Source: Halomonas alkalisoli (GTDB taxonomy: Bacteria; Pseudomonadota; Gammaproteobacteria; Pseudomonadales; Halomonadaceae). Taken from it: 64,000 nt of DNA. The translations under genes were made by a program, and so were the position numbers. Positions 1 to 64,000 of this stretch are shown piece after piece. Positions within the stretch are counted from its first letter, which is position 1. Each line of letters opens with the position of its first letter. The DNA is taken from positions 62,001 to 126,000 of the forward strand of contig NZ_JAKCMI010000028.1 of NCBI RefSeq assembly GCF_021412585.1. The letters run 5' to 3'. The notes beneath the pieces were generated by a model, which did no database searches, was not told where the DNA came from, and saw only the letters and a list, made by a program, of their open reading frames with translations.

Positions 1-834
1 CGTGCCAATGCGCAGCCGGTGATGAGCCACCCGCGGGTGCTGATCGAGGCCGGCGCCCGCAGCCAGGCAACGGTGATCGAGCATCACATCGGCGAGAGCG
101 AGGCGGCCAACTTCACCAATCTGGTGGACGAGGTCATGCTCGATCGCGGAGCGATCTTGACCCACTACAAGCTGCAGGAGGCGTCGCTCAAGGACCTTCA
201 TGTCGCCAGCATCCATGTGGAGCAGGGGCGTGACAGCCGCTACACCTCGTTCAACCTGAACCTGGGCGGTAGCCTGGTGCGCAACGACCTGGTGGTCGAC
301 CTCAATGGCAAGGGCGCCGAAGCCAACTTCAACGGCCTGTTCTTCGCCCAGGGGCGCCAGCACGTGGACAACCACACGCTGGCCAACCACAACGCGCCGC
401 TCACGTTCTCCAACGAGAACTACAAGGGCATTCTCGACGACCGGGCGCGTGGCGTGTTCAACGGCAGGGTGGTGGTCAAGCGCGACAGCCAGAAGATCGA
501 GGCGCATCAGAGCAACGCCAACCTGCTGCTCTCCGACCGTGCCGAGATCGATACCAAGCCCGAGCTCGAGATCTACGCCGACGACGTCAAGTGCTCCCAC
601 GGGGCCACGACCGGCCAGCTCGACGAGGAGGCGGTGTTCACCCTGCGCACCCGTGGCATCGACGAGCAGACGGCCCGTGGGCTGCTGACGCTCGCCTTCG
701 CCGGGGAAGTGATGGAGCGAGTGGAGCTGGAAGCCGTGGCCGAGCGGGTCGAACTGGCGGTGGCCGGCAAACTGCCGGAGCGCTTCAATCTTTCCGGGCT
801 GGTGGAAGCCGCCATGTCGTTGCATGACGACTGA
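1..834 (+). CDS. sufD: SufD, FeS cluster scaffold subunit (5'-truncated by window edge)
   Basis: The reading frame is open from base 1 (RANAQPVMSHPRVLIEAG) to the stop at 832-834, so only the C-terminal ~277 residues are visible. Seen: the beta-helix core typical of SufB/SufD, with RDSRYTSFNLNLGG, HVDNHTLANHNAP and KIEAHQSNANLLLSDRAEIDTKPELEIYADDVKCSHGAT segments, the last being the family's strongest signature. Known of the family: SufD forms the SufBC2D scaffold complex in the cytosol, which assembles FeS clusters with sulphur supplied by SufS. The next gene, 15 bp downstream, is sufS, as expected for a SUF operon. sufB and sufC presumably lie to the left of the window. The METs in the visible part are internal, not starts. 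Confidence 0.95.
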   Translation, partial: RANAQPVMSHPRVLIEAGARSQATVIEHHIGESEAANFTNLVDEVMLDRGAILTHYKLQEASLKDLHVASIHVEQGRDSRYTSFNLNLGGSLVRNDLVVDLNGKGAEANFNGLFFAQGRQHVDNHTLANHNAPLTFSNENYKGILDDRARGVFNGRVVVKRDSQKIEAHQSNANLLLSDRAEIDTKPELEIYADDVKCSHGATTGQLDEEAVFTLRTRGIDEQTARGLLTLAFAGEVMERVELEAVAERVELAVAGKLPERFNLSGLVEAAMSLHDD

Positions 835-849
835 GCCGAGGAGTCAACC

Positions 850-2109
850 ATGAATCACCTGGCCACCGATCACGTGCTCAAGACCCCGGCCCTGGATGTG
901 GCCGGGATACGTGCGCAATTTCCGATCCTCGAACGGCAGGTTCACGGCAGGCCGCTGATCTACTTCGACAACGCTGCCACCAGCCAGACGCCCCTGTGCG
1001 TCATCGATACCTTCCGCGACTACTACAGCCGCTACAACGCCAACATCCACCGCGGGCTGCACACCCTGGCCGACGAGGCCACGGCGGCCTACGAGGGCAC
1101 CCGCGAAAGGGTGCGCGCCTTCCTCAATGCGGCCGATCGGCGCGAGATCGTCTTTACCCGCGGTACCACCGAGGCGATCAACCTGGTGGCCAACAGCTGG
1201 GGCCGGGCCAATCTCCAGCCGGGCGACGAGGTGCTGGTGTCGCTGCTCGAGCACCACTCCAACATCGTGCCCTGGCAGCTTCTCGCCGACCAGCTCGGGA
1301 TCGTCGTCAAGGTGATCCCGGTGGACGAGCGTGGCGTGCTGGAACTCGACGCCTATCGCGCCCTCTTCACCGAGCGCACGCGGCTGGTGGCGGTGAATCA
1401 TGTCTCCAATGCCTTCGGCACCATCAACCCGGTGCGCGAGATGGCAACCATCGCCCATGAACATGGCGCCAGGATTCTCATCGACGGTGCCCAGGCCACG
1501 CCGCACCAGGTGGTGGACGTGCGTGACATCGATGCCGACTTCTACGCCTTCTCGGGTCACAAGGTCTACGGCTCCACCGGCGTCGGTGTGCTCTACGGCA
1601 AGGCCGAGCTGCTGGAGGCGATGCCGCCCTGGCAGGGCGGTGGCGAGATGATCAAGAGCGTCTCCTTCGACGTGCCGACTACCTTCGCCGACATCCCCCA
1701 CAAGTTCGAGGCCGGTACCCCGGCCATCGCCGAGGTCATCGCGCTTGGCGTTGCCCTCGACTGGGTCAGCGACGTGGGGCTCGCACGCATTGGCACCTGG
1801 GAGGCCGAGCTGCTGGCACGGGCCACCGCGGGTGTCTCGCGTATCGATGGGCTGAGGCTGCTCGGTACCGCGCCCGACAAGGCCGGCGTGCTCTCCTTCA
1901 TCGTCGATGGCGCCCACTCCCAGGATATCGCGCTGCTGATCGATCAGCTGGGCGTGGCGATCCGTACCGGCAATCACTGCGCCCAGCCGCTGCTGGCTCG
2001 GTTCGGTGTCGATGCCACCTGCCGGGCCTCCTTTGCCGTCTACAACACCCTGGAAGAGGTCGACGCCTTCGTGGCGGCCTTGGAGCGGGTGATCGGGATG
2101 GTGCGTTGA
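850..2109 (+). CDS. sufS: SufS cysteine desulfurase (group II)
   Basis: This 419-residue PLP enzyme removes sulphur from L-cysteine as a persulfide for FeS cluster assembly. Seen: FDNAATSQTP near the N-terminus, the PLP lysine in FSGHKVYGSTG (K238), and the catalytic cysteine in RTGNHCAQPL (C377). The short active-site loop and the RxGxHCAQP pattern mark the SufS/CsdA group rather than IscS. Length fits the family (~405-420). The ATG at 850 is preceded by GAGGAGT. It sits between sufD and sufT; its stop lies two bases before the sufT ATG, suggesting translational coupling. No sufE gene is visible here, and the activator could be elsewhere. Confidence 0.96.
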   Translation: MNHLATDHVLKTPALDVAGIRAQFPILERQVHGRPLIYFDNAATSQTPLCVIDTFRDYYSRYNANIHRGLHTLADEATAAYEGTRERVRAFLNAADRREIVFTRGTTEAINLVANSWGRANLQPGDEVLVSLLEHHSNIVPWQLLADQLGIVVKVIPVDERGVLELDAYRALFTERTRLVAVNHVSNAFGTINPVREMATIAHEHGARILIDGAQATPHQVVDVRDIDADFYAFSGHKVYGSTGVGVLYGKAELLEAMPPWQGGGEMIKSVSFDVPTTFADIPHKFEAGTPAIAEVIALGVALDWVSDVGLARIGTWEAELLARATAGVSRIDGLRLLGTAPDKAGVLSFIVDGAHSQDIALLIDQLGVAIRTGNHCAQPLLARFGVDATCRASFAVYNTLEEVDAFVAALERVIGMVR

Positions 2110-2111
2110 GC

Positions 2112-2684
2112 ATGAGTGATATCGAACAGATTGCCCGGCTGGAGCGGGGGCAGACGCTGCCGTTGCAACGTGACGTGGCGGCGATTTCGATCCCGTTCGG
2201 CAAGACCATTACCCTGCCGGAGGACAGCATCGTCAGCGTGATGCAGGCCAAGGGCAGCTCGATCAGCGTCGGCTACGAGGGTCGGCTCTACCTGATCGAG
2301 GGGGCCAACCTCGACGCCCTGGGGCTGGAGGCCCTGCCGCGGCCGACCCTGCCCGAGGATGCCACGGAGGAGGAGATCGAGCAGTTCGTCTGGGATCAGC
2401 TGCGCACCTGCTTCGACCCGGAGATCCCGGTCAATATCGTCGACCTGGGGCTGGTCTACGGCTGCCGCATCGAACGGCTGATTACCGGGGAGCGCCTCGT
2501 CACCATTCGCATGACTCTCACCGCGCCGGGCTGCGGTATGGGCGACGTCATTGCCGCCGATGCACGCAACAAGATCCTCGGTGCGCCACAAATCAGTAAG
2601 GTACACACGGAAATCGTCTTCGATCCACCCTGGAGCCGTGAGATGATGAGTGACGAGGCGAAGCTCGAGCTGGGCATGTTCTAG
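2112..2684 (+). CDS. sufT: SufT, putative FeS cluster assembly/maturation factor (DUF59)
   Basis: A 190-residue protein with a C-terminal MIP18/DUF59 domain: an acidic helix (EEEIEQFVWDQLRTCFDPEIPVNIVDLGLVYG), then VTIRMTLTAPGCGMGDVIAADARNKI with the conserved TxxGCxM cysteine motif. The N-terminal ~90 residues are the SufT-specific part. Known of the family: SufT and related DUF59 proteins act late in FeS cluster delivery. The ATG at 2112 is chosen; a TTG six bases upstream overlapping the sufS stop is less likely. It is the last gene of the visible suf operon. No terminator with a clear T-run was found in the 86 bp that follow. Confidence 0.9.
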   Translation: MSDIEQIARLERGQTLPLQRDVAAISIPFGKTITLPEDSIVSVMQAKGSSISVGYEGRLYLIEGANLDALGLEALPRPTLPEDATEEEIEQFVWDQLRTCFDPEIPVNIVDLGLVYGCRIERLITGERLVTIRMTLTAPGCGMGDVIAADARNKILGAPQISKVHTEIVFDPPWSREMMSDEAKLELGMF

Positions 2685-2770
2685 CCACAGGTCCGATTCA
2701 CTGGTGCGGTTCTCTCATTCGCAACGCGAATCGGCGCTCCTGCTTCCCCTTTCTCGATCCGGGGATATCG

Positions 2771-3511
2771 ATGGTTGCGCTGTTGTGGAAGGTCTTCAAG
2801 GTACTGCTGATGGCGCTGGGAGCCGCACTGCTCCTGGCGTCGCTGCTGTTCGTGGGAGCCAACTTCTGGGTGCTGGGCCAGACCCAGGGCCGTATCCAGC
2901 ACGCGCTGCCACTTTGCGGTCCCGAGCGGGTGGGTATCGTCTTCGGCACCTCGCACTGGACCCGCAGCGGAGTACGCAACCCCCACTTCGATGCGCGCAT
3001 CAATGCCGCCTCCCGCTTGATTCGACTGGGCAGGGTCGAGCACCTGCTGCTCTCCGGCGACAACCGGACTCGCTACTACAACGAGCCCGTGACCATGTGG
3101 CGCGACCTGCGCGGTCAGCACGTGCGTCACGAGGACATGACGCTCGACTATGCCGGCTTCAGTACCTTCGATACCCTGGCTCGGGCGCGGGACGTATTCG
3201 GCGTCGACCAGGCCCTGCTGGTCACCCAGTCCTGGCATCTTCCCCGGGCGCTTTTCATTGCCGATGCGTTGGGCGTCGAGGCGATCGGCTGTGCCGCGCC
3301 GGAGCGGCCGGTGGCCGGACTATGGCGGCTGCAGGTCAGGGAGTGGGCCGCCAGGGCATCGACCGTGGGGGATCTCTACCTCTGGGGTCGGGAGCCCTAT
3401 TTCCTGGGCCCCGTCGAGCCACTGGAGATCGCCCCACAGATATGGAATGCCGTCATGATCGACGGGGCGCTCAACGAAGTCGGGTCAGACGGTGAGGAGC
3501 CGGGGGAGTAG
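2771..3511 (+). CDS. SanA-like DUF218 envelope protein
   Basis: 246 residues with one N-terminal membrane segment (about residues 8-32: LLMALGAALLLASLLFVGAN), then a DUF218 fold (VGIVFGTSHWTRSGVRNPHFDARINAASRLIRLGRVEHLLLSGDN ... VTQSWHLPRALFIADALGVEAIGC). This order and spacing match SanA/ElyC-type proteins, which in enterobacteria affect envelope permeability to vancomycin at high temperature; the biochemical role is unsettled. It is probably anchored in the inner membrane with the domain in the periplasm. It is transcribed alone: sufT ends 86 bp upstream and the next gene converges on it. Family confident, function inferred. Confidence 0.85.
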   Translation: MVALLWKVFKVLLMALGAALLLASLLFVGANFWVLGQTQGRIQHALPLCGPERVGIVFGTSHWTRSGVRNPHFDARINAASRLIRLGRVEHLLLSGDNRTRYYNEPVTMWRDLRGQHVRHEDMTLDYAGFSTFDTLARARDVFGVDQALLVTQSWHLPRALFIADALGVEAIGCAAPERPVAGLWRLQVREWAARASTVGDLYLWGREPYFLGPVEPLEIAPQIWNAVMIDGALNEVGSDGEEPGE

Positions 3512-3534
3512 CGCCAGTGCGTTACGGTTGACGC

Positions 3535-3566
3535 GTTTCTAGCGCTGATGCAGTTTCTAGCGCTGA
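3535..3566. repeat. Tandem 18-bp duplication at the 3' end of a gene
   Basis: GTTTCTAGCGCTGA occurs at 3535-3548 and again at 3553-3566, an 18-bp period. The copy at 3553-3566 contains the stop codon (TAG on the minus strand, 3559-3557) of the helical-bundle gene; the other copy carries the same triplet just after it. It looks like a recent local slippage duplication without effect on the protein. Confidence 0.8.
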
Positions 3567-4000
3567 CGCTGCTTCTGTAGCCGATAGAGTTCACGGATCA
3601 GGGCGCGGCACTGCTGCCAGCACTCTTCGACGATGGGCTCCAGGGGGTCGGGCAGCGGGTGCGTGAACAGGGTGGAAAGCGCCTGCATCAGCACGCGCTC
3701 CTGCTCCAGCAGTTCGCCGATGACCACTTGGCTTTCGTTGCCGACGAAGCTCTTCAACCGGCTCCACAGCCACATGTAGTCGTCGCGCTCGACATCGGCA
3801 TCCCTGGGGAGCATCTTCAGATGATGCCTGGCAAGCTCCTGGAGTCGACGCATCGCCTTGGCCCTGGCCTCGTAGTGGGGCTTGAGGGCTTCGCGCAGCG
3901 ACGGGCGCAGGCGCTCCAGATTGTCCTGAAAATAATCGATGCTGTCGGCCAGCGCTTCCAGAACGCTGTCCATCGCCACTTGGCGATTGTCGAGAAACAT
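3557..4000 (-). CDS. Predicted all-alpha helical-bundle protein, unknown function
   Basis: 147 residues, predicted entirely helical, with heptad-like hydrophobic spacing and several conserved-looking E/H/R positions (MDSVLEALADSIDYFQDNLERLRPSLREALKPHYEARAKAMRRLQELARHHLK). It resembles four-helix-bundle proteins of the ferritin-like/DUF2383 kind, but no diagnostic metal-ligand motif is certain. The start is well supported: a strong AGGAGGTGA ribosome site lies nine bases upstream of the ATG. It is downstream of rimK on the same strand (82 bp gap) and could be its own unit. No function is claimed. Confidence 0.75.
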   Translation of the reverse strand: MFLDNRQVAMDSVLEALADSIDYFQDNLERLRPSLREALKPHYEARAKAMRRLQELARHHLKMLPRDADVERDDYMWLWSRLKSFVGNESQVVIGELLEQERVLMQALSTLFTHPLPDPLEPIVEECWQQCRALIRELYRLQKQRQR

Positions 4001-4081
4001 GAGCGGTCACCTCCTCCGGTGACGCAGATTGTGGGGGTCTCGCCGTCCTTTTGCCACCCCCTCGGTAAATTAATTGCCTGT

Positions 4082-4990
4082 TCAACCCTTTGGCTTGTGC
4101 GGCGTCTTGCGGGGCGTGCTGGCGTGTTTTTCCAGGTGCTCGATGATCAGGCCTGCGATGTCCTTGCCGGTAGCGGTTTCGATGCCCTGCAGTCCGGGCG
4201 AGGAGTTGACCTCCATGATCACCGGGCCGTGATTGGCACGCAACAGGTCGACGCCCGCGACCCTCAATCCCATGGCCTTGGCTGCCCGAATTGCCGTGGA
4301 GCGCTCCTCGGGGGTGATGCGGATCACGCTGGCGCTGCCCCCGCGATGCAGGTTGGAGCGAAACTCCCCATCGGCGGCCTGACGCTTCATGGACGCCACC
4401 ACCTTGTCGCCGATCACGAAGCAGCGGATGTCGGCGCCTTTCGCTTCCTTGATGTACTCCTGGACCATGATGTTGGCCTTCATGCCCATGAAGGCCTGGA
4501 TGACCGACTCGGCGGCCTGGTTGGTCTCGGCCAGCACCACACCGATGCCCTGGGTCCCTTCGAGCAGCTTGATCACCAGCGGGGCGCCCTTGACCATGGT
4601 GATCAGGTCGGGGATGTCATCGGGGGAGTGGGCAAAGCCGGTGATCGGCAGCCCCAGCCCCTTGCGCGAGAGCAGCTGCAGCGAGCGCAGCTTGTCCCGG
4701 GAGCGCGTGATGCCAACCGAGTCGTTGACCACATAGGTGCCCATCATCTCGAACTGGCGCAGCACGGCACAGCCGTAGAAGGTCACCGATGCACCGATAC
4801 GCGGAATCACGGCATCGAAATGTTCGAGTTCCTGACCCTTGAGGTGGATCGAGGGGTGGTGTGCCGCGATGCTCATGTAACAGCGCAGGGTGTCGACGAC
4901 CCGGATGCTGTGGCCGCGGTTCTCGGCGGCTTCCACCAGGCGACGTGTGGAGTAGAGATTACGATTGCGGGACAATATCGCGATATGCAT
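4082..4990 (-). CDS. rimK: RimK, ATP-grasp ligase modifying ribosomal protein S6
   Basis: 302 residues; an N-terminal domain ([27 protein letters not shown]) followed by an ATP-grasp domain: [49 protein letters not shown], and the metal-binding [15 protein letters not shown]. This is the canonical RimK/LysX arrangement and length. Known of the family: it adds glutamate residues to the C-terminus of S6, altering ribosomes; in pseudomonads it works with the protease RimB. Here the RimB-like gene ends 31 bp upstream on the same strand, supporting an operon. The start is the ATG at 4990. Confidence 0.95.
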
Positions 4991-5021
4991 CGAGGACTCC
5001 GAAGTCGAATGGGCGGGTGGG

Positions 5022-5459
5022 TCAGGGCTCGCCGTGGAGGAAAGTGACGCCGGGAGCCACCAGCAGGCGACGCAGGGCGCGGCGGCCCAGCAGCATCGGG
5101 TGGCGCATGTTGCGGCGATCGGTCAGGGTCAGTTCCACCATCATCTCGAGCTTGCCGAGTTGCATGGGGGTGCGTATCACATAACGCCACTCCTTGTGAC
5201 CGTTGGAACTGGTCACGCGGCGGCGATCATGGAGGTGCGTGCGAAAGACATGGGGAGGCGTCTCCTGCCCCCCGCTGCGGGTGGTGAAGCTGACCCACAG
5301 GTGACCCTCTTCCTCAAAGATCTCGATATCCTCGGCGTGCAGGGCCGAGGTGCGTGCGCCGGTGTCGACCTTGGCGCAGACCGTCATACCCATCTTCGGC
5401 AGCGTCACCATTTCACGCCGACCGATCACGGCCTTGGGGGTGTAGGGCAGTTCCTTCAT
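5022..5459 (-). CDS. rimB: RimB-like retropepsin-fold protease (PF05618, 'ATP-dependent zinc protease')
   Basis: 145 residues with the aspartic-protease-like signature [21 protein letters not shown] near the N-terminus and [20 protein letters not shown] towards the end, diagnostic of PF05618. Known of the family: the Pseudomonas RimB protein trims the glutamate tail that RimK adds to S6. A start seven codons upstream is possible, but the ATG at 5459 has AGGAAG at proper spacing and gives the usual N-terminus ([16 protein letters not shown]). It lies between the DUF3549 gene (24 bp upstream) and rimK (31 bp downstream), so probably one transcript. Confidence 0.88.
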
Positions 5460-5483
5460 CGATTCACTTCCTGGTCTCAATGC

Positions 5484-6506
5484 TCAGTGGCCCAACCCGG
5501 CTAGCCGCTGGCCGATGGCCGAGTCCGGAGCGGCTTCGCGCAGCACCATCAGTACCGGCAGCCGCAGGCGCGGGATCAGGGCGAGGTCCCGGGCCATGGC
5601 CGCAAAATCGGCCTGTGGTGTCTCTGCCAGCCGGCTCAGAAAGCGGGGCAGGCGTTCGGCATGTTCCAGGTGTCGCCAGCCCCGGCCGGCCATGGCCGCC
5701 AGCAGGTCCGGGCCACAGGCATTGGGGTCATCCAGCAGGGTATCGAACCACTCGCCGGCCATGGCGGCACCGCTGACGGCACGGACACAGGCGCAGAAGC
5801 TCTCGATCTCGCCCGCGGCAGCGGCGTCTTCTCCCCGGCGGCGTAGCGCCAATGCCAGGCTCTCGGGCATGTCGACATGCTCAAGACAGTAGCATAGTGA
5901 AGTCAGTACCTCGCCGGGGAGGGCGGGCAGCCGCTCGGCCAGCATCCGGCTCGCTTCTTCGTCCAGACGCACCGCGTAGTCGGCCAAGCCCTGCAGCCCC
6001 AGTGCCTGCCAGTCCAGGGGCTGTTGGCCGCTGAGATACGCCTCCACGGGCTCCAGGTGGGGGCTGGCGGGCTTGCCCATGTCATGGCTGGCCCGGGCAT
6101 GCAGCATCGCCTGGAAGTGCAGCGAGGGGGTGAAGGCCAGCGGGTTGTCCTTCATCAGATTGTCGATCGACTCGCCCGGCTCGCTGCGGCCTACCTGCTG
6201 TACGCTGCGGCCCAGCGTCTCCAGCAGCCGCTGAAGGAAGGCGTCACGGGAGGCCGGCACCAGGCGCCCCTGCTCGTCCAGCGGCAGGGCGAGAAACCAG
6301 ATCAATGGGTCGCTCATGTCGCCCAGGCGAAACACCAGGCCGACCCTGGCCTGGCTCTGCCATGGGCAGGGCCAGGGGAGATCGCCGGCTTCGAAGTCCG
6401 CCAGGGTTTCCAGGGTGCAGGGTTCGACCCTCCGCCCAAGGTGATAGGCCCGCACTTCAGCACCGGTGCGCATGAAGAAATCGTGAAGCGTATGGATCGG
6501 CTGCAT
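5484..6506 (-). CDS. DUF3549 family protein, unknown function
   Basis: 340 residues, soluble, no signal peptide or membrane segment. The N-terminal part (IHTLHDFFMRTGAEVRAYHLGRRVEPCTLETLADFEAGDLPWPCPWQSQARVGLVFRLG) and the helical, leucine-rich C-terminal half match the DUF3549 family of marine and halophilic gammaproteobacteria. No catalytic motif can be pointed to. It is the first gene of a likely operon with rimB and rimK, which suggests, only by context, a link to ribosome modification or its regulation. The gene upstream (YqcC) is divergent, so promoters lie in 6507-6735. Confidence 0.82.
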   Translation of the reverse strand: MQPIHTLHDFFMRTGAEVRAYHLGRRVEPCTLETLADFEAGDLPWPCPWQSQARVGLVFRLGDMSDPLIWFLALPLDEQGRLVPASRDAFLQRLLETLGRSVQQVGRSEPGESIDNLMKDNPLAFTPSLHFQAMLHARASHDMGKPASPHLEPVEAYLSGQQPLDWQALGLQGLADYAVRLDEEASRMLAERLPALPGEVLTSLCYCLEHVDMPESLALALRRRGEDAAAAGEIESFCACVRAVSGAAMAGEWFDTLLDDPNACGPDLLAAMAGRGWRHLEHAERLPRFLSRLAETPQADFAAMARDLALIPRLRLPVLMVLREAAPDSAIGQRLAGLGH

Positions 6507-6765
6507 GTCGACTCCGTTCTTGAAGCGTGCACTCTACCTTGCCCCCCGGGGGCTTGTCAGCCACTGGTGTGGGTCGGGCGAGAGAGAGTCTGGTCAAGAA
6601 TTGACCGATCGCTTCCAGCGCCCTGCCCATCGGGGGCGAGGGCAGCTTTCCATAGTTTATCCACAGGCTCTTGCAGGATATCTGTGTATAGAGCGCAGCA
6701 GGCCGGGGTGGCCAGGCCGGAACAGGAACGAGATAATGGAACCCAATGCAAGCGAGGTACCCGAC

Positions 6766-7098
6766 ATGACCGTTCACGAAGAGCTCGATGTGGCGCTACG
6801 CCGGCTGGAGGCCACCATGAAGGCCACCAACATGTGGCGAGTGGAGCGGCCCGACGCCGACGCCTTCGACAGTCAGCAGCCATTCTGCATCGATACCATG
6901 GCGCTGCCACAGTGGCTGCGCTTCGTCTTCATCGCGCGGCTGGATGCCCTGGTCGAGGCGGGTGGGCCGATGCCGGAGAAGTGCGACGTGGCCCCGGCGA
7001 TGGAAGCCTACCTGACTCAGCAGGGAACGCGTGCCACCGACCGGCTGCTGATCTGCAAGGCGGTGCAGGAGATCGACCAGCTGGTGACGGAAAACTGA
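6766..7098 (+). CDS. YqcC family protein (DUF446)
   Basis: 110 residues: MTVHEELDVALRRLEATMKATNMWRVERPDADAFDSQQPFCIDTMALPQWLRFVFIARLDALVEAGGPMPEKCDVAPAMEAY. The FDSxQPFxxDTMxxxxWLxxVxIxRL core matches YqcC of enterobacteria (about 109 residues). Two starts are possible: ATG 6736 (AGGA eight bases upstream) and ATG 6766 (GAGGT); the latter is chosen because it gives the family's usual N-terminus and length. Function unknown; in E. coli it is next to a tRNA pseudouridine synthase gene (truC), which is not seen here. The 260 bp upstream are intergenic and shared with the divergent DUF3549 gene; no convincing sigma-70 promoter stands out. Confidence 0.82.
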   Translation: MTVHEELDVALRRLEATMKATNMWRVERPDADAFDSQQPFCIDTMALPQWLRFVFIARLDALVEAGGPMPEKCDVAPAMEAYLTQQGTRATDRLLICKAVQEIDQLVTEN

Positions 7099-7135
7099 CG
7101 CAGGATAACCCTGACCAAGGAGAGCGAGACGAGGA

Positions 7136-7636
7136 ATGCCGTACTACTTCGCCTATGGCAGCAACATGAACACGGCCCGGGTGGAAGCGCGCATCGGGGC
7201 TACCCGGCGCGCGCTGTCCGGCGTGCTGCACGAGTACACCCTGCGCTTCGACAAGGCATCGCGGGTGGCCGGCATTGCCCACGCCAATATTGTCCCGGCG
7301 ATCGGTGGACGGGTCGAGGGCGCTCTGTTCGAGCTTGCCGAACCCCGGCAGATCGAGCTGATGGATCCTTACGAAGGTTATCCACATGAATATGAGCGCC
7401 ATCGGCTACCAGTCGTCACCGAGGAGGGCGCCATTCCGTCGTGGGTGTATATCGCTGCGCCGGGTACCACGGCTCCCTCCCTCAAGCCGGCCCGTGAGTA
7501 CCTGGCGCATCTGCTCGCTGGCGAGGCCTTTCTCAGCGGCGATTACTACCGCCGGCTGGGGCAGGTCGACGCGGTGGAAGGGCTGGAAGACGGCGTCCTG
7601 GGCCAGTTGGGCCTGTCGCGCCACTCTCCGCGCTGA
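7136..7636 (+). CDS. Gamma-glutamylcyclotransferase-like protein (GGCT/AIG2 fold)
   Basis: 166 residues starting MPYYFAYGSNMNTARVEARIG. The YxxYGSNM motif binds the gamma-glutamyl group in this fold, and the acidic residue expected for catalysis is in ELMDPYEGYPHEYER. Known of the family: it releases 5-oxoproline from gamma-glutamyl amino acids or peptides; exact substrate cannot be told from sequence. It follows the YqcC gene by 37 bp and may be co-transcribed. A hairpin (7668-7690) ends the unit. The ATG has AAGGAGAG upstream. Confidence 0.86.
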   Translation: MPYYFAYGSNMNTARVEARIGATRRALSGVLHEYTLRFDKASRVAGIAHANIVPAIGGRVEGALFELAEPRQIELMDPYEGYPHEYERHRLPVVTEEGAIPSWVYIAAPGTTAPSLKPAREYLAHLLAGEAFLSGDYYRRLGQVDAVEGLEDGVLGQLGLSRHSPR

Positions 7637-7667
7637 GAGTCGACTCGCTTCCGCTGTTGAAACGCAC

Positions 7668-7690
7668 GAGGCCCACGCAAGGTGGGCCTC
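7668..7690. terminator. Hairpin between convergent genes, probable bidirectional terminator
   Basis: Perfect 9-bp stem GAGGCCCAC / GTGGGCCTC with a 5-nt loop, located between the end of the gamma-glutamylcyclotransferase gene and the end of the first ompW gene. The minus strand is followed by only a short T stretch, so efficiency is uncertain. Confidence 0.65.
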
Positions 7691-7700
7691 GTCGGGCGCC

Positions 7701-8333
7701 CTAGAAACGGTAGCTGATACCGGCCATGAACACCCAGGGGTCGATGCTCACCTTGCCGACGTCAGTGCCATTCAGGCTGGCGTCGGTATCGATGTCGATA
7801 TACCAGGCGGCGGCGTTCACCGCCCAGTTGTCGTCCAGGCGTACGTCGACGCCCAGTTGGCCCGCCGCACCCCAGGAACTGCTCAGGTCGAGGTCCACAC
7901 CTTCGATGTCGATCTCTTCGCTGAAGAAGTTGGTGTAGTTGAGGCCGATACCGGCATAGGGCTGGATCTGTGCACCGGTGCCGCCCAGCGGGTAGTACTG
8001 CACGGTCAGGGTCGGCGGCAGATGCTTGGTGGAGGCGATGTCGGCGCCATTGAGGTGGATATCGTGCTTGAAGGGCAGTGCCGCAAGCAGTTCCACGCCG
8101 AAATTGTCGTGGAACAGGTAGCCCAGGGTGAAGCCGAGGTTGGTATCGCTGCGCACGTCGACATCGATTGTGCCGCCCGCCAGGCTGCCGTTGTTGCTCT
8201 TGGGGTCGACATGGGCAACGCCCACGCGGGTGATGAAATCGCCTTCGCTGTAGGCGAGTGCCTGGCTGCTGGCAAAGAAGGCAGTGGCGGCCAGGCCGGC
8301 GGTCAGCAGGGTGGGAAGTGCGTGCTTGCGCAT
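7701..8333 (-). CDS. ompW: OmpW family outer-membrane porin (copy 1)
   Basis: 210 residues with a signal peptide (MRKHALPTLLTAGLAATAFFASSQALA, cut before YSEGDF). The mature part has the OmpW pattern: a GVAHVDPKSNN first strand, LGYLFHDNFGVELLAALPFKHDI, LPPTLTVQYYPL, QPYAGIGLNYTNFFSE, and a terminal aromatic residue (SYRF) needed for outer-membrane insertion. Known of the family: an 8-stranded barrel with a hydrophobic channel for small nonpolar molecules. A paralogue lies 223 bp upstream on the same strand. 223 bp of upstream DNA with AT-rich stretches gives room for its own promoter. Confidence 0.92.
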   Translation of the reverse strand: MRKHALPTLLTAGLAATAFFASSQALAYSEGDFITRVGVAHVDPKSNNGSLAGGTIDVDVRSDTNLGFTLGYLFHDNFGVELLAALPFKHDIHLNGADIASTKHLPPTLTVQYYPLGGTGAQIQPYAGIGLNYTNFFSEEIDIEGVDLDLSSSWGAAGQLGVDVRLDDNWAVNAAAWYIDIDTDASLNGTDVGKVSIDPWVFMAGISYRF

Positions 8334-8508
8334 GAGTCGACTCCTGTCGTTGCAAAGGGACAGCCTCGGGCTGCCATGAACGAAGTCAGTCTACTCAGCG
8401 GCCGGGAATGAATTATTGACCCATGACAATAGTTGCTACCGACAACTAATCGGGTATTTAAAATACTCCTTATATGCATGGCCTTGATACATGTGCACAT
8501 GACGCAAA

Positions 8509-8531
8509 ACGCCGGGCGCATGGCCCGGCGT
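8509..8531 (-). terminator. Rho-independent terminator of the second ompW gene
   Basis: Perfect 9-bp stem ACGCCGGGC / GCCCGGCGT with a 5-nt loop; on the minus strand it is directly followed by TTTTG. It lies 26 bp after the stop of the ompW gene at 8557-9150. Confidence 0.8.
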
Positions 8532-8556
8532 CGTCCTGCTATCGTCTCGTTCGGCT

Positions 8557-9150
8557 TTAGAAGCGGAAGGTTACGCCGCCGCCAATGGTCATCGGATCGA
8601 CCTTGGCGGTACCCAGCCGTTCGCCATCTTGCGACAGGCGAGAATCGACGTCGGCATAGTTGGCGAAGCCGTTGAGCATGAAGTTGTCGGTGACTGCCAG
8701 GTCGATGCCAACCTGGCCGACGGCACCATAGGAGCGACGTGCGTCGATCCCTTCGGGCTCGCCGGAGAAGCGAGTGTAGTTGAGGCCGGCGCCGACATAG
8801 GGCTGCACGCGTGAATCCAGCCCACCCAGCGGGTAGTAGTTCACCAGCAGGTTGACCGGCATGCGGTCGACGCTGCCGGCCAGGTCGCCGGCGGAGAAGT
8901 CGTGCTCGATCTTCTCGGAGCTGTTGAGCTCGATGCCGATCTGATCGTGGAACAGGTAGCCTGCGCCAAAGGTGAAGCCGGTCTCACCGCTGCTGATGCT
9001 GTCGAGTACGCCATTGTCGGAGCGGGTATCGGACTTGGCGAAGCCACCGCGTACGAAGGTGTCACCGGCGCTGTAGGCCAGGGCCGCCTGGCTGACGAAG
9101 GCGCAACTGGCGGCAATGACAGCCACGGGAATCAAGCGAGTCGTATTCAT
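8557..9150 (-). CDS. OmpW family outer-membrane porin (copy 2)
   Basis: 197 residues; signal peptide MNTTRLIPVAVIAASCAFVSQAALA followed by YSAGDTFVRGGFAKSDTRSDNGV. The barrel motifs parallel those of copy 1 (FGAGYLFHDQIGIELNSSEKIEHDF, MPVNLLVNYYPLGG, QPYVGAGLNYTRFSGE) and the chain ends in FRF. The two proteins are clearly diverged, so this is an old duplication rather than a recent copy. It has its own terminator and a long upstream region (9151-9423), so the two genes may be regulated separately. Confidence 0.9.
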   Translation of the reverse strand: MNTTRLIPVAVIAASCAFVSQAALAYSAGDTFVRGGFAKSDTRSDNGVLDSISSGETGFTFGAGYLFHDQIGIELNSSEKIEHDFSAGDLAGSVDRMPVNLLVNYYPLGGLDSRVQPYVGAGLNYTRFSGEPEGIDARRSYGAVGQVGIDLAVTDNFMLNGFANYADVDSRLSQDGERLGTAKVDPMTIGGGVTFRF

Positions 9151-9174
9151 CAGTGCGTTCTCCTGGTCGACGCT

Positions 9175-9192
9175 GGCCGGAAGAGTCCGGCC
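9175..9192. other. Short perfect hairpin in the 5' leader of the second ompW gene
   Basis: GGCCGGA-AGAG-TCCGGCC lies 24 bp upstream of the ompW start. The rest of 9193-9423 is AT-richer intergenic DNA that must hold divergent promoters (ompW on the minus strand, the small membrane gene on the plus strand); no hexamer pair could be assigned with confidence. Confidence 0.4.
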
Positions 9193-9423
9193 TATTGAAC
9201 TGTGTCTAGTATAGAAACACCGTTTCTAAAAGTCTTGTTTAATTTTGTTATGGCCGCGATAGGCCGGATTCATAGCGATATTCTCCTAAATTAAGCGCCT
9301 CTTTTCCTTCTGAGATGGAACGGTCAAGGCACCAGTTTGTATAACTATTGCTGTGGCGCAATATTGGCGTGGAGGAGCGTGAGGGGCTAAGCCTTGTCTA
9401 TAGTCGATCGGAAGGAGAGGGTG

Positions 9424-9720
9424 ATGAAGAGTGCAACGAACGAGCGACCGGTCTGGCTCGCAATGGGAGCCATGCTGCTGGCCGCAGCCCTGGCCCTCTG
9501 GCTGTTACTGCATCCGGAACTGATCAGCGGTCTGCCCATGCCGCTGCGCCTCCCGGCGATCGGCCTGGGTTTCTGGGCCCTGGGTGCCGCCTTCATGCAG
9601 CCGATGGGTCTGGAGCTGCGGCGCCACTGGCAGCGGCGTGCCACCACGCCGCCCTGGAGCCTGGTAGCCTTGGGTGCGTTCACGCTGATCGTGGTGCTGC
9701 GTGCCCTCTGGTTGGCATGA
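9424..9720 (+). CDS. Small inner-membrane protein, possibly YbgE-like
   Basis: 98 residues with three hydrophobic segments (LAMGAMLLAAALALWLLL, LPAIGLGFWALGAAFM, LVALGAFTLIVVLRALWLA). The layout, including GFWALGAAFMQPMGLELRRHW after the second segment, is loosely like the YbgE protein of cytochrome bd operons, but no cydAB genes are nearby and the match is by eye only. The ATG at 9424 is preferred over one ten codons upstream because GGAAGGAGAGG precedes it. It ends before a strong hairpin shared with convergent putP. Confidence 0.6.
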   Translation: MKSATNERPVWLAMGAMLLAAALALWLLLHPELISGLPMPLRLPAIGLGFWALGAAFMQPMGLELRRHWQRRATTPPWSLVALGAFTLIVVLRALWLA

Positions 9721-9780
9721 TTCGGTTGGTATGATGTGGTTGGAATGAAATGGCTGGCATGATTTTGCTGGCGTAGTAAC

Positions 9781-9810
9781 GCAACAGGCCGCCCAAGGGC
9801 GGCCTGTTGC
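9781..9810. terminator. Strong hairpin between convergent genes
   Basis: Perfect 13-bp stem GCAACAGGCCGCC / GGCGGCCTGTTGC with a CAAG loop. It separates the small membrane gene (plus) from putP (minus). There is no T-run on either side, but position and stability suggest a bidirectional transcription barrier. Confidence 0.65.
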
Positions 9811-9846
9811 GGTCATTGACGGGTGGGCTGCCACCGATTTGGGCCG

Positions 9847-11325
9847 TCAGGCCTCTTCGAAGGTATCGAAGTCGGCGGTGACCCGCAGGTTGGGTTCTTC
9901 GGTGGCAAGGCTTGCCACCACGATGGCGATATAGGCCAGGATCACGCCCGGCACGATCTCATAGAGATCGAAGATGCCGCCGGAGATCTCTGCCCACAGC
10001 ACCACGGTCACGCCACCCACCACGATGCCGGCGAGCGCGCCCCACTTGTTCATGCGCCGCCAGTAGAGCGACATGATCAGGGCCGGGCCGAAGGCGGCAC
10101 CGAAGCCGGCCCAGGCGTAGGCAACCAGGTCGAGCACGGTGGCATCGGGGTTGAGCGCCAGCAGGTAGGCGAGTGCGGCGATACCGATCACGGCAAAGCG
10201 GCCCACCCAGACGAGTTCGGTCTGGCTGGCATCCTTGCGGAAGATCGCCTTGTAGAAGTCGTCGGTCAGCGCCGAGGAAGAGACCAGCAGCTGGGAGTCG
10301 GCGGTGGACATGATGGCGGCCAGGATGGCGGCCAGCAGGATTCCGGCGATCACCGGATGGAAGATGATGTTGACCATCACCATGAAGACCGTCTCGCCAT
10401 CGGCCAGGTCGCGCTGCACGAAACCCACCCCGAGGAGGCCCACGGCAATGGAGCTGACCAGGGCGATGGCGGTCCAGGAGACGGCGATGCGACGGGCGGC
10501 AGGGATGTCGCGGTCGCTGCGGATGGCGGCGAAGCGAGCCAGGATATGTGGCTGGCCGAAGTAGCCCAGGCCCCAGGCCAGCGAGCTGATGATGCCGATG
10601 GTGGTCAGTGCTTCACCGGTGGAGGCGTCGCGGAACCAGGCGAGCATATACTCGCTCTCGGCTGCCAGGGCTGCGCCTGCGCCGCTGGCGCCACCCAGGT
10701 CGCTGAAGGCGATGACCGGGACGATGGCCAGCGCCGCTGCCATCATCAGGCCTTGAATCAGGTCGGTCCAGGAAACCGCCAGGAAGCCGCCGAAGAAGGT
10801 ATAGGAAATCACCGCGATGGTGCCGATGGTCACGGCGATGGTGTAGTCGTAGCCGAAGACCGTCTCGAACAGTCGGCCACCCGCCACCAGCCCGGAGCTG
10901 GTATAGAACAGGAAGAACATCAGGATGAAGATGGCGGAGATCACCCTCAGCAGCTGCGTCTTGTCCTGGAAGCGGTTGGCGAAGTACTCCGGCAGTGTCA
11001 GGGCATCGCTGACCTTGAAGCTGTAGAGGCGCAGCCGGCGGGCCACGACCAGCCAGTTGAGCCAGGTGCCGATCAGCAGGCCCACGGCGATCCAGCTCGC
11101 CGAGATGCCGCTGACGTAGGCGGCCCCCGGCAGGCCCAGCAGCAGCCAGCCCGACATGTCGGATGCGCCAGCGGAGATCGCCGAGGTCCAGGGGCCCAGC
11201 GAACGTCCGCCCAGGATGTAGTCGGAGAGGTTCGTGGTGCGTTTATAGGCGACGATACCGACACCGAGCATCAGTAGCAGGTACGCCAGGAAGGTGAAGC
11301 CGACGGCCATATTGTTGTCAACCAT
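9847..11325 (-). CDS. putP: PutP, sodium/proline symporter
   Basis: 492 residues of the SSS family with about 13 membrane segments. Seen: NLSDYILGGRSLGPWTSAISAGASDMSGWLLLGLPGAAY near the N-terminus (TM2, with the sodium-site ASDMSGW motif), FLFYTSSGLVAGGRLFE, and AIMSTADSQLLVSSSALTDDFYK, all typical of PutP. It imports L-proline with Na+, useful both as a nutrient and an osmoprotectant in a halophile. It lies 45 bp downstream of putA on the same strand, probably co-transcribed, and ends at the 9781-9810 hairpin. Confidence 0.95.
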   Translation of the reverse strand: MVDNNMAVGFTFLAYLLLMLGVGIVAYKRTTNLSDYILGGRSLGPWTSAISAGASDMSGWLLLGLPGAAYVSGISASWIAVGLLIGTWLNWLVVARRLRLYSFKVSDALTLPEYFANRFQDKTQLLRVISAIFILMFFLFYTSSGLVAGGRLFETVFGYDYTIAVTIGTIAVISYTFFGGFLAVSWTDLIQGLMMAAALAIVPVIAFSDLGGASGAGAALAAESEYMLAWFRDASTGEALTTIGIISSLAWGLGYFGQPHILARFAAIRSDRDIPAARRIAVSWTAIALVSSIAVGLLGVGFVQRDLADGETVFMVMVNIIFHPVIAGILLAAILAAIMSTADSQLLVSSSALTDDFYKAIFRKDASQTELVWVGRFAVIGIAALAYLLALNPDATVLDLVAYAWAGFGAAFGPALIMSLYWRRMNKWGALAGIVVGGVTVVLWAEISGGIFDLYEIVPGVILAYIAIVVASLATEEPNLRVTADFDTFEEA

Positions 11326-11370
11326 GTGAAGGTTCCTTCAGTGTTGTTGTCGGGGCGACGAGCGGGGGAG

Positions 11371-14300
11371 TCACTCGTCGCCCAACGCTAGCAGTGACGC
11401 GTTGCCGCCCAGCGCGGCGGTATTGACGGTTACGGTCTTTTCCGTGGCAAAGCGCAGCAGGTAGTGCGGCCCGCCCGCCTTGGGGCCGGTGCCGGAAAGG
11501 CCCTGGCCACCGAAGGGTTGCACCCCTACGACGGCGCCGATGATATTGCGGTTGATGTACACGTTGCCAACACGAATTTTCTCTGCAATGGCATTGGCAA
11601 AGGATTCGTTGCGGCTATGCACGCCAAATGTCAGTCCGTAACCTCGGCTGTTGATGGACTCGACGACCTGGTCGATCTCGTCGGCCTTGTAGCGCACGAT
11701 GTGCAGCACCGGGCCGAACTGTTCCCGCTCCAGTGCGTCGATACCGTCGATGCGGAAGGCCACCGGCGGCACGAAGGTACCAAGTGCGGTGAACGCCGGG
11801 TCCAGCCGAGTCTCCGCCAGCAGCCGGCCCTCGCCCTTGAGCCTGTCGATATGGGCCATGAGCCCCTTGCGGGCATCCTCGTCGATCACCGGCCCCACGT
11901 CGGTGCCCAGGTCCCGGGGGTCGCCGACATGCAGTTCGTCCATGGCGCCCTTGAGTATCTCGATCACCCGGTCGGCCACATCATCCTGCAGGTAGAGCAC
12001 CCGCAGCGCGGAGCAGCGCTGGCCCGCGCTCTGGAATGCCGACTGGATCACGTCGGCCACGACCTGCTCGGGCAGGGCGGTGGAGTCGACGATGAGCGCA
12101 TTCATGCCGCCGGTCTCGGCGACCAGGGTCGGCAGGGGGGCATTTTCCCGCGCCGCCAGGGCGCGATTGATGATCTGGGCGGTATCGGTGCCGCCGGTGA
12201 AGACCACGCCGGTGATCCGCGTATCGGCGCTCAGCACACTGCCCACGGTGGGGCCATCGCCGGGTAGCAGCTGTACCACGTCCCGGGGCATGCCGGCCTC
12301 ATAGAGCAGCTCGATCACCCGGTGGGCGACGATGGAGGTCTGCTCGGCGGGCTTGGCCAGCACGGTGTTGCCCGCTACCGCGGCGGCAACGACCTGGCCG
12401 CAGAAGATCGCGACCGGGAAGTTCCAGGGGCTGATCGCGGCGAAGACACCCTTGCCGCTGAGCATCAGTTCATTGGATTCACCGGTGGGTCCTGGTAGCA
12501 CGGTCGGCGCCTCGAACAGCTCTTCCGCCCGCATGGCGTAGTAGCGGCAGAAGTCCACCGCCTCACGGATCTCGTCGACGCCATCGGTGAGCAGCTTGCC
12601 GCCCTCACGGGAGCAGAGCGTCATCAGCTCGGCCAGGTTCTCCTCCATGAGATCGCTCAGGCGACGAATGATCGCGGCTCGCTCGGCCACCGGCGTGGCG
12701 TCCCAGCGGGGAAAGGCGTCCCAGGCGGCATCCACCGCCCGTGATGCCTGCTCCCTGTTGGTCCATTGCACGCTCCCGACCCGCTGGTTGCGGTCATAGG
12801 GGGTGTTGACCTCATGGGTATTGGCGGGATCCTTCGGCACCTCGAAGGCAAGCAGGGGAGCCGCGTCGTAGCGCTTGTCCATGAAGCCGGCCATGGCGTC
12901 CATCAGGGGCTGGTAATGACTGCGCACGTTGAGGTTTACCCCTTTCGAGTTGCGGCGCTTCTTGCCGTAGATGTCCTTGGGAAGCGGGATGCGAGGGTTG
13001 GCATAGCTGGCGTACTGGCGCAGGCTCTCCACCGGGTGCACGCACAGCGATTCCACCGGCACCTTGGGATCGACCAGCTGATGCACGAAGGAGGAGTTGG
13101 CGCCATTCTCGAGCAGTCGCCGCACCAGATAGGGAAGCAGATCCTTGTGGGCGCCCACCGGAGCATAGATGCGGCAGTAGGTGCCGTTCGGCGCGCGTTT
13201 CAGGGCTGCATCGTAGAGGGCCTCGCCCATGCCATGCAGGCGCTGGAATTCGAACGAGCGCGTGGCCTCGTTCGACAGCTCGAGAATGGTGCTGATGGTG
13301 TGGGCGTTATGGGTGGCAAACTGGGGAAAGATCCGTCCGCGGGTCTGGTCCGAGAGCAGGAAGCGTGCGCAGACCAGGTAGGCCACATCGGTGCTCGCCT
13401 TGCGTGTAAAGACCGGATAGCCCTCGACGCCGAGCTGCTGTGACTCCTTGATCTCGCTGTCCCAGTAAGCGCCCTTGACCAGACGCAGCGGGATCTCGTC
13501 GCCCTGGCGATCGGCCAGGCGATTCAGGTAGTGCAAGACCGGCAGGGCGCGCTTGGAGTAGGCCTGTACCACCAGGCCAAAGTGCCCCCAGCCCTTGCAG
13601 GTATCGCTTTCGTAGATGGCGCGGAAGACCTCCAGCGAGATCTCCAGGCGGTCCACCTCCTCGGCGTCGATGGTCAGGGCCACGTCCCGTTCCCGGGCCA
13701 TGGCGGCAAGCTCACGCACGGTGCCCACGAGCTCGACCAGGACCTGGTCGCGACGGCCGAACTCGTAACGCGGGTGCAGGGCCGATAGCTTGATGGAAAC
13801 CGAGGGGGAGGGTGTGGTCGCTGGCAGCGCCTGGCTGGTCTTGCCGACGCGCTCGATGGCTCGGGCGTAGTCGTCGAAGTAGCGCTTGGCGTCGGCGCGG
13901 GTGCGTGCGGCTTCGCCAAGCATGTCGTAGGAATAGGTGTATCCCTTGTTGAACAGGGGCTTGGAGCGCTTCAGTGCTTCATCGATATCACGGCCGAGCA
14001 CGAACTGCTTGCCCATGATCTTCATGGCCTCAACCATGGCGCGGCGGATGACCGGCTCGCCCATGCGGTTGACGAGCTTGTTGATGAAGCCCGATGGCTT
14101 GCCTTCCCGCGGCTTGTCGAGGGAGACGACGCGGCCGGTCATCAACAGCCCCCAGGTGGAGGCGTTGACCAGCCAGGATTCGCTCTGTCCCATATGGGCC
14201 TGCCAGTCTGCGGGGCCCAGCTTGTCCTCGATCAGGGCATCGGCGGTGGCCTTGTCGGGAATGCGCAGCATGGCCTCGGCGAGGCACATCAGCATCAGGC

Positions 14301-14562
14301 CCTCATGGGTATCGAGGCTGTACTGCTGCAACAGTTCATCGATGGTATCCACCGCGGTGTCCATCTCGCGCACTTCACGCACGAGCTCGGCGGTCTTGCC
14401 AGCGATGCGCCGGAAGTCATCGGTATCGGCACTCAGCACATGGACGAGTTCGCGGACGAAGGCGTCTTCATCGATCGCGTAGTGTTCACTGATCCGTGCG
14501 AACAGGGTGTCGAGTTCCTGCTGCCAGGTGGCAGTATCCAGCATGTTATTGGCATTGAGCAT
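11371..14562 (-). CDS. putA: PutA, bifunctional proline dehydrogenase / P5C dehydrogenase without DNA-binding domain
   Basis: 1063 residues. An N-terminal helical region is followed by the FAD-dependent proline dehydrogenase barrel (SIKLSALHPRYEF, RLVKGAYWDSEIK, YCRIYAPVGAHKDLLPYLVRRLLENGANSSFV), then the NAD-dependent aldehyde dehydrogenase domain with VAETGGMNALIVDS and the catalytic cysteine in QSAGQRCSALRVLYLQ (about residue 851). It converts proline to glutamate. The ribbon-helix-helix repressor domain at the N-terminus of E. coli PutA is absent, so PutA cannot itself be the regulator; an AraC-type gene upstream probably is. The ATG at 14562 (preceded by GGGGGA) is chosen over an upstream GTG. 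Confidence 0.95.
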   Translation of the reverse strand: MLNANNMLDTATWQQELDTLFARISEHYAIDEDAFVRELVHVLSADTDDFRRIAGKTAELVREVREMDTAVDTIDELLQQYSLDTHEGLMLMCLAEAMLRIPDKATADALIEDKLGPADWQAHMGQSESWLVNASTWGLLMTGRVVSLDKPREGKPSGFINKLVNRMGEPVIRRAMVEAMKIMGKQFVLGRDIDEALKRSKPLFNKGYTYSYDMLGEAARTRADAKRYFDDYARAIERVGKTSQALPATTPSPSVSIKLSALHPRYEFGRRDQVLVELVGTVRELAAMARERDVALTIDAEEVDRLEISLEVFRAIYESDTCKGWGHFGLVVQAYSKRALPVLHYLNRLADRQGDEIPLRLVKGAYWDSEIKESQQLGVEGYPVFTRKASTDVAYLVCARFLLSDQTRGRIFPQFATHNAHTISTILELSNEATRSFEFQRLHGMGEALYDAALKRAPNGTYCRIYAPVGAHKDLLPYLVRRLLENGANSSFVHQLVDPKVPVESLCVHPVESLRQYASYANPRIPLPKDIYGKKRRNSKGVNLNVRSHYQPLMDAMAGFMDKRYDAAPLLAFEVPKDPANTHEVNTPYDRNQRVGSVQWTNREQASRAVDAAWDAFPRWDATPVAERAAIIRRLSDLMEENLAELMTLCSREGGKLLTDGVDEIREAVDFCRYYAMRAEELFEAPTVLPGPTGESNELMLSGKGVFAAISPWNFPVAIFCGQVVAAAVAGNTVLAKPAEQTSIVAHRVIELLYEAGMPRDVVQLLPGDGPTVGSVLSADTRITGVVFTGGTDTAQIINRALAARENAPLPTLVAETGGMNALIVDSTALPEQVVADVIQSAFQSAGQRCSALRVLYLQDDVADRVIEILKGAMDELHVGDPRDLGTDVGPVIDEDARKGLMAHIDRLKGEGRLLAETRLDPAFTALGTFVPPVAFRIDGIDALEREQFGPVLHIVRYKADEIDQVVESINSRGYGLTFGVHSRNESFANAIAEKIRVGNVYINRNIIGAVVGVQPFGGQGLSGTGPKAGGPHYLLRFATEKTVTVNTAALGGNASLLALGDE

Positions 14563-14676
14563 CAGAGGTCCCCCGGGTGTCACCCGCCATGAAACGGCAA
14601 ATCCACGGCTTCACCAGACGATCTTGCCTGGTGCCGTTAGATAACTTTGACTGTAGGGGGGCAAAGGGGGTGACGC

Positions 14677-14707
14677 TTGTCAATTTCCCGGATTTGTTTG
14701 TCGATTT
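14677..14707. promoter_or_regulatory. Direct repeats upstream of putA, candidate AraC-type operator
   Basis: TTGTCAATTT at 14677-14686 and TTGTCGATTT at 14698-14707 are direct repeats with starts exactly 21 bp (two helical turns) apart, in the putA-regulator intergenic space. Tandem half-sites two turns apart are the usual architecture for AraC-family activators. The site is about 115 bp upstream of the putA ATG. A palindrome (14740-14751, CGACTTAAGTCG) overlaps the stop of the regulator gene. Confidence 0.5.
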
Positions 14708-14743
14708 CGTGGCTAATCGCTGCCCTGGGGCTATGTTTTCGAC

Positions 14744-15562
14744 TTAAGTCGTAGGCTGCGGCCTGGCGATCAGGGCTGCATCGCCACGCTTGCTGCTGGC
14801 TCTCCGCAGCTGACTGGGGGGGCAGCCGAAGGTGCCGCGGAAGGCGTGGGAGAGCGCGCTCTGATGGGCAAAGCCCGTGTTGGCGGCGATCTCCGACAGC
14901 GGCAGGCGACTCTCTTCCAGCAGGCGCCGAGCCGCCTCCAGGCGACGGCGGCGAACGTATTGCCAGGGTGACAGGCCGGTCTGCTCACGAAAGCAGCTGC
15001 GAAAATGCGCTTCGCTCAGGCAGGCTTGCTTGGCCAGGGCGCCGACCGTCAGGGAGCGGGCCAGGTTCTGGTCGATATAGTGGTCCAGCTTCTGCAGGTC
15101 CAGCCGACGTCCGGCGGTGGGTGGTGCCGCGTCGCCACCCAGGCGGGCATGCAGGCAGCCGAGCAGGGTGGCCGCCAGGCGGTCGCTCTGAGCGGGTGCG
15201 CTCATGCTTGCCTGGGTGATGGCCAGTTCGTGGAGCAGGAAATCGAGGTAGCGCTTCAGGGGGTCGTCGAGGGCAAAGAAGCGTGGGGCATCGAACAGGC
15301 GTGAGAGCTCATGATGATAGCCGGTCAGCGAGGGGGCATCGGCAGGTAGATCGAGGATCAGCTGCCGGTTCTCACCCTGGCCTACATAGTAGTGCACGTG
15401 GTTGGCTGGCACGATACAGCCGGACAGGGCTGAAATGGCGCCGCCGAGCCCTTCGATCTCGAACTCGGCCTTGCCCTGCAGGCCAATCACGATCTGGTGG
15501 AAGTCGTGAGCATGGTGCTGAGTGGCGGTATCGAGCGGAATCTGACGTATGGCGCTGGGCAT
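14744..15562 (-). CDS. AraC-family regulator, probable activator of proline catabolism (PruR-like)
   Basis: 272 residues: an N-terminal cupin-like sensor (HAHDFHQIVIGLQGKAEFEIEGLGGAISALSGCIVPANHVHYYVG) and a C-terminal double helix-turn-helix (SLTVGALAKQACLSEAHFRSCFREQTGLSPWQYVRRRRLEAARRLL ... PLSEIAANTGFAHQSALSHAFRGTFGCPPSQLRR). Known: in Pseudomonas an AraC-family protein (PruR) activates put genes. Here the gene is directly upstream of putA on the same strand, putA lacks its own repressor domain, and a tandem operator-like repeat lies between them. That function is inferred from context. The ATG has GGGAGG upstream. Confidence 0.82.
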   Translation of the reverse strand: MPSAIRQIPLDTATQHHAHDFHQIVIGLQGKAEFEIEGLGGAISALSGCIVPANHVHYYVGQGENRQLILDLPADAPSLTGYHHELSRLFDAPRFFALDDPLKRYLDFLLHELAITQASMSAPAQSDRLAATLLGCLHARLGGDAAPPTAGRRLDLQKLDHYIDQNLARSLTVGALAKQACLSEAHFRSCFREQTGLSPWQYVRRRRLEAARRLLEESRLPLSEIAANTGFAHQSALSHAFRGTFGCPPSQLRRASSKRGDAALIARPQPTT

Positions 15563-15618
15563 GGGAACCTCCCGGCCTGACTGGCATCATTTCAAAGCAT
15601 ACCATACTCGAAAAGCTG

Positions 15619-15999
15619 TCAGCCTTCGTCCTGGTCCCGCTGGCGGTGTCTGAGCTGGGTATGGGCAGCCAGGTGGTCGCGCAGCGCGGCCAGTTCCTCC
15701 TGTCCGGTGCTGTCGAGCAGCGGCTTGCCCTGGGGGACGCGCCAGGCTCGCCCATGCGCTTCCATCAGGTGGTATGCCCGACGCCTCACCCCGTCCAGGT
15801 AGTCGTCATGCCGTATCGGGTAGTTGATGATCGTATCCCACTCGTGCTGGCTGAGGCGATTTTCCAGTGCCTTGTCGAAGAGTTCGAGCAGGTGTTCCGG
15901 TTCGGTGCGATAGCGTGGGGTGCGCGAAAACAGCAGGATCAGCAACATACCGCCGATGATCAGCGTGCAGACGGCTAGGATGAGAAAGAAAAGGGCCAT
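15619..15999 (-). CDS. Single-pass membrane protein, unknown function
   Basis: 126 residues with one N-terminal membrane helix (MALFFLILAVCTLIIGGMLLILLFS) and a charged soluble domain (EPEHLLELFDKALENRLSQHEWDTIINYPIRHDDYLDGVRRRAYHLMEAHGRAWRVPQGKPLLDSTGQEELAALRDHL). The ATG at 15999 puts the helix at the N-terminus; the longer frame upstream is non-hydrophobic and not believable. Nothing recognised. It is the last chromosomal gene before the island boundary at 16100, so in the ancestral chromosome it lay just beyond the 3' end of the tRNA-Gly gene. Confidence 0.7.
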   Translation of the reverse strand: MALFFLILAVCTLIIGGMLLILLFSRTPRYRTEPEHLLELFDKALENRLSQHEWDTIINYPIRHDDYLDGVRRRAYHLMEAHGRAWRVPQGKPLLDSTGQEELAALRDHLAAHTQLRHRQRDQDEG

Positions 16000-16099
16000 G
16001 CGGGTGCTCGCGCCGGTAGACGTCAGGGTCGCAGCAGGATGATGGCCGGCCGATAGGGCCTGTGCCGCCTGGTCACGACGGGCAGTATGCCTGCGGCGA

Positions 16100-16121
16100 A
16101 CTGGAGCGGGTGAAGGGAATC
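16100..16121. repeat. Left attachment site (attL/attR copy distal to tRNA)
   Basis: A 22-bp sequence beginning ACTGGAGCGGGTGAAG, identical to 24055-24076, which is the 3' terminal part of the tRNA-Gly gene including the T-arm 3' side, acceptor strand and CCA. Homology stops on both sides, marking the crossover segment. Confidence 0.9.
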
Positions 16122-16170
16122 TCCCATCGCCCGCCATATGCTTTGTAATTCAGTCGGTTACGTCTGTGGC

Positions 16171-16210
16171 GTAGCCATGTGAAGCCGTTACTGTAGCCAC
16201 TTCCGTAGCC
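16171..16210. repeat. Clustered GTAGCC repeats, candidate integrase arm-type sites (left end)
   Basis: GTAGCC begins at 16171, 16193 and 16205, with a variant GAAGCC at 16181; spacings are 10, 12 and 12 bp. The 11-mer TGTAGCCACTT at 16192-16202 recurs exactly at 23971-23981 at the other end of the island, in the same orientation. Repeats phased by about one helical turn inside both ends fit arm-type binding sites of a tyrosine integrase. By position only; not tested. Confidence 0.6.
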
Positions 16211-16259
16211 CTTGAGAAATCCATCCTATCTGTCTGGGACTGTGAATGGCAAGGGATAG

Positions 16260-17333
16260 CTAGCTGGGTTTGAGAGGCTCCCAATGCCATGCTAGAGCAG
16301 CATTCTCTGTTCGGTGCTTTGCAAACGCTATGGCCCAATCGGGAGCCACAGCATTGCTAATGATGGTTAAGACGTCTTCTGGGTGAGCTGACGTGCGCCA
16401 AGCCAGGTTTGCTTTGGGCGAATAGAGGGCAACACCCTCTTTGGTAAGGGTAAGCTCAAGCTCGGTTAGTTTTACTCCTTCCTTCTTGATTTTCTCGGAA
16501 AGCGTACCTTTACCCTCGATGAGATAGCTGCCTAACCAAGCTGTATACTGATGCAGTATCATTTCTGCATGACTGACTCTGGTAGGAGTGCTTGCTGTTG
16601 TTATCCCCATGCCTAATGGTGCATATGCTTTCTCGCCAATATTTATAAAGGAAGTCACGCCACTCCTACGCAGGGCTTTTCTTTCTTCAGGTGTTGGTGA
16701 ACGACCAGGTAGGATACCCCGTAGCTCGTAGTGTTGCATTACTTCCGGCCACGACTCGGCTAGAATATAGACCAGCTCATCATTCGAAAAGACATTCTTC
16801 TCGGTGTGAGGGCGAATATCGATAACATGGATTGAATTTGGCTGAACAAAACAGAAGGCCAGCCAGTCGGATCTAGGGGAGAAGTAACTTTTTTGAATTT
16901 GTTCTTTAGTGCAAAGATGAAAGTGATGAATTCCCCAGTCCGCCCATAAGTGATCTGTTCTTTGAGTAGCTTTTTTACCACTGGTATCGTTGAAGAGTAC
17001 CAGCCCCTTTCCCTGCAGTCTGTTGATGTCACTGCCTATGCTGTTCGTGATAGAAAAGTCAATTAGGCCTTGGTGTGCAGGGCAAGGTAACTTTTTTGGA
17101 AATTGGTTGGATAAGCATACTCTTCTCGGTCTTGGGTCGACGTACCTTAAGCGAAAATCTAGCCATCTCAGCAGGGGTCTGCTTAGATTGTCAATTTTCC
17201 GTTCATACTTTAGCCCATAGGTTCTGATTAGGGATGAGGCGATTTTGTCGAGATCATTGTTGAAGCGAGATGAAAGCATTTTATCTGGTCTCATATGACC
17301 CTCGCTAGAAGTAAAAAATAAAGTGTCGCTCAT
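16260..17333 (-). CDS. Unrecognised island cargo protein with HHFHL motif
   Basis: 357 residues, soluble, AT-rich codon use unlike the flanking chromosome. I do not recognise the family. Notable stretches: DHLWADWGIHHFHLCTKEQ (paired histidines about residue 135), SDWLAFCFVQPNSIHVIDIRPHTEKNVFSNDELVYILAESWPEVMQHYELRGI, and ITTASTPTRVSHAEMILHQYTAWLGSYL. The clustered histidines followed by an ID-x-RPH strand could be a metal or catalytic site, but that is a guess. The start may instead be the ATG at 17294, which has GAGGG four bases upstream. Its place at the distal end of a tRNA island is where accessory (often defence) cargo is commonly found. Confidence 0.75.
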   Translation of the reverse strand: MSDTLFFTSSEGHMRPDKMLSSRFNNDLDKIASSLIRTYGLKYERKIDNLSRPLLRWLDFRLRYVDPRPRRVCLSNQFPKKLPCPAHQGLIDFSITNSIGSDINRLQGKGLVLFNDTSGKKATQRTDHLWADWGIHHFHLCTKEQIQKSYFSPRSDWLAFCFVQPNSIHVIDIRPHTEKNVFSNDELVYILAESWPEVMQHYELRGILPGRSPTPEERKALRRSGVTSFINIGEKAYAPLGMGITTASTPTRVSHAEMILHQYTAWLGSYLIEGKGTLSEKIKKEGVKLTELELTLTKEGVALYSPKANLAWRTSAHPEDVLTIISNAVAPDWAIAFAKHRTENAALAWHWEPLKPS

Positions 17334-17373
17334 TTAAGGCTGATCTGGCAATCTCTACTGCTGTTTCGTGTGG

Positions 17374-17514
17374 CTACGTTTCCTTAATTGCCCGACAGGC
17401 TCGCTTGACCGAGGCGGGTGAAATACCGAAGTGATCCGTCGCTGCCTTGATACTAGGGCTGTTCTCTTGACGCCACTGGGCCACGGCTTCGTCATCGATG
17501 ACCTTCTCCGACAC
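17374..17514 (-). CDS. Small helix-turn-helix protein
   Basis: 46 residues from a GTG start with AAGGAAG upstream: SEKVIDDEAVAQWRQENSPSIKAATDHFGISPASVKRACRAIKET. The SIKAATDHFGISPASVKRACR part is a typical HTH with the Gly turn and a basic recognition helix, similar in style to the C-terminal HTH of resolvases. A longer frame to an ATG at 17649 exists but its extra N-terminus is low in protein character. It could be a small regulator of the island or a fragment of a larger gene. Confidence 0.5.
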   Translation of the reverse strand: MSEKVIDDEAVAQWRQENSPSIKAATDHFGISPASVKRACRAIKET

Positions 17515-17676
17515 ACGTTCTTCCTTTTTGCCCTGGCTATCTGCCCTGCCGCCTAAAGTGAGGAGGAGGCTGGCCGATAAGCATGGCATCGGTCCATGTC
17601 CTTGGATGGCACAGCCTACCTGTGTGATTCGTGCGGGGCTGATCAACACTTAACTCGGTGACAATGAGGCTACTAC

Positions 17677-18339
17677 GTGGCAGTTAAAGCAGCGGTGGCA
17701 TGGGCAGAGCGAGGCTGGACCAAGTTGGTCTCTATTGCTATGGGTGGTGCAGTCGGCATGTTCTTCGGTGGAGTCTTTCTCATACCGTTGGTGGCTCTTG
17801 TCGATGTGCTTGGCCTGACTGACGTTATTGACCCTGCGAGTCCCTGGGTATGGGCTTGGTGCGGAGCAATGGGCGGGTTTGTTTTTGGGAGCCACTCCGG
17901 GGCGAAGCCTGAACCCCAGGAGCAGACATCGGAAGCCAAGGGAGAACCCAAGGAGGAGCTTCTGGACCCATGGTCAGCGGTGGAGATGTGGAAGAGGGGG
18001 AAGTTCGAGTACGCCCAACTGATAGACCTATGCGAATACCAGCAAGGACTGGGACACGCGGATAGTGCCGCCTGTCTGGGGTGGCTCTATGAGTACGGGG
18101 ATCCAGCCGTCTCGGGTTCATATGATCACGGCAAAGCGGTCGGCTGTTACCGAACAGCGGCCCTGCTCGGTCATGATACAGCTCTCGATAGACTGCTAGC
18201 TTTGGAGAAGCTGGCGGCTCAGCATGAAGTGATGACCGAGGAGCAAAAGCAGGAGAGGAGCGCCTTTATCTTCAAGAAGGTCTCTCAGGCTATTGAGCAA
18301 GCAAAGGCGGAGGCTGAGGATCCAAAAGAAGACAAGTAA
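17677..18339 (+). CDS. Membrane protein with Sel1-like repeat
   Basis: 220 residues from a GTG start (GAGG upstream). Two membrane segments (about residues 17-44: LVSIAMGGAVGMFFGGVFLIPLVALVDVL, and 56-74: WVWAWCGAMGGFVFGS) are followed by an acidic linker and a cytosolic part with SAACLGWLYEYGDPAVSGSYDHGKAVGCYRTAALLGHDTALDRLLAL, which has the A-x-x-x-L-G-x-x-Y-x-x-G ... A-x-x-x-Y-x-x-A-A-x-x-G-x-x-x-A spacing of a Sel1 repeat. A charged coiled-coil tail ends the protein. It is the only long plus-strand gene of the island. Sel1 proteins mediate protein-protein contacts; no specific function is claimed. Confidence 0.68.
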   Translation: MAVKAAVAWAERGWTKLVSIAMGGAVGMFFGGVFLIPLVALVDVLGLTDVIDPASPWVWAWCGAMGGFVFGSHSGAKPEPQEQTSEAKGEPKEELLDPWSAVEMWKRGKFEYAQLIDLCEYQQGLGHADSAACLGWLYEYGDPAVSGSYDHGKAVGCYRTAALLGHDTALDRLLALEKLAAQHEVMTEEQKQERSAFIFKKVSQAIEQAKAEAEDPKEDK

Positions 18340-18348
18340 AAATAAATA

Positions 18349-18391
18349 AGCCCCACGATGAGAGTGCAAGCTATTCTCAACAAGTGGGGCT
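18349..18391 (-). terminator. Long hairpin with T-rich tail on the minus strand
   Basis: Outer stem AGCCCCAC / GTGGGGCT (18349-18356 with 18384-18391) and inner stem TGAGA / TCTCA (18359-18363 with 18375-18379). On the minus strand it is followed by TATTTATTTTTAC, so it would terminate the minus-strand unit containing the serine recombinase and the micro-ORF. It also lies just after the Sel1-like gene on the plus strand. Confidence 0.65.
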
Positions 18392-18409
18392 GTCCTGGTT
18401 AGCTTATCA

Positions 18410-18529
18410 TCAGGGGCGGTCTAGGTAGAACCCCGAGCGGTTCCATGCCAGCTCTACCAGACGTGGCACCCTCAGGAAGACCCCGTAGAAGCTCATTTCC
18501 AGTTCAAACCTGCCAATCCTGATGGTCAT
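18410..18529 (-). CDS. Candidate 39-residue micro-protein
   Basis: An ATG-initiated frame encodes MTIRIGRFELEMSFYGVFLR and then VPRLVELAWNRSGFYLDRP before TGA. Composition looks protein-like (an amphipathic start, aromatic residues, no low-complexity shadow pattern) and is reminiscent of tiny phage early proteins. GGGGAA lies about nine bases upstream of the ATG. It sits downstream of the recombinase gene and just before a minus-strand terminator. Comparative evidence would be needed to be sure. The rest of the 18392-18668 gap shows nothing else. Confidence 0.4.
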   Translation of the reverse strand: MTIRIGRFELEMSFYGVFLRVPRLVELAWNRSGFYLDRP

Positions 18530-18668
18530 TCTTGGTGTTCCCCGATTGCGTGAGAGAGGCTACTTTTTATCACGCCAGGAAACATTGTAAAAGCAATGCT
18601 TTCAATAACTTACTTACGTTATCGTAACTGTTCCACTAACGTATGGAAGGCGCATGGTGCCTCGACCC

Positions 18669-19313
18669 CTACGCCGAGGTGCGGTTGATGCTGTTCTCAG
18701 CAGCTCGCTTCTCAGCCCTTTGTACGGTGCTGACTCCACACCCGATGATGTCCGCTGTCTTACGGATGCTGAAGCCTTGCTGTCTCAACTCCATGATCCG
18801 ACGATGCTTCTCGCCATCCACTGGCCTCCCCCTGTAGGCTCCCTCTTCCTTGGCTTTGGCGATACCTTCCGCCTGACGCCTTCTCCTGTCCTCGTAATCC
18901 TTGCGAGCTACAGCCGCCAGCATGTCCAGCAGCATGGCATTCACTGCATCCAGCATCCTGCCGGTGAAGTCGTCTCCGCTGCCCACCGTCATGGCTGTGT
19001 GACTGGTGGGGAGATCGAGAGACACCACCCGGAGTCCAGCGCTCTGGATGGCTCCCTTGAGCTTGTTCCAATCGCCTTTAGTCAGGCGTGTCAGGCGGTC
19101 TACCTGCTCGACCAAGAGAACGTCTCCTGGCTGTGCATCGTCAATCAACCGAGCCAGTTCTGTACGGTCTGCCTTGGTGCCACTTGCATTTTCCACGTAC
19201 CAAGACGCAACCTTGGCCCCCTTCTCCTGGGCGAAGGCTGTCAGTGCCTCACGGGCACGGCTGGCATTCTGATCGTCGGTTGATGCTCTGAGGTACGCTC
19301 GGATGAAGGCCAT
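18669..19313 (-). CDS. Small serine recombinase (resolvase/invertase family)
   Basis: 214 residues. Catalytic N-terminal domain: AFIRAYLRASTDDQNASRAREAL, with the nucleophilic serine in RAST, then GDVLLVEQVDRLTRLTKGDW (the conserved E-x-x-D-R-L-x-R motif) and long E-helix DMLAAVARKDYEDRRRRQAEGIAKAKEEGAYRGRP. A C-terminal HTH (RIMELRQQGFSIRKTADIIGCGVSTVQRAEK) binds DNA. Known of the family: short members resolve cointegrates or invert segments. The ATG at 19313 has GGAG upstream; the longer frame runs through the promoter. It could resolve island multimers, or the gene could be a remnant of another element. Confidence 0.88.
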   Translation of the reverse strand: MAFIRAYLRASTDDQNASRAREALTAFAQEKGAKVASWYVENASGTKADRTELARLIDDAQPGDVLLVEQVDRLTRLTKGDWNKLKGAIQSAGLRVVSLDLPTSHTAMTVGSGDDFTGRMLDAVNAMLLDMLAAVARKDYEDRRRRQAEGIAKAKEEGAYRGRPVDGEKHRRIMELRQQGFSIRKTADIIGCGVSTVQRAEKRAAENSINRTSA

Positions 19314-19338
19314 TCCTGTGTCTCCCTGCTGCACGCTT

Positions 19339-19387
19339 GTGTTCACTTGAGTGTGTTCACAATATGCGTACTCGTTAGGGTTGTCAA
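19339..19387 (-). promoter_or_regulatory. Sigma-70-type promoter and repeated operator of the serine recombinase
   Basis: On the minus strand TTGACA (19387-19382), a 17-bp spacer and TATTGT (19364-19359) form a near-consensus promoter. The octamer GTGAACAC occurs twice just downstream (minus-strand reading of 19353-19360 and 19339-19346), 14 bp apart and overlapping the expected start site, a likely operator, perhaps for autorepression. Confidence 0.65.
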
Positions 19388-19391
19388 ACAC

Positions 19392-19710
19392 TGGATATGA
19401 ATACGAATACGGCAGCTCTCAGGACGTACCCTTTGTGGTATACCTCAATGAACAGGGATGGTGGGCGTCGAGAAGCTCAGCAAAAGCCATCAGTGCGTCG
19501 CTAGGAGAGAGGCAGGGCCAATGGCATGGTTCAGGTGGAGAGCGTCTCCTGTGGCGCTGTGGAGCGTCCTGCTCAGCCCTACCACCCCCGCTCCCTTCCA
19601 TCCGACGTGCATAGGTGGCACCCCTCGCTGCTCGAAGGGACCGACCGGGGCCAGGGGGGATAGATGCGCAGCGTAACCCGTGGGTGTCGGCTCAAATTTC
19701 TGTCACAAAA
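19392..19710. other. Gene-free stretch of the island
   Basis: Between the recombinase promoter and RNase HI (both minus strand). Short frames exist, including overlapping 40- and 23-codon minus-strand frames joined at a TGATG near 19490, but none looks convincingly coding. No repeat or RNA feature was recognised. Confidence 0.4.
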
Positions 19711-20286
19711 TCATGCCGGAGCTACACCGCCGAAAAGACCACCCTCAGGAATCCCGCATCTATCGAAATGGTCACGGGTATCACCGGGCTGGAAGTGGGC
19801 CATATTGAAGATGTTGCCGTAGGCTGCTGCCATGGCCATCTTGTCCGCCAGCTCGTTCAGAGGGTGGCCACTGTGCCCCTTGATCCAGCGGACCTCTACG
19901 GGTCGGCTCATCAGGAGAGCGTCCAGTTCTCGCCACAGGTCTTGGTTCTCCACGGGCTTCCTCTGGGCATTAACCCAGCCCTTGGCCTTCCATCCCTGGA
20001 GCCACTCGTTGCAGCCACGGGAGACATAGGCGCTGTCCGTGTGGACGATGGCATGAGCGTCTGACCAGTCGGAGCGTATGGCCTTCAATGCCTCGATGAT
20101 GGCGGTCAGCTCCATACGGTTGCTGGTGGTCGGCTCTACCTTGCCGCTGAGGCGTCTCTGCTCCTGGGGGTAGTCCAAGATGGCAGCCCATCCACCGAAG
20201 GCGAAGGGCGAGCCGTTGTTGATACAGGAGCCGTCCGTATGGATGGTGATGGGGCCAGAAGGGGGAACGGGGGTGATGATGTGCAT
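19711..20286 (-). CDS. rnhA: Ribonuclease HI (island copy)
   Basis: 191 residues. The four carboxylates of type 1 RNase H are present: D18 (IHTDGSC), E59 (SNRMEL), D84 (VHTDSAYV) and D148 (LNELADKMA), with the catalytic histidine H138 in WIKGHSGHP. The enzyme cuts RNA in RNA-DNA hybrids. The C-terminal ~35 residues extend beyond the core domain. Its location inside the island shows that this is an accessory copy; chromosomes of this type normally have another rnhA elsewhere. RNase H genes occur in phage and plasmid replication modules. The GAGG ten bases upstream supports the ATG. Confidence 0.93.
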   Translation of the reverse strand: MHIITPVPPSGPITIHTDGSCINNGSPFAFGGWAAILDYPQEQRRLSGKVEPTTSNRMELTAIIEALKAIRSDWSDAHAIVHTDSAYVSRGCNEWLQGWKAKGWVNAQRKPVENQDLWRELDALLMSRPVEVRWIKGHSGHPLNELADKMAMAAAYGNIFNMAHFQPGDTRDHFDRCGIPEGGLFGGVAPA

Positions 20287-20630
20287 GAGCGTATGTCCTC
20301 ATTGTCGAAGGCGACAGCTCCCCTCAGACAACGGACCCAGCGAACGGACATACGCCGTTGCCTGTCTATCGCCTTCGAGAATGTCACTGGGGTTATCTTG
20401 AAGAGTGGCTTGGGGAAAGCCTTGGGTTGTACTGACAAGGGTCAGTGATGGTTACCACTACCACCAGTATTCCTATCCCTGACAGGACATCCCTGACCAG
20501 TGAGGAATATTTCTTCCTTTGTCAGTTGTTCCATTGTCAGAAATGTGGTAAAGAAAAACCCCTCTATAGGTCTGTCTTATAAGTTGCATCTATAGGTGGG
20601 TCTGGTTTGGGTATACACGGGTGGTGATGG
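20287..20630. repeat. Repeat-rich intergenic region upstream of RNase HI
   Basis: 344 bp without a gene. TCTATAGGT occurs at 20563-20571 and 20589-20597 (26 bp apart, direct). The CTGACA/TGTCAG hexamer recurs, for example around 20433, 20478, 20519 and 20534. AT-rich DNA surrounds them. The region must carry the promoter for rnhA, and the iterated short words look like protein-binding sites or a small origin-like array, but this is only a pattern. Confidence 0.4.
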
Positions 20631-21374
20631 TCAGTAGTAGGTAGTCACTCTGAGTCCATGCTTGGGCTGGGCTTCATGTCTTTCTTTATGAGTCCGCTTT
20701 GCACTTCTCCTCCATAACTGTTCAGTAATCGAACGTCGCCGATCTTGCTGGTAACGTGCCGTTGCCCATTGAGGCGCTCGCATTGATCGTGCTGCACATT
20801 CCAAGGTCTGGCGAGTGTTCGCCTCCTTCTGCTGAATGGCGAGGTCACGCTCAGCCTCGATCTTCTTGGCCTGACCCATGAGTGCCTCGATGTACTTCAT
20901 CGGGTTGGTCAGTAGGTCTGCCGCTGCGTGGTCTGCTACTGCGACTCCTTGGGTCTGACCCGGGGCGAAGAACACGGCCAGCTTCGGGTGTGCCCAGGTG
21001 CTACGGTTGGGGATGTAGCGGTTGCCTGGGATTTTATCTACGAGTTCTTGGGCCGGGATTTTCCCGGTGCTAGAAAGTTCAGCGATGTATTCCTTCGTTA
21101 CTGGCGACCGCATGAAGTCGGGCAGGAACTTCCCCAGTGACCCAGTCTTGGAAGGCCTTCGCCTCGGCTTGTCGCTACGCATGATGAGTTTGTAGAGGCC
21201 TGGCACGGAGACCACGGCACCCTTACGCTTTCCCTGTAACGGATACAGGGTCTTCTCATCGGCAGCCAGCTTGCGGGTTGCCACAGTAACGTTCGGTCCA
21301 TTGGGCTGGATGTGTAGGCCGAGCGCACGACACACGTCAGCGGCTACGAACCAAGGCTCGCCAGCGATCTCCAC
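20631..21374 (-). CDS. BRO-N domain (phage antirepressor-like) protein, 5' end possibly lost
   Basis: Up to 247 residues from a GTG start: VEIAGEPWFVAADVCRALGLHIQPN is the core of the BRO-N domain found in phage antirepressors. In-frame codons upstream of the GTG read IQWNDNTLTVRV, exactly what normally precedes this core, but they run straight into the stop codon of the FRG gene with no ATG/GTG/TTG between. So either translation starts at an unusual codon, or the original start was lost when the FRG gene arrived. The C-terminal ~60 residues are rich in R/H and may be frameshifted relative to relatives. Known of the family: DNA-binding regulators of phage genes. Confidence 0.7.
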   Translation of the reverse strand: MEIAGEPWFVAADVCRALGLHIQPNGPNVTVATRKLAADEKTLYPLQGKRKGAVVSVPGLYKLIMRSDKPRRRPSKTGSLGKFLPDFMRSPVTKEYIAELSSTGKIPAQELVDKIPGNRYIPNRSTWAHPKLAVFFAPGQTQGVAVADHAAADLLTNPMKYIEALMGQAKKIEAERDLAIQQKEANTRQTLECAARSMRAPQWATARYQQDRRRSITEQLWRRSAKRTHKERHEAQPKHGLRVTTYY

Positions 21375-21413
21375 TACGCGAACGGTCAGGGTGTTGTCGT
21401 TCCACTGAATTGC

Positions 21414-22340
21414 CTATTCGCTTAGAAGATACCGGGTTGAAGCCTCATATGAGCCGGGCCACTTATGACGAATTCTTGCCCAGTCTCTGATGCTCTTGGC
21501 AATTCCTTCATATCCAGGGAATAGGGTTACTCCAGAAACACCGACTGACTCACAACATGCCAGCAGCTCACCTGCTTCAGTTTTTGGAAGTGTCACACAT
21601 TGAAGATGAAACGGGGCGTCAGGGCCAGAAAAATCACAGGCTCTTAGCTCCAGCCTTCGCTCGGTGAATATATCATTACTATTGCCTTCAGTGCGCGAGA
21701 CAGTAAACAAGCCCGACTGTGCCGCCAAGTAAGGGCTTGTTGCTCCCGGAGGTTGTGCAAAACTAACCTCACGGACCCGTGTGCTTAGGGCCCAAACGGC
21801 AAGGCTGCCAGTAAGAATAGCTTGATCGTCATTGAGACTCGATAGGGCAGAAGCGGCTGCAAAATAAGCCGCTATATAAGAGCTGCGAGTCCAGTCGAGT
21901 AGGCAGGTTGGAACACCGTGATGCTGAGCAAATGCTAGCAGATTGTACATGGCTGGATCGGGCCACTCTTGACTGGTTCCTATCAACTCATCTATAGGAT
22001 CAAGCTGTTGTCGCACCTGTGGGGAGTCGCCTGGTATCGCTAGACCCGCTCGATCACAAGCAGCGATAAAGGCCTTAATTACTGCTTTTTCAAATTCTAC
22101 CTGATCATTACAGGAAATGTCTTGATTGCCGTAATAGCGGGCTGCAGTCACTTCGCCCTGTCGGCGGTGGGCGGAAGGAACGAGACCAAATTCCGCATCT
22201 GGTTGTCCGCGAAATACATGGATGCTATTTTTCCAGCGCTCTGTCTCTAAAGGGTTAAGATACTCTAGAAACTGACGAGCAGTTGTACACGGATAGAATT
22301 GGCAGCAGTGCGCTTGGCTGGTCATATCACTCCATTCCAT
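21414..22340 (-). CDS. FRG-domain protein (PF08867-like), probable accessory/defence cargo
   Basis: 308 residues. The FRG signature is clear: SIHVFRGQPDAEFGLVPSAHRR (FRGQ), then YNLLAFAQHHGVPTCLLDWTRSSYIAAYFAAAS (AQHxGxPTxLLDWT...AxYFA). The C-terminal part ends with LLACCESVGVSGVTLFPGYEGIAKSIRDWARIR, common in these proteins. The biochemical role of FRG domains is unknown; they are frequent in mobile elements and anti-phage gene clusters. Codon use is AT-rich compared with the core genome. Its stop codon is in frame with, and 39 bases before, the GTG used for the BRO-N gene, so the two may be translationally coupled or recombined. Confidence 0.85.
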   Translation of the reverse strand: MEWSDMTSQAHCCQFYPCTTARQFLEYLNPLETERWKNSIHVFRGQPDAEFGLVPSAHRRQGEVTAARYYGNQDISCNDQVEFEKAVIKAFIAACDRAGLAIPGDSPQVRQQLDPIDELIGTSQEWPDPAMYNLLAFAQHHGVPTCLLDWTRSSYIAAYFAAASALSSLNDDQAILTGSLAVWALSTRVREVSFAQPPGATSPYLAAQSGLFTVSRTEGNSNDIFTERRLELRACDFSGPDAPFHLQCVTLPKTEAGELLACCESVGVSGVTLFPGYEGIAKSIRDWARIRHKWPGSYEASTRYLLSE

Positions 22341-22569
22341 CTCTCCCCCCCTTGGCTCCTAAGTTTATGTTTTCCCGCAGTTGAATCTACTAGTAACCTT
22401 ACCATGGTCTGTGTGAAGGGGCTCAAGGGGCGCCTAACGCCTGGGCAGCGCAGTGATCGGTATCGTTACCTTGATGACCTCAGAATCGTTGTTGTAACCG
22501 CCGGGAGCAGTGGCGGCTCCCCGTTGGGTAAGTGCTGTTCAGCAAACAATTTTCCTCGGGTTGAGGATT

Positions 22570-23910
22570 TCAGCTATCAGGTTTCAGCAGGGCTTCAGCC
22601 TTGATCGCTTCCACAGCCTTCAGCCTCGCCTTGAAGTCCGGGCCACGGTGATAGACCTTGCTGGCTGTGGTCAGTCCTCGTTCATGACCTGTGACCCAGA
22701 CCACGAGCTGCTCTTGGAAGCCAGCTCCGAGCATGATGGTGATGGCTGTGGTCCTGAACGAGTGGAAGCCTATCTTTCTGCCTTCCTTGGGAATCGTCTT
22801 CCCGGTCAGCCGAGAGAACCACTGGGAGAACTTCGGTCCCTTCTTCCCATCGGTGCGGTTCGTTGCCCCAGCTTCGGGGAAGAGGTACTCAGACCCTGCC
22901 GTCTGGGCTTGCTTGAGCTGCTCTAGTACCAGCGGCTTGATGGCGGAGTGTAGCGGGACGTCTCGTGTAGCATTGCTGTTCTTTCCCTTGCCTTCACGCA
23001 CTGACAGGCACCAAACGCCTTGCTGCTGGATGATGTCGGTCGTCTTAAGCGAACACAGCTCTTCGAGCCTTGCGCCTGTGTAGAAGCCGAGGCGGGGCAG
23101 CAGGTAGAAGATGCCGTCATCCCCTTCCGTGGCTTTGAAGATCGCCTCGACGTCATCGCGGGTGAATTGATCGTAGCTCTTCACGGTGGCCTTGGGGTTG
23201 AGGCTGTGCCCCTTGAAAGGGTTCCCGGTTGGCAGCGGCTCTTCCATGGTGTACTCGGCGTGACGCCAGAGAGCCGACAGACCCGAGAGGTAGTTGGCCA
23301 CGGTCTGCTTGGTCTTGCCGATGCTGAGCTGGTCTGTGGTGAATTCCCTGACCTGCTTGCGCGTCATCGTGACCAGGGCCGCGTCTTCTGTCCCGAGGTT
23401 GTCGAGGAAGAGCTGTACGGCATGGCTGTTCTTCAAGCGTGTGGAGTGCTTCCGCTCGATGAGAGGGGAGTGGAGCCAGTCTTCGAGGGCTGCCTTGAGG
23501 GTGAGCCTGTACGTCTCCGGCGTCTCGGTTGTGCCCATGTAGCGTAGAGCGTCCTGCTCGATTTCAGACAGCTTCTCTGCCTCGATCACTTCAAGCAGAT
23601 ACGGGCCATCAGGGTCATTGCTGCGCAGCTCCTGGTCAGCCTCTGTGAAGCGCTCACGGGCAGCCAGGAACAGACCACGCCGCTTCGCCTGGCAGAGTTC
23701 CCCTGTTAGCGAGGCTTCCAGCTCCGACAGCTCAACCAATAGTCGGTCCCTGATCCGGCAAGCGTCATCAAGGTCGCCAGTCTGGGTGCTCTGCTGGAGC
23801 ATTTTCTTGCCGAGGTGTTGAGCGAGGGTAGGGGAGAGCCGCTTCTGGACGAACCAGACGTTGCCCCTCATGCGAAGGTGTCGGGTGTCGGCTGGCTTGC
23901 CTCTGGCCAT
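22570..23910 (-). CDS. int: Tyrosine recombinase, integrase of the tRNA-Gly island
   Basis: 446 residues. N-terminal arm-binding-like part (HLRMRGNVWFVQKRLSPTLAQHLGKKMLQQSTQTGDLDDACRIRD), core-binding SAM-like domain (LFLDNLGTEDAALVTMTRKQVREFTTDQL), then the catalytic domain with Arg in FYTGARLEELCSL, HxxR in IGFHSFRTT, His in VTGHERGLTT and the nucleophilic Tyr in ASKVYHRG. All catalytic residues are present. It lies with its start 147 bp from the tRNA-Gly 3' end, the usual place for the integrase of a tRNA-targeting element. Arm-like repeats at 23972-24001 overlap its probable promoter region, which could give autoregulation. GGAG precedes the ATG. Confidence 0.93.
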   Translation of the reverse strand: MARGKPADTRHLRMRGNVWFVQKRLSPTLAQHLGKKMLQQSTQTGDLDDACRIRDRLLVELSELEASLTGELCQAKRRGLFLAARERFTEADQELRSNDPDGPYLLEVIEAEKLSEIEQDALRYMGTTETPETYRLTLKAALEDWLHSPLIERKHSTRLKNSHAVQLFLDNLGTEDAALVTMTRKQVREFTTDQLSIGKTKQTVANYLSGLSALWRHAEYTMEEPLPTGNPFKGHSLNPKATVKSYDQFTRDDVEAIFKATEGDDGIFYLLPRLGFYTGARLEELCSLKTTDIIQQQGVWCLSVREGKGKNSNATRDVPLHSAIKPLVLEQLKQAQTAGSEYLFPEAGATNRTDGKKGPKFSQWFSRLTGKTIPKEGRKIGFHSFRTTAITIMLGAGFQEQLVVWVTGHERGLTTASKVYHRGPDFKARLKAVEAIKAEALLKPDS

Positions 23911-23970
23911 AGATGATGCTCCGGTGCGCTAGTGGAAGAACGCGGAGCATACAGCGGAGCGGGGGAGAAG

Positions 23971-24001
23971 TGTAGCCACTTTTGTAGCCATTCCTGTAGC
24001 A
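23971..24001. repeat. Clustered GTAGCC repeats, candidate integrase arm-type sites (right end)
   Basis: GTAGCC(A/C-type) words begin at 23972, 23984 and 23996 (last one GTAGCA), exactly 12 bp apart, between the integrase start and the tRNA. The 11-mer TGTAGCCACTT (23971-23981) is identical to that at 16192-16202. Confidence 0.6.
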
Positions 24002-24054
24002 CCTAACCCCATGATTGGTGGGGAAAACCTTGAGTATCAACGGCTTGAGTGGCT

Positions 24055-24076
24055 ACTGGAGCGGGTGAAGGGAATC
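24055..24076. repeat. Right attachment site overlapping the tRNA-Gly 3' end
   Basis: Second copy of the 22-bp repeat found at 16100-16121. It covers the last 20 bases of the tRNA gene (24057-24076) plus two flanking bases, so integration restores an intact tRNA. Confidence 0.9.
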
Positions 24077-24130
24077 GAACCCTCGTCTTAAGCTTGGGAA
24101 GCTTCTGCTCTACCATTGAGCTACACCCGC
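24057..24130 (-). tRNA. tRNA-Gly (anticodon CCC)
   Basis: Read on the minus strand, GCGGGTGTAGCTCAATGGTA starts a full cloverleaf: 7-bp acceptor stem GCGGGTG with CACCCGC, D arm, anticodon stem-loop CTTCCCAAGC (anticodon CCC), T-arm with GGTTCGATTCC, discriminator T and encoded CCA (TCCA at 24060-24057). Length 74 nt. It is the integration site of the neighbouring island. Confidence 0.95.
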
Positions 24131-24532
24131 GACCGTGTTTCGATAGTAAACTCAATGTCTTATGCGACGCAAGCCATCTCGCGCTTTTGCCGGCCCTGCT
24201 CCTCTAAGTGTTTGTTTTTCCGCTCGGGTGATGTGCTGCCCGAATAGTGAAAGCGGTTGGCAAGAAAAATCTTTCGTCGAGCGAGAACTTTTGTCGCTTG
24301 CGCTGTCTGATCTAGTACAGACAACAGCGCGATGGCAGTCGCTAACACTGTTGCTCTGGCTCGCAGTTTCGATCTTGCCGCCCATGTTCGCATGTGGCGG
24401 CTTTCTTTTGCGCCTACGTTCCTCTGCCTTCGCGCCTGCTGGCCAATGGGGCGGGGGCGTCGAGACTGCGCCCGGCGATCGCCGGGCGCAGTGTCAGGAT
24501 GGATAGAGTATGAATAGGAGGGCGGCGCCGAC
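24131..24532. other. Intergenic region with a 26-bp palindrome
   Basis: About 400 bp between the tRNA and the CBS gene; no convincing gene. A perfect palindrome at 24466-24491 (half CTGCGCCCGGCGA) could form a GC-rich hairpin downstream of the CBS-domain gene and act as its terminator, although no T-run follows. The region directly upstream of the tRNA (24131-24200) must contain its promoter, not clearly recognisable. Confidence 0.5.
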
Positions 24533-24940
24533 CTATTTGTGTCGCATGCGCACAATGGCCGTGAGGACATCGCGACGAGTGACGATGCCGACCAGTCTCT
24601 CCTGCTCGACTACCGGATAAACCTTGGGCTTGTTCCCCAGCATCTCCTGGGCAAGATCGGTGATGCTCTTGTTGGGTGAAACCGACAGGACCTCGTTACG
24701 CATCAGGTCCCTGACCAGTGGCGGCTCGTCGTTGAGGTAGGCGCTCTCGAGAACCTTTCCCATGACATCCTGTTCGGATATGAAGCCGATCAAGCGGTCA
24801 CTCTTGTCGACCACGGGAACCCCCGGCAGTCGATGCAGGGCCAAGCCTTCGGCAAGGGTTGTCACGGAGGTGTTGGCGGTGACCCGATAGCAGTCGCGGG
24901 ACATGATGTCGCGAACGATGGTGGGAGCCTTTGTGGGCAT
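24533..24940 (-). CDS. CBS-domain pair protein
   Basis: 135 residues made of two CBS domains: VRDIMSRDCYRVTANTSVTTLAEGLALHRLPGVPVVDKSDRLIGFISEQDVMGKV and VRDLMRNEVLSVSPNKSITDLAQEMLGNKPKVYPVVEQERLVGIVTRRDVLTAIV. Such stand-alone pairs bind adenine nucleotides and act as energy or ionic-strength sensors; the partner is unknown. AAGGAGAT lies just upstream of the ATG. It is transcribed alone. Confidence 0.88.
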   Translation of the reverse strand: MPTKAPTIVRDIMSRDCYRVTANTSVTTLAEGLALHRLPGVPVVDKSDRLIGFISEQDVMGKVLESAYLNDEPPLVRDLMRNEVLSVSPNKSITDLAQEMLGNKPKVYPVVEQERLVGIVTRRDVLTAIVRMRHK

Positions 24941-25151
24941 GGGGCATCTCCTTGGCCGGTGGCACTTGGCAGGTCATGTAACCATCATAGCCGAGAGGAG
25001 CCCGGGTCTGGCCAGTGGGCATAAACACTTTTTCCAACGCTGCTGCGATTCTGTCCCGGAACATGGCGCCCTGCCATGACTCCAATCCTGTACGCTACCC
25101 TACGAGGTCGGCTTGCCTTGCGGATGAGCCGCCTTACCAGAGGAGACTGCG

Positions 25152-25661
25152 ATGGATGCCCGGGAATATCTGGCCAGGAAAGGCATTGGCCAGGGTCGAG
25201 AGGAAGAGCGCCCCAATACGCTGGAAGAAAAGGCCTGGGAGCGAGCTCGTGGTGCTGGCGATCATAAGCCGCATGCGGGCACCCCTTATGATTGGGAGGA
25301 CTGGGAGCGCTATCACGATGAATTGGCCGAGGGCGCCGAGAAAATCGAGCAGAAGATCGACCATGACGCTCACCGTCATGGATCGGCGTCGTCATCACGT
25401 GATGCGGTCCAGCATGTGACTCCGCCCGATGCCGGCCATTCACGCATCGGGGGCGCGCACCAATCACAGGATGCGGCTCGGGTATATTCCACGGCGCTTC
25501 GCGTTGCCTTGAAGCTATTGGCGGTTTTGATGCCGCCACTGGCAGTGGGGCTCTCCCATGGCGGCAGGCGTCGTATCGTGGTGAGTCTGCTGTTGACCCT
25601 GCTGGGCTGGGTGCCTGGCATGATCCATGCCTTCATGTGGCTCAGGCGCGTGCTTGGCTGA
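25152..25661 (+). CDS. Pmp3/YqaE-domain membrane protein with long hydrophilic N-terminus
   Basis: 169 residues. The last ~50 (LKLLAVLMPPLAVGLSHGGRRRIVVSLLLTLLGWVPGMIHAFMWL) are a complete Pmp3/YqaE two-helix domain with the PPLAV and LGWxPGxIHA motifs. The first ~110 residues are charged and probably disordered (YLARKGIGQGREEERPNTLEEKAWERARGAGDHKPHAGTPYDWEDWERYHDELAEGAEKIEQK). Free-standing Pmp3 proteins are only ~50 residues, so this is an extended version. Pmp3 proteins are linked to membrane potential and salt stress, fitting a halophile. AGGAGAC is seven bases upstream of the ATG. Confidence 0.8.
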   Translation: MDAREYLARKGIGQGREEERPNTLEEKAWERARGAGDHKPHAGTPYDWEDWERYHDELAEGAEKIEQKIDHDAHRHGSASSSRDAVQHVTPPDAGHSRIGGAHQSQDAARVYSTALRVALKLLAVLMPPLAVGLSHGGRRRIVVSLLLTLLGWVPGMIHAFMWLRRVLG

Positions 25662-25724
25662 GTCGAGGCCCCTTCACCGTTCCCTTCCTCAATCGCTCAT
25701 ACGAGCGCTGCTATGAACGCGAAA

Positions 25725-25762
25725 CCGCGCAATAATGTTCGGAAGCGAAAGGTTTTGCGCGG
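25725..25762. repeat. Inverted repeat in the glpK upstream region
   Basis: CCGCGCAA (25725-25732) and TTGCGCGG (25755-25762) are perfect inverted repeats around a 22-bp centre that contains AATGTTCGG, the reverse of the CGAACATT half-site found twice closer to glpK. It could be a regulator site or a terminator-like hairpin after the Pmp3 gene. Confidence 0.4.
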
Positions 25763-25904
25763 AACGAAATGGCTTGCCGGAACAGTTCTCCTGATATGAC
25801 AGTAAGTTAGCGAAACCTGAAGGCACTTTTTTCATTTCCTTAGACCAAGGTCTAGGGCGTGAGGCGCTCGTGAACGTTGCCCATGGGTGGGTCGTGCGCT
25901 AGTC

Positions 25905-25959
25905 TCGCTATCGAAATCGAACATTTTCGGTCAGGAATGATTGAAAGCGAACATTTCGG
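25905..25959 (+). promoter_or_regulatory. Two GlpR-type operators upstream of the glycerol operon
   Basis: CGAACATTTTCGG (25918-25930) and CGAACATTTCGG (25948-25959) are near-identical and start 30 bp apart, on the same face of the helix. With their upstream halves, each 19-bp site agrees at about 14 positions with the E. coli GlpR operator form TGTTCGATAACGAACATTT. The second ends 59 bp before the glpK ATG. Seen by eye; the regulator gene itself is not in the window. The 357-bp gap 25662-26018 holds no gene. Confidence 0.55.
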
Positions 25960-26018
25960 TTGCGCTGGGCGCAATCTCTACGCCGAATCGACCCAGAACA
26001 ATAACCAGGGCGAAGTGT

Positions 26019-27524
26019 ATGTCTTCCTATCTGCTATCCATCGATCAGGGCACCACCAGCTCCAGGGCGATTCTTTTCGACCGTGAGCTCCGCCCTGTGG
26101 CCATCTCCCAGCAGGAGCTTGCACAGTCCTTTCCCGCGGATGGCTGGGTCGAGCACGACCCGGAGTCGATCTGGGAGTCGGTGCAGTTCATCTGTCGTGA
26201 TGTCCTGAGAAAAGGGAGTGTTCGGGCCGCCGATCTGGCGGGTGTCGGAATCACCAATCAGCGCGAATCCACGCTGGTCTGGGATCGCACCACTGGCAGA
26301 CCGATCCATCCGGTCATCGTCTGGCAGGACCGGCGGACCGTGCAGCAGTGCGAAAGCCTGAACGCTGCTGGCCACGCCGAGGACGTTCAGGCACGGACCG
26401 GCTTGTTGATCGATCCCTATTTTTCCGCCACCAAACTGGCCTGGATTCTCGACGAAGTCCCCGGCGCTCGCGAGCGCGCCGAGCGCGGTGAGCTGGCCTT
26501 CGGCACCATCGATACCTTCCTGATCTGGCGGCTGACCGGTGGCAGGCAGCACCTCACCGATGCGACCAATGCATCGCGCACCTTGCTTTTCAATATCCAC
26601 ACCCAGGCGTGGGACGAAAGGCTTCTCGAACTGTTTGATATCCCCTCCGCCCTGCTACCCGAAGTCAAGGATTCCAGCGATGACTTCGGCCTGGTCGATG
26701 CATCGCTGCTTGGCTGCGAGGTGCCGATAGCGGGCGTAGCGGGTGACCAGCATGCCGCCCTGGTCGGGCAGGCATGTTTCGAGCCGGGAATGGCCAAGAG
26801 TACCTACGGTACCGGCTGCTTCATGATGCTCAATACCGGTGAGACAGCGGTCGTTTCAAATAACCGTTTATTGACTACGCTTGCCTATCGACTCAACGGC
26901 CGGCCTACCTATGCCATCGAGGGCAGCATCTTCGTGGCTGGTGCAACCGTGCAGTGGCTCAGGGATGGCTTGCAGCTTTTCAAGGATGTCGCCGAGACCG
27001 AGCGCCTCGCCCACCAGACTCGCGCGGGGCACAGCGTCTATCTGGTTCCCGCCTTCACCGGCCTGGGGGCGCCGCACTGGGATCCGCGGGCACGAGGCGC
27101 CATTTTCGGGCTGACCAGGGATACCGGCATTGCCGAGATCGTCGCCGCCGGCCTGCAATCGGTCTGCTTCCAGTCCCGTGACCTGCATGTCTGCATGGGG
27201 CAGGACATGGCGCTGGGGCAGGGGCGGCTGAGGGTCGATGGCGGCATGGTGTGCAACAGCTGGCTGATGCAGTTCCTGGCCGACATGCTCGGCCAGGAGG
27301 TGGACAGGCCGGCGGTCCTCGAGACAACGGCCCTGGGTGCGGCGTATCTGGCCGCGCTGGGGGTGGGGTGGTATCGCTCACTGGATGAGCTGGCCGCACT
27401 TTGGCAATGCGAGCGAACCTTCACGCCGAGCATGACTTCTGCCGAGCGGGAATCGCTCTACGACGGTTGGCAGAGTGCCGTGCGACGTGTGAGGAGCGAT
27501 CTCGGCGAGGCCGTGCCGGCCTGA
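26019..27524 (+). CDS. glpK: Glycerol kinase
   Basis: 501 residues of the FGGY family. Seen: [17 protein letters not shown] (phosphate-1 motif), [33 protein letters not shown], the glycerol-binding region, [36 protein letters not shown], and [22 protein letters not shown]. It phosphorylates glycerol to sn-glycerol 3-phosphate. The ATG at 26019, with AGGG upstream, gives the family N-terminus; an upstream ATG is in the operator region. It is the first gene of the glycerol cluster, 97 bp ahead of the ABC importer genes. Confidence 0.96.
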
Positions 27525-27621
27525 GCTGTGTGCCTGCCCCGGCAGGCCAGATCCTTGGCGGTCATCGCGCAGCATGCGGTGACTAACAATCCGACATAAC
27601 AACGATGACAGCGAGTTCAGC

Positions 27622-28710
27622 ATGTCACTGATCCTGGAAAACGTCGATCACGTGGTCAACGGGGCCACGCATATCGAAGGCGTCAATCTGGAGTTGGCGC
27701 CGGGTTCGTTCAATGTCCTGCTGGGAAGAACCCTGGCCGGCAAGACGACACTGATGCGAATCATGGCCGGGCTGGATACGCCGACCCGAGGAAGAATATT
27801 GATGAACGGGGAGGACGTTACCCGAACCTCGGTACGTCGGCGCAATGTGTCGATGGTCTACCAGCAGTTCATCAACTATCCGAGCCTTACCGTCTTCGAC
27901 AACATTGCGTCGCCATTGAGGCTGGCCCGCGTTCCCAAGGCAGAGATCAACAGGCGGGTTCATGAAACCGCGGAGATGCTGCATATCGAGCATCTCCTGG
28001 ACCGGTTCCCTCAGGAGCTGTCGGGTGGCCAGCAGCAGCGTACCGCCATGGGCCGGGCCCTGGTCAAGGATGCCGACCTGATCCTGTTCGACGAGCCGCT
28101 GGTCAACCTGGACTACAAGTTGCGCGAGGAGTTTCGCGAAGAGCTTCGGGAGCTCTTCAAGACACGTAACTGCATTGCCGTCTATGCCACGACCGAACCC
28201 AACGAGGCGCTGGCACTGGGCGGCTATACTGCGGTACTGCATGAGGGAAGGTTGTTGCAGTATGGCCGTACCGACGATGTCTATCATCGACCGAAGGACA
28301 TCCTTTCCGCCGAGATGTTCTCCGAGCCGCCCATCAATATTGTACCGGCGATGGTGTCGGGTTCAGAGGTGACATTCGACCGAAATATCCATTTTCCATT
28401 GAATCAGGATCTGGGCGCGCTGGCCCCGGGTCAGTATCACTTCGGCGTCAGGGCATCGCATATCGGTTTGCAACCACAGGCCGATGATGACCTTGAGCTC
28501 GAGGTAACGGTTGATATTGCGGAAATTAGTGGTTCTGAAACCTACCTGCATGTGAGAAACGATTTGTTCAATTTGGTTCTCCATCTCACGGGGATTTATG
28601 ACTTCGATGTAGACCAGACGATCAAGGTCTATTTTCCGACACACAAGATATATGCCTTCGACAGGAGTGGTGGCGTCGTACACATTCCTGCACGGCCAGG
28701 GGTGCAGTGA
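27622..28710 (+). CDS. glpS: GlpS, ATPase subunit of glycerol ABC importer
   Basis: 362 residues. ABC ATPase of the sugar/polyol type: Walker [18 protein letters not shown]-loop [18 protein letters not shown], signature [15 protein letters not shown], Walker [20 protein letters not shown], followed by a TOBE-like C-terminal domain. The H-loop position reads [10 protein letters not shown], so the switch histidine is replaced by threonine/glutamate-like residues. Gene order (glpS-T-P-Q-U-V) matches the glycerol importer described in Rhizobium leguminosarum, which gives the function here. One base separates its stop from the glpT ATG. Confidence 0.9.
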
Positions 28711-28711
28711 G

Positions 28712-29812
28712 ATGGCTCAGATTACTTTGAAGGCGCTGGCTCACAGCTATTCGACCAGTCCAGACGGGCCGCAAGACTATGCCATACGTGAAATGGATCA
28801 CGTTTGGCATCAGGGAGGTGCCTATGCGCTTCTTGGACCTTCGGGCTGTGGAAAATCCACCCTGCTCAATATCATCTCCGGCCTGCTGACACCCTCTGAT
28901 GGGCAGGTGCTGTTCGATGACCAGGTCATGAACGAATTACCTCCTGAGGAGCGTAATATCGCTCAGGTTTTCCAGTTTCCGGTGGTTTACGACACCATGA
29001 CGGTTTTCGATAACCTGGCGTTCCCTCTGCGAAACATCGGCACGTCGGCAGACAAGGTCAAGCAGCGGGTTGCAGAAGTGGCAGATATTCTCGATCTCAC
29101 CTCGCTGCTCAAGCGCAAGGCAAAGAACCTGACTGCGGATGAAAAGCAGAAAGTATCGATGGGGCGCGGGTTGGTACGTGACGATGTCTCCGCCATCCTC
29201 TTCGATGAGCCGCTGACGGTCATCGATCCTCAACTCAAGTGGAAACTGCGTCGCAAACTCAAGGAGATCCACGAGAAATTCAATATCACCATGATCTATG
29301 TGACGCACGACCAGCTCGAAGCCTCCACCTTCGCCGACAAGATAGCGGTGATGTATGACGGACAGGTCGTGCAGTTCGGTACTCCGCGGGAGCTATTCGA
29401 AGTGCCGGCACACACTTTCGTGGGTTATTTCATCGGCAGCCCGGGGATGAATTTTCTCGATGTCGAGCTGACGAAGTCGGGGGCGCTGGTCAATGGTGTC
29501 TCGTTTCCATTGAGCCAACGTTTCCAGGCTGCCATGCGGCGTGCAGGCTCTCGTAATCTGAAAATCGGTATACGCCCTGAGTTCGTAGAGGTGTTGCCGG
29601 AATCATCCGACGATACCTGTGTGGTGGAAGTCAAGAACACCCAGGACTTTGGCACCTACCGCATCCTCTCCTTCCATTTCGCTGGCCAGAATCTGAAGGC
29701 GCGTATCGATGAGGGTCAGGTCGTGTCAGGGGATCGGGTTCATGTGCGCTTTCCGGATGCACATTTGAACCTGTACGTCGATGAGTATCGCGTGGAGGTG
29801 GGTGATGAATAA
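28712..29812 (+). CDS. GlpT, second ATPase subunit of glycerol ABC importer
   Basis: 366 residues. Walker A LGPSGCGKSTLLNIISG, Q-loop QVFQFPVVYDTMTVFDNL, Walker B SAILFDEPLTVIDPQLKWKLRR, H-loop MIYVTHDQLEA with its histidine intact. The signature motif is degenerate (NLTADEKQKVSMGRGL instead of LSGGQ), so GlpS and GlpT each lack one element and would form an asymmetric ATPase pair. The ATG at 28712 is used, since the longer frame overlaps glpS. It overlaps glpP by eight bases. Not to be confused with the unrelated MFS glycerol-3-phosphate transporter of the same name. Confidence 0.9.
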   Translation: MAQITLKALAHSYSTSPDGPQDYAIREMDHVWHQGGAYALLGPSGCGKSTLLNIISGLLTPSDGQVLFDDQVMNELPPEERNIAQVFQFPVVYDTMTVFDNLAFPLRNIGTSADKVKQRVAEVADILDLTSLLKRKAKNLTADEKQKVSMGRGLVRDDVSAILFDEPLTVIDPQLKWKLRRKLKEIHEKFNITMIYVTHDQLEASTFADKIAVMYDGQVVQFGTPRELFEVPAHTFVGYFIGSPGMNFLDVELTKSGALVNGVSFPLSQRFQAAMRRAGSRNLKIGIRPEFVEVLPESSDDTCVVEVKNTQDFGTYRILSFHFAGQNLKARIDEGQVVSGDRVHVRFPDAHLNLYVDEYRVEVGDE

Positions 29813-30689
29813 GGTATACAATAACAAGGCATGGTTTCTCATCCTGCCCATGCTTCTGCTGGTGGCTTTTTCCGCCATCATACCCCTGATGACCGTAGTC
29901 AATTATTCGGTCCAGGACGTTTTCGATGCCAATACGCGTTTCTTCACGGGAACCGAGTGGTTCGAGACGATGCTGAACAATCCGACGCTGCAGGCCGCTC
30001 TGCTGCGTCAGTTTGCCTTCTCCTTCACCATCCTGGCCATTCAGGTGCCGCTCGGCATCGGCATCGCCCTGTTGATGCCAAAGCGGGGCTGGCAGGCATC
30101 TGCCGTGTTGATCCTCATAACCCTGCCGCTGCTGATTCCCTGGAACGTGGTGGGCAGCATCTGGCAGCTCTTCACCCGCGGCGACATCGGCCTGATGGGC
30201 GTGGGCATTCGCCAACTGGGCTACGCCTACAATATCACCCGCAATCCCGCCGATGCCTGGGCCACCATCATCCTTATGGACGTGTGGCACTGGACGCCGC
30301 TGATCGCTCTGCTCTGCTACAGCGGCCTGCGTTCGATTCCCGATGCCTACTACCAGGCAGCGCGCATCGACAGGGCATCGAAGTGGGCGGTGTTCCGCTA
30401 CATCCAGCTCCCCAAGCTGACTAACGTTCTGGTCATCGGCATCCTGCTGCGCTTCATGCACTCCTTCATGATCTATGCCGAGCCGTTCGTGCTCACCGGC
30501 GGCGGGCCGGGCAGCTCCACCACCTTCCTCAGCCAGTCGTTGACCACCATGGCCATCGGTCAGCAGGACCTGGGCCCGTCGGCGGCGTTCTCCCTGATCT
30601 ATTTCCTGATCATCCTGCTGGTCTGCTGGGTCTTCTATACCGCCATCATGAATATGCAGAAAGACAATGCCAATCAGGGAGGAGCCTGA
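29805..30689 (+). CDS. GlpP, permease subunit of glycerol ABC importer
   Basis: 294 residues, about six membrane segments, MalF/UgpA-type. The cytoplasmic EAA loop is YYQAARIDRASKWAVFRYIQLPKLTNVLVIG, the contact site for the ATPase. The ATG at 29805 follows GGAGG and overlaps the end of the second ATPase gene. Forms the membrane channel together with the next gene product. Confidence 0.9.
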   Translation: MNKVYNNKAWFLILPMLLLVAFSAIIPLMTVVNYSVQDVFDANTRFFTGTEWFETMLNNPTLQAALLRQFAFSFTILAIQVPLGIGIALLMPKRGWQASAVLILITLPLLIPWNVVGSIWQLFTRGDIGLMGVGIRQLGYAYNITRNPADAWATIILMDVWHWTPLIALLCYSGLRSIPDAYYQAARIDRASKWAVFRYIQLPKLTNVLVIGILLRFMHSFMIYAEPFVLTGGGPGSSTTFLSQSLTTMAIGQQDLGPSAAFSLIYFLIILLVCWVFYTAIMNMQKDNANQGGA

Positions 30690-30690
30690 C

Positions 30691-31584
30691 ATGACCCGCT
30701 CCGTACCGACCACGCCTGAAACCGTTCGCCAACAGGCCGCCGAGAGCGCTGCCAAGCGTCGCAAGCGGGCACGCTCCGCCCCCATTCGTTGGCGGCGCCG
30801 CACGTTGCTCGGGCTCTACCTCGTCTTCGTGATGCTGCCGATCTACTGGCTGCTCAACCTGTCGTTCCAGACCAACAGCGAGATACTCGGCAGCTTCTCG
30901 TTCTGGCCTCAAAACTTCACACTGGGCAACTACGTGGGCATCTTCACCGATGCCAACTGGTACATGGGCTACGTCAACTCGCTGGCCTACGTACTGATGA
31001 ACATGCTGATCAGCATTTCGGTGGCGCTGCCTGCCGCATATGCCTTCAGCCGCTTCCGGTTCATCGGCGACAAGCACCTGTTCTTCTGGTTGCTGACCAA
31101 CCTGATGGCACCACCGGCGGTCTTCCTGCTGCCTTACTTCCAGCTCTACTACTCGGTGGGCCTTTTCGATACCCATATCGCCGTCGCACTGGCTCACTGC
31201 CTGTTCAACATCCCGCTGGCGATATGGATTCTCGAAGGTTTCATGAGTAGCGTGCCCAAGGAGGTCGACGAGACGGCCTATATCGATGGCTACAGTTTTC
31301 CACGCTTCTTCGTCACGATATTCATCCCGATGATTCGCTCGGGAATCGGCGTGACACTGTTCTTTCTGTTCATGTTTTCGTGGGTCGAGCTGTTGCTCTC
31401 CCGCACGCTGACCGCAACCAATGCTCAGCCGATTGCCTCGATAATGACGCGTACCTCGACGGCGTCGGGTATCGACTGGGGAACCCTGGCAGCGGCCGGT
31501 GTGCTGACCATCCTCCCGGGCATCGTGGTGGTCTACTTCGTGCGTAATCACATTGCCAAGGGCTTTGCCCTGGGCCGGACCTGA
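30691..31584 (+). CDS. GlpQ, permease subunit of glycerol ABC importer
   Basis: 297 residues, MalG-type. A basic N-terminus (AAKRRKRARSAPIRWRRRT) precedes about six membrane helices; the EAA loop reads VDETAYIDGYSFPRFFVTIFIPMIRSG. AGGGAGGAG precedes the ATG at 30691, one base after the glpP stop. In this operon type the name refers to a permease, not the glycerophosphodiester phosphodiesterase also called GlpQ. Confidence 0.9.
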   Translation: MTRSVPTTPETVRQQAAESAAKRRKRARSAPIRWRRRTLLGLYLVFVMLPIYWLLNLSFQTNSEILGSFSFWPQNFTLGNYVGIFTDANWYMGYVNSLAYVLMNMLISISVALPAAYAFSRFRFIGDKHLFFWLLTNLMAPPAVFLLPYFQLYYSVGLFDTHIAVALAHCLFNIPLAIWILEGFMSSVPKEVDETAYIDGYSFPRFFVTIFIPMIRSGIGVTLFFLFMFSWVELLLSRTLTATNAQPIASIMTRTSTASGIDWGTLAAAGVLTILPGIVVVYFVRNHIAKGFALGRT

Positions 31585-31600
31585 ACGGGAGGAAACCACG

Positions 31601-31873
31601 ATGGAATGGATGGTCTGGACGTTACCCACGGCAATCTTCTTCTCTGTCATCGCCGCGATACTGCTTGGCATGACGGCCTGGGAGCTGGCGTCGCCCACGG
31701 TGGAGCGGCGTGGCTTCCTGCCGATCGCCACCACCCGTGGCGACCGGCTCTTCATAGGCCTGCTTTCCGCTGCCTATATTCATCTGGCAGTCGTCGGCTT
31801 CACCGATATCACGATTTGGTTTGCCCTGGGGGCTTCCGTCTTATGGTTGCTGGTGCTGATGCGCTGGGGCTGA
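31601..31873 (+). CDS. GlpU, small DUF2160 membrane protein of the glycerol importer operon
   Basis: 90 residues, three hydrophobic segments (TAIFFSVIAAILLGMTAWELA, FIGLLSAAYIHLAVVGF, TIWFALGASVLWLLVLMRWG) with the conserved ERRGFLPIATTRGDRLFIGLL loop of DUF2160. It always travels with this importer type, and its role is not established; perhaps assembly or stability of the transporter. GGGAGG precedes the ATG. Confidence 0.88.
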   Translation: MEWMVWTLPTAIFFSVIAAILLGMTAWELASPTVERRGFLPIATTRGDRLFIGLLSAAYIHLAVVGFTDITIWFALGASVLWLLVLMRWG

Positions 31874-31936
31874 ACCAAGGCAGTACGGACGATAAACGTG
31901 TCACGGATGACTAACAATACGCACAACGAGGTCAAC

Positions 31937-33676
<1,740 letters not shown>

Positions 33677-33720
33677 GGGGTCCTGTCGGGCGGTGGTGCC
33701 TGACCGAGACCACTTTCACC

Positions 33721-33752
33721 GGCGCGGCAAGCCCGTACCGACTTGCCGCGCC
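33721..33752. other. Perfect 11-bp inverted repeat after glpV
   Basis: GGCGCGGCAAG / CTTGCCGCGCC with a 10-nt loop, 45 bp after the glpV stop and 56 bp before the T-run terminator. No T-tract of its own; may protect the mRNA 3' end or pause RNA polymerase. Confidence 0.5.
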
Positions 33753-33807
33753 CGAGCCCGACACCCGCTGTTCGTGTTTCCGGTAGCCTGACCGGGTCAA
33801 CTTTTCC

Positions 33808-33839
33808 CCCGTTCGGCGCTTGCCGAGCGGGTTTTTTTT
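33808..33839 (+). terminator. Rho-independent terminator between glpV and glpD
   Basis: Ten-base stem CCCGTTCGGC / GCCGAGCGGG (one G-T pair), loop GCTT, followed by eight T. It ends the importer operon; only 33 bp remain before the glpD ATG, so glpD either needs read-through or a promoter overlapping this region. Confidence 0.9.
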
Positions 33840-33872
33840 CGAAAAGGTCCGAATTTCCAGATAGGTCCACAC

Positions 33873-35513
33873 ATGCAACTGCGCAGCAGCAATATCGACA
33901 AGTTGACGGGAGAGGTCTTCGACGTCCTGATCGTCGGCGGTGGCATCAACGGTGCAGCTGCCGCGGCGGCCCTGGCAGGAAAGGGCGCCAGGGTGGCATT
34001 GGTCGAACGTGGCGACTTCGCCGGCAGCACCAGCATGCACTCCTCCAATCTGGTTTGGGGCGGCATCAAGTACATGGAGAGCCGTGATTTCGCCCTGGTT
34101 CGCAAGCTTTGCAAGAGTCGTAATCACCTGATCAAGAGCTACCCCTCGACGGTGCAGGAGATTCGTTTCCTGACCACCATTTCGAGGGGCTTTCGATACC
34201 ACCCCCGCTATCTCTGGGCCGGCAGCTGGCTCTATTGGCTGATCGGCAACGGCTTTACGCGCATCCCCCGCTTCCTGACGCCCTCGGCGATCAAGCAGAG
34301 CGAAGCGATCGTCGACGTGGGCGAGGCCATGGGTGGCTTCGAGTACTCGGACGCCTATCTCCATGACAACGACGCCCGCTTCGTCTTCAACTTCGTTCGT
34401 GGGGCGCTCAATTATGGCGGCGTGGCAGTCAATTATGTCGAGTCGCTGGGTGGAAGGCGTGAGAACGGGCTTTGGGTCACCCAGTTGCGTGACGTAATGG
34501 ATGGCAGAACGCTGGAGGTGCGCTCTCGCGTCCTGATCAACGCGGCGGGTCCCTGGGTGGACAAGCACAACGCCCTGACGGGGCAGCAGACCGATTATCG
34601 TCATGTCTACTCCAAGGGCATTCACCTGATCGTGCCGCGACTGACCGACAGTCAGCGCGTACTGGCCTTCTTCGCCGACGATGGCCGTCTCTTCTTCGTC
34701 ATCCCCATGGGGCCGAGAACCTGTATCGGTACCACCGACACCCGGGTCGAGAAGCCGGAAGTCGGTGTCACCGAGGAGGACATCCGCTTCGTCCTGGACA
34801 ACATCAACAAGCGGCTTACCCTGGACAAGCCCCTGACCACCGACGACATCATCTCCACCCGATGCGGCGTTCGACCCCTGGCCGTACGGGCCAGCGGCGG
34901 TGCTGATCGCGACTTTCTTCAGCTGTCGCGCAAGCATGCCATCGACATCAATGGCGACGACGCCCACCTGAGCATTTTCGGCGGCAAGCTCACCGATTGC
35001 CTCAATGTCGGCGACGAGGTGGTCGATGCCGTTCGCAACATGGGCGTGACGATACCTCACCCGGGCCACCGCTGGTATGGCGAGCCGCCGGCAGAGGTCC
35101 GGCAGGAGTTCATGCATCAGGCCGCGCTGATGGGGCTCGACGCCATGACGGCACCGGAGGCCTCCGAGCCATTGTCGACCCGCCTATGGCGCCGCTACGG
35201 CACCCATGCCCTGGAGATGCTCGAAGAGATCCGCGAGGACCGGCGGCAGGCCGAGGTATTGATAGAGGGAACCGAATACCTGCGCTGCGAACTGCGTCAT
35301 GCCCAGCGTCGCGAAATGGTCACCCGTCTGGAGGATTTCCTGCGTCGACGCTCAAAGATCGCCCTCGTCGTGCACGAGTCGGCGATACGTGACTCGCCCG
35401 GGCTGAGAGAAGCCTGTGCGATCCTGTTCGGTGATCAGGCCGAGGCCCGGTACGAGGAGTATTTTGCCGCCAGCCGTGGCGAAGAGGCGGTCCTGCCGAC
35501 AACCGGCGAGTAA
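33873..35513 (+). CDS. glpD: Aerobic glycerol-3-phosphate dehydrogenase
   Basis: 546 residues. FAD-binding N-terminus DVLIVGGGINGAAAAAALAGKGARVALVERGDFAGSTSMHSSNLVWGGIKYMESRDF, substrate-site loops VLINAAGPWVDKH and PMGPRTCIGTTDTRVEKPEVGVTEEDIRFVLDNIN, and FGGKLTDC near the end. It oxidises glycerol 3-phosphate to dihydroxyacetone phosphate at the inner membrane, passing electrons to quinone, completing the path begun by GlpK. Regulation by glycerol 3-phosphate through GlpR is likely. Start chosen at the first ATG after the terminator. Confidence 0.95.
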   Translation: MQLRSSNIDKLTGEVFDVLIVGGGINGAAAAAALAGKGARVALVERGDFAGSTSMHSSNLVWGGIKYMESRDFALVRKLCKSRNHLIKSYPSTVQEIRFLTTISRGFRYHPRYLWAGSWLYWLIGNGFTRIPRFLTPSAIKQSEAIVDVGEAMGGFEYSDAYLHDNDARFVFNFVRGALNYGGVAVNYVESLGGRRENGLWVTQLRDVMDGRTLEVRSRVLINAAGPWVDKHNALTGQQTDYRHVYSKGIHLIVPRLTDSQRVLAFFADDGRLFFVIPMGPRTCIGTTDTRVEKPEVGVTEEDIRFVLDNINKRLTLDKPLTTDDIISTRCGVRPLAVRASGGADRDFLQLSRKHAIDINGDDAHLSIFGGKLTDCLNVGDEVVDAVRNMGVTIPHPGHRWYGEPPAEVRQEFMHQAALMGLDAMTAPEASEPLSTRLWRRYGTHALEMLEEIREDRRQAEVLIEGTEYLRCELRHAQRREMVTRLEDFLRRRSKIALVVHESAIRDSPGLREACAILFGDQAEARYEEYFAASRGEEAVLPTTGE

Positions 35514-35575
35514 GGAACGGTCTCGGGTGGTCTCGGCCAGGGGAAAGGGGGCTCGGGAAAGAGGTCGACAGGGAA

Positions 35576-35603
35576 TTGATGCGGGGTCGGTTGTGCGTAT
35601 AAT
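35576..35603 (+). promoter_or_regulatory. Sigma-70-type promoter of the YigM-like gene
   Basis: TTGATG (35576-35581), 16-bp spacer, and perfect TATAAT (35598-35603). Transcription would begin near 35610, leaving a 5' leader of about 15 bases before the ATG at 35625. Confidence 0.65.
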
Positions 35604-35624
35604 CGCTGTCAACTATTTCGTTCT

Positions 35625-36506
35625 ATGGAGTTTACCGTGGGCTATCTGATTGGCGTTACCGCACTATGGGCCTTTTCGTTCTCGCTGATCGGCGTCTACC
35701 TGGCTGGCCAGGTGGACAGCTATTTCGCCGTGCTGGTGCGGGTTGCCCTGGCGGCCCTGATATTCCTGCCCTTCCTGCGGCCGTCGCTCCTGCAGGGGCG
35801 GCAGCGCATGACGCTGATGGCGCTGGGCGCCGTGCAGCTCGGCCTGATGTATATCTTCTTCTATCAGTCATTCCTGCTGCTGACGGTGCCGGAAGTTTTG
35901 CTCTTCACCATCTTCACGCCCCTCTATGTCACGCTGCTCGACGATGCGCTGTTCGGCCGCTTCACGCCGTTCTACCTGCTCACGGCGGCCCTCGCCGTGC
36001 TGGGCGCGGCGGTGATCCGCTACCAGGGGCTCGATAGCGGCTTCTGGCTCGGGTTCCTGGTGGTACAGGGCGCCAATCTCTGTTTTGCCCTGGGCCAGGT
36101 GGGTTACCGCCGTCTCTCGGCGACTCTGCCGCCATCCTTGCCGCGCCATAGCGTCTTCGCCTGGTTCTATCTCGGTGCCTTGATCGTCGCACTGCCGGCC
36201 TTTGCCCTGCTGGGCAATGCCGGTGCCATGCCCACCACGAGTCTGCAGTGGGGCGTGCTCGCCTGGCTGGGCCTGGTGGCCTCCGGCATCGGCTATTTCC
36301 TGTGGAACCTGGGGGCGACCCGCGTGGATGCCGGCGCCCTGGCGATCATGAACAACGCCTTGATCCCCGCGGGGCTTGTGGTCAACCTGGTGATCTGGAA
36401 CCGCGAGGCCGACCTGCCGCGCCTGGCTATCGGCGGAGCCATTATCGTCGGCTCGCTGTTTCTCAACGAGTGGTGGCTGCGTCGCCGGGCAGCGGTTGCG
36501 GCTTGA
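35625..36506 (+). CDS. DMT-superfamily transporter, YigM (biotin transporter)-like
   Basis: 293 residues, ten membrane helices in two EamA halves. Distinctive motifs LWAFSFSLIGVYLAGQVDSYFAVLVRVALAALIFLPFLR, FAWFYLGALIVALPAFALLGNAGAMPTTSLQWGVLAWLGLVASGIGYFLWNLGATRVDAGALAIMNN closely recall E. coli YigM, reported to import biotin. Many databases call this group carboxylate/amino acid/amine transporter, so the substrate stays uncertain. It has its own promoter and precedes nadK by 59 bp, with which it might be co-transcribed. Confidence 0.82.
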   Translation: MEFTVGYLIGVTALWAFSFSLIGVYLAGQVDSYFAVLVRVALAALIFLPFLRPSLLQGRQRMTLMALGAVQLGLMYIFFYQSFLLLTVPEVLLFTIFTPLYVTLLDDALFGRFTPFYLLTAALAVLGAAVIRYQGLDSGFWLGFLVVQGANLCFALGQVGYRRLSATLPPSLPRHSVFAWFYLGALIVALPAFALLGNAGAMPTTSLQWGVLAWLGLVASGIGYFLWNLGATRVDAGALAIMNNALIPAGLVVNLVIWNREADLPRLAIGGAIIVGSLFLNEWWLRRRAAVAA

Positions 36507-36565
36507 GTTTGCCCGGCCTGCTGCCAGCCTCCATAATGGCCGGCCGTGATCCGAGAGGCCAGGGC

Positions 36566-37447
36566 ATGCAAACCTTCAAGAACATCGGTCTGATCGGTCG
36601 CCTGGGCAGTGCCAAGGTGGTCGATACCCTCAAGCGGCTGCTGCACTTCCTCGACGAGCGGGATTACCATGTGATCATCGAGGATCGCACCGCTACCGTG
36701 CTGCTCGACCATGGACATCCGGAGGCCAGTCGCCGCACCCTCGGTGAACTCTGCGATCTGGTTATCGTGGTGGGCGGTGACGGCAGCCTGCTGGGTGCGG
36801 CGCGGACGCTTTGCCATAGCGGTACCCTGGTGCTGGGCGTCAACCGTGGCCGCCTGGGATTTCTGACCGATATCTCGCCGGACGAGCTCGAGGAGCGCGT
36901 CGGGCAGGTGCTGGCCGGGCAGTACGAGGTGGAAGAGCGGTTCCTGCTCGATGCCGAACTCTACCGGGATGGGGTCCAGGTTGGCAGTGGCGATGCGCTC
37001 AACGAGATCGTGCTGCATCCGGGCAAGGCGGTGCGGATGATCGAGTTCGAGCTGTTCATCGACGGCCAGTTCGTCTACAGCCAGCGCAGCGATGGCCTGA
37101 TCATGGCCACGCCTACCGGGTCCACCGCCTATTCCCTCTCCGGCGGCGGCTCGATCATGCATCCCAAGCTGGACGTGATCGAGCTGGTGCCGATGTTTCC
37201 CCATACCCTCTCCAGCCGGCCCATCGTGATCGATGCGGCCAGCGAGATCCGCGTGCATATCGGCGAGACCAATCAGACCTACCCCCATATCAGCTGCGAT
37301 GGCCAGACCCGTGCCGTGGCCAAGCCCGACGATGTCCTGGTCGTGAAGCGCAAGCCCCAGCGAGTGCAGCTGGTCCATCCCCTGGGCCACAATTTCTATG
37401 AGGTCCTGCGCAGCAAGCTGGGCTGGAGCAATCGGCTGGGGGACTGA
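36566..37447 (+). CDS. nadK: NAD kinase
   Basis: 293 residues. NAD kinase motifs: VVGGDGSLLGAARTL (GGDGT-type), GVNRGRLGFLTDI, ALNEIVLH (NE/D), SDGLIMATPTGSTAYSLSGGGSIMHP and PHTLSSRPIVI. It makes NADP+ from NAD+ and ATP. The ATG at 36566 has GAGG eight bases upstream and the usual FKNIGLIGR N-terminus. Two bases downstream begins the phosphoesterase gene. Confidence 0.95.
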   Translation: MQTFKNIGLIGRLGSAKVVDTLKRLLHFLDERDYHVIIEDRTATVLLDHGHPEASRRTLGELCDLVIVVGGDGSLLGAARTLCHSGTLVLGVNRGRLGFLTDISPDELEERVGQVLAGQYEVEERFLLDAELYRDGVQVGSGDALNEIVLHPGKAVRMIEFELFIDGQFVYSQRSDGLIMATPTGSTAYSLSGGGSIMHPKLDVIELVPMFPHTLSSRPIVIDAASEIRVHIGETNQTYPHISCDGQTRAVAKPDDVLVVKRKPQRVQLVHPLGHNFYEVLRSKLGWSNRLGD

Positions 37448-37448
37448 C

Positions 37449-38453
37449 GTGACGAGACAGGCAGCAATCGAAGGCTACGATCTCATCGGCGACGTGCACG
37501 GCTGCGGCGCCACCCTGGGCGCCCTGCTGGAGAAGCTTGGCTATCACCAGCGCGGTGGCGTCTACCGCCACCCGCGACGCCGAGTGATCTTCCTGGGTGA
37601 CCTGATCGACCGAGGCCCCCGTATCCGCCTGGCGGTGAGCATCGCCCGGCGCATGGTGGAGGAGGGCGAGGCGCATATCGTCATGGGTAACCACGAGTAC
37701 AATGCCCTGGCCTACTGCCATCGTGCGCCCCGGCGTCTGGGCCGGGAGTGGCTGCGAGAGCATTCGCCGCGGCACAATCGCATCATCAAGGAGACCCTGG
37801 AGCAGTATCGCGACCACCCCTCCGAGTGGGAGGAGGCCCTCGCCTGGTTCCTGGAAATTCCGCTGTTTCTGGAGCTGCCCGGCCTGCGAGTGGTGCATGC
37901 CTGCTGGGACCAGGCCCTGATCGACTCGCTGCGTCAGACCCACCCCGATGGCCAGATCGACGAAGTCTTCCTGGAAGAGTCGGTCACATCGGGAACCCGG
38001 GCGTGCCGGATTCTGGACCGGCTGACCCGGGGGACTCACCTGCCGCTGCCGGAAGGCGTCGAGATCCATTCAGGGGACGGCTTTACCCGGCGCAGCTTTC
38101 GCGCTCATTTCTGGGCGAGGGAGCCGCGTACCTGGGGCGACGTCATCTTTCAACCCGACAATCTGCCGGGGGGGCTGGAGGCACGTGCCCTGACCGAAGA
38201 CGAGCGGGCTCGACTGAGTCATTACGGCCTGGAGGAGCGGCCGCTGTTCATCGGCCACTACTGGTGCGAGGGAATTCCGGCCCTGCCGACGGCCAACATC
38301 GCCTGCCTCGACTACAGTGCCGTGAAGTTCGGGCGGCTGGTCGCCTACCGCTGGAGCGGCGAGGCGCGGCTCGACGCCAACCATTTCGTCTGGGTTCGGG
38401 TGCCTCAGGAGGAGGCAGCAAGGCCCAGGCCATGGGAGATCGATTTCGACTGA
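37449..38453 (+). CDS. Calcineurin-like metallophosphoesterase (PPP-type)
   Basis: 334 residues from a GTG start with GGGGGA upstream. Metal-binding motifs in order: GDVHGCGATLGALLEKLGY (GDxHG), VIFLGDLIDRGPR (GDxxDRG) and VMGNHEYNAL (GNHE), all intact, then a downstream histidine in VVHACWD and FIGHYWCEG. Related to bacterial Ser/Thr phosphatases and diadenosine tetraphosphatases; substrate not predictable. Close linkage to nadK is common in related genomes. Ends before a terminator at 38578-38606. Confidence 0.87.
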   Translation: MTRQAAIEGYDLIGDVHGCGATLGALLEKLGYHQRGGVYRHPRRRVIFLGDLIDRGPRIRLAVSIARRMVEEGEAHIVMGNHEYNALAYCHRAPRRLGREWLREHSPRHNRIIKETLEQYRDHPSEWEEALAWFLEIPLFLELPGLRVVHACWDQALIDSLRQTHPDGQIDEVFLEESVTSGTRACRILDRLTRGTHLPLPEGVEIHSGDGFTRRSFRAHFWAREPRTWGDVIFQPDNLPGGLEARALTEDERARLSHYGLEERPLFIGHYWCEGIPALPTANIACLDYSAVKFGRLVAYRWSGEARLDANHFVWVRVPQEEAARPRPWEIDFD

Positions 38454-38577
38454 GCGGTGCCGTTCGGAAGGCTGGCAATGCCATTACAAAGAATAACAAC
38501 ATTTTCTCTCTCGGCCCTGAACTTCCCGCTGCAATGTCCATCAGAGTAAGTGTTCCCTTGAATGATCCCTTGCTCTT

Positions 38578-38606
38578 ATCCGGCGGCCCCCTCCGCCGGA
38601 TTTTTT
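38578..38606 (+). terminator. Rho-independent terminator
   Basis: Stem ATCCGGCGG / CCGCCGGAT with a six-base C/T loop and a run of T (38601-38606). It lies about 125 bp after the phosphoesterase stop and ends the nadK unit. Confidence 0.9.
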
Positions 38607-38716
38607 CTTTGCGTCGGCACGATTCTTCCGTACAAACCATCATTTCCAGCGCAAGCCATTGTGGCGCTCGCCGTTGCGAAGCAGAATTGAACCCGTAATG
38701 ACTTCAGGGAGTGTTC

Positions 38717-39562
38717 ATGTACCGCATCATGCTGTTTCCCCATGATGCCGAGATCGGAGAGCTGCGCCGAGCGCTTTGGGCCCACCGGATCGGCCACCGC
38801 TTCACCGAAGAGGAGGAGGGGCAGGTATTGTGGCTGGCCAACCCCGATCAGCACGACGCCATGATACAGCTGTTGTCGCGCTGGCAGCGGGGCGAGCGGC
38901 TCACCACCGAGCGGCGTCGGAAGGCATCGGGCGGCAACTCGCTGGCGGTGCCATTCCGCCAGGCGCCGGTTACGGCCACGGCACTGGCACTTTCCCTGCT
39001 GGTATTCGCGCTGATGGGGGTGATGGGCGATATCGTGGTGGCTGCATTGACCATCGTGCCTGTGGGCATCGTCAACGGTAGCGTCATGTTCGGCAGTCTG
39101 GGCGATGCCATGGCCTCGGGACAGGTATGGCGGCTGCTCTCTCCAGCCTTCCTGCATTTCGGCTGGATGCATCTCATCTTCAACATGCTGTGGCTGTGGT
39201 ATTTCGGACGCCAGGTCGAGGCCCTGCAGGGCTCCTGGCGCATGCTGACGATCCTGCTGGTGGCCGGCATCGGCGCCAACCTGGCCCAGTACGCCACCGG
39301 CACGGTGCTGTTCGGCGGTATGTCCGGGGTCGACTTCGCCCTGTTGGGCTACGTCTGGCTGATGTCACGGCGAGCGCCCCAGAGCGGCTTCTTCGTTCCC
39401 CAGATGCTGGTGGTCTTCATGCTGGGCTGGATGGTTTTCACCATGACCGATGCCGCCGCCGCCGTGGGCTTCGGCAATGTGGCCAACGAGGCGCATCTTG
39501 GCGGCCTGGTCGTGGGGCTGGCCATGGGGTGGTATTATTCCGGGCGTGCCCGCCGCCTTTGA
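38717..39562 (+). CDS. GlpG-like rhomboid intramembrane serine protease
   Basis: 281 residues. A soluble N-terminal domain (RIMLFPHDAEIGELRRALWAHRIGHRFTEEEEGQVLWLANPDQ) as in GlpG, then six membrane helices with WRLLSPAFLHFGWMHLIFNMLWLWYFG (HxxxN), the nucleophile in FGGMSGVDFALLGY (GMSG) and the catalytic histidine in NVANEAHLGGLVVGLAMG. All key residues are present. It cleaves proteins in the membrane; the substrate is unknown. The ATG at 38717 has AGGGAG upstream. Despite its name, it has no direct part in glycerol metabolism here. Confidence 0.92.
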   Translation: MYRIMLFPHDAEIGELRRALWAHRIGHRFTEEEEGQVLWLANPDQHDAMIQLLSRWQRGERLTTERRRKASGGNSLAVPFRQAPVTATALALSLLVFALMGVMGDIVVAALTIVPVGIVNGSVMFGSLGDAMASGQVWRLLSPAFLHFGWMHLIFNMLWLWYFGRQVEALQGSWRMLTILLVAGIGANLAQYATGTVLFGGMSGVDFALLGYVWLMSRRAPQSGFFVPQMLVVFMLGWMVFTMTDAAAAVGFGNVANEAHLGGLVVGLAMGWYYSGRARRL

Positions 39563-39577
39563 TCAAGAGAGTTTGCA

Positions 39578-39862
39578 ATGAGCGACATGACCTTCGAGCG
39601 CATGATCCAGCAGATGACCCCGGCCATCTACGATAGCCTCAAGCAGGCGGTGTCCCTGCGTAAATGGCCGGATGGCCGGATGTTGACCCCTGACCAGACC
39701 GAACTCTGTCTCGAGGCGGTGATGCGCTACGAGGTGGAGAACAACGTGCCCGAGGCGCAGCGGGTCGGCTATCTGGAGCAGCGCACCTGCGGTAGCGCCA
39801 GCTCCGGCGCCGATGTGCCGCCGGAGCTGGCTGGACTGGCCCGGGATGCCACCCGTGACTGA
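39578..39862 (+). CDS. YeaC family protein (DUF1315)
   Basis: 94 residues: MTFERMIQQMTPAIYDSLKQAVSLRKWPDGRMLTPDQTELCLEAVMRYEVENNVPEAQRVGYLEQ matches the YeaC/DUF1315 family from start to end. Small, soluble, helical; function unknown. It follows the rhomboid gene by 15 bp and overlaps the DUF2797 gene by 17 bp, so the three are probably one transcript. Confidence 0.86.
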   Translation: MSDMTFERMIQQMTPAIYDSLKQAVSLRKWPDGRMLTPDQTELCLEAVMRYEVENNVPEAQRVGYLEQRTCGSASSGADVPPELAGLARDATRD

Positions 39863-40709
39863 TGCCCGCCTGATCGAGGCCGAGACAACGCTTCAGGGCT
39901 GCCTGAGCAAGATGGCTATCGTCCCCGGTGAACAGGGCGAACCGGTACGCTATACCCTGCGCGCCGGCGAGCAGCGTCTCGACCTTAATGCGCGTCTGGG
40001 CAAGCCGCTGCGGCTGACCTGGACGGGCGCCATCGCTTGCACCCATTGCGGTCGTGCGACGAAGAAGAGCTTTGCCCAGGGTCACTGCTATCCCTGCTTC
40101 AAGAAGCTGGCCCAGTGCGATACCTGCATCATGAAGCCGGAGACCTGTCATTATTTCGCCGGCACCTGCCGCGAGCCGGAGTGGGGGGAGCGCCACTGCT
40201 TCCAGCCCCATGTGGTCTACCTGGCCAACTCCTCCGGCCTCAAGGTCGGCATCACCCGCGGCACCCAGGTGCCGACCCGCTGGCTGGACCAGGGAGCGAT
40301 CCAGGCCCTGCCGGTGTTGCAGGTCGATACGCGTCAGCAGTCGGGCTTCGTCGAGATGCTGTTCAAGGAGGAGGTGGCCGATCGCACCAACTGGCGTGCC
40401 ATGCTCAAGGGCGAGGTCGAGCCGTTGGATCTTTGCGCCGAGCGGGATCGGCTGCTGGCGCGCCTGGAAGGGGGGCTGGCCAACCTGCACGAGCGCTTCG
40501 GGGCCGAGGCGATTCAGGTGCTCGAGGCCTCGCCGATGGCGTTCGAGTACCCGGTCCTGGAATTTCCCCGCAAGATCGTCTCCCACAACTTCGACAACAA
40601 TCCCGTCGTGGCCGGCACCCTGCTTGGCCTGAAGGGGCAGTACCTGATCCTCGACAGTGGCGTTATCAACCTGCGCAAGTTCACCGGCTACGAGGTGGCG
40701 GTGGCCTGA
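39846..40709 (+). CDS. DUF2797 family protein with cysteine-rich zinc-finger-like region
   Basis: 287 residues. A cysteine cluster, CTHCGRATKKSFAQGHCYPCFKKLAQCDTCIMKPETCHYFAGTCREPEWGERHC, suggests two zinc sites, and the following VYLANSSGLKVGITRGTQVPTRWLDQGA part looks like a GIY-YIG-type fold element typical of DUF2797. It overlaps the YeaC gene end, as often seen in gammaproteobacteria. No activity has been established to my knowledge. Confidence 0.85.
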   Translation: MPPVTDARLIEAETTLQGCLSKMAIVPGEQGEPVRYTLRAGEQRLDLNARLGKPLRLTWTGAIACTHCGRATKKSFAQGHCYPCFKKLAQCDTCIMKPETCHYFAGTCREPEWGERHCFQPHVVYLANSSGLKVGITRGTQVPTRWLDQGAIQALPVLQVDTRQQSGFVEMLFKEEVADRTNWRAMLKGEVEPLDLCAERDRLLARLEGGLANLHERFGAEAIQVLEASPMAFEYPVLEFPRKIVSHNFDNNPVVAGTLLGLKGQYLILDSGVINLRKFTGYEVAVA

Positions 40710-40772
40710 AACGGTGTCGCAGTGTTGCGGCAAGAGGCTATGCTTGTGCTTCCGACAGCTCAGGACAGGACA

Positions 40773-41483
40773 ATGTATCGCCTGCATATCGCCAACAAGA
40801 ACTACTCTTCGTGGTCGCTGCGCCCCTGGGTGCTGATGCGCCAGCTCGAGATCCCCTTCGAGGAGTGCCTGACACCCTTCGATCCCGGCACCAGCTGGGC
40901 CTCGTTCCGGAGCTTCTCGCCATCGGGCCTGGTCCCCTGCCTGGAAGATGGCGCCCGCCCGGTCTGGGACTCGCTGGCCATCATCGAGTACCTGGCGGAG
41001 CGGCATGCCGGCGTATGGCCTGCCGACGACGATGCCCGGGCCTGGGCCCGCTGCGCCAGTAGCGAAATGCACGCCGGCTTCTCCGCGCTGCGTGGGCAGT
41101 GCGCCATGAACTGCGGGGTGCGGGTGCGGCTGCATGAGGTGTCGCCGAAGCTGGCGCGCGACCTGGCCCGGCTCGACGAGCTCTGGCAGCAGGGGCTCGA
41201 GCGCTTTGGCGGCCCCTTCCTGGCGGGCAACGCTTTCACGGCGGTGGATGCCTTCTTCGCCCCGGTGGCATTTCGCGTGCAGACCTTCGGCCTGGAGCTG
41301 AGCGAGCCGTCACTGGCCTATGCCGAGCGCCTGCTGGCACTGCCGGCCATGCGGCAATGGTACACCGAGGCACTGGCCGAGCCCTGGCGCGAGGCGGACC
41401 ATGAAGCCGAGCTGCACAGGAGCGGCACCGTCCTTGAGGATCGGCGTGAGGTGACGGAAGAATCGCGGCCACAGGCCGACTGA
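40773..41483 (+). CDS. Glutathione S-transferase family protein
   Basis: 236 residues. Thioredoxin-like N-terminal domain (MYRLHIANKNYSSWSLRPWVLMRQLEIPFEECLTPF ... VPCLEDGARPVWDSLAIIEYLAER, with the glutathione-contacting D-S pair), then an all-helical C-terminal domain (GGPFLAGNAFTAVDAFFAPVAFRVQTFG). The SxWSLRP start is typical for a proteobacterial GST subgroup. Substrate unknown. The ATG at 40773 gives the family N-terminus. Its stop is two bases from that of the convergent radical SAM gene. Confidence 0.88.
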   Translation: MYRLHIANKNYSSWSLRPWVLMRQLEIPFEECLTPFDPGTSWASFRSFSPSGLVPCLEDGARPVWDSLAIIEYLAERHAGVWPADDDARAWARCASSEMHAGFSALRGQCAMNCGVRVRLHEVSPKLARDLARLDELWQQGLERFGGPFLAGNAFTAVDAFFAPVAFRVQTFGLELSEPSLAYAERLLALPAMRQWYTEALAEPWREADHEAELHRSGTVLEDRREVTEESRPQAD

Positions 41484-41485
41484 CT

Positions 41486-42568
41486 TTATTCGAACAGGTC
41501 GCCCTGGTCGCGGGGCGGCCGGAAGGCCGTGACATCCAGCCGCTGCGCCGAGCGTGCGGCCGGTTCATTGAAGCCCAGTCGCCGGCAGGCATGACCGAAG
41601 CGCTGGGCCAGCAGGTCGGCAAACACCCCTTGGCCACGCATGCGCTTACCGTAGCGGGCGTCATAGGTCATGCCGCCGCGACACTGGCGCATCAGGCTCA
41701 TTACCTTGGCGGCCCGCTCGGGGTAGTGGGCATGCAGCCACTCCTCGAACAGCGGTGCAACCTCGTGGGGAAGTCGCAGCAGGGTCCATCCGGCGCAGTC
41801 GGCGCCGGCCTTTCGGGCCGCCTCCAGCAGTCGCTCCATTTCATGGTCGGTGAGCCCGGGAATCACCGGGGCGATCAGGGTGCCGACCGGCACGCCGGCC
41901 TGGGCGAGTCCCTCGATGGTTCGCAGCCGGGCGGTGGGGGAGGCGGCTCGCGGCTCCAGGGTGCGCTTGAGGTCACGGTCCAGGCTTGTCAGGCTGATCA
42001 TGACGCGAACCAGGTTGTGGCCGGCCAGCGCGGTCAGCAGGTCGAGATCGCGCAGGATCAAGGCGCTCTTGGTAATGATCGAAACCGGATGGCGGCACTC
42101 GAGCAGAAAGGCGAGTATCTCTCGGGTGCTACCGCGCTCCGCTTCCAGCGGCTGGTAGCAGTCGGTATTGCCGGAGAGGCTGATCGGCCGACAGACATAG
42201 CTCGGCTGGCATAGCTCCTCCCGCAGGCGCTCCACCAGGCCGCTGCGGGCGATCAGTCGGGTCTCGAAGTCGAGCCCGGGCGAGAGGTCCCAGTAGGCGT
42301 GACTGGGCCGGGCATAGCAGTAGATGCAGCCATGCTCGCAGCCCCGGTAGGGGTTGAGCGAGCGGTCGAAGGGCAGGTCCGGGGAGCGGTTCCATGACAG
42401 GGCGCTGCGGGCGGTTTCGTCGCGTACCAGTGTGGCGAGACGTTGAGGCGTCGCGTCCTGCCACCAGCCATCGTCCTCGGTTTCGCTGTGAGTGGGGGCG
42501 AAGCGGTTGTCCGGATTGAAGGTGGCGCCGCGCCCCTTGCGTGGCGGCTGCTGGTCGGATGGCGGCAT
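41486..42568 (-). CDS. PA0069-family radical SAM protein (spore photoproduct lyase-like)
   Basis: 360 residues. The radical SAM CxxxCxxC cluster is in NPYRGCEHGCIYCYARPSHAYWDLSPGLDFE; SGNTDCYQPLEAERGSTREIL and LAPVIPGLTD-like segments follow, as in PA0069/SplB-related proteins. The reaction is unknown, perhaps repair-related. A LexA box covers its promoter (42586-42601), and PA0069 of Pseudomonas aeruginosa is, to my knowledge, part of the LexA regulon, which agrees. The ATG at 42568 (GGAG upstream) is chosen; the longer frame reads through the operator. Confidence 0.9.
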   Translation of the reverse strand: MPPSDQQPPRKGRGATFNPDNRFAPTHSETEDDGWWQDATPQRLATLVRDETARSALSWNRSPDLPFDRSLNPYRGCEHGCIYCYARPSHAYWDLSPGLDFETRLIARSGLVERLREELCQPSYVCRPISLSGNTDCYQPLEAERGSTREILAFLLECRHPVSIITKSALILRDLDLLTALAGHNLVRVMISLTSLDRDLKRTLEPRAASPTARLRTIEGLAQAGVPVGTLIAPVIPGLTDHEMERLLEAARKAGADCAGWTLLRLPHEVAPLFEEWLHAHYPERAAKVMSLMRQCRGGMTYDARYGKRMRGQGVFADLLAQRFGHACRRLGFNEPAARSAQRLDVTAFRPPRDQGDLFE

Positions 42569-42585
42569 GGTCACGACTCCGTTAG

Positions 42586-42628
42586 CTGTATTTATGTACA
42601 GTATAGAGACCAGCCTATGAAGTGCCAA
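42586..42628 (-). promoter_or_regulatory. LexA (SOS) box overlapping a sigma-70-type promoter
   Basis: CTGTATTTATGTACAG at 42586-42601 has the CTG-N10-CAG form of the SOS box, with TA following as in the full consensus. On the minus strand TTGGCA (42628-42623), a 17-bp spacer and TATACT (42605-42600) form a strong promoter whose -10 abuts the box, so LexA would block the radical SAM gene. The box is also 65 bp upstream of the divergent metal ATPase. Confidence 0.82.
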
Positions 42629-42666
42629 TGCTGGATAAATGACGGCAGCCCATTACGCTTGTTGGC

Positions 42667-44949
42667 ATGACGTCATCTACCCACAGTGAATCCCGGGACC
42701 TCGCCGAAGCGCTCTTTTCCGTGCAGGGGCTCTGGTGCACCAGCTGTGCCCTTGCGGTGGAGGCGCAGTTGGAACGGCTGCCCGGCGTCACGTCGGCCAG
42801 CCTGCATTATCCCAGCGCGACCCTGCTGGTGTGCGGGCAAGCCGAGGCTCTCGACGAGAGCGTCCTGGCCAGCGCGGTACGCCGCATCGGCTATCGGTTG
42901 GGACCACCGGAGGCGGCCGGCGATGCCGAGGCACGCCTCGAGAAAGAGAGCCGCTACCTCATCTTGCGGCTGCTGATCGCCGCCTCCTTCGGCATGTGGA
43001 CGATGATCGCATCGCTGCTGATCTATGCGGGGGCGTTGCCCGATGGCGGACTGGAGCAGGTACTGGCCTGGGTGTCGGGAGCCTTTGCCTTGCCTGTCGT
43101 GGTCTATGCCGGGCTGCCATTCTATCGTGCCGCCTGGCGAACCCTGCGCGCCAGGCGCCCCGGCATGGACGCGCTGGTCTCGCTGGGCACCCTGGGGGCC
43201 GTAGGGGTTTCGCTGTGGTTGCTCTATCAAGGCTCGGCAGAGGTCTACTTCGATACGGCGGTCATGCTGATCCTGCTGCTGCTGGCGGGTCGGCTGGTCG
43301 AGACCCTCTGCCGTCATCGCGGCCTGCGTGCACTGCATGCCCTGCATACGCCACCCGGTGAGGTGCGACGACGGGACCGGGGCCGCTGGCGGAGCTGCCC
43401 GGTGGAGACCGTTGCGCCGGGGGATTGTCTCTGTGTGGAACAAGACGAGGTGCTTCCCCTGGATGGGGTGCTCAGGGAGGGGGAGGCGTTGCTCGACCTT
43501 GCGCCGCTGACCGGGGAGAGTGCGCCACGTCGCTGCCTGCCGGGTGACGCCGTGGCAGCTGGCTGTCGCAACCTGGGTGGGCCATTGATACTGGAGGTGA
43601 CGGCCGTCGCCGGTGAGTGCCGACTGGACAAGCTGCGTGAGCAGATGTGGTGGCAGCAGGCGCGCAAGGGTGAGCTACAGCGCCTGGCCGACCGCTTCGC
43701 CGCCTGGCTGAGTCCGCTGGCCGTGGCGCTGGCCCTGTTCACCTGGGGCATGGCGCTGCTGGCGGGCGTGCCGGGTGAGGAAGCCCTGGTGCGGGCGCTG
43801 TCGGTACTGGTCGTGGCCTGCCCCTGCGCCGTGGGCCTGGCGGTGCCCCTGGCCGGGCTGGGGGGCAGTGGTCAGGCACTCGCCCGGGGCGTGGTGTTTC
43901 GCGACCCGAGCACCTTCGAGAGCCTGGCGGGCATCCGGGCCGCGGCGTTCGACAAGACCGGCACCCTGACGCCCGGGGAGCCGAGGGTGCTCGGCGTCAA
44001 CGTGGCACCCGATGTCGTACGGGCGACGCTGCTGTCGCTCGCGGCCAAGGCGGCCCGGGATAGCCAGCATCCGCTGGCAAGGGCGTTGCGACGTCATCTG
44101 CGTGATGAAGGCGTAACCGTGACAAAGGCGGAGGCGGAGAGCGTCACCCGGGCGGAGGAACTGGCCGGACGTGGGCGACGGGTTCGGCTCGATGATGGCC
44201 GCGAGCTGCTGCTGGGCAGTCGCTCGTGGCTGGAGGAGCAGGGCATTCGCGCGCCTGAATACGGCGAGGCGTCGAGCAGCGAGATACTGCTGGCCTGCGA
44301 TGGCCGCTGGCTGGGGAGTTTTACCTTGGGGGAGCAGCCGTTACCCGGCACCGGCGAGACGCTGGCAGGGCTGCGTGAAGCCGGCCTGGCCCTGGCTCTG
44401 ATCAGCGGCGATCGGCGAGGTGCCGTCGAAAGCCTTGGCAGGACCTTGGGCCTGTCGGCCGAGGAGTGCTACCCGGAGCGGAGCCCCGAAGCCAAGGCAA
44501 GGCTCGTCGGTGCACTGCCCCAGCCCTCGCTCTACGTGGGGGACGGCATCAATGACGTGCTGGGCCTGGCGACCGCAACGGTAGGCATTGCACCCCTGGG
44601 TGCGAGTTCGGCCGCCCGGGAAGGGGCCGGCGTGGTGTTGATGCGCCCGGGCATCGAGGGCGTGGCCTCCGCATGGTGGCTGGCCCGGCGGACCCGGCGG
44701 GTGATGCGCCAGAACCTGGTGCTCTCGGGGCTCTACAATGCCCTGGCGTTGGGGCTGGCGGTGAGCATGGCGATTCCTCCCCTGATCGCCGTGCTGGCCA
44801 TGGTGGCGAGTTCGCTGAGCGTCATGGGCAACTCCGCTCGGCTGGCATGGCATGACGGCGCGGAGCCGGCAGCCGAGCCGGGCGAGGCAGGGAAACCGTT
44901 GAGGCCAGAGGGCGGTGAGTTCGCGATAGAGACTAAGCGGGTCTCCTGA
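42667..44949 (+). CDS. CPx-type (P1B) heavy-metal ATPase
   Basis: 760 residues. N-terminal metal-binding domain with GLWCTSCALAVEAQLERLPGV (CxxC at C24/C27), eight membrane helices, LTGES actuator motif (APLTGESAPRR), the metal site CPC in VVACPCAVGLAVPLAGLGG, phosphorylation site FDKTGTLTPGE, HP in SQHPLARALRRH and GDGINDVLGLA. CPC with this type of N-terminus fits Cu(+) exporters, including the CcoI/FixI group that supplies cytochrome cbb3 oxidase; no cco genes are here, so a general copper exporter is equally possible. No strong ribosome site before the ATG was seen. It is divergent from the LexA-controlled gene. Confidence 0.9.
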   Translation: MTSSTHSESRDLAEALFSVQGLWCTSCALAVEAQLERLPGVTSASLHYPSATLLVCGQAEALDESVLASAVRRIGYRLGPPEAAGDAEARLEKESRYLILRLLIAASFGMWTMIASLLIYAGALPDGGLEQVLAWVSGAFALPVVVYAGLPFYRAAWRTLRARRPGMDALVSLGTLGAVGVSLWLLYQGSAEVYFDTAVMLILLLLAGRLVETLCRHRGLRALHALHTPPGEVRRRDRGRWRSCPVETVAPGDCLCVEQDEVLPLDGVLREGEALLDLAPLTGESAPRRCLPGDAVAAGCRNLGGPLILEVTAVAGECRLDKLREQMWWQQARKGELQRLADRFAAWLSPLAVALALFTWGMALLAGVPGEEALVRALSVLVVACPCAVGLAVPLAGLGGSGQALARGVVFRDPSTFESLAGIRAAAFDKTGTLTPGEPRVLGVNVAPDVVRATLLSLAAKAARDSQHPLARALRRHLRDEGVTVTKAEAESVTRAEELAGRGRRVRLDDGRELLLGSRSWLEEQGIRAPEYGEASSSEILLACDGRWLGSFTLGEQPLPGTGETLAGLREAGLALALISGDRRGAVESLGRTLGLSAEECYPERSPEAKARLVGALPQPSLYVGDGINDVLGLATATVGIAPLGASSAAREGAGVVLMRPGIEGVASAWWLARRTRRVMRQNLVLSGLYNALALGLAVSMAIPPLIAVLAMVASSLSVMGNSARLAWHDGAEPAAEPGEAGKPLRPEGGEFAIETKRVS

Positions 44950-45031
44950 GCGGCATGCGCACCATGCCCTGCCCTTGCTAATATGGTGCCCCTTTCCATG
45001 TTCCTTTCCACACCCCACGCAGGATGCCACG

Positions 45032-46108
45032 ATGCTCGCCGATACCCTTGCCCGCCTCCAGTCCACCGACAGGGACATCGCTGGCCGCGTCGCCGATCAC
45101 CTCGATCAGTTGACCAAGCCGCCGGGCAGTCTCGGCCGGCTGGAATCGCTGGCGATCACCCTCGCCACCATCACGGGCGAGGAGCTGCCCCGTATCACCC
45201 CGCCCGGCGTGCTGGTATTCGCCGCCGACCATGGTGTCGCCGCCGAGGGCGTCTCGGCATTTCCCCAGGCGGTTACCGCCCAGATGGTGGGAAATTTCGT
45301 TGCCGGCGGGGCAGCCATCAATGTCTTCGCCCGCCAGATCGGTGCGCGGCTCGAGGTCATCGACGTGGGTGTGGCCAGCGAACTCTCCCGGGACAGCGCC
45401 GCGCGGGGCGGGGAGAGTGGGTTGGTGCACGACAAGGTGCGCAGGGGCACCGCCAATTTTGCCGAGCAGGACGCCATGAAGAGAAGCGAGGCGGTGCAGG
45501 CGATCGAGGTGGGCATTCGCGCCGCCGAACGGGCCGTGGCCGCCGGGTGTCGCTGCCTGATCGTGGGCGAGATGGGCATCGCCAATACCACGGCAAGCAG
45601 CGCCATGCTGGCGGTGCTGACCGGTGAGCCGGTAGCCGATCTGACCGGGCAGGGCACCGGCATTCCCGAGAGCCGGCTGGCCCACAAGCAAGACGTCATC
45701 GAGCGCGCCATCGAGGCCCGGGCGCCGGACCCTCAGGATCCGCTGGATATCCTGTCCAAGCTGGGAGGGCTCGAGATCGCCGCCATGGCCGGCGCCTACC
45801 TGGGCGGGGCGTCTCGACGTGTCCCACTGCTGGTGGATGGCTTCATTGCCACCGTGGCGGCGTTGCTGGCGTGTCGTATCGACCCGAAGGTGCGCGACTA
45901 CCTTGTCTTTGGCCACCGTTCCCGGGAGCCGGGCCACGTGCATGCCCTGACGGCGCTGGGCGGTGACCCGCTGCTGGAGCTCGGGCTGCGCCTGGGAGAG
46001 GGCACCGGAGCGGCGCTGGCGTTTCCGCTGCTGGAAGCGGCGACCCGAATGCTGGCCGATATGGCCACCTTCGCCTCTGCCGGGGTTGCGGGCAGCGAAG
46101 GCGCATGA
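45032..46108 (+). CDS. cobT: CobT, nicotinate-nucleotide-dimethylbenzimidazole phosphoribosyltransferase
   Basis: 358 residues. Motifs LTKPPGSLGRLE, VLVFAADHGVAAEGVSAFPQAVTAQMVGNFVAGGAAINVFAR, GEMGIANTTASSAMLAVLTG and the C-terminal GTGAALAFPLLEAATRML with the region of the catalytic glutamate. It makes alpha-ribazole phosphate for the lower ligand of B12. The ATG at 45032 follows AGGATGCC. It begins a run of B12 genes with ATGA overlaps. No riboswitch is visible directly upstream; the 82 bp after the ATPase gene are short. Confidence 0.95.
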   Translation: MLADTLARLQSTDRDIAGRVADHLDQLTKPPGSLGRLESLAITLATITGEELPRITPPGVLVFAADHGVAAEGVSAFPQAVTAQMVGNFVAGGAAINVFARQIGARLEVIDVGVASELSRDSAARGGESGLVHDKVRRGTANFAEQDAMKRSEAVQAIEVGIRAAERAVAAGCRCLIVGEMGIANTTASSAMLAVLTGEPVADLTGQGTGIPESRLAHKQDVIERAIEARAPDPQDPLDILSKLGGLEIAAMAGAYLGGASRRVPLLVDGFIATVAALLACRIDPKVRDYLVFGHRSREPGHVHALTALGGDPLLELGLRLGEGTGAALAFPLLEAATRMLADMATFASAGVAGSEGA

Positions 46109-47085
46109 CGGCAGAGCCGTTCTCTCTGGCCCTGCTTGCCCTGGTGGCGATGGCGATCCTGCTCGACCTGGTAATTGGCGATCCACGCTGTCTGCCCCAC
46201 CCGGTGGTGGGCATGGGGCGGGTGATCGCCCGGCTGGAGAGAGCCTGGAACCGCGGTTCGCCACACGCGCGCCAATGCAAGGGAGCCATCATGACCCTTC
46301 TCGTGGTCATGGGCGTCTATCTCCTGGCCTGGGGACTGCTGACGGGGCTGGCATGGCTTCACCCCCTGCTGGCGCTGGCCGCGGAGATCGGCCTGCTGGC
46401 CTCCACGCTGGCCATCAAGGGACTGCAGGATGCCGCACGGGACGTGGCTCGGCCCCTGGTCGCCGGTGACCTGGCGGGGGCGCGCCGTGCCCTGGGGATG
46501 ATCGTTGGGCGCGATACGGCAACGCTCGACGAGTGCGAGATCACACGGGGGGCAGTGGAGACGGTGGCCGAGAACAGCGTCGATGGTGTCACCGCGCCGC
46601 TGTTCTGGGCCCTGCTCGGCGGGGCTCCCCTGGCCCTGGCCTACAAGGCGGTCAATACCCTGGACTCCATGGTCGGCTATCGCAACGAGCGCTACAGTGA
46701 CTTCGGCTGGGCATCTGCCCGGCTCGACGATACGGCCAACTGGGTGCCGGCACGGCTCACCGCGCTGGCGATGTGGCTGGCGGCTTTCACGATTCCCGGC
46801 GCACGTACCCGCGGTGCCCTGGCGTCCACCTGGCGCGAGGCACCACGCCATGCCAGTCCCAACAGCGGCTGGCCGGAGGCGATGATGGCCAACCTGATGG
46901 GCGTTCAGGTGGGCGGCACCAACCACTATGCCGGGGTCGCCTCCCATCGTGCCACGCTGGGGCGGCCGCTCGCGGCGCTGGAGGTTCGTCATATCGCGCT
47001 GTCGATCCGCCACCTGCATGGAACCTGGCTGCTCTTCGTTCTGCTGATGGCGCTCATGATAGTGGTAAAGGAGGGGCTGGCATGA
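46105..47085 (+). CDS. cbiB: CbiB (CobD), adenosylcobinamide-phosphate synthase
   Basis: 326 residues, several membrane helices. LLDLVIGDPRCLPHPVVGMGRVIARLE at the N-terminus, IVGRDTATLDECEITRGAVETVAENSVDGVTAPLFWALLGGAPLALAYKAVNTLDSMVGYRNERYSDFGWASARLDDTANW, and ASPNSGWPEAMMANLMGVQVGG are diagnostic. It attaches (R)-1-amino-2-propanol phosphate to the corrin ring. Start overlaps cobT stop (ATGA). Called CobD in Pseudomonas nomenclature; the Salmonella name CbiB is used here to avoid confusion. Confidence 0.94.
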   Translation: MTAEPFSLALLALVAMAILLDLVIGDPRCLPHPVVGMGRVIARLERAWNRGSPHARQCKGAIMTLLVVMGVYLLAWGLLTGLAWLHPLLALAAEIGLLASTLAIKGLQDAARDVARPLVAGDLAGARRALGMIVGRDTATLDECEITRGAVETVAENSVDGVTAPLFWALLGGAPLALAYKAVNTLDSMVGYRNERYSDFGWASARLDDTANWVPARLTALAMWLAAFTIPGARTRGALASTWREAPRHASPNSGWPEAMMANLMGVQVGGTNHYAGVASHRATLGRPLAALEVRHIALSIRHLHGTWLLFVLLMALMIVVKEGLA

Positions 47086-48173
47086 CGTCACACAGTGCCT
47101 GGCCGAGTCACGGCGGACAGGCGTCAGCCCTGCTGGAACGCTTCGGCCTGCCGGCGATCCAGTCCCTGGTGGACTTCAGTACCAATCTCAATCCGCTGGG
47201 GCCACCCGACTGGCTGGGCGATGCCATTGCCGGTGCGATGGCGGGACTAGCCTGCTACCCCGACCCGAGCTACACAGAGCCACGCGAGGCGATCGCCCGT
47301 CACGAAGGCGTTGACCCGAATCAGGTACTGCTGACCAACGGCGGTGCCGAGGCGATCTTTCTGGCCGCCGGGCTGCATGCCCGTGGCCAGGCGGTCATCG
47401 TCGAGCCAAGCTTCTCGGAGTATGCCCGGGCCTGCGCGGCACATGGTCTCCAGATCACCTCGCTTCCCCTGCCGGCACCGGCCTTCGACCTGGACCCGGA
47501 CAGGCTCGCCTCCCCGCTCCGCCAGGCCGACGTGCTGTTTCTCTGCCGGCCCAACAACCCCACCGGCACCCTGTTGCCATGGCATGCCATGGAGAGGCTG
47601 CTCGATTCGGCGCGGCAGCAGGGCGTCACGGTGGTGGTGGACGAGGCCTTCATCGATTTCGTCGACGAGCCAGGGGAAGCGCTGACTCCGCTGCTGGCAC
47701 GTTTCGACAACCTGATCCTGCTGCGTTCCCTGACCAAGCTGTATACCCTGCCGGGACTGCGGCTGGGCTATCTATTGGCAGGCGCGCAGACGATCCGTCG
47801 GCTCCAGGCTGGCCAGCCCCCCTGGAGCGTCAATCACCTTTCCGCTGCCCTGGTGGCGCCCCTGTTGGCGGATAGCGACTTCCTCGATCGCACCCATGCC
47901 TGGCTGCGTGAGGAGCGTCCGCGCCTTCAGTCGGGCCTGCTGTCGCTGGGCCTCGAGGTGGTGCCGAGCCGGGTCAATTTCTTTCTGGTGCGCCAGGGCA
48001 GTGGCTCCCCAACAGGCGATGCATTGCTGCGGCGACTGTTGCAGGCCGGCATCCTGGCCCGCCATACGCATAATTTCCCCGGCCTCGACGGAGGCTGGGT
48101 TCGGTTGGCGCTGCGCGGACGCGCCGACAACGATCGACTGCTGGCGGCGCTGACGGCGGAGGGGGCGCCATGA
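47082..48173 (+). CDS. cobD: CobD-type threonine-phosphate decarboxylase (PLP)
   Basis: 363 residues, class I aminotransferase fold. NLNPLGPPDWL, CRPNNPTGTLLPW, VVVDEAFIDFVDEP, and the PLP lysine in LRSLTKLYTLPGLRLGYLL match the CobD/CobC decarboxylase and histidinol-phosphate aminotransferase relatives; gene context resolves it as the B12 enzyme. It supplies aminopropanol phosphate for CbiB. GGAGGGG precedes the ATG, which overlaps cbiB. Confidence 0.9.
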   Translation: MTSHSAWPSHGGQASALLERFGLPAIQSLVDFSTNLNPLGPPDWLGDAIAGAMAGLACYPDPSYTEPREAIARHEGVDPNQVLLTNGGAEAIFLAAGLHARGQAVIVEPSFSEYARACAAHGLQITSLPLPAPAFDLDPDRLASPLRQADVLFLCRPNNPTGTLLPWHAMERLLDSARQQGVTVVVDEAFIDFVDEPGEALTPLLARFDNLILLRSLTKLYTLPGLRLGYLLAGAQTIRRLQAGQPPWSVNHLSAALVAPLLADSDFLDRTHAWLREERPRLQSGLLSLGLEVVPSRVNFFLVRQGSGSPTGDALLRRLLQAGILARHTHNFPGLDGGWVRLALRGRADNDRLLAALTAEGAP

Positions 48174-48715
48174 TCGCCTTCGTCAGCGGCGGGGCCCGAT
48201 CGGGCAAGAGCGCAGTGGCCGAGCGGCTGACCCTCGACTGGCAGCAGCGGCGTGGTGGGCCACGTTTCTACCTGGCCACCGCCACGGCTTCGGACAGCGA
48301 GATGGCGGCCCGTATCGCGCGTCATCGACGCGAACGAGGCAGCGGCTGGACCACCCGGGAGGCTCCGCTGGCGCTCGGTAAGGCGCTCGCGGAGGTGCCG
48401 GTCGGGGCCACCGTGCTGCTCGACTGCCTGACGCTCTGGGCCAGCCGAGCGCTCTATGAAGCCGGCTTCGACGAAGAAGAGGGGTGCGCAGAACTGGCGG
48501 AGCTGCTACTCGACGCCGGGAAAAGACAGATCGCCCTGGTGGTGGTATCCAACGACCTCAACGAGGACCTGCCGCCCCGGGACGCCGAGACCTGGCGCTA
48601 TCTGGCCTTCCTGCAGCGGCTGCACCGTCAGCTGGCCATGGAGGCGGATCGCGTGGTCGAGGTGGTGGCGGGCATGGCCATCGAATGGAAAACCGATGAG
48701 GAGCCCGCACCATGA
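48170..48715 (+). CDS. cobU: CobU/CobP, adenosylcobinamide kinase / guanylyltransferase (variant motif)
   Basis: 181 residues. P-loop GGARSGKSAVAERL at residues 7-20, FYLATATASDSEMAARIARHRRERGSGWTTREAPLAL (the guanylylation histidine HRRERG), and LLDCLTLWAS. The usual NEVGxGIVP segment near residue 125 reads SNDLNEDLPPRDAETWRYL, unlike typical CobU, whereas the small protein at 50110-50538 has EMGRGIVP. Either this is a tolerant lineage variant or the pair has split functions. Start overlaps cobD by four bases. Confidence 0.88.
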   Translation: MIAFVSGGARSGKSAVAERLTLDWQQRRGGPRFYLATATASDSEMAARIARHRRERGSGWTTREAPLALGKALAEVPVGATVLLDCLTLWASRALYEAGFDEEEGCAELAELLLDAGKRQIALVVVSNDLNEDLPPRDAETWRYLAFLQRLHRQLAMEADRVVEVVAGMAIEWKTDEEPAP

Positions 48716-49494
48716 GAGAAGCCGGCTATGGCCTGCTGCTGGCGATCCAGTTCCTGACCCGGCTGCCGGTGCCGGTTGCATGCCCCTGGACGCCTGCCAC
48801 CAGCCGCTGGGCGCTGCGCTGCTACCCGCTTGTCGGATTGCTGCTCGGGGCGATCCTTGCCAGCCTCGGGGCGCTGCTGCAGAGTGTTCTACCCACGCCA
48901 ATGCTGGCGCTGCTGCTGCTTAGCCTGTGGGTGGCGCTCACCGGTGGGCTGCACCTGGATGGCCTGATGGACGTGGCCGACGCCCTGGGCAGCAATGCGC
49001 CGCTGGAGCGGCGCTGGGAGATCATGAAGGACCCCCAGGTGGGCAGCTTCGGCATCTTGGCGCTGGTCTTCCTGCTGGGCTGGAAGGTAACGCTGCTCTG
49101 GGCCCTGCTGGAGGCGGGAGTGAGTCTGGTCGTGCTCGTGGTGGTGCCAGCCCTGGGGCGCCTGGGTGGTGTCGCGCTGCTGCTGCTTGCACCCTGCGCC
49201 CGGCGCGAGGGCCTGGCCTGGGCTTGGCGACAGCACCTGCAACGCCGCGATCTTGCGTTCTCGCTGGTGCCCCTGGTGGCGGTGTTCTGGCTGCTGCCGG
49301 GTGGGCTGTTCCTGGCGAGTGGGCTGGCTGCGCTGCTGCTGGGTTGTCTGCTGCTTTTCCTGCTGGGCTATGGCCTGCTCATGAGCCGCGCCTTCGGCGG
49401 GATCAATGGCGATATCGTCGGGGCCGCCGTCGAGGCTGGGGAGCTATTGCTGCTGCTGATTGCCTGGGTCTGGTGGGTGTCGATCATCAACTAA
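48712..49494 (+). CDS. cobS: CobS (CobV), adenosylcobinamide-GDP ribazoletransferase
   Basis: 260 residues, polytopic membrane protein. AIQFLTRLPVPV at the N-terminus, SLWVALTGGLHLDGLMDVADALGSNAPLERRWEIMKDPQVGSFGILALV (H-L-D-G and D-x-x-D-A catalytic region) and SRAFGGINGDIVGAAVEAGELLLLL match the family. It joins the corrinoid and alpha-ribazole in the last steps of B12 synthesis. Start overlaps cobU (ATGA). Confidence 0.95.
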   Translation: MREAGYGLLLAIQFLTRLPVPVACPWTPATSRWALRCYPLVGLLLGAILASLGALLQSVLPTPMLALLLLSLWVALTGGLHLDGLMDVADALGSNAPLERRWEIMKDPQVGSFGILALVFLLGWKVTLLWALLEAGVSLVVLVVVPALGRLGGVALLLLAPCARREGLAWAWRQHLQRRDLAFSLVPLVAVFWLLPGGLFLASGLAALLLGCLLLFLLGYGLLMSRAFGGINGDIVGAAVEAGELLLLLIAWVWWVSIIN

Positions 49495-49519
49495 CTGCCC
49501 GGGAGAAGGAGAGACTGTC

Positions 49520-50158
49520 ATGGATTCGACAACGCTGGAACTGGTGATCGTCCGCCATGGGCTGACCGACTGGAACCGCGAGCAGCGTTACCAGGGGCAG
49601 CGCGATATCCCACTGCTGCTGCCCGATGCACTCGATGCCATGGATCGGCTGCGGGACCAGCTGGCCGATGAGCGTTTCGAGGCGGTGTACTGCAGTGATC
49701 TTACCCGCTGCCGACAGACCCTGGCACATGTGTGGAGTGCCGGTGACGTATCCTGCGAGCCCCGCTTCGACGCCCGGCTGCGCGAGCTCGACTTCGGTGA
49801 CTATGAAGGCATGCGCTATGCGGACCTCAAGAACGAGCCGCTCTATCGGGACTGGATCGACAGCCGCGGCGAGCAGGCCCCGCCCGGTGGAGAATCCACG
49901 GCAGCGCTGAGGCAACGGCTTGGCGCCTGGCTGACGGAGCTGTTCCTGGCCGCCGAGGCCGAAGGGCACCGCCGGATACTGACCGTGACCCATGGCGGCG
50001 TGATTCGCGAACTGCGCCGGCGCTTCGAGGCCATCGACTTCTGGGACGGCAGCGTCGGTCAGGCCCAGGGGCGGCGGCTGACCTTTACCCATCGGCAGGG
50101 AGGCTGGCAATGCAGCTCTTCATCGGCGGTGCCTGCGCCGGCAAGCGCGGTATCGTAA
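49520..50158 (+). CDS. cobC: CobC-type alpha-ribazole phosphatase (histidine phosphatase family)
   Basis: 212 residues. Catalytic RHG in LVIVRHGLTDWNREQRYQGQRDIPL, second histidine in LTVTHGGVIREL, and RELDFGDYEGM typical for phosphoglycerate-mutase-like phosphatases. In this context it most probably removes phosphate from alpha-ribazole 5'-phosphate. The ATG at 49520 has GGAGA upstream. The last ~15 residues (SSSSAVPAPASAVS) are read through the start of the next gene, which overlaps by 49 bases. Confidence 0.88.
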   Translation: MDSTTLELVIVRHGLTDWNREQRYQGQRDIPLLLPDALDAMDRLRDQLADERFEAVYCSDLTRCRQTLAHVWSAGDVSCEPRFDARLRELDFGDYEGMRYADLKNEPLYRDWIDSRGEQAPPGGESTAALRQRLGAWLTELFLAAEAEGHRRILTVTHGGVIRELRRRFEAIDFWDGSVGQAQGRRLTFTHRQGGWQCSSSSAVPAPASAVS

Positions 50159-50538
50159 GGCAGCGCTTCGATTCTCCCCGCTGGCACTCCGCTTATGCGG
50201 GCTGTCGGCTCGAGTCGTGGCCTTCGCTGGCCAAGGCGCCATGCCTGGTGCTTGAAGGCTGGGAGTGCTGGATAGCCGAACGCCTCGATGGCGAGCCCGA
50301 CGACGACAGGCTGCGCCAGGCGATGGCCAGCGAGCTCGACGCGCTGTGTGCCTGGGAAGCCGAGCATGGCGGCGAGGCAGTGCTGATCATGCTCGAGATG
50401 GGCCGCGGGATCGTGCCGCTCGGCGCCGATAAGCGGCGGCTGCGTGACCTCAATGGCTGGCTCGCCCAGGACGCCGCGTCGCGCTGCGAGCGGGTGTGGT
50501 ACCTATGGAATGGATTGGTGAAAGAGCTAAGTCGTTGA
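50110..50538 (+). CDS. Short, divergent CobU-like protein with degenerate P-loop
   Basis: 142 residues. GGACAGKRGIVRQRF at residues 6-20 aligns with the CobU P-loop, but Ser/Thr after the lysine is Arg. The C-terminal half, VLIMLEMGRGIVPLGADKRRLRDLNGWLAQDAASRCERVWYLWNGL, is the classical E-x-G-x-G-I-V-P-x-x-x-x-x-R-x-x-R-D region of CobU. The guanylylation-site histidine region is not recognisable. It may be a regulatory or complementary partner of the CobU at 48170-48715, or a decaying copy. It is the last gene of the lower-loop operon. Confidence 0.75.
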   Translation: MQLFIGGACAGKRGIVRQRFDSPRWHSAYAGCRLESWPSLAKAPCLVLEGWECWIAERLDGEPDDDRLRQAMASELDALCAWEAEHGGEAVLIMLEMGRGIVPLGADKRRLRDLNGWLAQDAASRCERVWYLWNGLVKELSR

Positions 50539-50566
50539 TCCATATCAGACTGAGCGTAACGATGCG

Positions 50567-50595
50567 TTGACGCCTGTCGCTGCTGTTGCTAGCTT
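50567..50595 (+). promoter_or_regulatory. Promoter of the riboswitch-btuB transcript
   Basis: TTGACG (50567-50572), 17-bp spacer, TAGCTT (50590-50595). Predicted start near 50602, just ahead of the riboswitch. Confidence 0.5.
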
Positions 50596-50604
50596 ACGCC
50601 CACT

Positions 50605-50790
50605 CTCAGGTGCCTCATTGCAATATCGAGGTTAAACGGGAAGTCGGTGCGCCCCATTCCGACGCTGCCCCCGCAACGGTGATCGAGTGTGGGTCCATCA
50701 TTACGCCACTGTGCCCCGGCATGGGAAGGCGGTGGGCCCGAAGCGCGTCCTACTGGCCGCTTCGCTCGTCAGCCCGGAGACCGGCCCGAG
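50605..50790 (+). ncRNA. Cobalamin riboswitch upstream of btuB
   Basis: Conserved elements in order: AGGTGCC near 50608, AAACGGGAAGTCGGTGCG around 50634-50651, the B12 box GCTGCCCCCGCAACGGTGA (50664-50682), and AGCCCGGAGACCGGCC (50771-50786). B12 binding is expected to lower expression of btuB and the genes after it. A ~137-nt stretch lies between the aptamer and the btuB ATG, room for an expression platform. Confidence 0.93.
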
Positions 50791-50927
50791 AGAACATTGT
50801 CGGGTTGCGGTGGGTAACCTCGAGGCAGGGTAGAAGCCGCTTTTCTCTCCCTTTCTCGTTCCCTTCACGCCACCCCGGCTTCGCATAGAAGACCGTGCGG
50901 GTAGGCACGGCGAGCAAGGGAATCAGA

Positions 50928-52784
50928 ATGAAAACCCAATACCATCTGGCCGCGCAGGGGCTGGCCGCCTTCGGCCTGGCCGCTCTGCCGCTTGCCGTTC
51001 AGGCCCAGACCGCCACAGCCGAGGAGACCGACACCGTCGCGCTGAACCCAATGGTGGTCACCGCCACACTGGCGCCGCGCACCGCCGACGAGACACTCTC
51101 CTCGGTGACCGTACTCGACGAGGCCACCCTGCGTCGGCAGGATCCGACCAGCGTCACCGATCTACTGCGCGGCCAGCCGGGGGTGGATGTCACCACCAAC
51201 GGCAGCTTCGGCAAGAACAGCAGCGTCTATCTGCGTGGCACCGGGAACGAGTCGGCAGTGCTGATGATCGACGGCATTCGGTTGCGCTCCGCCACGGCCG
51301 GTGGCGCCGCGTGGCACTATCTCGATCCACGTATGTTTGAGCGCGCAGAGATCGTGCGCGGGCCGCGCGGCAGCCTGTATGGCGCCGACGCGGTGGGTGG
51401 CGTGGTGCAGCTCTTCACCCATGAAACGGAAGAGGGCGGCCCGCATCCGAGCGTCTCAGTGGGCGGTGGCTCCTTCAATACCCAGCGCTACAGCGCAGGA
51501 TTTTCCGGCAGCGGCGGCGGCACCCGTTACAGTTTCGCCGGCAGCCATTTCATCACCGATGGCACACCGGTGCGCCGCGACGGCGAGGACAAGGGTTACG
51601 ACAACACCTCGGCCCTGGCACGTATCGCCCATACCTTCGATGGCGGTGCTGAAGTCGGGATGCTGGCGCTGCGAGGGCGAGGTGGCAACGAGTATGATGG
51701 CGGAGAAATGGACTTCGTCCAGCAGGTCGCCGGTGTTTACGCTGAGCTGCCCGTGACCGAGACCTGGCGCAGCCGCCTGACGCTAAGTGAGTCCCGGGAT
51801 GAGCTCGACGATCATGTCGAGGCTACCCAGTGGGGGCCCGCCAGCACTTCTGTCTTTGATACCCGCACCCAGACCGTCCGTTGGCAGAATACCCTGGGCT
51901 TCGGCATGCACGAGCTGGTGGCCGGTGCGGAGTACAGTGAAGATCGGGTTTCCGGGACAACGGATCACGAGGTGTCCAGCCGGGACAATACTGCCGTCTT
52001 CGCTCAGGGCCTGCTCGACTTCTCCCCCTTTGCGGTGCAGGCTGCTCTACGTTACGACGACAACGAGGCCTATGGCGACGAGGTCACCGGTAGTCTGGCG
52101 CTGGGCTATGATCTGGATGGCTTCCATACCTTGCGTGCCAGCTACGGCACGGCTTTCCGAGCGCCTACCTTCAACGATCTGTTTTGGCCGAACTCGGGTA
52201 ATCCCGAGCTCAATCCTGAAACATCCGAGACTGTTGAAGTGGGTGTGCGCGGACAGTACCGGCGCTGGTATTGGGACCTCGCAGCCTATCAGAGCGATCT
52301 CGATGACATGATCGCCTGGGCACCGACCGAGACGGGCCTGTGGGCGCCACAGAATATTGCTGAAGCGCGTATTCGTGGCGTTGAGTTGTCAGGCGGCGTC
52401 GACATTGATGACTGGACGTTGGCCGCAGCGCTGAGCTGGACCGACCCGGAGAATCGCAGCGGGCTCAATGCGGGCAAGCGGATTCAGCGTCGTGCCAGCC
52501 AGAGCGCTCGGTTCGATGTGGACCGTGAATTGGGTGAATGGTCCCTGGGGGGCTCCTGGGTCCTACAGGGGTATCGCTATAACGATGCGGCCAACGAGAA
52601 CCGTATCGGTGGGTTTGGGTTGGTCAACCTGCGCGCCGGTTGGCAGTTCGCGCCGCTGTGGTCGGCTCGTCTGACCGTCGAAAATGCCCTGGACAAGGAA
52701 TACGCGACGGCAAGATTCGCAAATGGTGATGACTATCTCAACGCCGGCCGAGCGGCCTTCGTCAGTGTCCATTTCGGCCAGTAA
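50928..52784 (+). CDS. btuB: BtuB, TonB-dependent cobalamin receptor
   Basis: 618 residues. Signal peptide MKTQYHLAAQGLAAFGLAAL... cut near AVQAQTA, then a TonB-box-like DTVALNPMVVTA, the plug domain (LRGQPGVDVTTNGSFGKNSSVYLRGTGNESAVLMIDGIRLRSATAGGAAWHYLDPRMFERAEIVRGPRGSLYGADAVGGVVQLFT) and a 22-strand barrel ending in VSVHFGQ. The final residue is Q rather than F, with F three back. Its place behind a cobalamin riboswitch and before btuF-C-D fixes the substrate as corrinoids. The ATG at 50928 starts the signal peptide; AGGGAA is upstream. Confidence 0.93.
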   Translation: MKTQYHLAAQGLAAFGLAALPLAVQAQTATAEETDTVALNPMVVTATLAPRTADETLSSVTVLDEATLRRQDPTSVTDLLRGQPGVDVTTNGSFGKNSSVYLRGTGNESAVLMIDGIRLRSATAGGAAWHYLDPRMFERAEIVRGPRGSLYGADAVGGVVQLFTHETEEGGPHPSVSVGGGSFNTQRYSAGFSGSGGGTRYSFAGSHFITDGTPVRRDGEDKGYDNTSALARIAHTFDGGAEVGMLALRGRGGNEYDGGEMDFVQQVAGVYAELPVTETWRSRLTLSESRDELDDHVEATQWGPASTSVFDTRTQTVRWQNTLGFGMHELVAGAEYSEDRVSGTTDHEVSSRDNTAVFAQGLLDFSPFAVQAALRYDDNEAYGDEVTGSLALGYDLDGFHTLRASYGTAFRAPTFNDLFWPNSGNPELNPETSETVEVGVRGQYRRWYWDLAAYQSDLDDMIAWAPTETGLWAPQNIAEARIRGVELSGGVDIDDWTLAAALSWTDPENRSGLNAGKRIQRRASQSARFDVDRELGEWSLGGSWVLQGYRYNDAANENRIGGFGLVNLRAGWQFAPLWSARLTVENALDKEYATARFANGDDYLNAGRAAFVSVHFGQ

Positions 52785-53700
52785 TGGCCGGTTCGGCGGG
52801 GCCCTTGGCCCCGCCGTATTTTCCGGTGCCTCGCTTGCCTTGGCCCTGTTGGGGCCGGGTGTCGGCGAGGCGCGCGCCGAGGCGCTCTGCGCCACCGACG
52901 ACCGTTCCCGCGAGATATGCCTGGAAGCACCGGCCACTCGCATCGCCGCGCTCTCGCCCGGCGCCACAGAGCTGGTCTACGCCGCCGGTGCGGGGGAGAA
53001 GGTGGTCGCCGTGGTCGCCTACAGCGACTACCCGCCCGAGGCGCAAGAGGTCCAGTCGGTGGGAAGCCACACCCGGATGGACCTGGAAGCCCTGGTGACA
53101 CTAAACCCCGACCTGGTGATCGGCTGGATGACCGGCAACCCGCCAGAGCAGCTCGAGACCATCGAGGCGCTGGGCATCCCGGTGTTCTATATCGAACCGC
53201 GCGACTTCGAAAGCGTCTCCAGCGCTGTCGAGAGGCTGGCGCTGCTTGCCGATACCCGCGAGGAGGGCGATCGCGTGGCGGCCGAGTTCCGCGACGGCAT
53301 GGCGGCGCTGGCCGGGCGCTACGCCGATGCCGAGCCGATATCGGTGTTCTACCAGGTGTGGGACGAGCCGCTGATGACCATCAACGACGAGCACCTGATC
53401 GGCAAGGTGCTGACCCTGTGCGGTGGCGTCAACGTGTTCGGCGAGCTGTCGCGTCTGGTGCCGCGCATCGACGACGAATCGGTACTTGCCGCCGATCCCG
53501 AGGCAATACTCGCCGGCGGCATGGGGGAGGAGAATCGGCAATGGTTGACCCACTGGGAGCAGTACCCGGGCCTGACGGCCGTGGCGCAGGACAACCTCTA
53601 CTTCGTGCCGCCGTCACTGATCCAGCGGCCCACGCCGCGGCTGCTCGAGGGTAGCCGGCTGTTCTGCGAGAAACTCGACCGTGCCCGCGACAAGCGCTGA
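52765..53700 (+). CDS. btuF: BtuF, periplasmic cobalamin-binding protein
   Basis: About 311 residues from GTG 52765; ATGs at 52684 and 52723 are alternatives that overlap btuB further, and no clear ribosome site separates them. The hydrophobic segment GPAVFSGASLALALLGPGVGEARA is the signal peptide. The mature part has ATRIAALSPGATELVYAAGAGEKVVAVVAYSDYPPEAQEVQSVGSHTRMDLEALVTLNPDLVIGW and WDEPLMTINDEHLIGKVLTLCGGVNVFGEL, the typical BtuF pattern. A terminator-like hairpin lies inside its 5' coding region. Confidence 0.88.
   Translation: MSISASNGRFGGALGPAVFSGASLALALLGPGVGEARAEALCATDDRSREICLEAPATRIAALSPGATELVYAAGAGEKVVAVVAYSDYPPEAQEVQSVGSHTRMDLEALVTLNPDLVIGWMTGNPPEQLETIEALGIPVFYIEPRDFESVSSAVERLALLADTREEGDRVAAEFRDGMAALAGRYADAEPISVFYQVWDEPLMTINDEHLIGKVLTLCGGVNVFGELSRLVPRIDDESVLAADPEAILAGGMGEENRQWLTHWEQYPGLTAVAQDNLYFVPPSLIQRPTPRLLEGSRLFCEKLDRARDKR
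52795..52815 (+). terminator. Terminator-like hairpin inside the 5' end of btuF
   Basis: Perfect 9-bp stem GGCGGGGCC / GGCCCCGCC with a three-base loop, followed by GTATTTTCC, 10 bp after the btuB stop. It may reduce read-through into btuF-C-D when translation of btuF is low. Confidence 0.5.
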
Positions 53701-53701
53701 G

Positions 53702-54688
53702 ATGAGCCGCCTGATGCCCCGGCGCTCGCTGTGGCCACCCCTGGCCGCACTGGCCTTGGTGGGGCTGGCGGCGCTGCTGTTCTCGGTCACGGTGGGCAGC
53801 GCTGCGCTGTCGCTTGCCGACGTTTGGGCGGTGGTGCGCGGCGAGGGTAGCCCCCTGGCGCGCACGCTGATTCTCGAACTGCGCGTTCCACGTTCGCTGG
53901 CGGCCTTCGCCGTGGGTGGCCTGCTCGCCGTGGCCGGTGCCCTGATGCAGGTGCTGTTGCGCAACCCCCTGGCCGACCCCTACGTGCTGGGCCTCTCCGG
54001 TGGCGCCTCGGTGGGGGCATTGGCGGCGATGCTGGCGGGTCTGGGGGGAGCGGTGATTACCGGCTCGGCGTTTGCCGGGGCCTTTCTCTCTACGCTGCTG
54101 GTCTTCGGCCTGGCCCACGGCACCGGTAGCTGGACGCCGTCGCGGCTGCTGCTCACCGGGGTGGTGGTGGCGGCCGGCTGGGGCGCGGTGATCACTCTGA
54201 TGCTGGCACTGAGCCCAGCGGAGCGTCTGCCCGGCATGCTCTACTGGCTGATGGGGGATCTCTCCTATTCGCGTACGCCCTGGCCACCCCTGGCGCTGCT
54301 GTTGCTGATCTGCCTGCTGCTGATGCCGCTGGGCCGCAGCCTCAACGTGATGGCGCGGGGGCCGCTGCAGGCGGCGGCGCTGGGGGTCAACGTGCGCCCA
54401 CTGGAGTGGACGATCTATCTTGTCGCCAGCGCGCTCACCGCCATGGCAGTGACCACCGCCGGCAGCATCGGCTTCGTCGGCCTGGTAGTGCCGCACATGC
54501 TGCGCCTGGTGCTGGGCAACGACCAGCGGCTGATCCTGCCGGCCTGCGCCCTGGCCGGCGGCACCCTGCTGGTGTTGGCCGACACCCTGGCGCGCACCCT
54601 GATCGCCCCGGAACAGCTGCCGGTGGGGGTGATCACCGCGCTGCTCGGCGTGCCCACCTTCCTCTACCTGCTCTATCGGAGCCGCTGA
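53702..54688 (+). CDS. btuC: BtuC, cobalamin ABC permease
   Basis: 328 residues of the FecCD family with about ten membrane helices: [73 protein letters not shown] and TTAGSIGFVGLVVPHMLRLVLGNDQRLILPACALAGGTLLVLADTLARTLIAPEQLPVGVITALLGVPTFLYLL. It forms the inner-membrane channel for corrinoids. The ATG at 53702 overlaps the btuF stop region. Confidence 0.93.
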   Translation: MSRLMPRRSLWPPLAALALVGLAALLFSVTVGSAALSLADVWAVVRGEGSPLARTLILELRVPRSLAAFAVGGLLAVAGALMQVLLRNPLADPYVLGLSGGASVGALAAMLAGLGGAVITGSAFAGAFLSTLLVFGLAHGTGSWTPSRLLLTGVVVAAGWGAVITLMLALSPAERLPGMLYWLMGDLSYSRTPWPPLALLLLICLLLMPLGRSLNVMARGPLQAAALGVNVRPLEWTIYLVASALTAMAVTTAGSIGFVGLVVPHMLRLVLGNDQRLILPACALAGGTLLVLADTLARTLIAPEQLPVGVITALLGVPTFLYLLYRSR

Positions 54689-55455
54689 TGAGCCGCCTCG
54701 AGATCCGCGAGCTGGTGATCGACGTGCCGGAGCGGCGCAGCGGCCAAGCGCTGTCGCTCAGTATCGAACCGGGGCAGGTATGGGGCGTGCTCGGTCCCAA
54801 TGGCGCCGGCAAGACCACGCTGCTGCATACCTTGGCCGGGTTGCGCGCTCCTCGGGCAGGTCAGGTGCTCGTCGACGGCCGGCCGCTGGCAGCGCTTGGC
54901 CGTCGCCAGGTGGCGCGCACGCTGGGGCTGGTATTCCAGGATCGCCAGGACGGCTTTCCCGCCACGGTGCGCGAAACCGCGCTGATCGGCCGCCACCCGT
55001 GGCTTTCGGCGTGGCAGATGGAGGGCGGCGAGGACCTGCAGCTGGCCGAGGCGGCGCTGGCGCGGCTCGACGTCGATCACCTGGCCGAACGCTTGGTGAG
55101 TACGCTCTCGGGCGGCGAAAGACAGCGCCTGGCCATTGCCACGGTGCTGACCCAGGCACCGCAGATCTGGCTCGCCGACGAACCCACCAACCATCTCGAC
55201 CTGCACCACCAGACCGCGGTGATGGCGCTGCTCGCCGAACAGGCCGCCGAGGGCAGGGCGGTGATGATGTGCCTGCACGACCTCAATCTGGCGGCGCGCT
55301 GGTGCGATCATCTGCTGCTGCTCTACCCCGATGGCGAGGCGTGCTGGGGCCCGCGCGACGCCATGCTGGTGCCCGCCGCGCTCGAGGCGTTGTACGGCCA
55401 GCGCCTGGCCACCGCCGAGATCGACGGTGCGCCTGTCTTCGTACCCGTGAGATAG
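54688..55455 (+). CDS. btuD: BtuD, cobalamin ABC ATPase
   Basis: 255 residues. Walker A LGPNGAGKTTLLHTLAG, Q-loop LVFQDRQDGFPATVRE, signature [17 protein letters not shown], Walker [18 protein letters not shown]-loop MCLHDLNLAARWCD. Powers the BtuC channel. Start overlaps the btuC stop by one base (TGATG). Confidence 0.94.
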   Translation: MSRLEIRELVIDVPERRSGQALSLSIEPGQVWGVLGPNGAGKTTLLHTLAGLRAPRAGQVLVDGRPLAALGRRQVARTLGLVFQDRQDGFPATVRETALIGRHPWLSAWQMEGGEDLQLAEAALARLDVDHLAERLVSTLSGGERQRLAIATVLTQAPQIWLADEPTNHLDLHHQTAVMALLAEQAAEGRAVMMCLHDLNLAARWCDHLLLLYPDGEACWGPRDAMLVPAALEALYGQRLATAEIDGAPVFVPVR

Positions 55456-55481
55456 CGCCAAGTGGGCCTGCCAGCGCTATC
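55451..55481. terminator. Weak hairpin between convergent transporter operons
   Basis: GATAGCGC / GCGCTATC, 8-bp perfect stem with a 15-nt loop, overlapping the btuD stop and lying 47 bp before the end of the convergent transporter gene. No T-run; tentative. Confidence 0.35.
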
Positions 55482-55527
55482 GATGGCTGGCGCGACGGGG
55501 CTTCGCGGGGCAGGGCTTTCGGAGGCT

Positions 55528-56288
<761 letters not shown>

Positions 56289-56292
<4 letters not shown>

Positions 56293-57371
56293 TTCGTCCT
56301 CGTCCCACGCACCAGGATCAGGGCAAAGGCCGGGGCGCCGACCAGCGCCGTGACCACTCCGATCGGCAGCACCTGCCCCGGCACCAGGATGCGCGAGAGG
56401 ATATCCGCAGCGATCAGGAAGACCGCGCCGGCCAGCGCCGAGGCGGGCACCAGCCGGGTGTGGCGACTGCCGACCAGAAAGCGCATGGCGTGGGGAATCA
56501 CCAGCCCCACGAAGCCGATGGCGCCGACCATGGAGACCATCACCGCGGTGACCAGGGCCATGCTGGCAATCAGAATGCCGCGCACGCGGCGCACGGGGAT
56601 GCCCAGCGAGGCGGCGCTGTCGGCACCGAAGGTGAAGGCATCCAGCGCCCGCCGGTACCATAGACAGACCAGCAGGCCGGCCACGGCGGTGGGCAGTCCC
56701 AGGGTAACATCCTCCCAGCGTACCCCGGAGAGGTTGCCCATCAGCCAGAACATGATGCCCCGCGCCTGCTCGGCGCTCGCCGACCTGGCGATGATGAAGG
56801 CGGTGAGGGCATTGAACAGCTGCGAGCCGGCGATGCCGGCGAGGATGATGGCCCCCGCGGCCTGGGTGCTGCGTCCGCCACCGGTGCCACTGCTGGCGGC
56901 ATGGGCGAGCATCACCACCAGACCGAACGCCAGCCCGGCCCCGGCGAAGGCGCCAAGGGAGAGCGTGACGACGCCGGCGCCAAACCCGGCGATGGTCACC
57001 GCCACGGCACCGGTGGAGGCGCCGGCGGAAATTCCCATCAGGAAGGGGTCGGCCAGGGGGTTGCGCAGCAACGCCTGCAGGACCACGCCGGCAAGCGCCA
57101 GGCCGGCCCCGCAGCAGGCGGCAAGAATGGCGCGACTCAGGCGGTAGTTCCAGATGATGCCGGCATCGATCCGGTCCACGGCATAGCCCGCGCCCCACAG
57201 CTGATTGGCCAGCACCTTGAGAATGGTATCCAGCGCAATCGGCGTCTCGCCGATGGCGGTGCCGGCCATTATCCCCATGAACAGGACCAACGGCGTCAGC
57301 CAGGTCCAGTGCCAGCGAATGCGTATCGCCGGGCGCAGTGCCAGGGTCGAAATCACTGGTCGAAGAATCAC
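56289..57371 (-). CDS. FecCD-type permease of the second transporter
   Basis: 360 residues, about ten membrane helices: [148 protein letters not shown]. Starts at GTG 57371, but a perfect 15-bp tandem repeat places another GTG start at 57356; both overlap a TGA in the GTGA style. Confidence 0.92.
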
Positions 57372-57380
57372 TGGTCGAAG
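57351..57380. repeat. 15-bp tandem duplication at the stop/start junction
   Basis: AATCACTGGTCGAAG at 57351-57365 is repeated exactly at 57366-57380. Each copy holds the GTGA stop/start overlap, so the permease gene has two equally placed GTG starts five codons apart. Confidence 0.9.
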
Positions 57381-58384
57381 GGCATCGTCGTCAGGGCCTC
57401 GACCAGCGTTTCGAGACCGAAGATCGTGCGCATGGTGGCGCTCATCGCATGGGCATCCATCTCAACGATACGTCCGTCCCTGACTGCCGACATTTCGCGG
57501 GTCACGGGGTCGCTATGCAGGAATTCGAGTTTATTGGCGACATCGTCGGCAGGGAAGCGGCGGCGGTCCATGCTGGCGACCACGATGATATCCGGATCGG
57601 CCCGGGCGATGGTTTCCCAGCCGACCACTGGCCACTCTTCATCGGATTCCACCACGTTATGGATGCCCAAGGCATCCATCATATAGCCCGGCGCGCCGAG
57701 CCGGCCGGCGGCGAAGGGATCCGCCGACTCGGCGGGGGAGGAGAACCAGAATACCGCTGACAGGTCTTCCGGTAGCGCCAGGCGCCTGGCACTCTCGATG
57801 GCGCTGGCCTCGCGCGCCTGGAGGTCGGCGACCAGGGCATCTCCGGCTTCGCGGACATCGAAGATACTGGCCAGTTCGTTGATGCCCTTGTAGACATGTT
57901 CAGGGGAGAAGGCGGCGATGCGCGTGCCGTCGCCACCGGTGTTGTTGTCCTTGGTGTCGCAGTCCGCCGGCATGATGTAGGTGGCGATGTCGAGCTCATG
58001 GAACTGCTCTCGGCTCGCCACGCTTCCGGTGGGGCCAACGTGCCACTCATATTGGGCGGCGACAAGATCGGGTCTGCGGCTGATGACGGATTCGAAGCTC
58101 GGATCGTTGTCGGCGAGACGCTCGATATTGGCATTGATCTCGCTGAACTGTGGCAGCACGGGATTGAACCACACTGACGTCGCGGATACCCGCTCGGAAA
58201 GTCCCAATGAATAGAGGATTTCCGTAGCCGACTGCCCGACGGTAACCGTGCTTTCCGGTACGGACGAGAAGCTGATTTCCATGCCGCAATTTGTCAATGT
58301 CAGGGGGTAATCGGTGGGCTCCGCCATGACAAATGGTGCGGTAAAAAGAGCGAGAGTTGCCAGTAATCGTTGAGCGTAATTCAT
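57368..58384 (-). CDS. Periplasmic binding protein of the second transporter
   Basis: 338 residues with signal peptide MNYAQRLLATLALFTAPFVMA. Type III (BtuF/FepB) fold: NCGMEISFSSVPESTVTVGQSATEILYSLGLSERVSATSVWFNP, SFESVISRRPDLVAAQ, GWETIARADPDIIVVASMDRRRF, and SAVRDGRIVEMDAHAMSATMR. Acidic patches and DCDTKDNN differ from BtuF, so the ligand may be another corrinoid, a metal chelate or a metallophore. A Zur-type palindrome lies 125 bp upstream. The ATG at 58384 is chosen since it begins the signal peptide; another is twelve codons upstream. Confidence 0.87.
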   Translation of the reverse strand: MNYAQRLLATLALFTAPFVMAEPTDYPLTLTNCGMEISFSSVPESTVTVGQSATEILYSLGLSERVSATSVWFNPVLPQFSEINANIERLADNDPSFESVISRRPDLVAAQYEWHVGPTGSVASREQFHELDIATYIMPADCDTKDNNTGGDGTRIAAFSPEHVYKGINELASIFDVREAGDALVADLQAREASAIESARRLALPEDLSAVFWFSSPAESADPFAAGRLGAPGYMMDALGIHNVVESDEEWPVVGWETIARADPDIIVVASMDRRRFPADDVANKLEFLHSDPVTREMSAVRDGRIVEMDAHAMSATMRTIFGLETLVEALTTMPFDQ

Positions 58385-58498
58385 CGCGTCATATCCGGAT
58401 GGCGGAAGTGTATTGGCCAATCTGACCCTGGTGGGCGGCGATCATAGCACTGCATTTTGCATGTCGGCGCCTCGATTGCCAGCCACAGGATGAGAAAG

Positions 58499-58526
58499 AA
58501 ATTGTTATGTTATACTATAACAATTT
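58499..58526. promoter_or_regulatory. Zur-type palindrome between the second transporter and the riboswitch operon
   Basis: GTTATACTATAAC at 58509-58521 is a perfect palindrome around a central C and matches the GTTATA-N-TATAAC core of gammaproteobacterial Zur boxes. It lies inside a wider 10-bp inverted repeat AAATTGTTAT / ATAACAATTT (58499-58508, 58517-58526). AT-rich in GC-rich surroundings. It could control the divergent transporter, the plus-strand operon that includes cobW, or both. Confidence 0.6.
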
Positions 58527-58570
58527 TGAAGAGAAGCCTGGAACTCACCTGTCGGGCCAGCTTGCCGGTT

Positions 58571-58600
58571 GGGGTGCCTGCGAGCCACGGCAGGCGCCCC
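58571..58600. other. Strong hairpin upstream of the second riboswitch
   Basis: GGGGTGCCTGC / GCAGGCGCCCC (11 bp, one G-T pair), 8-nt loop. No T-run on either strand. It lies between the Zur-type site and the riboswitch; role unclear. Confidence 0.4.
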
Positions 58601-58654
58601 GGTGGTCAAATTGCGCCTGTTGCGACTATTGCTTTAGGATGGGCCTACTCGAGA

Positions 58655-58833
58655 CGGGTGCCCCTGCTTGTAGGGGATAATCGGGAAGTATGGTACGGCG
58701 CTTGCGCCCATCCCATCGCTGCCCCCGCAACGGTAATGAGTGAGTAGCCTGCAAGAACCACTGGCATTGGCCGGGAAGGTGCAGGCAATGGCGCGAGTTT
58801 TTGCGTCACTCCTCGAGCCCGGAGACCGGCCCG
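58655..58833 (+). ncRNA. Cobalamin riboswitch upstream of the cobaltochelatase operon
   Basis: Elements in order: GGGTGCCCCTGC (about 58656), GATAATCGGGAAGTATGGTACGG-type segment around 58677-58699, the B12 box GCTGCCCCCGCAACGGTAA (58718-58736), and GAGCCCGGAGACCGGCC (58814-58830). It would switch off the CobN operon when B12 is plentiful. About 160 nt separate it from the first start codon. Confidence 0.93.
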
Positions 58834-58993
58834 TCATGTCGTTTCATCCAGCAACGGTGCGGTGGGCATCGGGGATAGCGTGTCGCAATGATTCCTTTTT
58901 CCTCCTTCCCGGGAGCTTTCCGTTCCTGCCGGCTGTCGGACGGGCGCTCGTGTGCCCTCGCTCCGACGTCGCTTGTCGGTACGCCAGGTGGTC

Positions 58994-60757
58994 ATGATGC
59001 CCGGGGCCATGATGTCACGGGCTGAGTTCCCCTTCGTCGCCGTGGTCGGCCAGCAGGCGCTCAAGACCGCGCTGCTGCTCAACGCCATCGATCCCCGGGT
59101 CGGGGGCGTGCTGATCAGCGGCCCTCGCGGCACTGCGAAGTCCACCCTGGCCCGGGCGCTGGCGGCGATCCTGCCCGATGACCCCGAAGGGCGCCGTCCG
59201 CCGTTCGTCACCCTGCCGCTGGGCGCCAGCGAGGAGCGCCTGACCGGTAGCCTGGACCTGCAGCGGGTGCTCTCCGAGCGCGAATCGGCTTTCCATCCGG
59301 GCCTGCTGGCCAAGGCGCACGGTGGCGTGCTCTACGTCGACGAGGTCAACCTGCTGCCGGATCCCCTGGTGGACCTGCTGCTCGATGTGGCCGCGAGCGG
59401 CACCAACATCGTCGAGCGCGACGGCATCAGCCACACCCATCCCGCCCGCTTCAGCCTGATCGGCACCATGAATCCCGACGAAGGGGAGCTGCGCCCCCAG
59501 TTGCTCGATCGCTTCGGCCTGTGTCTCGAGCAGGGCGCGGCGATGAGCGTACGGGAGCGGGTGGCCATCCTGCAGCAGCGTGAGGCCTTCGACCGTGACC
59601 CCGAGGGCTACGTGGCCTGCCAGGCGGAGGCCCAGGCCGCGCTGACCCAGCGCCTGGGGCAGGCGCAGCGGGCGCTGGCTGAGATGACCAGCGAGCCCTG
59701 GGTCTACGAGCATATCGCGGTGCGCTGCGAGCGTGCCGGCGTCGAGGGCCTGCGGGCGGACGTGACCTGGCATCGGGCCGCCAGGGCCCATGCCGCCTGG
59801 CGCGGCGCGACCACGGTGGGCCGGGAGGACCTGGACAGCGTCGAGCCCTGGGTCCTGGCGCATCGCCGGCACTCAGATCACACCCCAGACCAGCCTCCAG
59901 GCCACGGCCCGGACCAGACCACGCCGCCTCCCGATAGCGGCAACTCGGCTGCCGACAGCCAGACGCCGGGTGCTAGCGAGAGCGCTCCAGCCTCGCAAGC
60001 GCAGGGGCAGTGGGGCGCCATGCCGCCGGTCACCCAGAAAAGCGTCACTGTGCCGGCGACGGATTTGCCGGGAATCTCCCCGGAAACACCCGCGAAACCG
60101 ACGACCTCGGCGGCTTCGGCATCCGTGCGCCGCGGACAACAGCCCGGCCGGCGCCGGGCACATCGCGAAGCATCCCGACCGGACTGGTTCGCCACCCTGG
60201 TTGCCAACCGCGGCCGCTGGCCCTGGCGGGAGCTGCGCTATCGCCAGGCCCGCTGTGGCCAGCCGGTGTTGCACCTGGTGCTGCTGGATACCTCCGCCTC
60301 GACCCTCGGCCGGCAGCTGCTGGGCCGGGCCAAGGGCCTGGTCGAGCGGCTGGCGCAGCAGGCCTATGACGCCCGGGAGCAGATGGCGGTGCTGGGCTTC
60401 GGCAATGGCGGCGTCACGCCTGTGCTGCTACGCCGCCGCGCCCCCAAGGCGCTGCGTGAGCGGCTCGATGCCGCCGACGGCGGCGGCGGCACGCCGCTTC
60501 GCGACGCCGTGCTGCGGGCGGCGAGCCTGATTCGCCAGTGGCGGCGACAGGATCCTGGCCTGCATGTGCGGACCTACCTCATCACCGACGGGCGTACCCG
60601 CCAATCCCTGGATGGCCTGCCGCCGCTGGGTGACTGCATCGTCGTGGATACCGAGCAGGCCGCGGTCAAGCGGGGCAGGGGGACGCAGATCGCCCGGCAG
60701 CTGGGTGCGCTGTACCGGCCCCTGTCTCACCTGGAACGCCGCCTGGAGACCACATGA
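58994..60757 (+). CDS. ChlI/ChlD-type AAA+ and VWA protein, cobaltochelatase partner of CobN
   Basis: About 587 residues from ATG 58994 (AGGTGG upstream); ATGs at 58997, 59009 and 59012 are also possible. The N-terminal AAA+ domain has Walker A GPRGTAKSTLARALA, Walker B GVLYVDEVNLL, arginine-finger region RPQLLDRFGL. A Pro/Ser/Thr-rich linker follows (about residues 290-405), then a VWA domain with MIDAS DTSAS, GGTPLRDAV and TDGRTR. This fuses the I- and D-like parts of Mg/Co chelatase. In operons with CobN and without CobS/CobT it is thought to drive cobalt insertion. First gene after the riboswitch. Confidence 0.9.
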   Translation: MMPGAMMSRAEFPFVAVVGQQALKTALLLNAIDPRVGGVLISGPRGTAKSTLARALAAILPDDPEGRRPPFVTLPLGASEERLTGSLDLQRVLSERESAFHPGLLAKAHGGVLYVDEVNLLPDPLVDLLLDVAASGTNIVERDGISHTHPARFSLIGTMNPDEGELRPQLLDRFGLCLEQGAAMSVRERVAILQQREAFDRDPEGYVACQAEAQAALTQRLGQAQRALAEMTSEPWVYEHIAVRCERAGVEGLRADVTWHRAARAHAAWRGATTVGREDLDSVEPWVLAHRRHSDHTPDQPPGHGPDQTTPPPDSGNSAADSQTPGASESAPASQAQGQWGAMPPVTQKSVTVPATDLPGISPETPAKPTTSAASASVRRGQQPGRRRAHREASRPDWFATLVANRGRWPWRELRYRQARCGQPVLHLVLLDTSASTLGRQLLGRAKGLVERLAQQAYDAREQMAVLGFGNGGVTPVLLRRRAPKALRERLDAADGGGGTPLRDAVLRAASLIRQWRRQDPGLHVRTYLITDGRTRQSLDGLPPLGDCIVVDTEQAAVKRGRGTQIARQLGALYRPLSHLERRLETT

Positions 60758-62154
60758 CAGAGCATGATCCGAACCGTGCGGCGCCGACGAGTGCCGCCTG
60801 CCCTGCGGTCTTTATCGCCGCACCCGCCTCGGGCCAGGGCAAGACCACGGTAACCGCTGCGCTGGCGCGGATGCTGCGCAACCGGGGCAAGGTGGTGCGG
60901 GTCTTCAAGACCGGCCCGGACTACCTGGATCCCCTGGTGCTGGCCCAGGCCTCAGGCCAGCCGGTGGATCAGCTCGACCTGTGGATGGCCGGCGAGGCCT
61001 ACTGCCGACAGCGCCTGTTCGAGGCCGCGCTCGAGGCGGACCTGATCCTGGTCGAAGGCGCCATGGGCCTGTTCGATGGCGAACCCTCCAGCGCCGATCT
61101 CGCCGCCCTGTTCGAGCTGCCGTTGGTCATCGTCATGGACGTCAAGGGCATGGCCCAGACGGCGGCGGCGCTGGTGGCCGGCCTGGCGGGCTTCCGCGAC
61201 GACATCCGAATCGCCGGAATGATCGCCAACGCCTGTGGTTCGCAGCGCCACCGCGAGCTGATCGAAGCGGCGCTGCCTGACGCCATACCCTTGCTGGCCT
61301 CGGTGCCGCGGGACACCGCCCTGGCCCTGCCCGAGCGCCACCTGGGGCTGGTGCAGGCCGATGAGATCCGCGATGAGCTGGAGGCCCGCTTCGAGGCCGG
61401 CGCCGCGGCGCTCGAGGCCGAGGGGCTGGCGGAGGCCCTGCTGCAACTGCCGCCGGTCATGTTTTCGGCGCCAGACGTGGAAGCACTGCACGCCTTGTCG
61501 TCGCTTCAGCCACTGCTTGCCGGCCAGACCATCGGCGTGGCCCGGGATGCGGCCTTCAGCTTCATCTACCAGGCCAACCTGGACCTGCTGGAGGGGATGG
61601 GCGCGACCCTGCGCTTCTTCTCACCGCTCAACGATGCCCAACTGCCGACCTGCGACGCCCTCTGGTTTCCCGGCGGCTACCCGGAGCTCCACGCCGCGCG
61701 GCTGGCGGAAAACGGCGCCATGCGCGATGACATTCGCCGCTTCTTTGACGCGGACAAGCCGATTCTCGCCGAGTGCGGCGGCCTGCTCTACTCCCTCGAG
61801 ACCCTGACGGACTATGCCGACAGCACCCACGCCATGCTGGGGCTGCTGCCCGGCCACGGCGCCATGCGCGGGCGGCGCGGCTGCCAGGGCATGCAGACCG
61901 CCGAGCTACCGGAGGGGCCGGTGCGCGGCCATGCCCATCACCGCTCGCTGGCAGAGGGCACCCCCGAAGCCATCGCCTTTGGTCGGCGCCAGCGCCACCC
62001 CGCACCGGGCGAGGCGATCTATCGCCAGCGCCGCCTGACGGCGACCTATCTGCACCTGTTCTTCCCCGACAACCCCGCCGCCGTGGCCCGCCTGTTCATG
62101 CCGGGCCAGGCCAGCGAGACTCACTCCATCACCACACAGGAACTCCACGGATGA
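60754..62154 (+). CDS. cobB: CobB/CbiA, cobyrinate a,c-diamide synthase
   Basis: 466 residues. P-loop APASGQGKTTVTAALAR, FKTGPDYLDPLVL, and a class I glutaminase domain with the cysteine in ILAECGGLLYSLE and conserved H in the C-terminal TYLHLFF. It amidates the a and c side chains of (hydrogenobyrinate or cobyrinate) using glutamine and ATP, just before cobalt insertion in the aerobic route. Starts in the ATGA overlap with the chelatase subunit gene. Confidence 0.94.
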   Translation: MTEHDPNRAAPTSAACPAVFIAAPASGQGKTTVTAALARMLRNRGKVVRVFKTGPDYLDPLVLAQASGQPVDQLDLWMAGEAYCRQRLFEAALEADLILVEGAMGLFDGEPSSADLAALFELPLVIVMDVKGMAQTAAALVAGLAGFRDDIRIAGMIANACGSQRHRELIEAALPDAIPLLASVPRDTALALPERHLGLVQADEIRDELEARFEAGAAALEAEGLAEALLQLPPVMFSAPDVEALHALSSLQPLLAGQTIGVARDAAFSFIYQANLDLLEGMGATLRFFSPLNDAQLPTCDALWFPGGYPELHAARLAENGAMRDDIRRFFDADKPILAECGGLLYSLETLTDYADSTHAMLGLLPGHGAMRGRRGCQGMQTAELPEGPVRGHAHHRSLAEGTPEAIAFGRRQRHPAPGEAIYRQRRLTATYLHLFFPDNPAAVARLFMPGQASETHSITTQELHG

Positions 62155-63251
62155 ACCTGAACAAGATCCCCGCCACGGTGGTGACCGGCTTCCTGGGCAG
62201 CGGCAAGACCACGCTGCTGGCCAGCCTGCTGCGTCAGGTCACCGGCAAGCGCATCGCCGTTATCGTCAACGAGTTCGGCGAGCAGGACATCGACTCCAGC
62301 CTGCTGCGCGGCTGTGCCTTGAGCTGTGAAGAGGAAGGTAGCGCCCCCGTGGAATCGGAGAGCGGCATCTTCGAACTGGCCAACGGCTGCATCTGCTGCA
62401 CCGTGGAGGAGGAGTTCCTGCCGGTGATGAAGAAGCTGATGGCGCGCCGCGACGACATCGACCATATCCTCATCGAGACCAGCGGCCTGGCCCTGCCCAA
62501 GCCGCTGGTGCAGGCGTTCAACTGGCCGGAGGTGCGCCAGCACTGCACCGTGGATGCCATCATCACCCTGATCGACGGGCCAGCGGTGGCCGCCGGCCGC
62601 TATGCCAGCGACGTCGGCAAGGTGGAGGCCCAGCGCCTGGCCGACGACTCCCTGGACCACGACCCCAGCCTGCGCGAACTGCTCGACGACCAGCTGAGCG
62701 CCGCCGACCTGGTGCTGGTCAGCAAGACCGACCTGCTCGAGCCGGCCGACCGCAAGCGGGTGGAGGAACTGGTGGCCCAGCGGGTGCCGGCATCCGTCAA
62801 GACGCTGTTCATCGACCAGAGCCTGGCCGCGGACAGCGCCCAGCTGGAAGCCCTGATGGGCATCGGCGCGGCGAGCGAGGAGAACATCGACCGCATCGAC
62901 AACCACCACGATCGTCATCACGCCGAGGGGGCGCACCACGACCACGCCCACGACCATTTCGACTCCTGCGTGATCCGCCTGGGCGAGGTCGACGGCGACC
63001 TCCTGGCGGACAGCCTCCAGCAGCTGCTGAAAGCCCACGAGATCTATCGCGCCAAGGGTTTCGCGGCGATTCCGGGCAAGCCCATGCGCCGGGTGATCCA
63101 GGCCGTCGGCGAGCGTCTGGACGGCTACTTCGACCGCCTCTGGAGGCAGGACGAACCGCGCTGCACCCAGCTGGTGATCATCGGTCGGGCGCTGGACAAG
63201 CAGGCCCTGTACGCGGCCCTGGCGAGCGCCGAGATCGAAGCGACCGCCTGA
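62151..63251 (+). CDS. cobW: CobW, COG0523 metal-chaperone GTPase
   Basis: 366 residues. G1 motif VVTGFLGSGKTTL (residues 11-22), the metal-binding CxCC in NGCICCTVEEEF (C80, C82, C83), NEFGEQDID, ETSGLALPKPL and SKTDL (NKxD-like). A His-rich segment around residues 243-270 (HHDRHHAEGAHHDHAHDHFD) provides further metal ligands. Known of the family: CobW is proposed to hand cobalt to CobN, and COG0523 proteins in general bind Zn(II)/Co(II). Start overlaps the cobB stop, stop overlaps cobN. Confidence 0.95.
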   Translation: MNLNKIPATVVTGFLGSGKTTLLASLLRQVTGKRIAVIVNEFGEQDIDSSLLRGCALSCEEEGSAPVESESGIFELANGCICCTVEEEFLPVMKKLMARRDDIDHILIETSGLALPKPLVQAFNWPEVRQHCTVDAIITLIDGPAVAAGRYASDVGKVEAQRLADDSLDHDPSLRELLDDQLSAADLVLVSKTDLLEPADRKRVEELVAQRVPASVKTLFIDQSLAADSAQLEALMGIGAASEENIDRIDNHHDRHHAEGAHHDHAHDHFDSCVIRLGEVDGDLLADSLQQLLKAHEIYRAKGFAAIPGKPMRRVIQAVGERLDGYFDRLWRQDEPRCTQLVIIGRALDKQALYAALASAEIEATA

Positions 63252-64000
63252 TGCATCTCTTCGCCGCCAAGCCCGGGGGCTTCGTCGAGGATGAGGGCAT
63301 CGTCGACCTGCAGCAGAGCCCCGCCGAGATCGTCATCCTGTCCGCCGCCGACAGCAGCCTCTCGGCGCTGGCCCAGGCGGCCGAGCGGCTGAGCGTGACG
63401 CTCGGCGACGACTACCCGACGGTGCGGCTGGCGAACTGGATGAACCTGGTCAAGCCCGCCGCCTACGACCTCTACGAGGACCGCGTGCTGGAACAGGCGC
63501 GGGTGGTGATCGTCTCGCTGCTGGGCGGCAGCGGCTACTGGCGCTACGGCCACGAGCGGTTGCTGGCCTGGGCCGCCGCTGTACGCGGGCGGCAGCTGAT
63601 CCTGGTGCCGGGCTGCGACGCCCCGGACGATGCCCTGCTGGAGGACTCCAGCGTGGCTTTCGCCTCGGCCCACCGGGTGTGGCGCTACCTGCGCGAGGGC
63701 GGGGTGGACAATGCCGAGCAGCTGCTGCGGTTTGTCGGCAGCGAGTGCTTTGGCCATGGATTGGACTGGCAGGAGCCCAGGGCGATTCCCGCGGCGCTGC
63801 TCTACATGCCACATGCCGCCACGCAACGGGAAGCAACACTGAATGAATGGATGGCACTGCGCGATCCCGAACGCCTGGTCTGCCTGCTGCTCTTCTACCG
63901 CAGCCATCTGCAGGGCGCCAACACCGCCATGCTGGATGGCCTGATCGAGGCGCTGCGGGAGCAGGGGCTCGAGCCGCTGGCGGTGGCCGTGGCGTCGCTC
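63251..64000 (+). CDS. cobN: CobN, large cobaltochelatase subunit (truncated by window end)
   Basis: The first 250 codons are visible: MHLFAAKPGGFVEDEGIVDLQQSPAEIVILSAADSSLSALAQAAERL, TVRLANWMNLVKPAAYDLYEDRVLEQARVVIVSLLGGSGYWRYGHERLL, LLYMPHAATQREATLNEWMALRDPERLVCLLLFYRSHLQGANTAMLDGLIEALREQGLEPLAVAVASL. These match the N-terminus of CobN/BchH-type proteins. It inserts cobalt into hydrogenobyrinate a,c-diamide. Start overlaps cobW (TGATG). The frame stays open to base 64000. Confidence 0.95.
   Translation, partial: MHLFAAKPGGFVEDEGIVDLQQSPAEIVILSAADSSLSALAQAAERLSVTLGDDYPTVRLANWMNLVKPAAYDLYEDRVLEQARVVIVSLLGGSGYWRYGHERLLAWAAAVRGRQLILVPGCDAPDDALLEDSSVAFASAHRVWRYLREGGVDNAEQLLRFVGSECFGHGLDWQEPRAIPAALLYMPHAATQREATLNEWMALRDPERLVCLLLFYRSHLQGANTAMLDGLIEALREQGLEPLAVAVASL

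Follow-up and report, generated by a model that had tools for sequence, protein, structure and literature searches.

An island of about 8 kb (16100..24076) in the window, the 64,000-nt stretch of Halomonas alkalisoli DNA analysed here, is most probably an integrative element of satellite-like character, mobile and equipped with phage-defence genes; we put the probability of this reading at about three in four. The original prediction, in which the element is satellite-like or carries defence and is not a dying prophage, remains the best fit, given an empty site in a relative, a family of elements at the same tRNA, conserved ends and defence genes among the cargo. The term is kept at "satellite-like" because no packaging gene, capsid-redirecting gene or replication module was found among the eight window proteins searched against Pfam, PHROGs and NCBIfam. 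In outline (integrase, tRNA, defence cargo) the element is ordinary. Less ordinary in the family to which it belongs are a near-constant RNase HI, integrases and defence genes that are swapped, and a T7-like regulator and gp14 in some members. No earlier description of this Halomonadaceae family was found, and it is so far unnamed. The analysis gives identities to seemingly unknown genes and assigns them to a group of small elements among which integrases and defence genes are exchanged.

The island is bracketed by a 22-bp perfect direct repeat (16100..16121 and 24055..24076, plus strand), of which the 4.87-Mb assembly contains just two copies; a backwards control gave none. The right copy covers the 3′ end of a complete and intact tRNA-Gly(CCC) (24057..24130, minus strand; ARAGORN, Rfam RF00005), the integration site, and restores that end, while the distal copy represents the tRNA 3′ end as it was before integration. 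At the gathering threshold, Rfam hits in the island were confined to tRNAs, and the same held for three further loci. GC content is 0.545 within the island versus 0.640 in the left and 0.649 in the right flank. In a related genome (G028) the joined flanks of the island align across the junction in one piece; default settings give 572 columns at 87%, and laxer gap costs extend this to 895 columns at 82%. For three other relatives (L060, L061 and L062) the corresponding alignment ends at or before the att site. A survey of the flanks in 58 genomes yielded 30 loci, the window's own included, and tRNA-Gly(CCC) was detectable in 26 of the 29 others. In fourteen of these 26 the left-flank gene begins at most 110 nt from the tRNA, which gives the site an empty look; in the remaining loci this gene lies at 326 nt (one) or about 700 nt (one), or is not found within the approximately 1 kb examined (ten). 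Integrase, att repeats and an empty site in a relative, the features of a site-specific integrative element, are thus all present, and the exact ends, the complete tRNA, the AT-shifted composition and the vacant tRNA-Gly site were recovered as originally proposed.

Beside the tRNA lies a full-length tyrosine integrase of 446 aa with a DUF6538 N-terminus (22570..23910, minus strand; Pfam Phage_integrase 3e-16, DUF6538 9e-8). A serine recombinase of the SerB type (18669..19313, minus strand; Pfam Resolvase 3.6e-24), whose start was set by comparison with relatives within an ORF opening at 19391, is 70-92% identical to the copies in 11 other elements; it has the same orientation as the integrase in the window and the reverse orientation in those 11. 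An invertible segment was rejected after the search for an inverted-repeat pair around this gene returned eleven weak pairs, none of them clear. A remnant of a second serine recombinase, comprising the C-terminal HTH, is found at about 17380..17547 (minus strand; 73% identity to the SerA-type recombinase of L056 over its residues 135-188). The RNase HI (19711..20286, minus strand; NCBIfam ribonuclease HI 4e-48) is divergent, with 39-51% identity to the other element copies and 40% to a chromosomal copy, and sits on a long branch of uncertain placement. It is accompanied by a phage-type antirepressor of the Bro-N/KilA-N-like kind (20631..21374, minus strand; Pfam Bro-N 7e-10, PHROG antirepressors).

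The identities first assigned to the integrase, serine recombinase, RNase HI, Bro-N and FRG proteins all hold above the Pfam cut-offs. The same applies to the claim of intact catalytic residues: the expected motifs, which we take to be the catalytic ones, were all found in the integrase (R281, H383/R386, H409, Y420), the serine recombinase (YLRASTDD) and the RNase HI (TDG, MELT, TDSAY, GHSG, ELAD). The supposed Sel1-like membrane protein, of 220 aa (17677..18339, plus strand), does have a hydrophobic N-terminus, but its single Sel1-like repeat is weak (Pfam Sel1 E 0.0096, below the cut-off), and PADLOC gave no match for it. The absence of structural genes stands for the window element, in which Pfam and PHROGs revealed no virion structural module, but not for the family, since an internal virion protein resembling T7 gp14 is retained in seven of the 18 elements compared.

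Two genes make up the defence cargo of the window element, one known and one candidate by sequence. The gene product previously listed as an unknown HHFHL protein is a PD-T4-7 homologue of 357 aa (16260..17333, minus strand; PADLOC PDLC04066, E 1.2e-113), which matches the profile near full length (377.6 bits; residues 19-340 of the protein, positions 5-331 of the 337 in the profile). PD-T4-7 has been reported as a single E. coli defence gene, among toxin-like systems giving abortive defence (Vassallo et al. 2022, PMC9519451). The source host is distant from Halomonas alkalisoli, and defence activity of the window protein is a prediction. Residues 68-201 may form a RelE/HigB-like domain, an assignment of modest confidence; a PDB sequence search with this protein returned nothing of note. 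The second gene encodes an FRG-domain protein (21414..22340, minus strand) that matches both Pfam FRG (1.3e-17; 64.9 bits versus a cut-off of 25) and the PADLOC defence candidate PDC-S15 (3e-29), with one conserved Arg replaced by Cys. FRG (PF08867) has been called an ART-superfamily domain, possibly an NADase (PMC9503650). The structure model of the window protein (pLDDT 43.6) is too poor to be used for an ADP-ribosyltransferase fold, and the PDB sequence search with it gave no match of note.

The integrase family, delimited at E 1e-60 or better, was identified in 12 of 275 Halomonadaceae genomes, the window's own included, and in one of 369 genomes of a class-wide sample, which is again the own genome. 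All twelve members are located in tRNA-Gly(CCC), eleven of them in other species; hosts include Halomonas heilongjiangensis, H. beimenensis, H. elongata, H. urumqiensis, Halomonas sp. LBP4, Billgrantia aerodenitrificans, B. gudaonensis and Franzmannia pantelleriensis. Both ends are present in ten (the window, L048, L049, L050, L051, L052, L054, L055, L056 and L067), which range from 4.2 to 12.6 kb, and the remaining two are cut by contig ends, L053 missing its distal end and L057 being represented by the tRNA end alone. The refuting case named at the outset, the same genes occurring without the repeats, was encountered in none of the ten complete tRNA-Gly elements. Searching IMG/VR for the integrase gave 53 pattern matches, of which none was confirmed, and no close phage relative of it was found. 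Among plasmids, 432 records match the island, none covering 80% of it; in the 20 matches listed only the serine recombinase was matched.

Conservation at the ends extends beyond the att copies. GTAGCC/TGTAGC repeats are clustered at the distal end (16171..16210, plus strand; starts 16171, 16192 and 16205) and next to the integrase (23971..24001, plus strand; starts 23971, 23983 and 23995), with a single inverted TGTAGC copy at about 24051. In every complete element the distal repeats lie 70-107 nt and the proximal ones 80-107 nt from the outer att edge, the position being kept in 10 of 10 distal and 11 of 11 proximal ends. Each 55-nt end holds 3-7 pattern counts on the distal side (10/10) and 4-6 on the proximal side (11/11, L053 included), while at least two are reached in 0.38% of 20,000 interior windows; TGTAGCC was scored twice in ends and background alike. 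As the DNA between the ends diverges greatly, the repeats are probably functionally maintained arm sites of the integrase, although common descent of the ends themselves could also account for them.

A wider comparison covered 18 elements: the eleven tRNA-Gly elements collected by their integrase, three with a tRNA-Ser-type att site collected by gp14 (G136, G163 and G151, the tRNA itself being observed in G136 and G163 only), and four with a distant integrase (29-31%; G214, G067, G185 and G082) collected by integrase and MarR. Their common backbone of RNase HI, serine recombinase and phage-type regulators is found again, combined with other integrases, at tRNA-Ser and at a gene 3′ end, presumably that of groL as named from sequence, of which G067 and G185 carry a 13-14-bp repeat. 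In G214, the third of the more distant elements covered by this test, an end repeat of at least 12 nt was not found. A serine recombinase occurs in 18 of 18 elements and RNase HI in 17 (10 of 11 at tRNA-Gly and 7 of 7 others), the exception being L050; the RNase HI of L056 is split between frames. Some decayed genes were seen among the compared elements.

PADLOC defence genes are present in ten of the 18. Besides PD-T4-7 and FRG in the window, they comprise AbiJ (L054), FRG (L056, L067, G151 and G136, the last copy being split in two by other ORFs) and type I restriction genes in four elements, with HsdR examined in all four and HsdS and HsdM in G067 alone. Within elements of the tRNA-Gly and tRNA-Ser kinds most of these genes, PD-T4-7 included, occupy the stretch from the serine recombinase to the distal end; the FRG gene of the window, which adjoins the integrase, is a positional exception. 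For several other element ORFs PADLOC was blank (8/10, 6/10 and 4/10 in three tested sets, a subset of the ORFs).

For such an element we infer excision and transfer, defence activity and a role of RNase HI. The integrase would recombine a 20-22-bp att site with the 3′ end of tRNA-Gly(CCC), rebuilding the tRNA, with the GTAGCC direct repeats acting as arm sites. The phage-type regulators (Bro/KilA in the window; Rha and MarR in relatives) probably couple excision to phage infection, and RNase HI, second only to the recombinases in constancy, probably helps the excised circle to replicate by processing an RNA primer or R-loop. The exchangeable defence genes may be seen as the element's payment to its host: PD-T4-7 is probably a toxin triggered by infection, for which an mRNA-interferase domain of the RelE/HigB-like kind is predicted, and the FRG protein, according to the literature, may act on NAD. 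Because no relaxase, capsid or terminase was recognised, transfer between cells would need other means, most likely phage particles. Phage satellites such as PICI, P4-like elements and PLE resemble the element in size, in the integrase beside a tRNA, in phage-type regulators and defence cargo, and in having no full virion gene set. The window element is unlike them in that no terminase, capsid, AlpA or primase gene was recognised, and its family differs by the near-constant RNase HI and by the structural gene of the relatives being an internal virion protein. Neither the near-constant RNase HI nor the MarR and gp14 genes are known to us from described satellite classes.

Part of the family is connected with T7-like phages. 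The gp14-like protein (Pfam T7_gp14 2.2e-37; phrog_805 5e-30) lies beside RNase HI in four tRNA-Gly and three tRNA-Ser-type elements, the latter giving no independent count since gp14 served to find them. It occurs in 8 of 275 Halomonadaceae genomes, namely in the seven elements and in one T7-like prophage (G062) with connector, head, tail, internal virion and terminase genes. A MarR-like regulator is present in 12 of 221 genomes, in eleven of the 18 compared elements and in the same prophage. With the regulator of L055 as query, 45 records match, many of them Pelagibacter phages, and the best phage match (45%) is in LUZ100, a temperate T7-like phage whose MarR-like regulator has been proposed for lysogeny control (PMC10134795). 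LUZ100-like phages share gp14 with 7/18 and the regulator with 11/18 elements, and neither with the window element. In the eleven tRNA-Gly elements the two genes are together in four and both missing from seven; that they form an inseparable pair is ruled out by four further elements with MarR and no gp14. Elements with neither gene, that of the window among them, form a separate group, so that the T7 link concerns the family and not the window copy. The virion genes of T7-like phages are expected to include a large ORF (at least 780 aa) near gp14, and one is nearby in 48 of 49 IMG/VR loci with gp14 relatives. The backbone queries shown, other than gp14, had no match in those 48 loci; the remaining locus of the 49, L084, is a further element of the same family outside the 18.

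These observations raise the tentative idea, which we regard as unlikely, that the elements are a new satellite class living off temperate T7-like phages, with the window copy as a derived form that has neither MarR nor gp14. The element's version of the helper's MarR-like lysogeny regulator would then serve to block or sense that helper, element gp14 would be put into helper particles so that element DNA is ejected, replication would involve RNase HI, and the host would be protected by the exchangeable defence genes. A helper-promoter (phage-polymerase) signal was sought and rejected. The G062 prophage has nine same-strand repeats of the AATAGAGCCCACCC type (at most 6 mismatches to the 22-mer). 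The 15 element-bearing sequences contain five matches to the 13-nt core with at most 2 mismatches, of which the window holds two and L048, L051 and L084 hold one apiece, about the number of some five expected by chance, as calculated by arithmetic without shuffles. The subset of element ORFs that was scanned yielded no recognisable gene for a capsid, portal or terminase. A literature search, judged by titles, found no described satellite of T7-like phages and no paper linking phage satellites to an internal virion protein, and the paper it gave on Halomonas and phage satellites deals with lateral transduction; the family offers a concrete test of whether such phages have one.

It is improbable that the island is an integrative mobilisable element moved by conjugation. 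Elements of this kind commonly have a tRNA site, an integrase, a serine recombinase and cargo, but among the eight window proteins scanned against Pfam, PHROGs and NCBIfam there is no relaxase. Similarly low is the probability of a static defence island, integrated once, now immobile and retained for PD-T4-7 and FRG: the degraded second serine recombinase and the single occurrence of each att copy in the assembly agree with immobility, whereas the intact integrase motifs and att sites, the patchy distribution (12 of 275 species) and the many sites that look empty argue for a mobile element. Least probable is a temperate-phage remnant stripped of its structural genes, with RNase HI, Bro/Rha/MarR and gp14 as left-overs: phage-type regulators, decayed genes and the gp14 and MarR shared with the G062 prophage speak for it, but no close phage relative of the integrase was found, the complete tRNA-Gly elements have exact ends, and the same reduced backbone is found in 18 elements with clearly different integrase types at no fewer than four kinds of site, while decay that ran independently in each of them should not halt at one identical gene set. 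As to gp14 itself, a stop was counted inside the match in G024, G163, G151 and G062, where the ORFs still measure 179-241 aa.

Between the genes for the MarR regulator, which resembles that of temperate T7-like phages, and RNase HI, several elements of the family share a stretch without a recognised gene that is 75-99% identical among them: 8586-9320 in L084, 16141-16875 in L225, 17629-18366 in L223 and 10865-11367 in L052, a complete tRNA-Gly element. A long-range helix was predicted in this stretch, and two-sided changes were found at 22 of its 183 predicted pairs, a raw count derived from only four sequences, two of which are nearly identical. The stretch may encode an RNA or act as an origin of replication; the window contains no match to it.

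One of these loci, L084, belongs to a 40-kb contig classed as "viral" in IMG/VR. The 18.9-kb part examined comprises an element of the same family and flanking DNA, and is not recognisable as phage.

The serine recombinase gene of the window (18669-19391) is oriented opposite to that of 11 other elements with the same recombinase type. In the window FRG protein (21414-22340), a defence candidate (PDC-S15), residue 146 is Cys, while three element relatives have Arg at this position. In the tRNA-Ser-type element of G136 (L221, 12234-14885), the FRG gene is present in two parts, with other ORFs in between.

The relative with the tRNA region most similar to that of the window is L058 (genome G005), in which approximately 4.8 kb of other DNA separates the tRNA from the left-flank gene and only one copy of the integration repeat is present. 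Close beyond the tRNA of the window there is a 17-nt inverted repeat without spacer (24462-24495; 94% complementary).

The Halomonadaceae genome G062 harbors a T7-like prophage (loci L227, L228 and L229), with an integrase near tRNA-Leu(TAG) and nine promoter-like repeats, all on the same strand. This prophage is a possible helper type for the elements.
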